This document shows positions 1 through 42,925 of a DNA stretch of 42,925 bases, one piece after another. Location: positions 1-42,925 of the forward strand of contig JAGGWG010000016.1 of NCBI GenBank assembly GCA_021157605.1. Direction: 5' to 3'. The DNA is from a bacterium. GTDB lineage: Bacteria; Patescibacteriota; UBA1384; JAGGWG01. The notes beneath the pieces were generated by a model that worked only from the letters and a program-made list of their open reading frames with translations, searched no databases and was not told the DNA's origin. The position numbers and the translations under genes were made by a program. The first letter of the stretch is position 1. Each line of letters starts with the position of its first letter.

Positions 1-1
1 A

Positions 2-148
2 GTTATCTCCAAAGACAAAGCTAACAACAGATCCCTTTCTGACAGCCTAGTCTTTATTACTGCTAAACCCAAAGAATCAGTCTATGACCTTATCCTTAAA
101 GTCCTGAATAAATACTTTGGGTGGATGATTAAGAAGTTTAGGAGGTAA
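2..148 (+). CDS. C-terminal fragment of an unidentified ORF; copy A of a dispersed repeat
   Basis: A reading frame is open from the first bases of the window and ends at TAA 146-148, giving about 48 residues that finish ...GWMIKKFRR. The upstream part lies outside the window. I do not recognise the family. Positions 6-148 recur almost exactly at 34251-34393 with three substitutions; two are silent in this frame (Ala GCT/GCC, Val GTC/GTT) and one changes Arg to Gly. That pattern suggests the frame was translated and selected in at least one copy. It could be the tail of a mobile-element protein or of a duplicated host gene. Confidence 0.5.
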   Translation, partial: VISKDKANNRSLSDSLVFITAKPKESVYDLILKVLNKYFGWMIKKFRR

Positions 149-289
149 ATAGATCTCTTTTAAATTACCAATCTGCGGCAAAGGGCAAAAGTTAATTTTT
201 AAAAAAGGCCAAAGGGAAGAGGTTGGGGTAATAACAAAATGGTTAATTGTTGTTTGACAATAGTTTTCTTCTTATCTAAATTTAAACCG

Positions 290-1330
290 ATGATAGATAG
301 AATTCTTGGCCGGTTTTCCAATGATATTGGTATTGATTTGGGCACTTGTAATACTTTGGTTTATGTTAAGGGCAAAGGAGTGGTTATTAAAGAATCTTCA
401 GTTGTAGCTCTTAACCTTAAAACCAAAGAGATTTTAGCTATTGGTGATGAAGCTAAAAAAATGGTGGGCAAAACCCCAGCCCATATTGTTGCCATTAAGC
501 CCTTAATGGATGGTGTTGTCTCTGATTATGAAACTACAGAAGAGATGCTCTCTTATTTTATTAAAAAAGTCCATTATAAAAGTTTTTCTTTGCTTTCTCG
601 CCCTAGAGTTGTGGTTGGTATCCCTTATGGAGTAACTGAGGTAGAAAGAAGAGCGGTAGAGGAAGCAGCAATGAATGCTGGAGCCAGAGAGGTTTATTTA
701 ATTGAAGAACCAATGGCAGCAGCAATTGGGGCCCGGCTTTCAGTGCAGGATCCTGAGGGATCAATGGTAGTTGATATTGGTGGTGGTACAACTGAGGTAG
801 CGGTTATTTCAATGGGAGGAATTGTGGCTTCAAGGTCATTAAGGATTGCTGGTGATGAAATGAATGAGGATATTATTGACTATGCTCGGGAAAAGATGAA
901 TCTGCTTATTGGAGACCGCACCGCTGAGGAGGTAAAGGTTTCCATTGGTTCAGCTTTGCCTACAGGCAAAATAGAGGAAATGGTGGTGAGGGGTAGGGAT
1001 ATGGTTTCTGGTTTGCCTAAAGAAATGGTTATAAATAGCGATCAAACAAGAGAGGCTATTTCTAAGAGTCTTTTATCAATTATATCTGCTATAAAAAGTA
1101 CTTTAGAAGAGACTCCTCCTGAACTGGTTTCTGACATAATGAAAAGAGGAATTGTTTTGGCTGGAGGAGGGGCACTGCTTAGGGGATTAGACAAGCTTAT
1201 AGAAAAGGCAACAGAAACAAAAGTTTATATTGCTGATGATCCAATGGGGTGTGTAGTCAGAGGTTGTGGTATAGTTTTGGAGAGTTTGAAGGAACTAAAA
1301 GAGGTGCTTTTGCCTTCAGAAATTCGTTAA
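290..1330 (+). CDS. mreB: Rod shape-determining protein MreB
   Basis: Actin-like ATPase that polymerises on the inner face of the membrane and guides lateral cell-wall synthesis. The N-terminal phosphate-binding loop GIDLGTCNT is at residues 14-22 and the second phosphate loop DIGGGT at about 162-167; a glycine-rich adenosine-site stretch (VLAGGGALLRG) lies near the C-terminus. At 346 residues it has normal family length. The open frame extends upstream to 239, but the 17 extra residues are hydrophobic and non-homologous, so ATG 290 (MIDRILGRF) is preferred. No clear Shine-Dalgarno precedes either start. It is the first gene of mreB-mreC-mreD-mrdA; the gap to mreC is 4 nt. Confidence 0.96.
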   Translation: MIDRILGRFSNDIGIDLGTCNTLVYVKGKGVVIKESSVVALNLKTKEILAIGDEAKKMVGKTPAHIVAIKPLMDGVVSDYETTEEMLSYFIKKVHYKSFSLLSRPRVVVGIPYGVTEVERRAVEEAAMNAGAREVYLIEEPMAAAIGARLSVQDPEGSMVVDIGGGTTEVAVISMGGIVASRSLRIAGDEMNEDIIDYAREKMNLLIGDRTAEEVKVSIGSALPTGKIEEMVVRGRDMVSGLPKEMVINSDQTREAISKSLLSIISAIKSTLEETPPELVSDIMKRGIVLAGGGALLRGLDKLIEKATETKVYIADDPMGCVVRGCGIVLESLKELKEVLLPSEIR

Positions 1331-1334
1331 AACT

Positions 1335-2132
1335 ATGGATAATAAATGGAAGAAGATTGCTTTTAGAGTGGCTATAGTGATAGTTTGTTTTTGGCTGATT
1401 GAATTTTTAACCCCCCATTTTTCCTTAACCCAAAACTTGAGGCAAGCTTCTTTGGAACTGTGGTCTTATCCAGCGAACTATTTTTCCCATCTTTATTTAG
1501 GCTTAAGTAGGGTCGGTGATCTTTTTAATCTTTCCCAAATCAAAAATGAAAACTTGAAACTCAAAGAAGAGACTTTGACTCTCAGGCAGGAGAATGAAGA
1601 CTTAAAACAAAAGCTTTCGGCTTTTAATAAGTGTGCTGAACTTCTTAAACTTTACCCCTCTTTAGAGACTATTCCTGCACAAGTACAGGGTTTTTTTCAG
1701 GAAGGAGGAAGAGCATACTTGCTTTTGACTAAAGGCAAAGATGATGGTGTTGAAATAAATAAGGCAGTGGTATGGGGGAAGTATTTGGTAGGAAAGGTTG
1801 TAGAAGCATATCCTCATTCTGCAGTTGTAGAGACAATTTTGAGTCGCCGTTTAGTAGCCAATGTATATTTAAGCGATAATGCAGAAGCCAAAGGGATAAT
1901 CCGTGGTTATCTCAGCAATGGTTTAATTTTAGAAGGCGTTCCTACAGAATTTCAAATTAATCAAGGAGGAATAGTATTAACTTCTGGTTTAGGCGGGGTT
2001 CTTCCTCCTCATTTGATAGTGGGGAAGATCATCAAGAAAATCTCTTCTACTTCTGAGGTATCGCAGAAATTTTTGCTGGAACCTTTAATAGATTTTCATA
2101 ATTTAGAAGTAGTGTTTGTGGTTAAAAGATAA
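1335..2132 (+). CDS. mreC: Rod shape-determining protein MreC
   Basis: Bitopic membrane protein of the elongasome that links MreB filaments to PBP2. A single N-terminal membrane segment (about residues 9-27) is followed by a coiled coil (about 65-95, rich in Leu/Glu/Lys heptads) and a beta-rich extracytoplasmic domain with the MreC-type stretch GGVLPPHLIVGKI near residue 220. At 265 residues it has normal length for the family. It sits 4 nt after mreB and 3 nt before mreD, so it is certainly co-transcribed with both. Confidence 0.93.
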   Translation: MDNKWKKIAFRVAIVIVCFWLIEFLTPHFSLTQNLRQASLELWSYPANYFSHLYLGLSRVGDLFNLSQIKNENLKLKEETLTLRQENEDLKQKLSAFNKCAELLKLYPSLETIPAQVQGFFQEGGRAYLLLTKGKDDGVEINKAVVWGKYLVGKVVEAYPHSAVVETILSRRLVANVYLSDNAEAKGIIRGYLSNGLILEGVPTEFQINQGGIVLTSGLGGVLPPHLIVGKIIKKISSTSEVSQKFLLEPLIDFHNLEVVFVVKR

Positions 2133-2135
2133 AAT

Positions 2136-2618
2136 ATGGCTAAAAAGTTTTTATTTTACAGCCTGCTTATTATATTGATAGTTATCTGTCAAGCTTATGT
2201 TTATCCTCAATTTTTTGTAGCAGGGTTTTTTTTAATTATTTGGCTTAGTTGGGGTGCAAGAGAAGTTTATTCTTTTTTGATTATCTCTTTGATTATAGAT
2301 TTGGCCTCAAGTTTGCCTTTTGGTTTTTTTACCTCAATGAGCTGGTTGTTCTTTTTTTCTACTTTATGGGTTCAGAAAAATATTTTTAGACACTGGAGTT
2401 TTTGGAGCAAGTGGTTGTGGATTATGGTTGGAGAAGGTTTTTTTCTTTTTTTCTTTCTCTGGTTGAGCCAAAGTTTGTTTGTGGGATGGTGGCTAAGAGC
2501 TCTTCTGTTTTCGTCTTTGTTTGTGGTATTGTTGCTTGTGTTTTGGGAAAAAATAAAACCTTTGCTTGAGCAGGAAGGGTTTTTGACAAGAGAGAAAAAA
2601 GTTCAGATTGAGATTTGA
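2136..2618 (+). CDS. mreD: Rod shape-determining membrane protein MreD (divergent)
   Basis: A small protein of 160 residues, almost entirely membrane-embedded with four to five predicted helices, very rich in Phe, Trp and Leu. Sequence conservation of MreD is poor, so the call rests on size, topology and the classic position between mreC and the PBP2 gene. The middle contains the family-like DLASSLPFG stretch (about residues 55-63). The stop TGA 2616-2618 is 2 nt before the mrdA ATG, implying translational coupling. Confidence 0.8.
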   Translation: MAKKFLFYSLLIILIVICQAYVYPQFFVAGFFLIIWLSWGAREVYSFLIISLIIDLASSLPFGFFTSMSWLFFFSTLWVQKNIFRHWSFWSKWLWIMVGEGFFLFFFLWLSQSLFVGWWLRALLFSSLFVVLLLVFWEKIKPLLEQEGFLTREKKVQIEI

Positions 2619-2620
2619 TT

Positions 2621-4483
2621 ATGAAAAAGAGAGATATTTTTTCTGAGTTTGAACCAAATTTAGTTGATGGTTTTGAAAGAATGAAGATTAAAAAAGTCAG
2701 ATTTGAAGTTTTGGTTTTTTTATTATTATTGTTTTTCCTTTTTCTTTTGTTCAGGGTTTTTCACCTTCAGATTGCTCAATCTGCTTACTTTCAGGAATTA
2801 GCTTCAGGTAATCGTTTGCGTCGCGTCTATATAGTCCCGCCTCGGGGACTTATTTTAGATAGAAATGATAAAAAGTTGGCTTTTAATGAGGCAGCTTTTA
2901 GTTTGGTAATTAGTCCTTTGGATTTCTCCCAGAATCCAGAAGAAAGAAGAAATGTGTATAATCAGATAAAAGAAGAGTTGAATTTAGATATTGCTCAAGA
3001 GGTAGAAAAGGCTTTAGATAAAAATATCAAAGAAGAGATAGTCTTTCTTCTTGACATTGAAAGAACTAAAGCCCTAATTCTACAGGAAAAGTGGTCTCTT
3101 CTAAAAGGTGTCAAAATTGAAGAAAGGTTTAAAAGAAAATACACAGCTGGGCTTTCACATATTTTGGGTTATTTGGGCAAAATCACAGATGAGGAGTGGT
3201 CTGTTTATAAAGACAAGGAGTATCTTTTTTATGAGTGGGTAGGTAAGGCAGGTTTAGAAAAGGAATATCAGGATGAGCTTAGGGGGTATCCCGGGGGCAA
3301 AGAGGTAGAAGTGGATGCTTTAGGCAAAATTCAAAAGATTTTGGCTCAAAAGGAGGCTCAGCCCGGAGCTAATCTCAAACTCTATCTTGATTTGGATCTT
3401 CAGCTCAAAGCCAGAGAGATTTTAGAGCGCAAGCTTAAAGATTTAAACTTAAAAAAAGGGGTAGTAGTTGCTTTAGATCCCAAGACCGGGGGTGTATTGG
3501 CTATGGTTTCTTTGCCTGATTATGACAATAATTTATTTTTGGACCATACTAACAGCTTGTTGCAACAAGTTTTGACTTCTTTAGACCACCCTCTTTTTAA
3601 TCGGGTTATTTCAGGATTATATCCCTCTGGCTCTACTATTAAACCAGTAGTGGCAGCAGCCGCTCTTCAAGAGGGAATTGTGGGGGCTTTGAGCAGTTTT
3701 CTTTGTCAAGGCGAACTTACAGTTCCCAACCAATATGATCCTTCTATTGTTTACCATTACAAAGATTGGAAGACTCATGGGATAGTTGATGTTCGTAAAG
3801 CCATAGCTGTCTCTTGTAATGTGTTTTTCTATATTGTTGGCGGAGGTTATCAGGATTTTCGAGGGCTTGGCGCAGAAAGACTAACTAAGTATTTTCGCTT
3901 TTTTGGATTAGGGCAGAAAAGCGGGATTGATTTACCTCAGGAATTAGGAGGTCTTATTCCGACTCCTGACTGGAAAGAAAAAACAAAAAAAGAACCTTGG
4001 TATTTGGGGGATACTTACCATTTGTCTATAGGTCAGGGGGATTTATTGGTTACGCCCTTGCAGGTGGCTCGCTATACCATGGTTATTGCTAATGGTGGTT
4101 GGCTTTATCAGCCGCATTTAGTTAAAGAGATTTTGGATGCCCAAGGTAAAAAAATAAAAACAATTACACCTGAAGGAGAGAAACTGCCAGTGGCTGAAAG
4201 TAATCTGGAGATAGTAAGGGAGGGGATGAGGCAGGCGGTAATTTCTGGTTCAGCTAATCAGTTGCAGTCACTTAGTATCACTTCTGCTGGTAAAACTGGC
4301 ACAGCTGAAGATCCGACTGGTTCGGGTGAGCCCCATTCTTGGTTTACCTGTTTTGCTCCCTATGAAGACCCTCGAATCGTGGTTACAGTAATGGTGGAAC
4401 ACGGAGGAGAAGGGTACAAAGTAGCTGAGCCAATTGCTAAAGAGATTTTAGAGTTTTGGCAAAACAAAATAGAGGAAAAGTAG
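2621..4483 (+). CDS. mrdA: Penicillin-binding protein 2 (peptidoglycan D,D-transpeptidase)
   Basis: Class B PBP that cross-links peptidoglycan during lateral growth. There is one N-terminal membrane helix (about residues 28-50), a PBP dimerisation domain beginning around PPRGLILDRN (73-82), and a transpeptidase domain with all three catalytic motifs: SxxK as STIK (Ser338-Lys341), SxN as SCN (398-400) and KTG within GKTGTAE near residue 555. The frame opens with TTG at 2615, but ATG 2621, 2 nt after the mreD stop, is the better start and gives 620 residues. The usual partner rodA is not in this operon. Confidence 0.96.
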   Translation: MKKRDIFSEFEPNLVDGFERMKIKKVRFEVLVFLLLLFFLFLLFRVFHLQIAQSAYFQELASGNRLRRVYIVPPRGLILDRNDKKLAFNEAAFSLVISPLDFSQNPEERRNVYNQIKEELNLDIAQEVEKALDKNIKEEIVFLLDIERTKALILQEKWSLLKGVKIEERFKRKYTAGLSHILGYLGKITDEEWSVYKDKEYLFYEWVGKAGLEKEYQDELRGYPGGKEVEVDALGKIQKILAQKEAQPGANLKLYLDLDLQLKAREILERKLKDLNLKKGVVVALDPKTGGVLAMVSLPDYDNNLFLDHTNSLLQQVLTSLDHPLFNRVISGLYPSGSTIKPVVAAAALQEGIVGALSSFLCQGELTVPNQYDPSIVYHYKDWKTHGIVDVRKAIAVSCNVFFYIVGGGYQDFRGLGAERLTKYFRFFGLGQKSGIDLPQELGGLIPTPDWKEKTKKEPWYLGDTYHLSIGQGDLLVTPLQVARYTMVIANGGWLYQPHLVKEILDAQGKKIKTITPEGEKLPVAESNLEIVREGMRQAVISGSANQLQSLSITSAGKTGTAEDPTGSGEPHSWFTCFAPYEDPRIVVTVMVEHGGEGYKVAEPIAKEILEFWQNKIEEK

Positions 4484-4506
4484 ATTAAAAGCGATCTTAT
4501 ACCCTA

Positions 4507-4545
4507 TATTAACTGGTTTAAATAGTTAATGTAGTTAATATTTTT
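4507..4545 (+). terminator. Weak intrinsic terminator-like hairpin after mrdA
   Basis: An 8-bp perfect inverted repeat TATTAACT (4507-4514) / AGTTAATA (4533-4540), with an 18-nt loop, is followed by five T. It is AT-rich and therefore weak, but lies just after the mrdA stop and before a separate promoter. Confidence 0.4.
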
Positions 4546-4639
4546 AGTCTCACAGCAGAGCAGATTTTAGATTTTAACAGAGGGTTAGAAGTTTGGCTAA
4601 GAATAAGAAGTGGTTTTCCACAGATTTATTCTTTTGTTG

Positions 4640-4648
4640 TGTTATAAT
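4640..4648 (+). promoter_or_regulatory. Extended -10 promoter for the ABC transporter genes
   Basis: TG-T-TATAAT is an exact extended -10 element with no recognisable -35. Transcription should begin near 4655, about 10 nt before ATG 4665. Confidence 0.7.
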
Positions 4649-4664
4649 AACCATAAAAGTTTTT

Positions 4665-5417
4665 ATGCGCCAAAATCTAAAAAAAGATATGGAACATAAT
4701 GTTGTTATTAAAACAAAAGATCTTTTTAAGAGCTTTTTTGTTGGTGGCGTAGAAACCCCGGTTTTAAGAGGGATAAACTTAGAAATAAAAGGAGGAAAAT
4801 TAACTTTAATTTTTGGCCCTTCTGGTTGCGGCAAGACAACTCTCTTAAATGTGGCCATTGGCTTAGAGCCTCCCACAAAAGGCAAGGTGGTTGTCAGAGG
4901 GGAAGATATTTATGCTTTAAATGATGACGAGAGAGCAAAATTTAGAGCCAGGCGTTTTGGAATGATTTATCAGATGCCTTATTGGGTAAGAAGTTTGAGC
5001 GTTATAGAAAATGTAGCTCTTCCTTTAATTATTATGGGCGAAAGTGAAGGTTATGCTCTTGCTAGAGCCAAAAATGTTTTAGAAGAAGTGCATATGGAAA
5101 AGTTTGCTCACTATCGTCCTACTTCACTTTCAGGTGGTCAGCAGCAACGGGTTGGTTTAGCACGGGCTTTGGTAGCTTCTCCATGGATAATTTTTGCTGA
5201 TGAGCCTACAGGTAATTTGGATTGGGAAACAGGTATGGAGATTATGGAGCTTTTGCTTGATTTAGCACGGCGGCATAAAAGAACTGTAGTTTTAGTTACT
5301 CACAACCAAGATTATCTTAAGTTAGCAGATGAAGTAAAATATATGATTGATGGCCGTTTAGTTAATCCTGAAGAGTTTGAGAAGTTGACTAAAGCAAAAT
5401 TGCCAGTAAAACACTAA
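4665..5417 (+). CDS. ABC transporter ATP-binding protein, MacB/LolD type
   Basis: ATPase subunit that powers a MacB/FtsX-type permease (next gene, 10 nt downstream). It shows Walker A GPSGCGKTT, signature SLSGGQQQR, Walker B IIFADEPTGNLD and an H-loop (VLVTHNQ). The frame is open from 4593, but the strong -10 box at 4643-4648 lies inside that extension, so translation must start at ATG 4665 (MRQNLKKD) or ATG 4689 (MEHNVVIK); 4665 fits the short-leader pattern of this genome. The substrate cannot be told: such pairs serve in lipoprotein or peptide export, antibiotic efflux or envelope stress. Confidence 0.88.
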   Translation: MRQNLKKDMEHNVVIKTKDLFKSFFVGGVETPVLRGINLEIKGGKLTLIFGPSGCGKTTLLNVAIGLEPPTKGKVVVRGEDIYALNDDERAKFRARRFGMIYQMPYWVRSLSVIENVALPLIIMGESEGYALARAKNVLEEVHMEKFAHYRPTSLSGGQQQRVGLARALVASPWIIFADEPTGNLDWETGMEIMELLLDLARRHKRTVVLVTHNQDYLKLADEVKYMIDGRLVNPEEFEKLTKAKLPVKH

Positions 5418-5427
5418 TTGTTTGTGT

Positions 5428-6612
5428 ATGCGTTTTTCCTCAATTCTTAAAATTTCCTACAAAAATCTGGCTGTTTTTAAAATGCGTTCTTTGGTAACTT
5501 TAGGGGGTATGACGGTAGGTATTGCCGCTATAATCTTCCTAGTTTCTTTGGGTTATGGTTTGCAGTTTTTGGTTAAAAAAGAGTTGGCTACATTGGAGGA
5601 TTTGAAAACTATTGATGTTTTTCCAGGGGGCAGCGCCTTGCCTCTTTCTGTAGATAATCTAAAAGAGATAGAAAAGATGGATGCTGTAGAAAATGTTTAT
5701 CCAGTAGTAGATATTGCTTCCAGACTAAAACATAACCATTCGTTAGTAGAGGCTTTAGCTCATAGTGTTAAGTATGACTATTTGAAAACCCAAAAAATCA
5801 CCAATGAGGAAAAGGAATGGGGAAGAAGAGAGATTATTGTTACTAAAGCTGTTTCTAATCTTTTTGGGAAGTCGCCGGGGGAGATGATTGGGCAGGAAGT
5901 GGAGTTGCAGATGGTTTTATCAGCTGATCTTTTGGGCAATGATGCTTCAAAAAAGACGATTAGCGGAGAAAAGTTCAAGATAAAAGAGGTTTTAACCAAT
6001 GAGGAGCAGAGAGCAGAGTTTTATCTGCCTATTGATTTTCTTTGGGATAAAGGTTTGCAGAATCATACCTTGGCAAAAGTAATAGTTTCTGATGTAAGGA
6101 AGATCAATTCTTTGCGGAAACAGATTGAAGCGATGGGTCTTAAAACTGATTATGTTGGTGATACTTTAGCGCAGGTAGATCGCACCTTCCAACTTTTCCG
6201 CATTTTTCTAGGTGTTTTTGGTGGTGTAGCTTTAGTAGTTGCAGCTTTAGGTATGTTTAACACCTTAACGGTTTCCCTTTTAGAAAGAATTAGAGAAGTA
6301 GGATTAATGAAGGCTTTGGGCATGAGAGCCAAAGAGGTGGGAGGGCTATTTGTAACAGAAGGCATTATTCTTGGTGTTAGTGGTGGAGTTATTGGCGTGG
6401 TATTGGGGGTTGTTTTGGGCAAGATATTAAATTTAATAGTTGGTTTATGGGGTAGAGGTGAGATGGGTAATATTGTTAATTTCTTTGCTACTCCATGGTA
6501 TTTTGCCTTTTTTGTTGTCGGTGTTTCTTTGGTTATTAGTCTTTTTGCAGCTATATACCCTGCTCGTAGAGCTATTAAAATTAGAGCTTTGGACGCTTTA
6601 CGTTTTGAGTAA
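5428..6612 (+). CDS. ABC transporter permease, MacB/FtsX family
   Basis: Membrane partner of the preceding ATPase. It has an N-terminal membrane helix (about residues 20-45), an extracytoplasmic domain of about 200 residues resembling a MacB periplasmic core (TVGIAAIIFLVSLGYG, then DVFPGGS), and three C-terminal helices with the FtsX-type stretch RIREVGLMKALGM followed by PARRAIKIRALDALR at the end. ATG 5428 is chosen over an upstream TTG at 5422. The stop lies 3 bp from the stop of the convergent lysS gene, with no terminator between. Confidence 0.88.
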   Translation: MRFSSILKISYKNLAVFKMRSLVTLGGMTVGIAAIIFLVSLGYGLQFLVKKELATLEDLKTIDVFPGGSALPLSVDNLKEIEKMDAVENVYPVVDIASRLKHNHSLVEALAHSVKYDYLKTQKITNEEKEWGRREIIVTKAVSNLFGKSPGEMIGQEVELQMVLSADLLGNDASKKTISGEKFKIKEVLTNEEQRAEFYLPIDFLWDKGLQNHTLAKVIVSDVRKINSLRKQIEAMGLKTDYVGDTLAQVDRTFQLFRIFLGVFGGVALVVAALGMFNTLTVSLLERIREVGLMKALGMRAKEVGGLFVTEGIILGVSGGVIGVVLGVVLGKILNLIVGLWGRGEMGNIVNFFATPWYFAFFVVGVSLVISLFAAIYPARRAIKIRALDALRFE

Positions 6613-6615
6613 ATC

Positions 6616-8139
6616 TTAGCTGTTTGTAATTTGAGAAATAAAAGAGAGGGCTTTTTCTTTGCCAATAAGGTTTAAAAGCAAGCCGGCTCTTGGTCCAGAT
6701 TTTTTGTTGAGAAATATCCTGTAAATTAGAGCAAAACCTTGTTTTGCCTGCAGGTTGTGTTTTTTTAAACTCTCATAAATAAGATTTTGCAGTTCTGAAT
6801 CATTTAGGTTTTTCTTCTGCCATTGAGAGGCAAAATCAAGAAGGAAGTTTTTTTCTTGGGTTGAGAGTTTGGGGGGTTTTGACAAGCAGAGCTTTATTTT
6901 TTCATTTTTAGAACCATATTTTTTAACCCAGTTTAAAGCTTTGGGGATTAATTTTTTTATCTCTCTAAGAGAGATTTTTGCACCACTCTTTTTTAGTATT
7001 TTTTGGATTTGGGTTGCCTTTTGAGTTAATTGGGCTACCAGAATAAAGTGTCCCCAAGGCACAAAGGTAATTTTTTTAAGGTTTGGAGTGTTAAATATAT
7101 ATTGGTAGAGCTTTATTTTGTCTTTAGAAAGTTTGTTTTTTTGAAAACGTCTGATGTCAGCTGCTATTTCTTCAGAAAGACGCAGAGCATCACGAGGATC
7201 GAAAAATATTGGTTTTTGTGGCAAAACCCTTAAAATAATGTATTTGATAATTTCAGGTGGGAGAGTGTTTGTTAAATCTTTGACGCTGACCACATTTCCT
7301 TTTGAAGATGATATTTTCCCCTTGACTCCTTTAAGATAGATAAGATCATAAGGTATGCCAAGGGGAACTTCTTTTTGAAAAATCTCTTTCATTAGAACTT
7401 TGGCTGTATCATAAGAGCTGCCAACAGAGGCGTGTTCCTTGCCAAATGGTTCAGCGCTAGTATTGAAATACTGCCACCAAGCCAGCCAATGGAGTCGCCA
7501 CATTAGTTTTCCTCCGCCAGAGGTATAGTTTGTTTTGCCTTTAAAGCCGCATTTGTGACAGAGTATTTGCACTTTTTTTTGGGCAAAATCTGTTTTTACC
7601 ACCTCTGTATCTACAAGGCTATGGCATTTGGGGCATAATGGTTTAAAAGGCGAAAAATTTTTTTGGATTTTAGTTTTGGCTACTTTCTTGAGAATTTCAG
7701 CTATTTTTTCCTTATTTTTAAGAGCGGTTTCAATATAAGGATCAAAAGCGCCTTTTTTGTAAAGTTCAGAGGCACGAAAAATTTTGGGTTGAAGGTTTAA
7801 GTATTTAAGAGTTTTTTTAAAAGGTTCAAAAAAATGTTCGGCGTAGTTTTGGTGGCATCCTTTAGGGTCAGGTATAAGGAAAAGAGGCTGGCCAATGTAT
7901 TTTTCAAATTTTTGGGGTAAAAAAGGGTAGAGTTTTCTCAAATGATCAAAATCGTCTAAGATAAAATAAAAATTAGCTTTTTTATTTTCTTGTTCAACAA
8001 ACCAAGACACTATTGAGGCAGTTAAAACTTCTCTTAGGTGACCTATATGAAAAGGACCTGATGGAGTTACTCCAGTAGTAAAGTTATAAGATTTGAGTTT
8101 TTTTTCTAAAAGCTGTTGAGCTATTTTTTCTGCCCACAT
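6616..8139 (-). CDS. lysS: Lysyl-tRNA synthetase, class I
   Basis: Charges tRNA-Lys. This is the class I (archaeal-type, Rossmann-fold) enzyme, not the class II enzyme usual in bacteria: HIGH is at residues 31-34, the KMSKS loop is KISSSKG (275-281), and a zinc-ribbon with CxxC pairs lies at 169/172 and 194/197. The block GGGKLMWRLHWLAWW (208-222) is characteristic of class I LysRS. At 507 residues it is full length, ending in the helical anticodon-binding region. It lies downstream of greA on the same strand (77-bp gap), and its 3' end converges with the ABC permease. Confidence 0.95.
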   Translation of the reverse strand: MWAEKIAQQLLEKKLKSYNFTTGVTPSGPFHIGHLREVLTASIVSWFVEQENKKANFYFILDDFDHLRKLYPFLPQKFEKYIGQPLFLIPDPKGCHQNYAEHFFEPFKKTLKYLNLQPKIFRASELYKKGAFDPYIETALKNKEKIAEILKKVAKTKIQKNFSPFKPLCPKCHSLVDTEVVKTDFAQKKVQILCHKCGFKGKTNYTSGGGKLMWRLHWLAWWQYFNTSAEPFGKEHASVGSSYDTAKVLMKEIFQKEVPLGIPYDLIYLKGVKGKISSSKGNVVSVKDLTNTLPPEIIKYIILRVLPQKPIFFDPRDALRLSEEIAADIRRFQKNKLSKDKIKLYQYIFNTPNLKKITFVPWGHFILVAQLTQKATQIQKILKKSGAKISLREIKKLIPKALNWVKKYGSKNEKIKLCLSKPPKLSTQEKNFLLDFASQWQKKNLNDSELQNLIYESLKKHNLQAKQGFALIYRIFLNKKSGPRAGLLLNLIGKEKALSFISQITNS

Positions 8140-8216
8140 AAATTCTTCTTTAAATTAGAGCTTAAATAATTGTAAGAGATTAAGAGCACAAACTCAAGGG
8201 GAGATTAAAAAAGGCT

Positions 8217-8720
8217 TTATTTTACTTCTAATATCTTTATTTTTTTAATTCCCTTTGGGGTTTTGATTTCTGCGATTTCTCCCCTGCTTTTACCTAAGAG
8301 AGCCTGTCCCCAAGGAGAACGGTAAGAGATTTTTCCTTCATTAGGATTAGCTTCTCTGTCGCCTACAATTTCATATTCTTGAGTTTGAGCGCCAAACTGA
8401 ATTTTGACTTTGGAGCCAATAGTAATAATTCCCTTATTAGAGGCTCGTCTTACAATTTTTGCTTGTACAAGGATATTTTTTAATTCAGCAATTTCTTGCT
8501 CCAATAAAGCCTGGCGGCTTCGGGCTTCCTCAAACTCTGCATTTTCAGATATGTCCCCAAATGATTGAGCTTCCTTTATCTCCTCAGTAATTTTCTTTCT
8601 TTCTCGTTTTTTGAGTCTTTCCAGCCTTTTTTTAAGCCGCTGATAGGCGGCTGGGGTCAAAAGGATTTGTGCCCGGCGGGTTAATGAGAGTAATCTTTTG
8701 CCAATTCTTTTTTTGAACAT
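8217..8720 (-). CDS. greA: Transcription elongation factor GreA
   Basis: Rescues backtracked RNA polymerase by stimulating transcript cleavage. It has an N-terminal coiled coil with the catalytic-loop signature FGDISENAEFEEA (about residues 54-66, acidic tip residues present) and a C-terminal FKBP-like domain with SPWGQALLGK. At 167 residues it is slightly longer than usual because of a basic N-terminal extension of about 17 residues before the canonical ILLTPAAYQRL; no internal ATG offers a shorter start. It is divergent from secA and upstream of lysS. Confidence 0.93.
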   Translation of the reverse strand: MFKKRIGKRLLSLTRRAQILLTPAAYQRLKKRLERLKKRERKKITEEIKEAQSFGDISENAEFEEARSRQALLEQEIAELKNILVQAKIVRRASNKGIITIGSKVKIQFGAQTQEYEIVGDREANPNEGKISYRSPWGQALLGKSRGEIAEIKTPKGIKKIKILEVK

Positions 8721-8827
8721 AAGCTTTCTCTATCTAAAAAAATAATAAATTCATTTTGGCAAAGAGGCTTTTGGCTGTCAATAGTTTGTGATTGATAAAA
8801 TTAATTCTTTTTGTTAATGTTTGAGCG

Positions 8828-11563
8828 ATGAGGATTTTTGATTTTTATCAAAAGTGGGCAAATCAAAGAGAGATAGGTCGTTTACAAAAAATAGTAGCTG
8901 AAATTAATAGATTTGAGCCAGAGGTTAAAAAGCTTAAAGATAAAGATTTTCCTGCTAAGGTCAAAAAGCTTGCGCAAGAGATCAAAAAAGGAAAAGATAG
9001 AGATGTTTTGCCTTATGTTTTTGCTTTAGTAAGAGAAGCAGCTTGGCGTACTTTAGGCCAAAGACATTTTGATGAGCAGCTAATGGGGGGGGTTGTTCTT
9101 TATGAAGGCAAGATCGCAGAGATGAAAACAGGTGAAGGTAAAACTTTGGCTGCTACTTTACCTTTAACTTTAATGGCTTTAAAAGGAAAAGGGGCGCATT
9201 TGGTTACAGTTAATGATTATTTGGCTCGCCGAGATGCTTCTTGGATGGGGTCAATTTACAACTTTTTGGGTCTTTCAGTGGGAGTAATCCAACAGCAGGG
9301 AGGGGCTTTTGTCTATGATCCCGGATATGGAGAAAAGGAGGCTAAGGGAGGAGAAGAAACGGTTTTTGTTGATGTTAAACACTTGCGTCCTGCTTCCAGA
9401 AAAGAAGCTTATGCTTGTGATATCACCTATGGCACTAATAATGAGTTTGGTTTTGATTATCTGCGTGACAATATGGCTCGCCAACATAAAGATATTGTGC
9501 AAAGAGAACTGTATTATGCCATTATTGATGAAGTTGATTCTGTTTTAATTGATGAGGCCCGCACTCCTTTGATTATTTCTGCTCCAGCTGAAGAGGCGGA
9601 GGATCTTTATACTTTTTTTGCCCGGTTGGTTAAAGAGTTGGAAAAAGATAAAGATTATGAGTTAGACGAAAAAGAAAGGGCAGTTAGCTTGACTGATCGG
9701 GGTACAAAGAAGGTGGAAAGAATATTAGGCGTCAAAAATCTTTATAACCCTTTAGCAACTAAGAAATACGGTGGTGCGGCTATGCTTCATTATCTCTATG
9801 AAGCATTACAAGCCAAGGCACTTTACCATCGTGACAAGGATTATATTGTGAGAGATGGAAGGGTGATTATTGTTGATGAGTTTACTGGAAGATTAATGCC
9901 TGACAGGCGTTATTCTGAAGGATTACATCAGGCAATTGAGGCTAAAGAAGGGGTAAAGATACGACGTGAAAGTATAACTTTAGCTACAATTTCTTTTCAA
10001 AACTACTTTGGTCTTTATAGGCATTTAGCAGGAATGACAGGTACGGCTCTTACAGAGGCAGAAGAGTTTAGAAGGATTTATAATTTGGAAGTGGTCGTTA
10101 TTCCCACTCATAGACCAATGATTAGAAAAGATTGGGCTGATAGGGTTTATAAGAGTGAAAAAGGCAAGTTTAAAGCTGTAGTTAAAGAGATCAAACAGCG
10201 TCATCAAAAAGGGCAGCCTCTTTTGGTTGGCACTCTCTCTATTGAGAAATCAGAATATCTTTCGCAATTATTAAAACAAGAGGGAATAAAGCACGAGGTT
10301 TTAAATGCTAAACACCACGAAAGAGAAGCTAAAATTATTGCTAAAGCTGGTCAAAAAGGAGCAGTGACGATTGCTACCAATATGGCTGGTAGAGGTGTAG
10401 ATATTATTTTGGGTCCCCAAGTTAAAAAACTAGGCGGCCTTTGTGTGGTGGGCACTGAGCGTCACGAGTCTCGCCGGATTGATAATCAGTTGCGTGGTCG
10501 GGCTGGTCGTCAGGGAGACCTGGGAGAATCAATCTTTTTTGTTTCTTTAGAGGATGAACTGATGCGCATCTTTGGCGGAGAGCGGATTAAAAACTTAATG
10601 ACTATGCTTAAGATACCTGAAGATGAGCCAATCGAAAGCCGTCTGGTTTCTCGGGCAATTGAGTCAGCGCAGAAAAAAGTGGAAGCCTTTAACTTTGATT
10701 TACGCAAACACCTACTTGAGTTTGATAATGTTTTAAATAAACAGAGAGAGAGGATTTACAAGGAACGCAGAGCTATCCTTTTGGCTAAAGGGGACGAAAT
10801 AGAAAAAAAGGTTTTTTCTTTGCTTAAAGAGTTTCTTTTGTATCTATCCGCTCTTTATTTTGTGGACAAAAAACAGGCTTTAGGAGAAATAGAACAGGTT
10901 TTTGGTGGAGAAAGTAAGGTTTTGCTTAAAGTTAAGGAAGTAAGGGACGAAACAGGACTTTTTTCTCTTCTTTTGGCACAGGCAAAAAGTATTTTTAAGG
11001 AACGCCGACAAAAATACGGAGAGGTTTGGATCCAGATGTTAAAGCAGTTTTATTTATCAGTAGTAGATTCTCTATGGGTAGATCACTTAACTATTATGGA
11101 AGATCTGCGCCGAAGCGTGAGTTTGAGAGGATATGGTCAAAGGGATCCCTTAGTGGAGTATAAAAAAGAGGGGTTCAAGCTGTTCAGCGAGCTTAAAGAG
11201 TCTTTAAAGGAACAATTAGCTAAAGTGGTTTTAAGAGCTGTGCCCCAACTTCCTGAAGAGGAGGAAGGTAAAACGTTGATTTATGAGGCTCCAAGCGAAC
11301 AACAGGCTGCAGGTACTTTCTCTGAACTTCAGGGTCAAAATAAAGATGGAAACAGAAACCAAGATAGATCTTCTCAAGGTCAAACTCCGTCATTTAAAAT
11401 CGGCCGCAATGAACTCTGTCCCTGTGGTTCGGGAAAGAAGTATAAGAAATGTCATTTAGGCAAACCTCTTTCTGCTGAAGAACAGCGACTTTTCCAACTT
11501 TATATTAATAGGCCAGAAGAGTGGGAAAAGGAAACAGGGCAGAAGATTAAGAGAAAGAAATGA
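8828..11563 (+). CDS. secA: Preprotein translocase ATPase SecA
   Basis: Motor of the Sec pathway. Walker A TGEGKT is at residues 101-106, the DEVD Walker B motif at 234-237, a helicase-type second nucleotide-binding fold carries TNMAGRGVDI, and a C-terminal zinc-binding SEC-C motif (C864-x-C866-x8-C875-H876) is present. At 911 residues it is normal length, but an insertion of roughly 35 residues (about 155-188: QQQGGAFVYDPGYG... to ...VKHLRPASR) replaces the short loop before EAYACDITYGTNNE. The stop overlaps the next ATG (ATGA), coupling it to the methyltransferase. Confidence 0.97.
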   Translation: MRIFDFYQKWANQREIGRLQKIVAEINRFEPEVKKLKDKDFPAKVKKLAQEIKKGKDRDVLPYVFALVREAAWRTLGQRHFDEQLMGGVVLYEGKIAEMKTGEGKTLAATLPLTLMALKGKGAHLVTVNDYLARRDASWMGSIYNFLGLSVGVIQQQGGAFVYDPGYGEKEAKGGEETVFVDVKHLRPASRKEAYACDITYGTNNEFGFDYLRDNMARQHKDIVQRELYYAIIDEVDSVLIDEARTPLIISAPAEEAEDLYTFFARLVKELEKDKDYELDEKERAVSLTDRGTKKVERILGVKNLYNPLATKKYGGAAMLHYLYEALQAKALYHRDKDYIVRDGRVIIVDEFTGRLMPDRRYSEGLHQAIEAKEGVKIRRESITLATISFQNYFGLYRHLAGMTGTALTEAEEFRRIYNLEVVVIPTHRPMIRKDWADRVYKSEKGKFKAVVKEIKQRHQKGQPLLVGTLSIEKSEYLSQLLKQEGIKHEVLNAKHHEREAKIIAKAGQKGAVTIATNMAGRGVDIILGPQVKKLGGLCVVGTERHESRRIDNQLRGRAGRQGDLGESIFFVSLEDELMRIFGGERIKNLMTMLKIPEDEPIESRLVSRAIESAQKKVEAFNFDLRKHLLEFDNVLNKQRERIYKERRAILLAKGDEIEKKVFSLLKEFLLYLSALYFVDKKQALGEIEQVFGGESKVLLKVKEVRDETGLFSLLLAQAKSIFKERRQKYGEVWIQMLKQFYLSVVDSLWVDHLTIMEDLRRSVSLRGYGQRDPLVEYKKEGFKLFSELKESLKEQLAKVVLRAVPQLPEEEEGKTLIYEAPSEQQAAGTFSELQGQNKDGNRNQDRSSQGQTPSFKIGRNELCPCGSGKKYKKCHLGKPLSAEEQRLFQLYINRPEEWEKETGQKIKRKK

Positions 11564-12536
11564 GCTCCTCTGATCTTAAGGTTTTTTCTTTTATAGAGAA
11601 AAGGGCGCGGCGTTGGTGGCATTTAGGTTTTAAAGTTTTGCGTTTTCTTTTTTTCTCTCTTCCTTCAGGGCGCACACTTTCTTATTTTTGGCACTTATTT
11701 AGGGGGCAGTTAAGTATTAAAATCAATGGTTTTTCTTTAGAGTTAGATCCAAAAGATAGGGGGTTGAGCCGCGATTTTTTTCTTTATGGCAATTATGAGA
11801 TTTACTCCTCTGCTTACCTTTGGAAAAAACTGGATTCTAAAAAAATTATTTTAGATGCTGGATCGAGTTTTGTTTTTACCCTTTATTAGAAGCCCAAAAA
11901 GTAGGTCCAAGAGGTCGTGTCTATGCTCTTGAGCCTGTAAGCAGAAGTTTTGCTTTGTTGCAAAAAAATATTACCAATAACAAAAAGCAAAAAATAATTT
12001 TTCCTTATCGTTTAGCTTTAGCTCCGCAAGACGGTATAGGGATTATGTGTATTAAAGATCGGCACAACGCTTCTTTTTTAAGTGGCTACTCTCAAACTGA
12101 GAAGCGAGAAGGTGTTTCAAAAGAAAAGGTCAGAACAGTAACTTTGGATAGTTTTTTAAGAAACAAGCCCTTACCTCATCTTTTGCGTTTAGACACAGAA
12201 GGTATGGAAGCAAAGGTTTTTTTAGGAGGTAAGAAGGTGCTTAGAGCAATTCCTGAAATTATGGTAGAGATTCATCCTCATCTAATTCCTAAAAAGCAGT
12301 TTTTGGCTATGTGTTCTTTTTTGCAAAGATATGGTTTTTATCCGGAGGCAATTATTGTTGATCCTTATCCTTGTTGGATTACTCCAGATAAGAAGTGGAA
12401 AAGATTAGCCCTTTTGTTTAGTTATCTTTGTGGTGACAGAAACAAATTTGGAATTTTTAAAGGCAGCTGGTCTTCTTTTAAAAAAGCTTATTTTTTAAAA
12501 AATATCTCTTTTTGTGTTTATTTTGTTAAAAAGTAG
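11560..12536 (+). pseudogene. FkbM-family methyltransferase, interrupted by a 1-nt frameshift
   Basis: Two adjacent frames (11560-11889 and the one containing 11955-12536) encode the halves of one SAM-dependent FkbM-type methyltransferase. The upstream half runs to ILDAGSSF and then derails. If one G is restored at the single G at 11872 (TTTTG to TTTTGG), the frame continues as LDAGSSFGFYPLLEAQ..., the glycine-rich SAM motif I, and joins the second half exactly (395 + 1 is a multiple of 3). The second half carries ALEP, LRLDTEGMEAKVFLGG and IPEIMVEIHP, typical of the family. The repaired product is about 325 residues. This is either a real recent mutation or a sequencing/assembly error. The start overlaps the secA stop. 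Confidence 0.82.
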
Positions 12537-12559
12537 TTTGCTAAGTGTTTAAATCTTTG

Positions 12560-12568
12560 TGCTATAAT
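12560..12568 (+). promoter_or_regulatory. Extended -10 promoter of ftsE
   Basis: TG-C-TATAAT ends 8 nt before GTG 12577, so the transcript probably starts at or within about 2 nt of the start codon. Confidence 0.75.
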
Positions 12569-12576
12569 TAATAACT

Positions 12577-13272
12577 GTGGAAAAAAAACCTATTGTTAAA
12601 ATAAGAGGCTTGACTAAAATATATTCCCCAAATATTGAAGCCTTGCTTAATGTAGATTTTGATCTTTTTGATAAGGAGTTTGTTTGTCTTATTGGTTCTT
12701 CAGGAGCGGGAAAATCTACACTAATAAGGCTTTTAATCTGTGAAGAAAAACCTACACGGGGTCATGTTTTTGTTGCTGGTAGAGACATAACTAAGCTTAG
12801 AGCTTCTGAAATTCCTTTTTACCGCCGCCGAGTAGGGGTTGTTTTTCAAGATTTTAAACTTTTGTCCCGCCGGACTGTTTACGAGAATGTAGCTTTTGCT
12901 TTAGAGGTTGCTGATGCGCCACCAAAAGAAATTAGAGAGAGAGTGCCTTTTGTTTTGGATCTGGTTGGACTGAAGGAAAGAGCGTCTCATTTTCCTGATA
13001 GTCTTTCCGGAGGTGAGAAGCAGAGAGTAGCTATTGCCAGAGCTATTGTGAATGGTCCCAAGCTTTTAATTGCTGATGAGCCCACCGGGAATTTGGATCC
13101 CAAAACATCTTGGGAGATAATGCGTTTGCTGTTGGAGATTAATAAGCGGGGGACAATGATACTTCTGGCTACTCACAATAAAGAGATAGTGGATCGATTG
13201 CGTAAAAGAGTAATTCTTTTAGACAGGGGAAGGGTAGTCAGCGCTCATAAGCATACCTATCACTTAAGATAA
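12577..13272 (+). CDS. ftsE: Cell division ATP-binding protein FtsE
   Basis: ABC-type ATPase of the FtsEX complex, which relays cytoplasmic ATP hydrolysis to activate peptidoglycan hydrolases at the septum. Walker A GSSGAGKST, signature SLSGGEKQR and Walker B LLIADEPTGNLD are all intact; 231 residues is the usual length. The start is GTG 12577, preceded by no Shine-Dalgarno but by a perfect extended -10 box 8 nt upstream, so it is probably read from a leaderless mRNA. It is followed 5 nt later by ftsX. Confidence 0.94.
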   Translation: MEKKPIVKIRGLTKIYSPNIEALLNVDFDLFDKEFVCLIGSSGAGKSTLIRLLICEEKPTRGHVFVAGRDITKLRASEIPFYRRRVGVVFQDFKLLSRRTVYENVAFALEVADAPPKEIRERVPFVLDLVGLKERASHFPDSLSGGEKQRVAIARAIVNGPKLLIADEPTGNLDPKTSWEIMRLLLEINKRGTMILLATHNKEIVDRLRKRVILLDRGRVVSAHKHTYHLR

Positions 13273-13277
13273 ACAAT

Positions 13278-14177
13278 ATGTATAATTGGTTTAGAGTTCT
13301 AAAATTTGGCTGGCTAAACTTCTGGCGCAACTGGGTGCTTTCTTCAGCTTCTATTATTGTTTTAGCTATTGCTCTTTTGATTATTTCTACTTTTGTAGCT
13401 TTTAATTTTCTTTTACAAAAAACAGTAGAGGGAGTTAATCAAAAGGTGGATGTAATCGTTTATTTTAAAGATTCGGCTAAAGAAGAAACAATAGAGGAGA
13501 TAAAAAATGAGCTTTCTGTTTGGGATGAAGTAAAAAGTGTCAATTATATTACCAAAAAAGAAGCTTTAGAAAAATGGTTGTCTACGGTAGAGGATGAACG
13601 TTTAAAAGATATTGTTTCAGAGAGAAACAATCCTCTGCCCAGAAGTTTGGAGATTAAACTTGTTTTACCTGAGTATGCCTCTAGAGTAGTAGAGTATTTT
13701 AGTCAGGAGGAAGTAAAGAGTGATGTTTCTAAAGTTCGTTATAACCGCTTGGTAGTAGATAAGATTATTACATATTCAAAAGCAGTAAAAAAAGTAGGCA
13801 TTTCTTTGAGTATAGTTTTTGCTTTAGTGGCTGTTTATGTGGTTCTCAATACTTTGCGTTTAGCTGTTTACGCGCGCCGTAATGAGATTGAAATAATGAA
13901 ACTTGTTGGTGCTTCTCCCAACTATATTGTAATGCCCTTTATAGTAGAAGGTATAATGTTTGGTGTTTTGGGAGCGGTTTTAGCTTTTGCCCTAACTCTT
14001 TTGGGGGCAAAATATGCCCTAAGTGTTCTTTTCCCTAAAGAGATTCTCAATGAAATATCTTCTTTTTTGCAGTTTAGTTCATTTGGTTTAACTCGTGTTT
14101 TTGCCCTTCAGATAGGTTTAGGGGTTTTAGTCGGTGTAGTTTGCAGTTTGGTTGGGGTAAAGAAATATCTGAGATAA
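13278..14177 (+). CDS. ftsX: Cell division protein FtsX
   Basis: Membrane subunit of FtsEX. It has four helices: one at about residues 22-48, then an extracytoplasmic domain (about 50-165) with FtsX features (VDVIVYFKDSAKEETIEEI, VKSVNYITKKEALEKW), and three C-terminal helices around 175-200, 220-250 and 270-292. The cytoplasmic-loop stretch RRNEIEIMKLVGAS is the family hallmark. At 299 residues it is normal. It lies between ftsE and a coiled-coil M23 protein, the order expected for FtsEX and its activator or hydrolase. Confidence 0.93.
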   Translation: MYNWFRVLKFGWLNFWRNWVLSSASIIVLAIALLIISTFVAFNFLLQKTVEGVNQKVDVIVYFKDSAKEETIEEIKNELSVWDEVKSVNYITKKEALEKWLSTVEDERLKDIVSERNNPLPRSLEIKLVLPEYASRVVEYFSQEEVKSDVSKVRYNRLVVDKIITYSKAVKKVGISLSIVFALVAVYVVLNTLRLAVYARRNEIEIMKLVGASPNYIVMPFIVEGIMFGVLGAVLAFALTLLGAKYALSVLFPKEILNEISSFLQFSSFGLTRVFALQIGLGVLVGVVCSLVGVKKYLR

Positions 14178-14194
14178 AATTGGTAAAGATTTTG

Positions 14195-14203
14195 TGGTAT
14201 AAT
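14195..14203 (+). promoter_or_regulatory. Extended -10 promoter of the M23 gene
   Basis: TG-G-TATAAT ends 9 nt before ATG 14213. It lies just after the ftsX stop and inside the open frame that would extend the M23 ORF upstream, which argues against the longer start. Confidence 0.72.
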
Positions 14204-14212
14204 AAAAAAACA

Positions 14213-15322
14213 ATGTTTTCTTCTTCTAAAAAAGGCATGCCAAAAAGGTATTTATTGATATTGTTATTTATTCTTTTAACCCCTGGTTTTGTTTTTTCGG
14301 CTTCGCTTCAAGATAAATTGAATGAATTAAACAGAAAAATAGAGAGCTATAAAGAGGAGATTGAAAATTCGCAGAAAAAAGCTGAGACTCTACAAGAGCA
14401 GTTAACTTCTCTAAGCCAACAGATTGCTACAGTTGAAACTCAGATTAAAGATACAGAAGAGAAGATTACAGCTACCGAAAAAGAGATTATTAGGCTTTCC
14501 CAAGAAATAGAGGCTAATAATAAAAAGTTGGCTGAGCAGGAGAGTATTTTGGATGACTCTTTGCGTTTTTTGTATGAAACAGGGGATACGCCTTTTTTAG
14601 AACTGCTTTTAGCCAGCGACTCTTTTAATCAGGCTTTAGACAGGATGGAGTATATTTCTTGGGTAGAGAAAGAAATTGAGGAGACAGTAGCAAAAATAGA
14701 AGCTATTAAAAAGAAACTGGAGAGTGATTTATCTCAACAGCAGAATAAAAAGAAGGAACTTTCTAATCTTAAAGAGGAACTGCGTTCGCAAAGAAATGCT
14801 TTAGAGTATCAAAGTGAGCAGAAGCAGTATCTTTTAAGTGTTACTAAAGGTCAAGAGGAGAAGTATCAGGAGTATTTAGCTAAAGCCAAAGAAGAGTTTC
14901 GTCGGGTTCAGGCTCAGTTAGCTCGTCTTTTTTCAGGCAACTACGTTTCTTACGGCCATGTAAAACAGGGAGATATTATTGGTTATCAGGGGAATACAGG
15001 TTTTTCCACTGGTTCTCATCTTCATTTTGGAGTTTATATAGGCAACCAAGATGTTGATCCTTTGCCTTATTTACAATCAGGAAGGTTGGCTTGGCCCTTT
15101 CCTTTAGGTAGTTTTGTTATTACTCAAGGTTATTGGGGTACTTTTAGCCATAGAGGGAGGGGTTGGCCCGGAGGGTTGGATTTAGTGGCTTATGATGGAG
15201 CGCCGGTAAGGGCTGCAGCTGATGGAGAGATTATTGCCAATGTAAGGCAGGATTGGGGGTTTGGTCATTTTATGATTGTAGATCATGGCGACATCAAAAC
15301 TTTATATGCTCACTTAAAATAG
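14213..15322 (+). CDS. Secreted coiled-coil M23 (LytM/EnvC-like) protein with circularly permuted peptidase domain
   Basis: Probable FtsEX-dependent murein hydrolase or activator. A signal peptide (about residues 1-30, ending FVFSA) is followed by a long coiled coil (about 31-245) as in EnvC/PcsB. The M23 fold comes in unusual order: the normally C-terminal piece (VKQGDIIGYQGNTGFSTGSHLHF, with H269 and H271) precedes the normally N-terminal piece (SHRG with H313, GGLD with D323, APVRAAADGEI, VDHG with H358), and the protein ends at TLYAHLK. All expected zinc-ligand-type residues are present, although the H313-D323 spacing is longer than the usual HxxxD. ATG 14213 is chosen because the promoter lies inside the longer frame. 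Length 369 residues. Confidence 0.85.
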   Translation: MFSSSKKGMPKRYLLILLFILLTPGFVFSASLQDKLNELNRKIESYKEEIENSQKKAETLQEQLTSLSQQIATVETQIKDTEEKITATEKEIIRLSQEIEANNKKLAEQESILDDSLRFLYETGDTPFLELLLASDSFNQALDRMEYISWVEKEIEETVAKIEAIKKKLESDLSQQQNKKKELSNLKEELRSQRNALEYQSEQKQYLLSVTKGQEEKYQEYLAKAKEEFRRVQAQLARLFSGNYVSYGHVKQGDIIGYQGNTGFSTGSHLHFGVYIGNQDVDPLPYLQSGRLAWPFPLGSFVITQGYWGTFSHRGRGWPGGLDLVAYDGAPVRAAADGEIIANVRQDWGFGHFMIVDHGDIKTLYAHLK

Positions 15323-15351
15323 AAGGGCTGGTTTAACTTTCTTTTTGTTTT

Positions 15352-15357
15352 TATAAT
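15352..15357 (+). promoter_or_regulatory. -10 box of the polysaccharide cluster
   Basis: TATAAT ends exactly 6 nt before GTG 15364, which would place the transcript start on the start codon. Confidence 0.65.
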
Positions 15358-15363
15358 AAAAAT

Positions 15364-15939
15364 GTGAGTAAAAAGAGTTTTTGGCAACACCTTTGTTCTT
15401 ATCCTATTTTTAGGGTTTTTCTTGTAGCTTTTGTTTTGGGGTTTACTGTTTTTGTTGTTTCTTATTTTTTGCCTGCCAAATACTGCTCTGAAGCCAAGAT
15501 TTTGATTCGTTTAGAAGATAAAACTTTGGATTCTTATAGAATCTCTGAGACTACAAATCGCAATGCCTTGGTGGTTAAAGAGTTGGTGCAAACTAAGGAT
15601 TTTATACGGGAGGTTTTTCATCAGGCCGGATTAAAAATTAATGAAGAAGAGCTGTATGATGGTTATTCTGATGATATCACTGCTAGTGCAGTTAAAGGTT
15701 CGCCTGTGGTTACTCTTTCGGCTTGTGGCAGTTCAGCTTCTTTAGCTCAGCGGCTAAATCAAAAGTCTTTAGAGGTTCTACAGAGTCGTATTGGCTCTAT
15801 TTTAGATAAAGTAAAAATTGAGGTTGTTGATCCTCCTACCTTACCTCCTAAGCCTGTTTTTCCGCGTCCCCTTTTTCAGGCAGCAGCAACTTTTATATTA
15901 GTGGTTCTTTTGGGGATCCTGTATTATATTAGTGTTTGA
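15364..15939 (+). CDS. Wzz/chain-length-determinant-like membrane protein
   Basis: Predicted to regulate polysaccharide chain length. It has two membrane segments (about residues 17-36 and 170-188) that flank an extracytoplasmic domain, and a proline-rich motif immediately before the second helix (PPTLPPKPVFPRP), the Wzz signature. At 191 residues it is short, close to Gram-positive CpsC-type proteins, and lacks a fused tyrosine kinase. The start is GTG 15364, since the overlapping ATG is followed directly by a stop. It is first gene of the polysaccharide cluster and its stop overlaps the next ATG by 1 nt. Confidence 0.82.
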   Translation: MSKKSFWQHLCSYPIFRVFLVAFVLGFTVFVVSYFLPAKYCSEAKILIRLEDKTLDSYRISETTNRNALVVKELVQTKDFIREVFHQAGLKINEEELYDGYSDDITASAVKGSPVVTLSACGSSASLAQRLNQKSLEVLQSRIGSILDKVKIEVVDPPTLPPKPVFPRPLFQAAATFILVVLLGILYYISV

Positions 15940-17114
15940 TGAAAAAGGTTTTATTTTTGGTTCGTTCTCTCAAAGAAGCGGAGTTGTTTTCCAAAACAGC
16001 CACTTTTTTGAGAGGAGAAGAAAGTTTTTTCTTGGCTTTGCGGCTTGATGTTTACTTGCGTCTAAAACTTCAAGGCAAAAAAGTTTTCTGGCTGGGCAGA
16101 GGTTATAAAAAAGGGAAAGTGGCAAAAAAAATGGCTCGTTTTGATGTTGTTCGATGGCTGCAAGCAGGGGGGAAATTAGGCCAAAGGTTTTGGGGGCGTT
16201 TGGCTTTTAAAAAATGTAGAATAGATTCTTTCTTAAAGCGCATCAAGCCTCATCTAATAGTTTTATGGAATGGTTTTTATTTTGAAGGGCAGATGTTGTG
16301 TTCTCGTTCTCCTTGTTTATTTGTTGAAAATGGTTTTTTGCCAAAAACATTACAGGTTGATAGCAGAGGTGTAAATTTCTTTTCTTCCTTGCGAAAAAGC
16401 AGGCTATTCAGGCAACCTAAATCTTTAAATTCCAGACTTCATAAAGAGATTCAGCAACAGAGTTATTGTGTTCCAAAGATAAAAATAAGAGATTTGGCAG
16501 GAGAGTGGTTATTTGCTCCAAGGGTGGGGAGAGCCCGTTTTTTGTTTTCCATTTTAAAAGGTTTGTGGCGTTATATCCACTGGAAGGAAAAGAAAGTTCC
16601 TAATGATTTTTGGCTGGTTGTTTTACAACAGGATAGAGATTCGCAACTTCTTTTTTTCTCCCCTTATTTTTCTAGCAAAGAGGAGTTTGTCAAAGCAGTT
16701 TTAAAATATCTCCCTCCTGAGGAAAAAGTTGTAATTCGGGTGCATCCCAAAGATTTAGGACGCGAAGATTTTTCCTCTCTTATTGCTTTAACAAAAAAAA
16801 GAAAAGGGGCGTACTTAAGTTTAAAGGCTCCTTTGGGTAAACTTTTGTCAAAAAGCAAAGGGGTAATTCTTATAAACTCTACTACTGCTATTGAAGCTTT
16901 GAGTTTTTTAAAACCAGTATTCTGCTTGGGGCAGGCTTTTTATGATAGACTAAAGATGGTACGAAGAATCGATCCTTTGAAACTGAAAGCTATCAAACCT
17001 TTTGTTGTATCTGAAAAGGATGTAGAAAGGCTTCTTTATTATTTAAAAAGTCATTTGGTTATCAATGAGCCTCAGTATTTGGCCCAAAAAATTAAATCAT
17101 TTCTTTCCTTATAA
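15939..17114 (+). CDS. Capsule polysaccharide biosynthesis-like protein (KpsC/KpsS-related)
   Basis: Resembles the capsule-synthesis glycosyltransferase family: the C-terminal half holds VVIRVHPKD and a later ILINSTTAIEALSFLKPVFCLG block, the usual nucleotide-sugar-binding core. The N-terminal half has FVENGFLPKTLQVDSRGVN, also typical of the family. 391 residues, soluble and very basic. The chosen ATG 15939 overlaps the previous stop (TGATG). The exact sugar and acceptor cannot be told. It overlaps the next gene by 50 nt. Confidence 0.75.
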   Translation: MKKVLFLVRSLKEAELFSKTATFLRGEESFFLALRLDVYLRLKLQGKKVFWLGRGYKKGKVAKKMARFDVVRWLQAGGKLGQRFWGRLAFKKCRIDSFLKRIKPHLIVLWNGFYFEGQMLCSRSPCLFVENGFLPKTLQVDSRGVNFFSSLRKSRLFRQPKSLNSRLHKEIQQQSYCVPKIKIRDLAGEWLFAPRVGRARFLFSILKGLWRYIHWKEKKVPNDFWLVVLQQDRDSQLLFFSPYFSSKEEFVKAVLKYLPPEEKVVIRVHPKDLGREDFSSLIALTKKRKGAYLSLKAPLGKLLSKSKGVILINSTTAIEALSFLKPVFCLGQAFYDRLKMVRRIDPLKLKAIKPFVVSEKDVERLLYYLKSHLVINEPQYLAQKIKSFLSL

Positions 17115-18408
17115 GAGAGGGGTTTTCCTGATTGGAGCAATTTGGCTTGTGATTGCCTGTGTTTTTTGGCCCTGGCCGCAGAGTGTTTTTGTTTTTGCTT
17201 CTTTTTTCTCTCTTTTTTTGTTTTTGGCAGATCCTTTTTATTTTCTTCTTTTTCTCTTTGCTTTTTTTCCTGTTTATAGTGGCTTGGGACAAAGTTGGCA
17301 GATAGATTTTGCTTCTTTTTCTTTTAATGCTGACGGTTTATTAAAGATGGCTTATGCTCTGCTGTTTGGTTTTTTATTTTTTATGCGGGGTCAAAGTCAA
17401 AGAATTAAAAAGAAGTTTTTAGGTGGCTTTTTTTTGTTTTTCTTGTTTATCTCTTTGTTTCGCCTTTACCCTAATTTTTTTCAGGCCGGGATTTCTATAG
17501 TGGTTTCTTTTGTTCTTTATTTAGGGGTTTATTTGTTGGTGTTAGATGAAGTTAAAACTCCAACAAGAGAGAGAAAGGTTTGGCAGGCTTGTGTTTTGGG
17601 GGTATTTTTGAATTTAGCTGTTTTTGGTCTGCAGTTGGTTGAAATAGGGATAGGTGATATTCTGGCTTTAAAATCAGGGGCAACAGGGTTTTTTTCTCAT
17701 GCTGGAGCTATGGCGGATTATCTTTTGGTTTTGCTTCCTTTGTGGGTTCTTTATCCTTCTGCTTGGGGAGGGGTAGGGATTCTCTTTTCAACAGCGGCGA
17801 TTTTTCTTTCTTTTATCAGAGCCTGCTGGGCAGGTTTAGTTGCTTTTTTTATTGCAGCCGGATTGTTCTTTAAGAACAGAATGATGTGGGTTGTTTTTCT
17901 AGTTTTTATTGCCAGTCTTTTTTTCTATGTTCCTGCTAGAGAGTACCTTCCTGTTTTAAATAAAGAACAGGCTGTTGTTGGTTCTTTTCAGGCAAGGGTT
18001 AAAATGTGGCAGGAGCTTTTTGGTACAATGAAAAAAGGCGATTGGTTATTTGGTAAAGGTTCTGGTTATAGTGTTAGCCATATAGCTAATAATCCTCTTT
18101 TTGGGGAGAGTAAGTATTTTGCCCCTCATGGATCTTGGGCAGAGGCGATAGTAGATTGGGGGATAGTAGGGGGGATAGTAATGCTTTTTCTTTTGTTGAA
18201 AATAGTTCATCTTTTTTTTGCCTCTCACTCACCTTGGGTGCGTTTGGTAGCTGCAAATAGCTTTTTCTTTTTGGTTATCAAAGGGGCGTTAGCCAGTTTG
18301 TTTTCTCTTACTGAAGTGCTTATTTACTTTTTTGTAGTTTTGGCTTTGGCTGAATTAAGGTTAAATAAAAATAATGAAGCAAAAACAGACTTTTTTGTGG
18401 GTAGCTAG
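17065..18408 (+). CDS. O-antigen ligase/polymerase-like membrane protein (Wzy/WaaL family)
   Basis: A polytopic membrane protein with about 11-12 helices and 447 residues. It shows the family pattern of a large extracytoplasmic loop in the C-terminal half (about residues 290-365) containing GKGSGYS and PHGSWAEAIVDWGIVGG, like the H-N-x-Y...GIIG motif of Wzy_C proteins, and SFIRACWAGL in the preceding helix. It probably polymerises or ligates the polysaccharide on the outer face of the membrane. ATG 17065 overlaps the upstream gene by 50 nt; a slightly later start cannot be excluded. Confidence 0.8.
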   Translation: MSLSIWPKKLNHFFPYKRGVFLIGAIWLVIACVFWPWPQSVFVFASFFSLFLFLADPFYFLLFLFAFFPVYSGLGQSWQIDFASFSFNADGLLKMAYALLFGFLFFMRGQSQRIKKKFLGGFFLFFLFISLFRLYPNFFQAGISIVVSFVLYLGVYLLVLDEVKTPTRERKVWQACVLGVFLNLAVFGLQLVEIGIGDILALKSGATGFFSHAGAMADYLLVLLPLWVLYPSAWGGVGILFSTAAIFLSFIRACWAGLVAFFIAAGLFFKNRMMWVVFLVFIASLFFYVPAREYLPVLNKEQAVVGSFQARVKMWQELFGTMKKGDWLFGKGSGYSVSHIANNPLFGESKYFAPHGSWAEAIVDWGIVGGIVMLFLLLKIVHLFFASHSPWVRLVAANSFFFLVIKGALASLFSLTEVLIYFFVVLALAELRLNKNNEAKTDFFVGS

Positions 18409-19474
18409 TTTCCCTCCTCCTTTTGGTGGTCCGGAAGTTTTAGCCAAGGAGTTGTGTCGAGTATGGCGGAAAGAGAAGGTGGGTTTTTATTTAGTTGATA
18501 TTTCCAAACCTCGCCTTTCTCAAGAAAGAGGGTTTTTTTCTTGGAAAAATTTTATCTGGGGGTTGCGAGATATTTTGAAGGTCTTGGCTGTTTTTATTTT
18601 GACTCCTAAGGTGAAAAGAGTCTATTTTAGTAATTTTGCCGGCTCTGTCTGGGCTTTTAGAAGGGATTTATGGTTTATAATTTTTGGGGTTTTGTGCCGC
18701 AAAAAGATGACAGCTCACATTCATTTAAAAGAACTAAGATTTGTTTATAGTTATTTGTTTAAATGGGAGAAAAAGCTTTTTCAAATTGTTGTTAAAAAAG
18801 TAGTTTTAATAGTTGTAAATCCCAAAGCCAGACGGGATGCTTTGTCTTTAAGGGCAAGAAAAGTAATTTTTTTGCCAAATGGAGTGGATAGCTATTTTTT
18901 TAAGCCTTATCCAAGCAAAAAAAAGTTTGATTTTCTTTTTCTTTCCCGTTTGCAGAAAAAGAAAGGATTTGATCTTTTTATTAAGGCTTTGCGAGTATTA
19001 AAAGGCAAGTTGAAGAATAAAAATAGAGAAATTAGAGTAGCTTTGGCAGGGGAAGAAAAACTGGGAAAATATTTGGCTAAATTAAAAAAAGAGCTTTTGC
19101 CTGAGATTAAAATTAAGTATTTGGGTGTAGTAGAAGGTAAAGACAAGCATAAGCTAATGCTTAAAAGCAGATTTTTGGTTTTTCCTTCTTTAGTAGATGC
19201 CTGTGCTTTGGTAGTTTTAGAGGCTTTAGCTAGTGGTTTGCCAACTATAAGCACTAATGAAGGGGCGGTGGAGTACTACTCTTGGGGCAGAAAAGAGGGG
19301 GTTATAAAGACAAAGAAGAGTGTTCGGGATTTAGCTTTTAAATTGAGTTTTGCTTTGGATTTGCATTTTAAAGATTACAGGCAGCTTTCTATTTCAGCCC
19401 GTCAAGTCATAAAGAAGAAAAAGTTGGATATCCGCAGAATGGCAAAAAGGTTAATTTTGTTAATAAATTCTTGA
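18374..19474 (+). CDS. Glycosyltransferase, family 4 (GT-B)
   Basis: GT-B fold enzyme. The N-terminal domain opens with FPPPFGGPEVLAKEL, the glycine-rich acceptor-side loop. The C-terminal domain has LFLSRLQKKKGFDLFIKAL and the donor-binding region FPSLVDACALVVLEALASGLP with the E-x7-E signature. 366 residues, very lysine-rich. It overlaps the preceding gene by 35 nt. The sugar specificity is not predictable. Confidence 0.87.
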   Translation: MKQKQTFLWVASFPPPFGGPEVLAKELCRVWRKEKVGFYLVDISKPRLSQERGFFSWKNFIWGLRDILKVLAVFILTPKVKRVYFSNFAGSVWAFRRDLWFIIFGVLCRKKMTAHIHLKELRFVYSYLFKWEKKLFQIVVKKVVLIVVNPKARRDALSLRARKVIFLPNGVDSYFFKPYPSKKKFDFLFLSRLQKKKGFDLFIKALRVLKGKLKNKNREIRVALAGEEKLGKYLAKLKKELLPEIKIKYLGVVEGKDKHKLMLKSRFLVFPSLVDACALVVLEALASGLPTISTNEGAVEYYSWGRKEGVIKTKKSVRDLAFKLSFALDLHFKDYRQLSISARQVIKKKKLDIRRMAKRLILLINS

Positions 19475-19512
19475 AGTTCTTGTATTATTAGGATTGTTCT
19501 AAACTTTTAAGC

Positions 19513-20274
19513 ATGGCAATAAAAACATCTAAAACTCTTTCTTTTTGCGGGAATTTGTTTAAAGGTAGTTTGAGAAAGTTGATAGCAGAGATATTAAAAA
19601 ATGAGAGGTCGCGGAGTTTTTTCTTTTTTAATATCCAGCATTATGTTTATTTTTGGCAAAACAAATCTCTTTCTCGCCCTGACATTTTTGTTGTAAATGA
19701 TAGCCGGGTTTTTAACATATTGTGGCAGTTGTTGGGGAATAGTTTTTCTCTTATTCCGGGGTGGGATTTTTTGCCCTTGTTTTTGCGTCGGGCTGCTTTT
19801 TCTAAAAAAAAGCTTTATTTTTTGCTTACTAATGACAAAAAAGACACTTTTTCTTTTCTGCAAAACTTTCTAAAGAAAAACTTTCCCTCATTGTATTCGC
19901 GAATAGAGGGACAAACAATTCCTTACAGGCAGGTTGTTAAAGGCTCTTTTGATAGCAAGGAAATAATTACGCAGATAAACAAAAGTGGGGCAGATATAGT
20001 TTTGGTGGGTTGGGGAGCTCCTTTTGGGCAAAACTGGATTTTAAAGAATAGGAAAAAAATAAAGGCTCACTCAGTAATAGAGATAGGGGGGGCGGTGGAT
20101 TTTTTGCTTGGTTTTAAAAAAAGACCACCTGATTTTTTAATTAAATTAGGTTTGGGGTGGTTTTGGCGTTTGCTTAAAGAGCCCTGGCTTTGGCGTCGTT
20201 ATTTCTTGCACGATATCCAGATTTTACGCTATTTTATAATAGATATAGTTTGGAAATTTAAAAAACATAAATGA
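19513..20274 (+). CDS. WecG/TagA/CpsF-family glycosyltransferase (GT26)
   Basis: Likely transfers an N-acetylhexosamine-type sugar to the lipid-linked intermediate. The C-terminal half matches the family layout: GADIVLVGWGAPFGQNWI, then IEIGGAVDFLLGFKKRPP, then LGWFWRLLKEPWLWRRYF. The usual P-K-Q-E motif reads P-F-G-Q-N, so the enzyme is divergent. 253 residues. The stop overlaps the start of the initiating sugar transferase (ATGA), so the two are coupled and may act in consecutive steps on the same undecaprenyl carrier. A TATTAT-like box at 19483-19488 could be a local promoter. Confidence 0.8.
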   Translation: MAIKTSKTLSFCGNLFKGSLRKLIAEILKNERSRSFFFFNIQHYVYFWQNKSLSRPDIFVVNDSRVFNILWQLLGNSFSLIPGWDFLPLFLRRAAFSKKKLYFLLTNDKKDTFSFLQNFLKKNFPSLYSRIEGQTIPYRQVVKGSFDSKEIITQINKSGADIVLVGWGAPFGQNWILKNRKKIKAHSVIEIGGAVDFLLGFKKRPPDFLIKLGLGWFWRLLKEPWLWRRYFLHDIQILRYFIIDIVWKFKKHK

Positions 20275-21653
20275 CAAGAAAAAAAGAGCAGTTAGTTTAT
20301 TATTTTGTGCCTTTGTTTTTGGACATTATTGCTTTGACTTCTGCTTTTCTTTTGGCGTATTTTTTACGTTTCAGCTTTTCACCCACAGCTTTGGGTTATG
20401 GATTTAAAATGCCTTTTGAAGAGTACTCGGAGTTTCTTTTTTTGTTAGTGCCTCTATGGGTAGTTGTATTTGCTTCTTTGGGGCTTTACACCATTGATTT
20501 TAAGGGCAGATTTTGGCCTGAGTTTGTCCGCATTCTTTTTGGTACTTTAGTCAGTGTGGTTTTGAGTTTGAGTATTATTTTTATGGCTAAGCGGACCGAT
20601 TTTTCCCGCCTGCTTCTTATTTACCTTTGGGCAGTAAGTTTTATTTTGGTCTTTACAGAGAGGTTTTTGTGGCGTCTGGTTAGGATTTATCTTTTGAGTT
20701 TGGGTTTTGGCCAGAGACGGGTTTTGATTATTGGCAATAGCAAAGAGGCTCAACGCTTACAAGAAGTCTTTAATCATTTTCCCCATTTAGGTTATAAAGT
20801 GATGGAGATTGTGTCCCAAGACATTGATTTGCGCAAATTAAGGCTTAAAATAGAGAAATTAAAAATAAACGATATCGTTCAGGCTAAGGAGGAAATGGAT
20901 ACAGAGCTGGCCGAGTTTTTAGAAGAGTTGGCTCGGCAAAGGGGCATAAATCTTCATTTTATTCCTGATTTATATCAGATTTCTATTGCTAAAGTAGAGG
21001 TTGATTCTTATGGCGGCGTGCCGCTTTTGAGTGTTAAAAAAACCCCTTTGGAAGGATGGGGGCGGATTATTAAAAGGATTTTTGATATGTTAGTCAGCGC
21101 GGTCCTGCTTCTTGTTCTTTCCCCTTTATTTTTATTAGTTGCTTTAGCTATTAAACTTGATTCCAAAGGTCCAGTGTTCTTTCTTCAGACAAGAATGGGT
21201 CGGGATGGGGAGTTTACAATGTATAAATTTAGAACTATGGTGGCTAATGCCGAGGCTTTAAAAAAGAAACTTTTTAAGTTAAATCAGCGTCGGGGTCCTT
21301 GTTTTAAAATCAAAAATGATCCTCGTATAACCAGATTAGGAAAGTGGTTGCGTCGTTTTTATATTGATGAGTTGCCCCAACTTTTTAATGTTCTTAAAGG
21401 AGAAATGAGCTTGGTTGGCCCCAGACCCCATCTTCCTGAAGAAGTGGCTAAATACAAAAATCACCACAAGGAAATTTTAACTATTAAGCCGGGGATGACC
21501 GGTTTGGCTCAAATTTCAGGAGCAGCTGATTTGGATTTTGAAGAGGAGGTTCGCCTGGATACTTACTATGTACATAACTGGAGTTTTTGTCTAGATATTA
21601 TTATTATTTTAAAAACTATCTGGGTGGCGGTTGTTGGCAAAGGAGCAGCCTAA
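20271..21653 (+). CDS. Undecaprenyl-phosphate sugar phosphotransferase (WbaP/WcaJ type)
   Basis: Initiates repeat-unit synthesis by moving a sugar-1-phosphate to undecaprenyl phosphate. Four N-terminal helices and a CoA-binding-like domain (RRVLIIGNSKEAQRL, near residue 150) are followed by a reentrant helix and the bacterial sugar transferase domain: KRIFDMLVSAVLL, KFRTM, then DELPQLFNVLKGEMSLVGPRP with the catalytic Asp-Glu pair, and KPGMTGLAQISG. 460 residues, full length. Confidence 0.93.
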   Translation: MTRKKEQLVYYFVPLFLDIIALTSAFLLAYFLRFSFSPTALGYGFKMPFEEYSEFLFLLVPLWVVVFASLGLYTIDFKGRFWPEFVRILFGTLVSVVLSLSIIFMAKRTDFSRLLLIYLWAVSFILVFTERFLWRLVRIYLLSLGFGQRRVLIIGNSKEAQRLQEVFNHFPHLGYKVMEIVSQDIDLRKLRLKIEKLKINDIVQAKEEMDTELAEFLEELARQRGINLHFIPDLYQISIAKVEVDSYGGVPLLSVKKTPLEGWGRIIKRIFDMLVSAVLLLVLSPLFLLVALAIKLDSKGPVFFLQTRMGRDGEFTMYKFRTMVANAEALKKKLFKLNQRRGPCFKIKNDPRITRLGKWLRRFYIDELPQLFNVLKGEMSLVGPRPHLPEEVAKYKNHHKEILTIKPGMTGLAQISGAADLDFEEEVRLDTYYVHNWSFCLDIIIILKTIWVAVVGKGAA

Positions 21654-21675
21654 AAGAAGACAAGATTAAACTAGC

Positions 21676-21681
21676 TAAAAT
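21676..21681 (+). promoter_or_regulatory. -10-like box before the second GT4 gene
   Basis: TAAAAT ends 8 nt before ATG 21690, the same spacing as other start-codon-proximal promoters here. No -35 was seen. Confidence 0.45.
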
Positions 21682-21689
21682 TCATTTCT

Positions 21690-22751
21690 ATGAAAATTGC
21701 CTTGGTCCATGAGTACTTAATTAAAATGGGGGGAGCAGAAAGGGTATTAATTGATTTTTTGGAAGAATTCGGTGATGTACCGGTATTCACTTTTTTGCTG
21801 GATAGAGAGAGATTGATATCTGTTTTAAAGAATAAGCCGAATATCTATCCTTCTTTTTTGCAACGCTACCCATTGTGGCGGCAGTTTTATCGTTTTTATT
21901 TTCCTTTGATGCCTCTGATAGCTGAAAGTTTGGATTTTTCAGGTTTTGATGTGGTTATTTCCAGTACCCACCAATTCATGAAAGGAATAATTGTTCCTCA
22001 AGATACACTTCATATTGCTTATATACACACGCCGACGAGATTTCTTTGGCTACAAAAAAAGCCTCGTTTTTTGCCCCAGCGCCTTTTCACCTCTTTAAGA
22101 GAGTGGGACTTTTTAGCAGCGCAAAGGCCGGATATTGTTGTAGCTAATTCATATAATGTTGCCCATCGTATTAAGAAGTTTTACAGACGCAAAGCCGAAG
22201 TAATTTATCCAGCAGTGAGGACAGATAACTACTTTATTTCTCAGCCAAAAGATTACTTTTTGCTTGTTTCCCGTTTAGAGCCTCATAAAAAAACAGAAAT
22301 AGCGGTAGAGGCATTCAAAGAACTTCCTTTTAAGTTAAAGGTGGTTGGTACTGGTTCAGAGTATAAAAAGCTTAAAAAAATGGCTCAAGGCGCAAGAAAC
22401 ATTGAGTTTTTGGGTTTTGTTCCTGATCAGGAATTAAAGAGGCTTTACTCTTCGGCTTTAGCTTTAATCTTTCCTCAGGAAGAGGATTTTGGTTTGGTGC
22501 CATTAGAATCTCAAGCTTCAGGCAGACCGGTCATTGCTTTTGCTAAAGGCGGGGCTTTGGAGACTGTTAGAGGGGGGGAGACAGGGCTTTTCTTTAAGCC
22601 CCAAACCCCTCAGGCTTTAAGAAAGGCAGTGAAAGAATTTAGGAGCCAAAGTTTTAATCCTCGAAAAATAAGGAAGTGGTCAGAGAGGTTTGATGTTGAA
22701 GTTTTTAAACAAAAATGGAAAGAGCTTTTAGATGAGGTTCTCAAACGTTAA
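21690..22751 (+). CDS. Glycosyltransferase, family 4 (mannosyltransferase-like)
   Basis: GT-B enzyme resembling WbaZ-type mannosyltransferases. It opens with ALVHEYLIKMGGAERVL, has the YIHTPTRFLW stretch (about residues 113-122) common to this subgroup, LVSRLEPHKKTEIAVEAF, and the donor site FPQEEDFGLVPLESQASGRPV with E-x7-E. 353 residues. It is the last gene of the polysaccharide run. Confidence 0.9.
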   Translation: MKIALVHEYLIKMGGAERVLIDFLEEFGDVPVFTFLLDRERLISVLKNKPNIYPSFLQRYPLWRQFYRFYFPLMPLIAESLDFSGFDVVISSTHQFMKGIIVPQDTLHIAYIHTPTRFLWLQKKPRFLPQRLFTSLREWDFLAAQRPDIVVANSYNVAHRIKKFYRRKAEVIYPAVRTDNYFISQPKDYFLLVSRLEPHKKTEIAVEAFKELPFKLKVVGTGSEYKKLKKMAQGARNIEFLGFVPDQELKRLYSSALALIFPQEEDFGLVPLESQASGRPVIAFAKGGALETVRGGETGLFFKPQTPQALRKAVKEFRSQSFNPRKIRKWSERFDVEVFKQKWKELLDEVLKR

Positions 22752-22820
22752 GCATGAAGTAGCTGGGAACTATTTTGGAAAATTGTTCTAAAAAATTCGG
22801 TTCGGAGGAAGCTTATTCTC

Positions 22821-22829
22821 TGCTATACT
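22821..22829 (+). promoter_or_regulatory. Extended -10 promoter of the DUF4012 gene
   Basis: TG-C-TATACT ends exactly 6 nt before ATG 22836; a leaderless transcript is expected. Confidence 0.68.
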
Positions 22830-22835
22830 AAAACA

Positions 22836-24746
22836 ATGCCCCGTAAACATTTAGATGGCATTATTGGGCCTGTTTTTCAATCTGCTAAAGAGGTGGACTG
22901 GGCTGAGGTTAGAGGAGAGTGGGAAGAGTTAACAGGCAAAAAACTCCATTTTTCGTTTTGGCAAGGATTTTTATTTTGGCTTATTTTGGTGGGATTGTTT
23001 GTTTATTTGCAGGCTGGTTTTTTTGGTCTCTATTTCTCCCGTCCTTATTTAGAACAAAAAGTACAGGAGGCAAAAGCAGCTATTCAAGGTGTTGATTTAG
23101 AGCAAACAGATTTAGGCGAGATTTTACAGGCAGAGAACTCCTTTAGTGATTTAAAGCAGGCTTTAGTGAAAAAAGGCCAATTTTTTGTTTTTCTATCTTA
23201 CAATCCTTTATTTCAAGACAAGGCGGTTGATCTCTCTCGTACTTTATTGGTTTTTGAAAAAGCAGAAATCTTAAAGCAGGCGATTTTTGATTACTCTTTT
23301 GACAACCCAACAAGATTAAAACGGGATCTTAGATTAGGGGTTTGGAATTTAAAAGAGATGAAAACCCTTATAGGCTTAATAAAAGCCCAAGAGATTGCTC
23401 CTTATAAGGGAAAAGTAAGAGGAGGGATAGAAAAGGCAGAAGAGGTTTTAGAGTTTGCTAACAGACATTTTAATAGCTTGGCTTGGTTTTTTGGATTAGA
23501 TCAAGAACGGCATTATTTGCTTCTTTTTCCCAACAACAAAGAGGCGAGAAATTGGGGTGGTTTTTCTGGTACTTACGGCGAGCTTAAACTAAACGGAAAA
23601 GATTATTCTTTATTTGTGAAAGATATTTACTATTTAGACTATCTATTGCGAGGGCATAGTGAATTAAAAAAGCCGGTTTTGGCCAACTCTGTACCTCTTT
23701 CTCTTTATCCTGACCAGAAAATTTTTCCTGAAAAAAAATGGGATTGGTATGTTTTGCGCAATACCCCAACTTCTTTAGACTTTAAAACTAATGCTCAAAG
23801 AGCAATATGGGTGTATGAAAACATTCATAAGCAAAATCAAGTAGATGGTTTAATTGCTTTAACTCCTGATTTAGTTATTTCTTTTTTGGATATTGTTGGT
23901 CCTATTTCTATGCCTGATTATGGAGTCAATGTTAGCGCTGACAACTTTAGAGAGGTTATTGAGTATAAAGTTGAGGTAGACAATCCTTTTAAAAGGGGGG
24001 ATCGCACTAAAGATCCCAAACAGATTTTGAGAGATTTAGCTCCTAAACTTTTAGAAAAACTCAAGAAAGCTGATTTGCAAACCAAAATTAAGATAGCGCA
24101 GGCTCTTTTGGAGAACTTAAATAAAAAACAGGTTCTCTTATATTTTGAAGAAAAAGGGCTTCAGGATTTGGTAGAAGAGTATAATTGGGGTGGTCGCCTA
24201 AATTCCTATCCTTATGATTATATAGCGGTTTATAATACTAATCTTAACGGCAGAAAAAGTTCTTTAAGCATTAAACGTGAGTTAGCTCTTTATTCACATA
24301 TTTTTTCTTCAGGATTGGTCAAGAATCGTTTGGAGCTCACCTTTTCTCATGAGGGAGAATGGAAGGAATTAAATGGTGGTTTTATTGAGGGAGATGTAGA
24401 AGATTTGGTAGAAGTAGTTTTACCTAAAGGAGTAATGCTAAAACGTGTTTTAAAAGGCAAGGAGGAGTTTACAAATCAGATTAAAGAGAGCAGTGAGGGA
24501 GACAAGACTATTTTCTTTTTCAAATTTCACTTTAATCCCGGAGAAAAAATGCATTTTGTTTTTGAATATACCTTGCCTCAATTAGTTCAAAAAAAATGGG
24601 GTGTGCTTTTCCAAAAACAACCAGGCCAGAAAGCAACTAAATTTTTATACCAGATTGAATCAGATAAGCCAATCAAAAAGTTAGGAGAGGGGATTGGTGG
24701 TTGGCAGAGTTTAGATTTAGACAGGGAATTTGTCCTTGAGTTTTAG
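22836..24746 (+). CDS. DUF4012-family membrane-anchored protein
   Basis: A large protein (636 residues) with one membrane segment near residues 43-68 and an extracytoplasmic remainder. The motif LLLFPNNKEARNWGGFSGTYG (about residues 228-248) matches the DUF4012 signature of an asparagine followed by GGF. The function is unknown; members often lie near polysaccharide or cell-wall genes, as here after the glycosyltransferases and before an L,D-transpeptidase. The C-terminal third is beta-rich. The start is set by ATG 22836 directly after the -10 box. Confidence 0.82.
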   Translation: MPRKHLDGIIGPVFQSAKEVDWAEVRGEWEELTGKKLHFSFWQGFLFWLILVGLFVYLQAGFFGLYFSRPYLEQKVQEAKAAIQGVDLEQTDLGEILQAENSFSDLKQALVKKGQFFVFLSYNPLFQDKAVDLSRTLLVFEKAEILKQAIFDYSFDNPTRLKRDLRLGVWNLKEMKTLIGLIKAQEIAPYKGKVRGGIEKAEEVLEFANRHFNSLAWFFGLDQERHYLLLFPNNKEARNWGGFSGTYGELKLNGKDYSLFVKDIYYLDYLLRGHSELKKPVLANSVPLSLYPDQKIFPEKKWDWYVLRNTPTSLDFKTNAQRAIWVYENIHKQNQVDGLIALTPDLVISFLDIVGPISMPDYGVNVSADNFREVIEYKVEVDNPFKRGDRTKDPKQILRDLAPKLLEKLKKADLQTKIKIAQALLENLNKKQVLLYFEEKGLQDLVEEYNWGGRLNSYPYDYIAVYNTNLNGRKSSLSIKRELALYSHIFSSGLVKNRLELTFSHEGEWKELNGGFIEGDVEDLVEVVLPKGVMLKRVLKGKEEFTNQIKESSEGDKTIFFFKFHFNPGEKMHFVFEYTLPQLVQKKWGVLFQKQPGQKATKFLYQIESDKPIKKLGEGIGGWQSLDLDREFVLEF

Positions 24747-24785
24747 AGTTTTATTTTTGTCCTGCTTGATTATTGGGTTGTTTTG

Positions 24786-24794
24786 TGCTATAAT
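24786..24794 (+). promoter_or_regulatory. Extended -10 promoter of the L,D-transpeptidase gene
   Basis: TG-C-TATAAT; the transcript should start near 24801-24804, upstream of a strong AAGGAGG at 24814-24820. Confidence 0.72.
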
Positions 24795-24827
24795 ATAGGA
24801 GTTGTGATAGAGAAAGGAGGGAGAAAT

Positions 24828-25484
24828 TTGGGCGGTTTGGTTTCAGATACAGCTGATGTTTCTGGAGCTCTGGTTCATTTTTATCCTCTTATTTGGCGTA
24901 AAGGGTTGTTTTTGAGTTTGGGTCTAACTGTTATATTGGCTGCCTTTTTTTCTTTGGTTTATTTTCAGGTTTTGTCAGCTGATAGTTTAAAAAACTATAG
25001 CTCTTTGGACTTTGGTCTAGTTTCTACTGCAGCGCAAAATACATACTACAGCCAAAAGCAGGCTTTAGCTTATCAGACTTTTCCTCAAATAGAGATTCTA
25101 AACTCCAAAAAGATTGTCATTGATGTTTCAGAGCAGATGTTTTATTGCTACGAAGGGGAAGAGTTAATTAAAAAGTTTGTTACTTCTACTGGTAAACCTT
25201 CTACCCCTACTAAAATCGGCAGTTTTAAAGTTTTGGACAAATATCGTATGGCCTATGGTGGAGCCAATGGGCAGTATTGGGCTATGCCTTACTGGTTAGG
25301 TATTTATTATGCAGGAAATACAGAAAACGGCATCCATGCTCTTCCTTATATCAATGGAGTCAAAGAGAGCACTCGTTCTTTAGGAAGAATGGTCTCTCAT
25401 GGTTGTATTCGTTTGGCTGACGAAAACGCAGTTTGGGTTTATAATTGGGCAGATATAGGTACTCCGGTAGTAGTGCAGTGGTAA
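24828..25484 (+). CDS. L,D-transpeptidase (YkuD domain)
   Basis: Makes 3-3 peptidoglycan cross-links or attaches proteins to the wall. It has an N-terminal membrane anchor or signal (about residues 22-46) and a C-terminal YkuD domain with KKIVIDVSEQMFYCYEG, STGKPSTPTKIGSF and the catalytic SHGCIRL. The start is uncertain. TTG 24828 has a strong Shine-Dalgarno (AAGGAGG, 7-nt spacing) and gives 218 residues; GTG 24804 would be almost leaderless, and TTG 24783 is upstream of the promoter and so excluded. No catalytic residue is missing. Confidence 0.88.
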   Translation: MGGLVSDTADVSGALVHFYPLIWRKGLFLSLGLTVILAAFFSLVYFQVLSADSLKNYSSLDFGLVSTAAQNTYYSQKQALAYQTFPQIEILNSKKIVIDVSEQMFYCYEGEELIKKFVTSTGKPSTPTKIGSFKVLDKYRMAYGGANGQYWAMPYWLGIYYAGNTENGIHALPYINGVKESTRSLGRMVSHGCIRLADENAVWVYNWADIGTPVVVQW

Positions 25485-25534
25485 GATTAGAATAGGCTGT
25501 AAAATCAGGACAGGTTTTAGTTGAGGGCTTTTAC

Positions 25535-25563
25535 TTGTTATTTGTTCTCTTTTCCCTTATAAT
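25535..25563 (+). promoter_or_regulatory. Promoter of infB
   Basis: TTGTTA (25535-25540), a 17-nt spacer and TATAAT (25558-25563). The roughly 24-nt leader contains a small hairpin GCTTT/AAAGC (25571-25583) and a T-run, with no Shine-Dalgarno. Confidence 0.65.
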
Positions 25564-25593
25564 TTGTAAAGCTTTGCTAAAGCTAATTTTTTT

Positions 25594-27522
25594 ATGGCTG
25601 TTCCTTTTTCTGTAATTGCTAAAAAGTTAAAAATAGAAGGGCCCCGACTCCGTCGGGCTTTGCGGCATTTGGAAATTAAAGGCTTAGACCCTAAAGCTGA
25701 CTTTTTTAAAAAGGAGGTTGCTCAGGAAATTATTCAGGCTTTGCTTCCCAAGAAAAAGGCGCCTATAAAAGTAAAAAAAATGGAAGGGGAAAAAAAGACA
25801 AAAAAAGACAAAGAAGAAGTTCTTTTGCCTTCTTCTGTTCGGGTTAAGGATTTGGCTGGTTTGTTGAAGATTCCGGTTACTGATCTTTTAAAAAAGCTTT
25901 TAAAAGAAGGTGTTTCTGCTAATCTAAACCAAAGTTTAGACTTTGAAACTGCTTCGCTAATAGCTGAAGATTTTGGTAAAAAGGTTGGGTTGTTAGAAGA
26001 TGAGGCAAAAGAAGAAGAGGAAGTAGTTGAAAGGGGTGAGCCGCGGCCGCCCATTGTAGTGATTTTGGGTCATGTTGATCATGGAAAGACTTCTTTGCTT
26101 GATTATATCCGCAAAACCAAAGTAGCTCAGAGGGAATCAGGAGGCATTACCCAGCATATTGGCAGCTACCAAGCAGAGATTGATTCAGAGGGAGAGAGGC
26201 GCCAGATTACTTTTATTGATACTCCGGGTCATGAGGCTTTTTCTAAATTGCGTTCTTTGGGGGCAAAAGTAACTGATCTGGCGGTTTTGGTTGTCGCTGC
26301 TGATGACGGGGTCAAACCTCAGACTGTTGAGGCAATTGATCATGCCAAATCAGCCGGGATTCCTATTGTGGTGGCTGTAAACAAAATTGACAAAAAAGGA
26401 GCTGATCCCGAAAAAGTAAAAAAAGAGTTAGCAGAAAATGGGCTTTTACCAGAGGAGTGGGGAGGAACAACCCCATTGGTAGAGATATCAGCTAAGACAG
26501 GGAAAAATATTGATGAGCTTTTAGAGCTGATAGTTTTAACCGCTGATCTAAGTGATATTCAGGCTCGATACGAGGGTATGGGAGAAGGAGTGGTGATTGA
26601 ATCCCATATAGAGCGTGGCAAAGGATCGGTAGCAAGCATAATTTGTCGACAGGGCCAGTTTAAAAAGGGAGATATTGTTGTGGCTGGAGGTGCCTGGGGT
26701 AGGATAAAACGTATAGAAAATGAGAGAAAAGAGGTGAAGGAGAAGCTTTTGCCTTCAGAACCGGCTTTGGTTTTTGGTTTTAAATCTCTTCCTCGGCCCG
26801 GTTCCAAAGTTAGAGTGGTAAAAGGTGAAAAAGAAGCCAAAGATAGAGCTGAGGCTTGGGAAAGAGAGATGAGAGAAAGGGGTTTTGCCCAGAGTCTTTA
26901 CTCAAAAGTTAGAGGAGAAAAAATTCTCCCTATTGTTCTTAAGGCTGATGTTCAGGGAAGTCTTGAATCTTTAATGTCTTCGTTGGAAAAACTTAAATCT
27001 GATAAAGTTAAGGTTAAGGTTGTTCATTCAGGGGTAGGAAATATCTCAGAGTCTGATATTTATTTAGCTTTGGCTTCCTCTGCTTTGATTTTGGGCTTTA
27101 GGGTAAAATCTGATTTAGCTGCTCAGCGGCTGGCTGAACAGCGGCAGGTAAAAATTCTCACTTTTGATGTTATTTACGATTTGCTTAATGAGTTAGAAAA
27201 AATTCTTGCTGATATTTCTGCACCTAAAGAAAAAGAAGTCAAAACCGGTGAGGCGGAAGTAATCAAGCTTTTTAAAGGAGGCAAGGTTCAGATTTTAGGG
27301 GCGCAGCTCAAAAAAAGTTTGATTAAAGTTGGTGATAAGGTCAAAATTTTTAGAGACAATAAAGCTATAGGGATGGGTGAAGTAAAATCTCTAAAAATTC
27401 TCACTAAAGATAAAAAAGAGATAAAAGAGATAGGAGCCAAATTCGGTTTAGGTTTAGAAAGTAAAACAACAGTTAAAATAGGGGATAGAATTGTAGCTTT
27501 CGCTATAGAGAAAAAAATCTAA
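25594..27522 (+). CDS. infB: Translation initiation factor IF-2
   Basis: GTPase that brings initiator tRNA to the ribosome. The G1 motif GHVDHGKT is at residues 159-166, G3 DTPGH at 209-213 and G4 NKID at 263-266, followed by the IF-2 beta-barrel and C-terminal tRNA-binding domains. The N-terminal region is short (about 150 residues) with a single clear IF2_N-like helix set, giving 642 residues, compact compared with proteobacterial forms. The next gene follows after 3 nt. Confidence 0.96.
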   Translation: MAVPFSVIAKKLKIEGPRLRRALRHLEIKGLDPKADFFKKEVAQEIIQALLPKKKAPIKVKKMEGEKKTKKDKEEVLLPSSVRVKDLAGLLKIPVTDLLKKLLKEGVSANLNQSLDFETASLIAEDFGKKVGLLEDEAKEEEEVVERGEPRPPIVVILGHVDHGKTSLLDYIRKTKVAQRESGGITQHIGSYQAEIDSEGERRQITFIDTPGHEAFSKLRSLGAKVTDLAVLVVAADDGVKPQTVEAIDHAKSAGIPIVVAVNKIDKKGADPEKVKKELAENGLLPEEWGGTTPLVEISAKTGKNIDELLELIVLTADLSDIQARYEGMGEGVVIESHIERGKGSVASIICRQGQFKKGDIVVAGGAWGRIKRIENERKEVKEKLLPSEPALVFGFKSLPRPGSKVRVVKGEKEAKDRAEAWEREMRERGFAQSLYSKVRGEKILPIVLKADVQGSLESLMSSLEKLKSDKVKVKVVHSGVGNISESDIYLALASSALILGFRVKSDLAAQRLAEQRQVKILTFDVIYDLLNELEKILADISAPKEKEVKTGEAEVIKLFKGGKVQILGAQLKKSLIKVGDKVKIFRDNKAIGMGEVKSLKILTKDKKEIKEIGAKFGLGLESKTTVKIGDRIVAFAIEKKI

Positions 27523-27525
27523 ATT

Positions 27526-28221
27526 ATGGAGTTATTTTTTTGGTTTAAAATCTATATTTTGGGAGCATTGGTAATTTTTTGGTTGATATTTTTAGGATTA
27601 GAAAGATCCCTTTTTTGGGCTACAGTCTTTCTTTTTGGAGCTACTATTTGGACAGGTCTTTTTTTTGAGTCAATGTTTATTTATTTTTTACTCGTTTTTG
27701 TTTTAGAAATCTGGGTAGTAGTTTTAATTTATCAGGAAGAGATAAGGCGTTTTTTTAAAAAAAGCAGCTCCGCGCCTCTTTACTCTTCTGTTGCCAAAGA
27801 GATTGGAGATTTTTTGGAGTTTGCTTTGCGCAATAAACTTTGTGGCATACTGGTTTTTAAACGTAAAGATGACCTAAAGGCTTTTAAGGAAACAGGGGAG
27901 TTGATTAGGGCTAAAGTTGATGCTTTAGTTTTGAGCCAGTTTTTTGCCCCTGATTCATTATTTAAAAGCAAGGCTGTTATTGTTGAGGGTGAAGAGGTAG
28001 TAGCGGTTAATTGTGTTTTGCCTCAAACAGGCCCTCGTTATTTAGACAAAATAGAGCAAAGCGCTTTTGCTCTTTCTCGGATTAGTGATGCTTTAATTGT
28101 GGTTTTTAAGGAAGGGAAGTTGACCCTTTTCTTAGAGGGAAGTCGGACCAAAACTACTCCCCAACGAATAGGGGCGATTCTAAAGACATTGCGTTCAGGA
28201 CAAAAAATTAGGGTTGTTTAA
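27526..28221 (+). CDS. CdaA-like membrane protein with degenerate diadenylate cyclase (DAC) domain
   Basis: Architecture of the c-di-AMP synthase CdaA: three N-terminal helices (about residues 5-67), a linker with YQEEIRRFF (69-77), then a DAC-like fold with LCGILVFKR (105-113) and VVAVNCVLPQT. The two catalytic motifs are missing: the DGA position reads S148-K149-A150 and the RHR position reads I176-E177-Q178. It is therefore probably not an active cyclase, and may bind nucleotide or act as a scaffold. Co-transcribed with infB (3-nt gap). The usual neighbours cdaR and glmM are absent. Confidence 0.7.
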   Translation: MELFFWFKIYILGALVIFWLIFLGLERSLFWATVFLFGATIWTGLFFESMFIYFLLVFVLEIWVVVLIYQEEIRRFFKKSSSAPLYSSVAKEIGDFLEFALRNKLCGILVFKRKDDLKAFKETGELIRAKVDALVLSQFFAPDSLFKSKAVIVEGEEVVAVNCVLPQTGPRYLDKIEQSAFALSRISDALIVVFKEGKLTLFLEGSRTKTTPQRIGAILKTLRSGQKIRVV

Positions 28222-28240
28222 TTTCGCTTTTGTCTCAAAA

Positions 28241-28278
28241 ATTAAGGTGCTATAATAAAATTAAGGTGCTATAATAAA
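28241..28278 (+). repeat. Perfect 19-bp tandem duplication carrying two extended -10 promoters
   Basis: The unit ATTAAGGTGCTATAATAAA occurs at 28241-28259 and again at 28260-28278 without a mismatch. Each copy contains TG-C-TATAAT (28248-28256 and 28267-28275). The second ends 9 nt before ATG 28285, the first 28 nt before it, so two transcripts are possible, one nearly leaderless and one with a leader of about 20 nt. Confidence 0.85.
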
Positions 28279-28284
28279 GTTGTA

Positions 28285-29337
28285 ATGTCTAATTTTCTTT
28301 CTCCTTTTGAAGATTTTGGCTTTTTGCCTGAAGAAAAGGGGCTGGAGCCTAAACCTAAAGATTTAGGCGGAGTAATTAGTTCTAGAGTTATTACTTTACT
28401 AAAGCAAAAACTGAACTCTTCTAAGAAATCAGAACGTCTGGCAGCAGCTTGGGAGTTAGCAAAAATAAAAAATCCCAAAGTGCTTCCTCTTTTAAAAAAG
28501 GCTCTCTTTGCTGAAGACGACAAAGAGGTTCTTTCTGAGTTAATTTCTGCCTTTGTTCATTATCCAGAGAAGGAGGCTGTTTCTGAATTAGCGCGTTTTG
28601 TTTTTCAGTGTCAAGATTCGGATTTGCGAAAAAAAGCAGTTTGGGTTATGTCCCATTTTGACTCTTCTAAAACAGCTTTGGAGGCTTTGCGCAATCTTTT
28701 ATTAACTGATCCGGATGCGGAAGTGAGAAAGGAAGCAGCTTTTGCTTTAGGGGAAATTGCCAATACCGAAGCTTTATCAGCTTTAAAAGAAGCGCTTTTA
28801 AGTGATGAGAACGTTAAAGTCAGACAGATGGTGGTTTGGGCTTTAGGAGGATTAAAGCAAGCAGGGGAGGAGTATTTAATTAGGGTTTTACATGAAGATT
28901 CTTCTCTCTTTGTGAGAAGAGAATCAGCTTGGGTGTTAGGGAAAGTGAAGTCTCGTCGCGCCGTTGGAGAATTGATTGAGGCTTTAAAAAGAGAAAGCTC
29001 TCAGTTGGTTTTAGAGATTATTCTTTGGGCTGTGGCTGAGATTTCTCCCAAATCTCTTTCGCGGCTTCAATTTGTATTGGAGAAAGAATATGCAGAAAAG
29101 ATTAAAGCTGAGTATATTTGGCTGTTGGGGAAATATAACCAAAAGAGTTTATTAAAAAAGCTTCTTCGTTTGTATCCCGGCTCATCTGTGAAGGTAAAAA
29201 AAGCTTTTATTTGGTCCTTAACGCAAGCAGGAGGAAGAATAGCTCCAAGATATCTTCGCCAATGGTACAAATTGGAGAAGAAAAAATCTTTAAAAGAGAA
29301 AATTTTGTGGGCAATGGGGCAAAAACAAGGCAAATAG
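28285..29337 (+). CDS. HEAT-repeat protein
   Basis: A soluble 350-residue protein built from about eight helical repeats of the PBS-lyase HEAT type; the clearest are DAEVRKEAAFALGEIANTEAL and ENVKVRQMVVWALGGLK (about residues 146-190), then LFVRRESAWVLGKVKSRRAV. Such proteins are protein-binding scaffolds. No catalytic domain is present and the partner is unknown. It lies upstream of the 16S rRNA unit, whose promoter begins 40 nt after its stop. Confidence 0.85.
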   Translation: MSNFLSPFEDFGFLPEEKGLEPKPKDLGGVISSRVITLLKQKLNSSKKSERLAAAWELAKIKNPKVLPLLKKALFAEDDKEVLSELISAFVHYPEKEAVSELARFVFQCQDSDLRKKAVWVMSHFDSSKTALEALRNLLLTDPDAEVRKEAAFALGEIANTEALSALKEALLSDENVKVRQMVVWALGGLKQAGEEYLIRVLHEDSSLFVRRESAWVLGKVKSRRAVGELIEALKRESSQLVLEIILWAVAEISPKSLSRLQFVLEKEYAEKIKAEYIWLLGKYNQKSLLKKLLRLYPGSSVKVKKAFIWSLTQAGGRIAPRYLRQWYKLEKKKSLKEKILWAMGQKQGK

Positions 29338-29376
29338 TTTATCTTAAGAACTTGCCGAGAATGGAAGATTTTTCTC

Positions 29377-29404
29377 TTGACAGAGTTTCTCTTTGGTTTA
29401 CAAT
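29377..29404 (+). promoter_or_regulatory. 16S rRNA promoter
   Basis: TTGACA (29377-29382), a 16-nt spacer and TACAAT (29399-29404). It is one of the few consensus -35 boxes in the window, in keeping with a strong rRNA promoter. The transcript would begin near 29411. Confidence 0.72.
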
Positions 29405-29455
29405 AAGTATTGCTCTCTAAATAAGTACCTTTAAAAAATAAACAGCAATGTTTTT

Positions 29456-29485
29456 GTTTAGTTCTTTCTATCGCTTCTGGGCTCT
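29456..29485 (+). other. 5' arm of the 16S precursor processing stem
   Basis: These 30 nt pair with 31290-31319 along their whole length, using Watson-Crick pairs plus a few G-U pairs. It is probably the RNase III-type stem that loops out the pre-16S. The stem ends 1 nt before the first copy of the 16S 5' sequence. Confidence 0.75.
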
Positions 29486-29520
29486 ATTTGAGAAGAGTTT
29501 GATCCTGGCTCAGGGTGAGC
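29483..29520 (+). repeat. First copy of the duplicated 16S 5' end
   Basis: 38 nt, including the bacterial 16S start GAGTTTGATCCTGGCTCAG, are identical to 29632-29669, 149 nt downstream. This copy adjoins the processing stem and is interrupted after GGGTGAGC by a 40-nt palindrome. After it, GCTGGCGG (29561-29568), the normal 16S continuation, resumes briefly. Confidence 0.9.
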
Positions 29521-29560
29521 CCTGCCTGCCTGACGGTAGGCAGGCCTGTCGGCAGACAGG
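29521..29560 (+). repeat. 40-nt double-palindrome insertion in the duplicated 16S 5' copy
   Basis: It contains GCCTGCCT/AGGCAGGC (29523-29544), an 8-bp stem, then CCTGTC/GACAGG (29545-29560), a 6-bp stem. Removing exactly these 40 nt joins GGGTGAGC to GCTGGCGG and restores the normal 16S reading. It is followed by a third hairpin GCTGGCGG/CCGCCAGC (29561-29579). Confidence 0.75.
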
Positions 29561-29705
29561 GCTGGCGGTCGCCGCCAGCGCCTTTTTGCCGATTAAGGTG
29601 AGGGTTTCCCCTTAAGTACCAGGATGTCTCTTCTATTTGAGAAGAGTTTGATCCTGGCTCAGGGTGAGCGCTGGCGGCGTACCTAATGCATGCAAGTCGA
29701 GCGGT

Positions 29706-29720
29706 CCCGTCTTTGGCGGG
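29706..29720 (+). repeat. CCCGYC-TTT-GGCGGG palindrome in 16S helix 6
   Basis: CCCGTC-TTT-GGCGGG caps the variable h6 region. It is the same element, allowing one G-U pair, as seen repeatedly in the 23S gene. Confidence 0.75.
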
Positions 29721-30377
29721 GTAGCGGCAGACGGGTGAGTAACGCGTGGGAACTTGCCCCTGTCACGGCCATAACCCACCGAAAGGTGGGCTAATAGCCG
29801 ATAGTGTGGAGGTTAAAATCTTCACTAAAGATGCGGTTTTCCGTGTCGGACAGGGAGAGGCCCGCGTCCTATCAGCTTGTTGGTGAGGTAATAGCTCACC
29901 AAGGCAATGACGGGTAGGGGGGCTGAGAGGCTGTTCCCCCACATCGGAACTGAGACACGGTTCGGACTCCTACGGGAGGCAGCAGCAGGGAATATTGCGC
30001 AATGGGCGAAAGCCTGACGCAGTGACGCCGCGTAAGGGATGAAGGCCTTCGGGTTGTAAACCTTACTAGTCCGTAAGCAAATCTTGAGCTGCGGACGAAA
30101 GCCCTGGCTAACCACGTGCCAGCAGCCGCGGTAATACGTGGAGGGCGAGCGCTACCCGGATTTATTGGGCGTAAAGGGCGCGTAGGCGTCCTGCCAAGTT
30201 TCTTGTTAAATACCAAGGCTCAACCTTGGGTTAGCGGGAAAAACTGGCAGGATAGAGGACAGAAGAGGCAACCGGAACTCGCGGTGTAGGGGTGAAATCC
30301 GTTGATATCGCGAGGAACGCCGAAAGCGAAAGCAGGTTGCTATTCTGTTTCTGACGCTGAGGCGCGAAAGCGTGGGT

Positions 30378-30409
<32 letters not shown>

Positions 30410-30480
30410 GCCGTAAACAATGGACGCTAGCTGCGGGGAGAGTCGGCCCTCTTCGTGGCGCAGGTAACCCGTTAAGCGTC

Positions 30481-30524
<44 letters not shown>

Positions 30525-30660
30525 GCGGGGGCCCGCACAAGCGGTGGAGCGCCTGGTTTAATTCGACGACAAGCGAAGAACCTTACCAGGGTTTGAAATC
30601 TTGCCGTATGTTCTTCCCGAAAGGGAGGAGCCTTCAGGCAGGACAGGTGCTGCATGGTCC

Positions 30661-30697
<37 letters not shown>

Positions 30698-31020
30698 CGA
30701 ACGAGCGCAACCCTCACCCTTAGTTATACGTGTCTAAGGGAACTGCCTGCGCAAGCAGGAGGAAGGAGGGGATGACGAGAGATCAGCATGGCCCTTATGC
30801 CCTGGGCGACACAGGCGCTACAATGGTTGGTACAAAGGGCAGCGAAGCCGTAAGGCGGAGCTAATCTTTTAAAGCCAGCCCCAGTTCGGATCGGGGTCTG
30901 CAACCTGACCCCGTGAAGCTGGAATCGCTAGTAACCGTGAATCAGCCACGTCACGGTGAATACGTTCTCGGGCCTTGCACACACCGCCCGTCACGTCACG
31001 GAAGCTTCGAGTGCCGGAAG

Positions 31021-31120
31021 CCCCGCCACTTTTGGGGTTTAGGTGTTTTTTAGGATCTTGAGTCTTGCAAAAAGAATGGTACAAAGTCTTAGTTTTCTCT
31101 AGACCCTAAAAGTGGCGGGG
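31021..31120 (+). other. Expansion segment at the tip of 16S helix 44
   Basis: Arms 31021-31038 and 31103-31120 pair over 18 bp (one G-U), beginning CCCCGCC and ending GGCGGGG. They enclose a 64-nt AT-rich insert (31039-31102). E. coli has only a short apical loop here. Confidence 0.8.
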
Positions 31121-31135
31121 TCATGGCAAGCGAAG

Positions 31136-31168
<33 letters not shown>

Positions 31169-31289
31169 GGGGAATCTGCGGCTGGACCTCCTCCTTAGTT
31201 TTAGATAGTCGACCTTGGGTTTTTCCAAGAAAGTTGTCAGCCTTACAGCTTGACTTTGGCTCAAAGCTAAGCTGTGGGTTGATTAGTTG

Positions 31290-31319
31290 AGAGCCCAGAG
31301 GCGGTAGAAAGGGCTAAAT
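31290..31319 (+). other. 3' arm of the 16S precursor processing stem
   Basis: Pairs with 29456-29485. Between the 16S 3' end and this arm, 31198-31289 holds two local hairpins, including ACAGCTT/AAGCTGT enclosing CTTTG/CAAAG. There is no tRNA in the spacer. Confidence 0.75.
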
Positions 31320-31393
31320 AGATAGTTTTAAAGGATCTCAGAATTTTCCAACCCCTCTTTTAGGTTTTTTGATATTCTTAGTTTCTTTTTTTG

Positions 31394-31402
31394 TGTTATA
31401 AT
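31394..31402 (+). promoter_or_regulatory. Extended -10 promoter of the membrane Clp operon
   Basis: TG-T-TATAAT; 18 nt separate it from ATG 31421, leaving a leader of about 12 nt that contains GAGGGG as a weak Shine-Dalgarno. Confidence 0.68.
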
Positions 31403-31420
31403 TTATATTGAGGGGCATTA

Positions 31421-31816
31421 ATGGAAACTTCTTACTTTGGATTTTGGTTTTTTTGGTATAAAACTGTTCCCAGAGAGATAGTTTTTTATTTTAAAATTCT
31501 CTACCTAAAGCTTTTAGACAGCTTTTCTATTCCTATAATTATTCGTACTTTTTTTGCTCCTTGGAAAAGAGATGAAGTTTTTGTTGAAAATGCTCCCTTG
31601 AATATACGGATATATGTTTGGGTGGGCAATTTGATTTCTCGCTTAATAGGGGCGTTTTTGCGTTCAGCTGTTTTTTTAGGTTTTGTTGTTGTTATGGTTT
31701 TGTGGGTTGTGGCGCTAATCAGTGTTCTTTGTTTTTGGCTCTTTTATCCTTTAATTGTTTTATTCTTAGGTGTTGCCGCATTATTTTATTTAGCTAAAGG
31801 ACTTTATGTTGCCTAA
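31421..31816 (+). CDS. Small membrane protein, unknown function
   Basis: 131 residues with an aromatic-rich amphipathic N-terminus (about 1-45, including PREIVFYFKILYLKLLDSFS and the motif TFFAPWKRD) and two to three membrane helices in the C-terminal half (about 70-128). I do not recognise a named family. Its stop lies 11 nt inside the following Clp-like ATPase gene, so the two are translationally coupled and the protein may be a partner of that membrane ATPase. Confidence 0.75.
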   Translation: METSYFGFWFFWYKTVPREIVFYFKILYLKLLDSFSIPIIIRTFFAPWKRDEVFVENAPLNIRIYVWVGNLISRLIGAFLRSAVFLGFVVVMVLWVVALISVLCFWLFYPLIVLFLGVAALFYLAKGLYVA

Positions 31817-34238
31817 AGATAACCACATAAATTTTAATCGTTCCTACCTTTCCTTATTAGACAAGGTGGAGAAACAGATCCAGAAACCGCTTTTTAGATT
31901 TTTAATTTATCTTCTTACTTTTATTGGAGCAGGGGGGATTTTTTATCTCTTAATAGGAATCTGTTTTTGGCCTTCTGATACTTATCTTGGTTTAGCTTTG
32001 CTTGCCCTTTTGTTTTTTGTTCTTTTAGAGGGTTATCTTGGTTATTATGGCTTTTTGAAAAATTATATTGGAAAGGTTCATTTTCATTCAGCTAATCTTG
32101 TAGATTATCTTAATTTGAATCTCTATCGTATCTTCAGAGAAGAATCTGAAAATATAAGAGTGCCGGAGTTGATGTTAAGGCTGATGCAGGAAAAAAAGGT
32201 TTTGCTTTTTTTGCAGCGTTTGGAGCTTTCCCCTTCGTGGCTAAAAGAGATTTTACTCAAAGAGAAAGAGCCTCGCTTTGCTTTAAAAAATCTTTTAGAA
32301 GAGAGTTTGGCTTTGGCTTTTTCTTTAGGAGAAAAACGGGTGGATGAGCTAATAGTTTTTTTGCTTCTTTTAGAAATCTTCCCTTTGACAGCTTCTATCC
32401 TACATCGTCAGAGAATAGAGAGAAAAGATTTGATTTTGCTTTATCGTTGGTTTAAAAATAAAAAAAGCAAAAAGATTTTTCAGGTTAGATTTACTGGTGG
32501 TATTGCCCGTGACTGGACTATAGGTTATTCGCCAATACTGGATCGTTTTGCTGTAAATTTGGCTTATCTCAAGACGGCTGAGTGGGAAACCTTAGCTCAC
32601 AGAGAGCTAAAAGAAGAGCTTGAAAATGTTTTGATTCAGAGCCGAAAAGGGAATGTGCTTTTAGTGGGCAAGCCGGGAATTGGCAAACGTTCCTTAGTGA
32701 TTGCCTTGGCTCAAGATTTGAAAAAGGGGATCTGTCCTTTTTCTTTAGCTTATAAGCGTATTTTGGAGATTAAGATGGAACAGGTTTTGACCTCAGGTAA
32801 AGATGAGGCAGGCATCAGGTCTTTATTTGGGGAAATTTTAAATGATGTCTTTAGAGCCGGTGATGTAATTCTTTATTTTGATGATTTTTCTGTTCTTTGC
32901 GGAGGCGGCAGAGCTTTGGGTAAAGCCAACCTAATAGATTTGATTTTGCCCTATCTTAAGCACCCTGCTTTTCAAATAATTGCTTCTATTTCACCTGGGG
33001 ATTATGAGCATTATATTGTCCAAAACCAATCATTGATGGAGAGTCTTAATTTTATTGAGATTAAGGAGCCAAATTACATTGAGAATTTTTTGATATTGGA
33101 AGGGGCAGCTTTGACTTTGGAGAGTAAAAGTCAGCTCTTTTTTAGCTATTTGGCTTTGCGTCAAATAATAGAGCTTTCAGAGCGTTATTTTTGGCAGGAG
33201 CCTTTTCCTATAAAATCTATCCATCTTTTAGAAAAGATTTCTCAAAAAGCTGTTGGCAGGGGTGTTGTTTTTATTACCAAGGAAACAGTAAGTAGGTTTT
33301 TTGAAGAGATAACTAAGATTAAAGTAGGTGAAGTAAGGGAAGAAGAAAAAACAATACTTTTACATTTAGAGGAGATTTTGCACGAGCGTATAGTTGACCA
33401 AAAAGAGGCAATAAAGCTTTTAGCTGAAGCTATCAGAATTAGGAGAGCAGGCATAAAGCAGGAACGCAAGCCAATGGGAAGCTTTCTTTTTCTAGGGCCT
33501 ACAGGAGTAGGCAAAACTGAAACCGCCAAAGCTATAACTGAAGCTTATTTTGGTTCTGAAGGGGCGATGGTTAGATTTGATATGAGCGAATTTCAAAACA
33601 AAAAAGATGTTTACCGCTTTATTGGCCATTTTGAGACTAATTTTCCTGGTGAGTTGATAGAGGCAGTGAAACAAAACCCTTCAGGAGTAATACTTTTAGA
33701 TGAATTCGAGAAGGCACATCCTGATATTTTGAATTTGTTTTTACAGGTTTTAGATGAAGGTTTTTTGACTGATGTTTTTGGCCAAAAGGTTTATTTTACC
33801 AACCATATTATCATAGCTACCTCAAGCGCTGGTTCTAACTATTTGGTAGAGTTGCTTAAAAAATACAAGAATTATAAGGAAGTTAGCAAGAAACTCGTTG
33901 ATTACTTAATTCAAGAGAGAGTTTTTAGGGCAGAGTTATTGAATCGTTTTAACAAAGTGATAGTTTTTAAACCTCTCGGTCCCAAAGAGATTTACCAGAT
34001 TGCTGAATTAAAATTGGCTAAGCTAAAGGAAGAGATTTACCGTTCCAAGAGGATTGAGCTAGAGGTGGCACCAGAAGTGTTGCAAAAATTAGCTAAAGCA
34101 GGTTTTAAACCTGAATTTGGCGCCAGAGAGCTAGAAAGGGTGATTAGAGAAAAGATAGAATCATTAGTGGCTCAAAAAATTATTCAGGGTCAGCTCAAAG
34201 CTGGTGCCAAAATTGTGATTCGAACAAAGGATTTGTAG
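31806..34238 (+). CDS. Membrane-anchored double AAA+ Clp-like ATPase with degenerate first domain
   Basis: 810 residues. Two membrane helices at about 30-55 and 60-85 replace the usual N-terminal domain; a helical region (about 100-220) follows. AAA-1 is degenerate: the P-loop reads GKPGIGKR (288-295) with Arg in place of Thr/Ser, Walker B is FDD (358-360), and the usual KYRG pore motif reads KDEAG. AAA-2 keeps GPTGVGKT (564-571), LLDEFEKAHPD (630-640) and an Arg-finger region (FRAELLNRFN), but the GYVG pore loop is absent (GHFETNFPGELIE instead). It is unlikely to be a conventional unfoldase; ATP use by AAA-2 in remodelling a membrane partner is an inference. Confidence 0.85.
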   Translation: MLPKDNHINFNRSYLSLLDKVEKQIQKPLFRFLIYLLTFIGAGGIFYLLIGICFWPSDTYLGLALLALLFFVLLEGYLGYYGFLKNYIGKVHFHSANLVDYLNLNLYRIFREESENIRVPELMLRLMQEKKVLLFLQRLELSPSWLKEILLKEKEPRFALKNLLEESLALAFSLGEKRVDELIVFLLLLEIFPLTASILHRQRIERKDLILLYRWFKNKKSKKIFQVRFTGGIARDWTIGYSPILDRFAVNLAYLKTAEWETLAHRELKEELENVLIQSRKGNVLLVGKPGIGKRSLVIALAQDLKKGICPFSLAYKRILEIKMEQVLTSGKDEAGIRSLFGEILNDVFRAGDVILYFDDFSVLCGGGRALGKANLIDLILPYLKHPAFQIIASISPGDYEHYIVQNQSLMESLNFIEIKEPNYIENFLILEGAALTLESKSQLFFSYLALRQIIELSERYFWQEPFPIKSIHLLEKISQKAVGRGVVFITKETVSRFFEEITKIKVGEVREEEKTILLHLEEILHERIVDQKEAIKLLAEAIRIRRAGIKQERKPMGSFLFLGPTGVGKTETAKAITEAYFGSEGAMVRFDMSEFQNKKDVYRFIGHFETNFPGELIEAVKQNPSGVILLDEFEKAHPDILNLFLQVLDEGFLTDVFGQKVYFTNHIIIATSSAGSNYLVELLKKYKNYKEVSKKLVDYLIQERVFRAELLNRFNKVIVFKPLGPKEIYQIAELKLAKLKEEIYRSKRIELEVAPEVLQKLAKAGFKPEFGARELERVIREKIESLVAQKIIQGQLKAGAKIVIRTKDL

Positions 34239-34250
34239 TCTTAAATTTTT

Positions 34251-34393
34251 TCTCCAAAGACAAAGCTAACAACAGATCCCTTTCTGACAGCCTAGTCTTT
34301 ATTACTGCCAAACCCAAAGAATCAGTCTATGACCTTATCCTTAAAGTTCTGAATAAATACTTTGGGTGGATGATTAAGAAGTTTGGGAGGTAA
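34251..34393 (+). repeat. Copy B of the dispersed 143-bp repeat (ORF tail remnant)
   Basis: Matches positions 6-148 with three substitutions. The same reading frame is present, ending at TAA 34391-34393, but no start codon or upstream coding part exists: the repeat begins 12 nt after the Clp-like ATPase stop. It is probably a duplicated gene tail or the remnant of an excised element. It fills most of the 34239-34456 intergenic stretch; the rest holds nothing recognisable. Confidence 0.85.
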
Positions 34394-34456
34394 GAGTTGT
34401 TTGGCAGTACTCAAGATTTTGTCAAGGGGTTTTGTAGAGTAGGGGATGATTTTCTC

Positions 34457-34486
34457 TTGACAAAAATGTAAAGAAAACTTTACAAT
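34457..34486 (+). promoter_or_regulatory. Promoter with embedded operator for the HTH-Hsp20 gene
   Basis: TTGACA (34457-34462), an 18-nt spacer and TACAAT (34481-34486). A perfect inverted repeat TGTAAAG-N4-CTTTACA (34467-34484) covers the spacer and the first four bases of the -10 box, a typical repressor position. The start codon is 8 nt after the -10. Confidence 0.75.
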
Positions 34487-34494
34487 AGCATTTG

Positions 34495-35163
34495 ATGGCT
34501 GATGAATTGAAAAAAAGACGCCAAGCTAAGGATTTAGCTCAAGAGAAGTTAGCAAGAAAGTTGGGTATTTCAAGACAAACATTGCATTCTTTAGAGACAG
34601 GGAAGTGTAAGCCTTCTTTGGTCCTTTTAGCCAAGATAGAAAATTTTTTTCAAACTTCTTGGCGGGATCTTTTCCCCAATATTGCTTCCCAGTATCCTTT
34701 AGCAATAAAAAAACAAACTAATCAAAATAATAAGGAGGGTTTTATGCGAAGAAGGGATTTTGAAAAATTTTTTGATTTTCACTTTCCTCATTTCAAAGAC
34801 TTCTTTGCTTTGTCTTGGCCAGAAGTGTGGGAGAAGATGGGGTTTGTGGCTAGAGTTAATTTAGTTGATAAAGGGAGTTTTTTGGAGTTATTAGTTGATC
34901 TTCCCGGCTTTAAAAAAGATGAAACAGAGGTAGAAGTAATGCCCAGGGAAGTTTTGGTCAGAGCTAAGAGAAGAGAAGAGAAAAGAGAAAAGGCAAAAGG
35001 TGTGTATTATAATGAAGCTACAGCGGCAGAGGTTTCCAGAAGAATAGCTTTGCCATCTGAAATAGATCCTGACAAAAGCAAAGCAGAGTTAAAAGACGGT
35101 CGCTTAAGGGTTGTTTTACCTAAGCTCAAGTCTCAAGAATCAAGAACTATAAAGCCTGAGTAA
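34495..35163 (+). CDS. XRE-type HTH regulator fused to Hsp20 small heat-shock chaperone
   Basis: One 222-residue frame. Residues 1-60 are a Cro/CI-type helix-turn-helix (LARKLGISRQTLHSLETGK), followed by a polar linker (about 62-83). Residues 84 onward form an alpha-crystallin chaperone (FLELLVDLPGFKKDETEVEV, then GRLRVVLPK near the end). Inside the frame, AAGGAGG (34732-34738) precedes an in-frame ATG at 34744, which would give a free 139-residue Hsp20 of normal length. So two products are likely: an HTH-Hsp20 fusion from the near-leaderless start at 34495 and Hsp20 alone. The palindromic operator over the promoter suggests autorepression by the HTH part. Confidence 0.85.
   Translation: MADELKKRRQAKDLAQEKLARKLGISRQTLHSLETGKCKPSLVLLAKIENFFQTSWRDLFPNIASQYPLAIKKQTNQNNKEGFMRRRDFEKFFDFHFPHFKDFFALSWPEVWEKMGFVARVNLVDKGSFLELLVDLPGFKKDETEVEVMPREVLVRAKRREEKREKAKGVYYNEATAAEVSRRIALPSEIDPDKSKAELKDGRLRVVLPKLKSQESRTIKPE
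34732..34746 (+). promoter_or_regulatory. Internal ribosome binding site and start for free Hsp20
   Basis: AAGGAGG, then 5 nt, then ATG 34744 in the frame of the fusion. It is one of the strongest Shine-Dalgarno sites in the window and matches the 16S 3' end. Confidence 0.75.
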
Positions 35164-35167
35164 AATG

Positions 35168-35176
35168 TGTTAAAAT
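35168..35176 (+). promoter_or_regulatory. Extended -10 promoter of clpC
   Basis: TG-T-TAAAAT ends 9 nt before ATG 35186 and sits just after the Hsp20 stop. Confidence 0.58.
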
Positions 35177-35185
35177 AAAACCTTT

Positions 35186-37828
35186 ATGAAGTGTCAACGT
35201 TGCGGAAAAAAAGAGGCGCGAGTCAAAATCACTCGTATTGTTAATGGTCAGGTAAAGACTGAGTATCTTTGTGAAGATTGCGCGGCGGAAATAAGGGGAA
35301 ATAATGGTTTTGATTTTGGTTTTGATTTTTCAGATTTATTCTCTAATTTTTTTGGCGACAGTTTTGGCGGTTCGTTTGGTTCTCCCAGCCGCAAAGAAGA
35401 GTATGATATTGAAGGATTCTTTTCCGAAAGATTAAAAGAGGTATTAGAGCGAGCGAAAAAAATAGCTGGCAACAATGGTCAAACTCAAGCAGATACAGAG
35501 CATCTTTTGTTAGCTGTTTTAGAAGATAAAGTAGCTCAGAGGATTTTGAGCAAAATAGTTGACCAAAAGAAACTCAAAGAGGAGATTAAAGGATTTATTA
35601 AAAAACACAGAGGTAAAGGCAGAAAGGAGGTGGTAGAGTTGGCTCCTCGATCTACAAGGGTTTTAGAATTGGCCTATAAAGAGGCTTATGATTTAGGTCA
35701 TTCCTATGTTGGTCCTGAGCATTTACTTTTGGCTTTGGGGCGTGAAAAAGAGGGCGTGGCTGGCCAAATTCTATCTGATTTGGGAGTGAGTTATGAAAAA
35801 ATACTGCGTCGAGTTCGCTCCCTTATTGGCGAAGGTGAGCATAAGGAGGCGGTTAAAAGCCCCACCCCTTCTTTAGACGAGTTTTCCCGTGATCTGACGC
35901 AGGAGGCAAAGGAGGGTAAATTAGACCCGGTGATTGGCAGGGAAAAAGAGATTGAGACTACGATTGAGATCTTGTCCCGTCGCACTAAAAACAATCCTGT
36001 TCTTATTGGTGAGCCCGGCGTAGGAAAAACAGCTATTGTTGAAGGTTTGGCTACTAAAATTGCTAAAGGGGAAGTGCCTCCCACTTTACAAGGCAAAAGG
36101 GTGGTAGCTTTGGATGTTTCCGCTATTTTAGCTGGTACTCAGTACAGGGGGCAGTTTGAGGAAAGGATGAAAAAGATTATTGAAGAGATCAGGGCCAATT
36201 CTGATTCTTTAATTATTTTTATTGATGAACTTCATATGATTGTTGGTGCTGGAGCTGCAGGAGAAAGTGGTGCTATTGATGCAGCTAATATGCTTAAACC
36301 GGCTTTAGCCAGAGGAGAACTGCATCTCATTGGTGCTACTACTTTAGATGAGTATCGTAAATATATTGAAAAAGATGCGGCACTGGAAAGACGATTACAG
36401 CCAATTTTGGTGCCTGAGCCTTCAGTGGGTGAGACAATAGAGATTCTTAAGGGTTTGCGGGAAAAGTATGAAGCCCACCATAAGGTTAAAATTACTGATA
36501 GTGCCTTAGTAGCAGCAGCTGAACTTTCAGATCGGTATATAAGCAACCGTTTTCTGCCTGACAAAGCTATTGATCTTTTGGATCAGGCTTCTGCAAGAAC
36601 GCGGTTAAAGATGACTATAGAGCCTGAAAAAATTAGAAAACTTGATAAACAGATTAAGGATTTAGAAAGGGAAAAAGACCAGGCGGTTTCAGCTCAGGAT
36701 TTTCGTGAAGCTGCTCGTCTTAAAAAGGAAGTTCAGGAATTGAGAGCGAAAAAGCAAAAGTTAGAAAAAAAGCATAATCTTGATCAAGCTTCAGGTTATC
36801 CGGTAGTTACTGCTGAGGAGATTGCTGAGGTTATTTCCAGAGCTACAGGTATTCCTGTATCTCGACTCAGGGAGAGTGAAAAAAAGAAGCTTTTAAATTT
36901 AGAAGAAAAAATTCACCAACGTTTAGTTGATCAAAAAGAAGCTGTGCAGGCAGTGGCTAATGCTATCAGAAGGGCAAGGGTAGGGCTAAAAGACAGGCGG
37001 CGGCCAATTGGCAGCTTTCTTTTCTTGGGACCTACAGGAGTAGGTAAAACTGAGTTAGCACGCACCTTAGCTGAAGTTCTTTTTGATAATGAAGAAGCCC
37101 TAATCCATTTGGATATGTCTGAATATATGGAAAAACATGCGGTCAGTCGTTTGATTGGTGCCCCACCCGGTTATGTAGGGTATGAAGAAGGGGGGCAATT
37201 AACAGAGCAGGTTAGACGCAAGCCTTATTCAGTAGTCCTTTTTGATGAGATTGAAAAAGCTCATCCTGAAGTTTTTAATATCCTCCTTCAGGTTTTAGAT
37301 TCTGGTCAATTAACTGACGGTCAAGGCAGAAAGGTGGATTTTAAAAATACTTTGATAATTCTGACCTCTAATATAGGATCTGATCTTATTAAAACCCAAA
37401 CTGAAAAAGAGGTGGCTGCTAAAACAGAAGCAGAAAAAAAGCGGGTTTTTGCTGAAACTAAAACAAAAATTGATAAAATTCTCACCAATTATTTCCGTCC
37501 AGAATTTATTAATCGTTTAGATGAAATTATCTTGTTCCATCCTTTAGGCAAAAAAGAGATTTTGGAAATTGTTGATTTGCAGTTGGAGACGACTAAAAGG
37601 ATTTTAAAAGGTCAGAGAATAGAGCTTGAGATTTCCAGAGCAGCTAAAAAATATCTGGCTGAAAAAGGATATGACTCCACTTTTGGAGCCCGTCCCTTAA
37701 GGAGGTTGATTCAAACAGAAATAGAGAACCATCTGGCTGAGGAACTTTTAAGGGGCAAGTTTAAAAAAGGAGATAAAATAAAAGTTGATCTCAAAAAGGG
37801 AGTTTTAATTTTTAAGAAGAGTAAATGA
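35186..37828 (+). CDS. clpC: ClpC-type AAA+ unfoldase with N-terminal zinc ribbon
   Basis: 880 residues. An N-terminal zinc ribbon (C3, C6, C29, C32) of McsA type and a Phe/Gly-rich linker (about 40-68) precede the ClpC order: Clp-N repeats (about 78-215), AAA-1 with GEPGVGKT (275-282) and pore motif QYRG, a short middle domain with a UVR-like [14 protein letters not shown], and AAA-2 with GPTGVGKT, pore loop [11 protein letters not shown] and [10 protein letters not shown]. All catalytic and pore elements are intact, unlike the membrane Clp upstream. In Firmicutes McsA is a separate adaptor; here the ribbon is part of the chaperone. It probably feeds ClpP, which is not in the window. Confidence 0.93.
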
Positions 37829-38073
37829 TAATTGTTTGGCGTTTTCTTTTTTTCTGTCTTGCTGTTTTGGTTGGAGTTTTGTTTGTAGTAAAAAGTGATT
37901 ATTTTGTTCGCCTTTTTGGACACAATGAACTAGCAGAGCGTTATTTAGGAGGAGGGGGGACTTATTGGTTTTGGAAGTTGTTGGGTTTGGCGCTAATTGT
38001 TTTAGGTTGTTTAGCTTTGGTAGGGTCTTTGGATTTTGTTTTTTATCCTTTCGGCTCTTATCCTTCTGATTAA
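37825..38073 (+). CDS. Small two-helix membrane protein, unknown function
   Basis: 82 residues with two predicted membrane helices (about 5-22 and 48-70) joined by a loop containing GGGGTYWFWK. The start ATG overlaps the clpC stop (ATGA), so it is the last gene of the clpC unit. No family recognised; the size and hydrophobicity profile support a real gene, and the overlap supports co-translation. Confidence 0.7.
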   Translation: MIIVWRFLFFCLAVLVGVLFVVKSDYFVRLFGHNELAERYLGGGGTYWFWKLLGLALIVLGCLALVGSLDFVFYPFGSYPSD

Positions 38074-38102
38074 TAGTTTTCCACAATCTCTGTATTGGCA
38101 GT

Positions 38103-38129
38103 TGTCTTGAATTTTTGTATGCTAATAAT
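38103..38129 (+). promoter_or_regulatory. Possible promoter of the mechanosensitive-like gene
   Basis: TTGTCT (38103-38108), a 15-nt spacer and AATAAT (38124-38129). The predicted transcript start (about 38136) coincides with the base of the following hairpin. Confidence 0.45.
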
Positions 38130-38134
38130 TAAGC

Positions 38135-38169
38135 AATCCCGTTTTGAGTTTTTAAGAAACGGGATTTTT
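38135..38169 (+). terminator. Hairpin plus T-run: terminator of the clpC unit or 5' leader hairpin
   Basis: A 10-bp perfect stem AATCCCGTTT (38135-38144) / AAACGGGATT (38157-38166) with a 12-nt loop and a T-run to 38169. It has the form of an intrinsic terminator, but also lies at the predicted 5' end of the next mRNA, so it may have a dual role. Confidence 0.7.
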
Positions 38170-38205
38170 GCCAAAGAAGGATTTAAAAACTAAGAAGGAG
38201 GCAAA

Positions 38206-38913
38206 ATGGTAAGTATTTGGAGTTCAGCATTGCAAGAGGCTTATCAAGAGGTTTTTGTCCGTTTGGGAGATTTTGTTCCCCGTCTTTTTGGTGCTGTAGT
38301 TGTTTTTGCTGTTGGCTGGTTGGTGGCTTGGTTGTTGCAACGGTTGGTAGACCCTGTTTTAAGAGGAGTGCTTGATCCTGTTTGGGAGGTGACTAAGCTT
38401 GAGGATTTGCGCAAGAAATCCAAAATTCAGTTGGATCTAACTGCTTTGGCGGCTCGCTTAGTCTTCTGGGTGGTTTTGGCAGTAGTCTTTTTGGCTACTT
38501 TTGAGGTGCTTGGTTTGAGCAGTGTGGCAGATCTCTTTAATCAGGTTTTGGCTTATGTGCCTAATGTAGTTGGCACATTAGTTATTTTAATGATTGGTTT
38601 GGTGTTGGCTAATTTTTTGCGGGGCACAGTTAGGGCAGCGATGAATGCTTCAGAGCTTCCTCATGCACAGCTTTTGAGCAGTATTACTTATTGGGCTGTG
38701 GTTGTTTTTGTTGTTGTTGCTGGTTTGATCCAGTTGGGTATTGCTCAAGAGCTTTTGCTCATTCTCTTTCAAGGGTTGGTAGCCGCTTTGGCTATTGCTG
38801 TTGGTCTTTCTTTCGGATTTGGAGGACAGGATTATGCCAAGAGAGTTTTGGGTGTTTTTCAGAAAGAAATGACAGAGGAAGAGAGAGAAGAAGAGGAAGA
38901 TGAGGAGATTTAG
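38206..38913 (+). CDS. Membrane protein with conserved TM-helix repeats (mechanosensitive channel-related)
   Basis: 235 residues with about five hydrophobic helices. Two halves repeat the same pattern of an amphipathic segment then a glycine-rich helix (FVPRLFGAVVVFAVGWLVAW near residue 25; YVPNVVGTLVILMIGLVLAN near residue 117), the conserved TM-helix repeat seen in CmpX/MscS-related proteins. The C-terminal helix AIAVGLSFGFGGQDYAKRV resembles the MscS pore helix, but the large MscS cytoplasmic domain is replaced by a short Glu-rich tail. It has a strong AAGGAGG 7 nt before ATG. A role in osmotic response is an inference. Confidence 0.8.
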   Translation: MVSIWSSALQEAYQEVFVRLGDFVPRLFGAVVVFAVGWLVAWLLQRLVDPVLRGVLDPVWEVTKLEDLRKKSKIQLDLTALAARLVFWVVLAVVFLATFEVLGLSSVADLFNQVLAYVPNVVGTLVILMIGLVLANFLRGTVRAAMNASELPHAQLLSSITYWAVVVFVVVAGLIQLGIAQELLLILFQGLVAALAIAVGLSFGFGGQDYAKRVLGVFQKEMTEEEREEEEDEEI

Positions 38914-38938
38914 AGTTAAAGCAAAAATTAGAATGAAT

Positions 38939-38969
38939 AGATTGGGGGGAGTTTGTCTCCCCCCAATCT
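38939..38969. terminator. Strong perfect hairpin between convergently read-through genes
   Basis: A 13-bp perfect stem AGATTGGGGGGAG / CTCCCCCCAATCT with a 5-nt loop (TTTGT). There is no strong T-run on either side, so it is either a T-poor terminator of the upstream gene or an RNA-stability or pausing element before the pyruvyl transferase gene, whose ATG is 17 nt downstream. Confidence 0.6.
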
Positions 38970-38986
38970 TGTAAAAAGGTTTGTAA

Positions 38987-40165
38987 ATGAACAGCAATAA
39001 TAAGGTCAAGATATTTCTTAGAGGTGCATATAATAGTTTTAATCTTGGTGATGATCTTTTATTGTTTGGGGCTTTAGGTTTTTTAAAAGAATTGAAAAAA
39101 AAGGAAAAGAGAAAACTTGAAGTTTATATCCATAAAGGACAAAAGAGTTTTTGGAAGCTTAACTTTCCTTACACTCTGCCTTTATTTTCTTCTGCAGCTT
39201 CTTTGGTACACCAGTGGGAGAAAGAAGAGAGACGTTTGTCTCAATCCGCTTTTTGGTTTAGGCGTTTTAGAAAAATTGTTTTAGTTTTCAAAATAGGTTT
39301 AAAGTTGTTGTTTCCTTTTTGGTCTTTTCCTGAGATTCGTTTTTACCGTTCTTTAGATATAGTTTGGTTTTTAGGGGGAGCTTATTTGAATTCTTTTAGC
39401 CGTTCTTTTCTTTATTTAGAGTACTTTAATCTTGTTTTTGCCAAAAGAGTTAATTTCAAGCTTAAAGTTATAGGTAGCGGTATGCAGTGGGGTCCTTTCA
39501 GGAGCAGGTTTGATATTTGGGTGGCAAAAAGAATGGCTTTTTTGTTTGATAAAATTATTGTTAGAGACAAAAAATCTTTTGCGCTTTTGCGTTCTTGGGG
39601 GGCAAAGGTAGAATTGGGTGAAGATGATTTGTGGCTAGGAGTTCCATTTTTTAAGCAGTATAGATCGGTTAACAAAAAGGGTATTGCTTTGAACTTGCGT
39701 TTTCGCTCAGGAGAACCGTCGAAAAAACAAAAACAAGATTTGAAAAAGTTTTTACTCTCACTACCTTTTTCTTTATCAAGAGCTGTTTTCTTTTCTTTGC
39801 GGGAGAGAAGGTTTTTTGAAGATCGGCGTCTTCTTGCTCAAATTGATCTTCCCTCGTTAAAAATAGTTAATCCTTATAAAGTGGGATGGAGAGTGTTTGT
39901 ACAGGAGCTCTCCTCTAAAAAAGAGGCTGTGGGAGGAGCTTTTCACTTTATTTTGCTGGCTTTGTTTTTAGGACTTAGAGGATATCTTTTTTTTACAGAT
40001 GCCTATTATTGCCAAAAATATCAAATTTTGCCAAAACTAAGAGTTGCCAACAAGAAGGGTATAAAGGTTGGTTTCTTGTCACCTTTAGACTCTGGGGAAA
40101 TAGAAAAAAGATACGCAAAACACCGGGTGCATTTAGAGAGAATTTTCTCAGGGATAATCTCTTGA
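38987..40165 (+). CDS. Polysaccharide pyruvyl transferase family protein
   Basis: 392 residues resembling the CsaB/WcaK family, which adds ketal-linked pyruvate to surface polysaccharide. It has the N-terminal GAYNSFNLGDDLLL (like GxxNxGD), GGAYLNSFS (about residue 135), GSGMQWGPF (about 165), IIVRDKKSFALLRSWGAK (about 195-210) and LGEDDLWL. Pyruvylated glycans anchor SLH-domain proteins in some bacteria, but no SLH protein is seen here. It lies away from the main polysaccharide cluster. Its stop codon overlaps the -35 box of the 23S promoter. Confidence 0.83.
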   Translation: MNSNNKVKIFLRGAYNSFNLGDDLLLFGALGFLKELKKKEKRKLEVYIHKGQKSFWKLNFPYTLPLFSSAASLVHQWEKEERRLSQSAFWFRRFRKIVLVFKIGLKLLFPFWSFPEIRFYRSLDIVWFLGGAYLNSFSRSFLYLEYFNLVFAKRVNFKLKVIGSGMQWGPFRSRFDIWVAKRMAFLFDKIIVRDKKSFALLRSWGAKVELGEDDLWLGVPFFKQYRSVNKKGIALNLRFRSGEPSKKQKQDLKKFLLSLPFSLSRAVFFSLRERRFFEDRRLLAQIDLPSLKIVNPYKVGWRVFVQELSSKKEAVGGAFHFILLALFLGLRGYLFFTDAYYCQKYQILPKLRVANKKGIKVGFLSPLDSGEIEKRYAKHRVHLERIFSGIIS

Positions 40166-40190
40166 CAGGAAAAAGAAAGGGGGGTAGAAT
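40162..40190 (+). promoter_or_regulatory. 23S rRNA promoter
   Basis: TTGACA (40162-40167), a spacer of exactly 17 nt and TAGAAT (40185-40190). It is the best consensus promoter in the window and overlaps the end of the preceding CDS. The transcript would start near 40197. Confidence 0.82.
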
Positions 40191-40227
40191 TTTTAACAGA
40201 GGTTTTTATGATAAAAGTAAAATTTAA

Positions 40228-40301
40228 GGAGGCCACTTAGGTGTATTTTTAAGTTTTTGAAGGTATGCCTAAGTCTGGTCTCTCTGGGGCCAGATTTTTT
40301 T
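40228..40301 (+). ncRNA. Structured leader before 23S with terminator-like and antiterminator-like hairpins
   Basis: Terminator form: TCTGGTC (40274-40280) / GGCCAGA (40288-40294) followed by seven T. Competing form: 40236-40245 pairs with 40264-40273 (10 bp, two wobbles), extended by GGAGGCCA (40228-40235) pairing with TGGTCTCT (40276-40283), which would consume the 5' arm of the terminator. This is either an attenuator on the rRNA transcript or the end of a separate small RNA. Confidence 0.5.
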
Positions 40302-40623
40302 AGCAGAAAGCACTTTGAAAAGAGAGTAGATGATCCTGCCCTAATTCCTTTAGGGCAAAGCGCAAGGCAGATGGTGGATGCCTTGGTAGCAAAAGTCGAC
40401 GAAGGGCGTGGTAGGCTGCGATAAGCCTCGGGGAGTGGCCAAACACACTTTCATCCGAGGATTCCCGAATGGGGAAACCCACTCTGCTGTTGAGGCAGAG
40501 TACCTCTGCTTTTAGCAGGGGGGAGAACCCGGCGAACGGAAACATCCAAGTAACCGGAGGAAAAGAAATCAAAAGAGATTCCCTTAGTAGCGGCGAGCGA
40601 ACAGGGAAGAGCCTAAACTCCGT

Positions 40624-40638
40624 CCCGCCTCTGGCGGG
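40624..40638 (+). repeat. CCCGCC-TCT-GGCGGG palindrome in 23S
   Basis: A perfect 6-bp inverted repeat in a variable helix near the 5' end; pyrimidine-loop orientation. Confidence 0.8.
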
Positions 40639-40834
40639 ATGGGGGGTTGTGGGACCTCAAAAGGTTTAATCGAAGATAGGGGAAAAGCTCTGGAAAGAGT
40701 TGCCAAAGAGGGTGATAGCCCCGTACTCGAAATCTTGCGATTAAATCTGGAGGTATCCCAAGTACTGTCGGACACGAGAAATCCGGCAGGAATCAGGGGC
40801 GGACAAGCCCTAAGGCTAAATACTTTTGCTGCCA

Positions 40835-40870
<36 letters not shown>

Positions 40871-40928
40871 CCCCCGGTGAGGGGAGTGAAATAGAACCTG
40901 AAACCATCTGCTGACAAGGAGTGGGAGT

Positions 40929-40942
40929 CCCGCCAAGGCGGG
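40929..40942 (+). repeat. CCCGCC-AA-GGCGGG palindrome in 23S
   Basis: Purine-loop orientation, i.e. the opposite orientation to the copies with a TTT loop. Confidence 0.8.
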
Positions 40943-41104
40943 ATGACCACGTGCCTTTTGGAGAATGAGCCCACGAGTTACCTTTAAGGGCAAGCTTAAT
41001 CCCACTGAGTGGGGAGAGGCGTAGGGAAACCGAGTCTGAATAGGGCGTTAAGTCCTTGGAGGTAGACCCGAAACCGGGTGAGCTACCCCTGAGCAGGGTG
41101 ATCC

Positions 41105-41119
41105 CCCGCCTTTGGCGGG
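41105..41119 (+). repeat. CCCGCC-TTT-GGCGGG palindrome in 23S
   Basis: Exact form of the element, extended by two further C-G pairs on each side. Confidence 0.85.
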
Positions 41120-41198
41120 GGGGAGGCCCGAACCCAATCCGGCGGCAAACGGATGGGATGACTTGGGGGTAGGGGTAAAATGCCTATCGAACCCGGAA

Positions 41199-41233
<35 letters not shown>

Positions 41234-41563
41234 TCTTCCGTAAAAATCCCTTTGGGGGTAGAGCTCTGGATGGAGTAGGTGGGGTTGACCTATCTGCTCC
41301 AATCAAACTCCGAATACTAAAGGGATCTGGCGGAAGAATCAGAGCATAGGGGCTAAGCTCTATGCTCGAGAGGGAAACAGCCCAGACTGCCATCTAAGGG
41401 CCCTAAACGGAAGCTAAGTGGTAAAGGTAGTTTCTTTCCTCAGACAGACAGGAGGTTGGCTTAGAAGCAGCCATCCTTTAAAGAAAGCGTAATAGCTCAC
41501 TGTTCGAGGGAAGAGGCGCCGAAAATGTAACGGGGCTTAAGCTTCCTCCCGAAGATGCGGACC

Positions 41564-41580
41564 TCCTGCTTTTGGCAGGA
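41564..41580 (+). repeat. Variant palindrome TCCTGC/GCAGGA in 23S
   Basis: Same layout with TTTTG between the arms; a compensated C-G to T-A change relative to the core element. Confidence 0.6.
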
Positions 41581-42031
41581 AGGTGGTAGGCGAGCGTTCT
41601 TGTCGCAGCGAAGTTTCGTCGCGAGGCGGAGTGGAGCGGCAAGAAGTGAGAATGTGGGCATGAGTAGCGCACATCCGCGCAAGAATCGCGGACCCCAAAA
41701 ACCCAAGGTTTCCTCCGCAATGTTCGTCAACGGAGGGTTAGGCGGTCCTAACCTCGTTCTGCTTTTGGCGGGGCGAGGGAAGGGCAGACGGTTAATATTC
41801 CGTCCCTTCCACGCTGTTGTTTTGGAGGGACGCTCTGAGATGCTTTGTGGCAGGTATTGGAGTTCTGCTGCAAGGATAATCAGGGACCGGAAAACTTCCA
41901 TAACTTATGCAGCGTGGAAACCGTACCGCAAACCGACACAGGTGGGTGAGGCGAGAAGCCTCAGGGGAACGGGATAACCCTCGAGAAGGAACTCGGCAAG
42001 AAAGCGGCCGTAACCTCGGAATAAGGCCTCC

Positions 42032-42046
42032 CCCGTCTTTGGCGGG
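42032..42046 (+). repeat. CCCGTC-TTT-GGCGGG palindrome in 23S
   Basis: Identical to the 15-nt copy in 16S helix 6 (29706-29720). Confidence 0.85.
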
Positions 42047-42169
42047 GGCGCAGCGAAAGAGCCCAAGCGACTGTTTACCAAAAACACAGGTCCCTGCGAA
42101 GCCGCAAGGCAAGGTATAGGGGCTGACGCCTGCCCAGTGCCGGTTCGTCAAGGGCGAGGGTGACTTTCT

Positions 42170-42184
42170 CCCGCCAAAGGCGGG
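42170..42184 (+). repeat. CCCGCC-AAA-GGCGGG palindrome in 23S
   Basis: Exact reverse complement of the TTT-loop form at 41105-41119. Confidence 0.85.
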
Positions 42185-42515
42185 GGAAGGAAGCCTTTGC
42201 TTGAAGCACCGGTAAACGGCGGCGGTAACTGTGACCGTCCTATGGTAGCGAAATTCCTTGTCGTGTAAGTTACGACCCGCACGAATGGCGTAACGACTTG
42301 GGCACTGTCTCCTCGAGGGGCCCGGTGAAATTGCATTGCCGGTAAAGATGCCGGCTACATGCGGCAGGACGGAAAGACCCCGTGGAGCTTTACTATAGCT
42401 TGATATTGACTTTCCGACTTAGATGCGTAGCATAGGTGGGAGGTTATGATCCCTTGCTTCTGGGCGAGGGGGAGCCGCCAGTGAAATACCACCCTTCTTG
42501 GTTGGTGAGTCTAAC

Positions 42516-42530
42516 CCCGCCAAAGGTGGG
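42516..42530 (+). repeat. CCCGCC-AAA-GGTGGG palindrome in 23S
   Basis: AAA-loop orientation with one G-U-compatible change. Confidence 0.8.
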
Positions 42531-42676
42531 GGACAGTGTCAGGTGGGTAGTTTGGCTGGGGCGGCCGCCTCCTAAAAGGTAACGGAGGCGTCCAAAGGTC
42601 GGCTATTCTGCGATGGAAACGCAGAAGTTAGTGCAAGGGCATAAGCCGGCTTAACTGCGAGGCCTACAAGCCAAGC

Positions 42677-42726
42677 CTCTGAAAGTTATTTTTCAGAGCG
42701 TTGCTCCTGGATTTTTCTAGGGGCAA
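42677..42726 (+). other. Two-hairpin insertion in 23S domain V
   Basis: CTCTGAAA/TTTCAGAG (42677-42698), a perfect 8-bp stem, followed by TTGCTCCT/AGGGGCAA (42701-42726, one G-U). It replaces a shorter stretch corresponding roughly to E. coli 2340-2370, shortly before the conserved CCTAGTGACCCG block. Confidence 0.65.
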
Positions 42727-42784
42727 TGAGAGCCGAAAGGCGGGCCTAGTGACCCGACGCGCTGGCTTGTCTTCCAGCCGGAGA

Positions 42785-42857
<73 letters not shown>

Positions 42858-42925
42858 AACCCCGATGTCGGCTCACCACCACCTGGCACCGACCACGGCC
42901 CCCACCACTCCCCCGCCCCCCCAAC

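Follow-up and report, generated by a model that had tools for sequence, protein, structure and literature searches.

The window analysed here is the whole 42,925-nt stretch of contig JAGGWG010000016.1 (GenBank assembly GCA_021157605.1), which belongs to the 575-kb, 22-contig draft genome of a member of the Patescibacteria; in total, 575,428 of the 575,489 nt of this genome were read, in stretches. The 16S rRNA gene, single-copy in the assembly, is preceded in the window by a second copy of its own 5' end. The features of the locus are as follows.

29377..29404, + strand: sigma-70-like promoter TTGACA-16-TACAAT, 5' of both copies (a consensus match only; one found, 0.6 expected in shuffles)
29453..29485, + strand: 5' strand of the pre-16S processing (leader-trailer) stem, pairing with 31290-31322 (score 51 versus a null maximum of 31)
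29483..29520, + strand: copy 1, the putatively displaced 5' end or mimic, with 16S nt ~1-34 plus ~4 nt of leader (38/38 identical to 29632-29669)
29521..29560, + strand: 40-nt double palindrome of the family CCTGCCTGNCGGCAGNCAGG (sequence and family search)
29561..29579, + strand: perfect hairpin GCTGGCGGTCGCCGCCAGC followed by GCCTTTTT, terminator-like (one such found, 0.8 expected)
29570..29581, + strand: antisense A, CGCCGCCAGCGC, complementary to 16S nt ~34-45 at 29668-29679 (counterpart CGCCGCCAG in genomes G353 and G414)
29593..29615, + strand: hairpin TTAAGG...CCTTAA between antisense A and B (sequence)
29619..29634, + strand: antisense B, CCAGGATgtcTCTTCT, with equal complementarity to copy 1 and to the 5' nucleotides of 16S (complementarity and folding)
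29632..29669, + strand: copy 2, the 5' end continuing into the intact gene (repeat and Rfam)
29636..31197, + strand: intact 16S rRNA gene, full Rfam SSU model (1440.5 bits, model positions 1-1533)
31290..31322, + strand: 3' strand of the processing stem, pairing with 29453..29485

The two copies of TCTATTTGAGAAGAGTTTGATCCTGGCTCAGGGTGAGC are identical at all 38 positions and lie 149 nt apart from start to start, exactly as the first-pass annotation had described. A repeat search gives the pair as a 47-nt family with 94% identity, as sequence beyond the break is included, and the similarity is far above chance (local alignment score of 79 versus approximately 23 for shuffled flanks). Copy 1 breaks at 16S nt 34/35 (E. 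coli numbering) and runs into an insert made up of two adjacent palindromes, GCCTGCCTGACGGTAGGCAGGC (29524-29545) and CCTGTCGGCAGACAGG (29545-29560). The statement that removal of this insert restores the 16S reading was borne out; the reading resumes through GCTGGCGG, which directly follows the insert and also forms the left arm of the perfect hairpin. It was likewise correct that copy 2 leads into the intact gene, since the complete SSU model matches from copy 2 on, so that the insert does not interrupt the 16S rRNA in use. At the gathering threshold, an Rfam scan of the leader and insert returned only SSU rRNA, with one chance-level miRNA hit below it. Two leader segments that the first-pass annotation had missed are complementary to the 16S start, which gives the layout copy, antisense, gene; the full order within the 33-nt processing stem is copy 1, palindromes, hairpin with antisense A, hairpin, antisense B, and gene.

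The palindrome family CCTGCCTGNCGGCAGNCAGG occurs at five loci in the genome, as several near-identical palindromes at unrelated sites. Each of the five is found in a truncated 5' copy of an RNA gene that precedes its intact counterpart by up to ~300 nt; the genes are 16S and the following four tRNAs.

tRNA-Met, C11:42896: truncated copy with ~10 nt of shared leader, 312 nt upstream; its D-loop holds the palindrome, and a GIY-YIG ORF follows
tRNA-Leu(gag), contig C7: truncated upstream copy with palindrome
tRNA-Leu(tag), contig C11: truncated upstream copy with palindrome
tRNA-Ser(cga), contig C11: truncated upstream copy with palindrome

The 400-nt zones 5' of RNA genes together cover 2.2% of the genome, and five of five loci would fall in them by chance with a probability of ~5e-9. 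In the four tRNA copies the palindrome lies in the D-loop or replaces part of it. The upstream copies of tRNA-Ala(ggc) and tRNA-Glu(ctc) carry other hairpins, and the tRNA-Asp gene (L118, G000:C11:33900-34460) is flanked by the two pieces, 5' and 3', of a variant tRNA-Asp that is split; the pieces overlap by ~43 nt and have a mini GIY-YIG gene between them. Similar fragments thus accompany seven RNA genes besides 16S, on different contigs, and 7 of the 8 RNA-gene fragments of the genome carry a hairpin. The two non-UvrC GIY-YIG genes, one at tRNA-Met and one at tRNA-Asp, each separate a tRNA fragment from the intact tRNA; the third GIY-YIG match is probably UvrC, judging from its 424-aa open frame. 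These tRNA loci are the only ones with such an ORF, the 111-nt insert at 16S having none, and neither an endonuclease nor a transposase was found at the 16S locus. Identification of the palindromes as REP elements with a RAYT was rejected because the genome has no Y1 transposase (PF01797), for which 5 of 14 control genomes were positive.

Across the phylum, the palindrome family was found in 26 of 99 sampled Patescibacteria genomes, with many copies not in RNA genes. Palindromes also occur in tRNA fragments beside the intact gene at L126 (tRNA-Gly), L130 (tRNA-Ala), and L137 (tRNA-Leu). At L168 (tRNA-Pro, genome G001) and L130 (tRNA-Ala, genome G034), the intact tRNA sits inside another tRNA of its kind, whose two halves are separated near the anticodon. 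In other members of the class, GIY-YIG genes lie near tRNAs at 16 of 32 loci; a tRNA fragment, by the threshold used, is present at only 6 of the 32, which makes endonuclease homing a lead rather than a general rule.

Large close-range copies of the 16S start are rare. Among 380 genomes of the phylum, 327 of which gave a 16S 5' match, only G353, from another class of Patescibacteria, has one besides the present genome; a few genomes with a second match listed without coordinates, and hence without an assigned position, stand outside this count. A scan of the relatives of G353 added G414, which belongs to another family. The comparison with relatives proposed in the first-pass annotation thus yielded the same architecture twice. 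In G353 and G414, a second copy of 16S nt 1-34 lies 125 or 121 nt upstream and ends at the same break (GAAC|GCTGG). A hairpin comes directly after it, then a second hairpin with CGCCGCCAG as its right arm, complementary to 16S from nt ~36-37 to nt ~45 (16 nt of complementarity in G414, CGCCGCCAGCGTTCAT), a further antisense beginning GGTTTATC, and the intact gene. The palindrome family CCTGCCTGNCGGCAGNCAGG is absent from both inserts. Between the two genomes, copy 1 is identical at 35 of 35 positions, the spacer at 60 of 92 columns (~65%), and the upstream leader at 78 of 137 (~57%); hairpin P2 is kept despite three double-sided changes, and copy 1 and antisense form a 10-pair helix that takes in a copy-specific C after nt 34. 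Selection on the RNA could account for this pattern, and so could recent insertions of diverged elements that took place separately. Shorter 16S copies followed at once by a hairpin were found in G103 (nt 1-26) and in G267 and G009 (to about nt 15), and the leader of G003 holds a 20-nt copy of the 16S start. The leaders L012, L031, L020, and L006, all of one family, contain a short mimic of the 16S start, and the first three (f15) also have a strong, long antisense hairpin. Beyond these cases, no general excess of copy-like or antisense segments was found across leaders, most thresholds being near an expectation that is itself inflated, as the conserved 16S start of one genome matches the copy of another.

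Comparison of leader sequences shows that copy 1 holds the ancestral place in G414. In its relatives without the insert (L295, L296, L301, and L306), a conserved leader ending in GTTCGACTGAAG is followed by some 14 to 16 nt and then directly by 16S, and in G414 the same leader runs into copy 1. Since it abuts copy 1 just as it abuts 16S in the relatives, copy 1 occupies the ancestral position, and copy 2 and the spacer were added. In the present window, too, copy 1 is probably ancestral and copy 2 re-created downstream. The compared genomes include no close relative with an empty site, since the same-family genome G001 gave no 16S match; a pattern scan of genome contigs for close relatives returned only unrelated Nitrospira and Chloroflexi records. 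The order of events proposed at first, palindrome insertion followed by re-creation of an intact end, is supported in its second part. For the palindrome as the first step no evidence was found, and in G353 and G414 other hairpins follow the same break.

The length of the resulting leader is not exceptional. The processing stems of relatives end 4 to 286 nt before 16S, which contradicts the initial expectation of a mature end right at the stem, and the E. coli 16S precursor carries 115 extra 5' nucleotides that are trimmed off (PMC3996153). A structured leader of 150 nt is therefore ordinary, and the reading of the 149-nt extension as an abnormality was rejected.

In E. coli, the 5' end of pre-16S (17S) rRNA undergoes an h1' to h1 helical switch (Young and Steitz, 1978, and Dammel and Noller, 1993, as cited in PMC3996153), to which RbfA is genetically linked (PMC3996153). 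The present leader resembles this system in that the segment just 5' of 16S (29619-29634) is complementary to the 16S start, with which such a segment pairs and which it must release in assembly, and in that the long 5' extension lies inside the leader-trailer helix. It differs in having a second full copy of nt 1-34 that competes for the same antisense, in an antisense that reaches nt ~45, and in hairpins inserted at nt 34/35 of the copy. When the leader alone was folded, the mean pairing probability between copy 1 and the antisense was 0.51, 0.72, and 0.65 in the present genome, G353, and G414, respectively; with 50 nt of 16S added, the real 5' end paired with the antisense at 0.49, 0.61, and 0.71. 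Folding thus predicts that the antisense pairs first with copy 1 and then switches to the real 16S 5' end. As any copy-antisense-copy layout folds as a switch, this prediction is not independent evidence of function, and a decoy role for copy 1 in pre-16S folding is possible but unproven. Patescibacteria lack many ribosome assembly factors (PMC12641178). An RbfA-like ORF was found in the genome (phmmer E value of 1.3e-7, with an approximate query sequence), which is consistent with a working switch and led to rejection of RbfA absence as an explanation.

On balance, the observations slightly favor a hairpin-bearing insertion at nt 34/35 that rebuilt the 16S 5' end, with maturation at copy 2, copy 1 as at least physically a decoy, and a recurrent process at RNA genes. 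Copy 1 would be the old 5' end, split off by a short hairpin-bearing insertion, as the comparison with other genomes suggests. Nucleotides 1-34 would have been re-created downstream, either simultaneously or by selection immediately after, and the two steps were probably one event, so that the working 16S starts at copy 2. A single transcript would carry copy 1, palindromes, antisense segments, and copy 2 within the leader-trailer stem, and trimming of the leader, as is usual, would leave the mature end at copy 2. The antisense may pair with copy 1 in a multibranch leader domain and move to the 16S 5' end once this is transcribed, as an enlarged h1'/h1 switch. The insertion may be part of a process that repeatedly strikes structured RNA genes in the lineage, as suggested by the palindromes in truncated 5' tRNA copies and by the GIY-YIG genes between fragment and gene at two tRNA loci. 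Weighing against this reading are the rarity of large close-range copies, the negative results for an endonuclease or transposase at 16S and for a Y1 transposase in the genome, the absence of the palindrome family from the G353 and G414 inserts, and the lack of an empty site in a close relative among the genomes compared. Such an event would let a palindromic repeat invade a cell's sole 16S gene without lethal effect, and it suggests that essential RNA genes are repeatedly split and rebuilt throughout the phylum. The general form of this proposal is considerably more tentative: in Patescibacteria, hairpin elements, sometimes with a mini GIY-YIG gene, may insert into the 5' part of 16S and tRNA genes in a gene-sparing event that rebuilds this part, the leftover at 16S now being a switch decoy. 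If copy 1 is indeed a decoy, the locus would represent a natural, testable helical switch of the pre-16S 5' end with a third competing strand.

Alternatively, copy 1 could have been selected as a functional leader element, a decoy that keeps the antisense occupied during the early folding of the 16S 5' domain, with the palindromes as stems; such an element could be ancient and lost in most lineages. In all three genomes copy 1 matches the gene at 100% identity, while between G353 and G414 the spacer has diverged, hairpin P2 still pairs with changed sequence, the copy-specific C takes part in pairing, and the f15 leaders combine a mimic with a strong antisense. However, most leaders have no such element (large close-range copies in 2 of 327 genomes), copy 1 is identical even where it is unpaired, and recent independent insertion of diverged elements would also leave it identical. 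This reading is rather unlikely.

Somewhat less probable still is that the arrangement is neutral debris. In this view, template switching or repair at the 16S start, which forms hairpins, produced a partial duplication, and a dispersed palindrome later struck the broken copy, which was free to change. Template switching at a fold-back yields copy, antisense, and copy, the string GCTGGCGG-T-CGCCGCCAGC resembles a turn-around, and the palindrome family is dispersed among genomes, often outside RNA genes. Against this stand the same 34/35 break and order of parts in distant genomes, the divergence of the antisense but not of copy 1, and the hairpins in nearly all RNA-gene fragments of the genome, above what a neutral hit rate would suggest. 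The spacer does not repeat the upstream leader, and a simple tandem duplication was rejected on this ground.

Intron-like removal of the RNA from nt 34 of copy 1 to nt 34 of copy 2, with copy 1 giving the mature 5' end, would produce an identical 16S from a copy that adjoins the processing stem, but the leader has no match to group I, group II, or other Rfam introns and trimming at copy 2 requires no new step, which makes this reading very improbable. Least probable of all is an error of assembly, with two strain variants joined or the contig chimeric: the assembly is a draft and assemblers err at palindromes and repeats, but the architecture recurs independently in G353 and G414, like layouts occur at seven more RNA genes here, and the spacer is unique sequence.

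No description of the present arrangement was found in the literature searched, which included only a minority of subscription journals. Rickettsia palindromic elements enter genes, including the RNA genes for tmRNA and RNase P RNA (PMC2229807), and like other small bacterial palindromic repeats (PMC2229807) they share with the present family a dispersed occurrence and entry into RNA genes. They are 105 to 146 nt long and tolerated inside working genes (PMC2229807), whereas the elements here are 20 to 40 nt long and lie in a dead 5' fragment beside the intact gene. Insertions in the 16S of CPR bacteria, some with GIY-YIG genes and often at the top or base of a stem-loop, concern the same phylum (PMC11270868); the text of that report mentions no duplication, tRNA, or palindrome. 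They lie within the rRNA, whereas the present insertion lies in the leader of a gene that was probably rebuilt downstream.

For fungal mitochondria, truncated copies of genes next to their intact versions were reportedly described by Paquin in 1994. Truncated copies of atp6 and atp9 adjoin the intact genes there (PMC4162613); the genomes concerned have many GIY-YIG endonucleases, and some also contain hairpin elements. The genes concerned are organelle protein genes, in contrast to bacterial 16S and tRNA genes, so this parallel is a lead by analogy only.

Several further features of rRNA genes were observed. At L329 (G039:C2:366380-366592), a GIY-YIG gene lies ~100 nt inside a 16S gene. In the window, 16S and 23S are separated by ~9.2 kb (31197-40353) with several protein genes, two of them Clp-type ATPases judging by sequence; this departs from the usual single rRNA operon. 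Near 16S helix 44 (31021-31120) there is an insertion-like extension with a 22-nt inverted repeat (91%) and a 56-nt loop. The 16S 3' end (31180-31197) reads GGCTGGACCTCCTCCTTAG, without the usual TCA of GGATCACCTCC, which indicates an altered anti-Shine-Dalgarno tail. The 23S gene contains a perfect palindrome, CCCCCGCCTTTGGCGGGGG, at 41103-41121.
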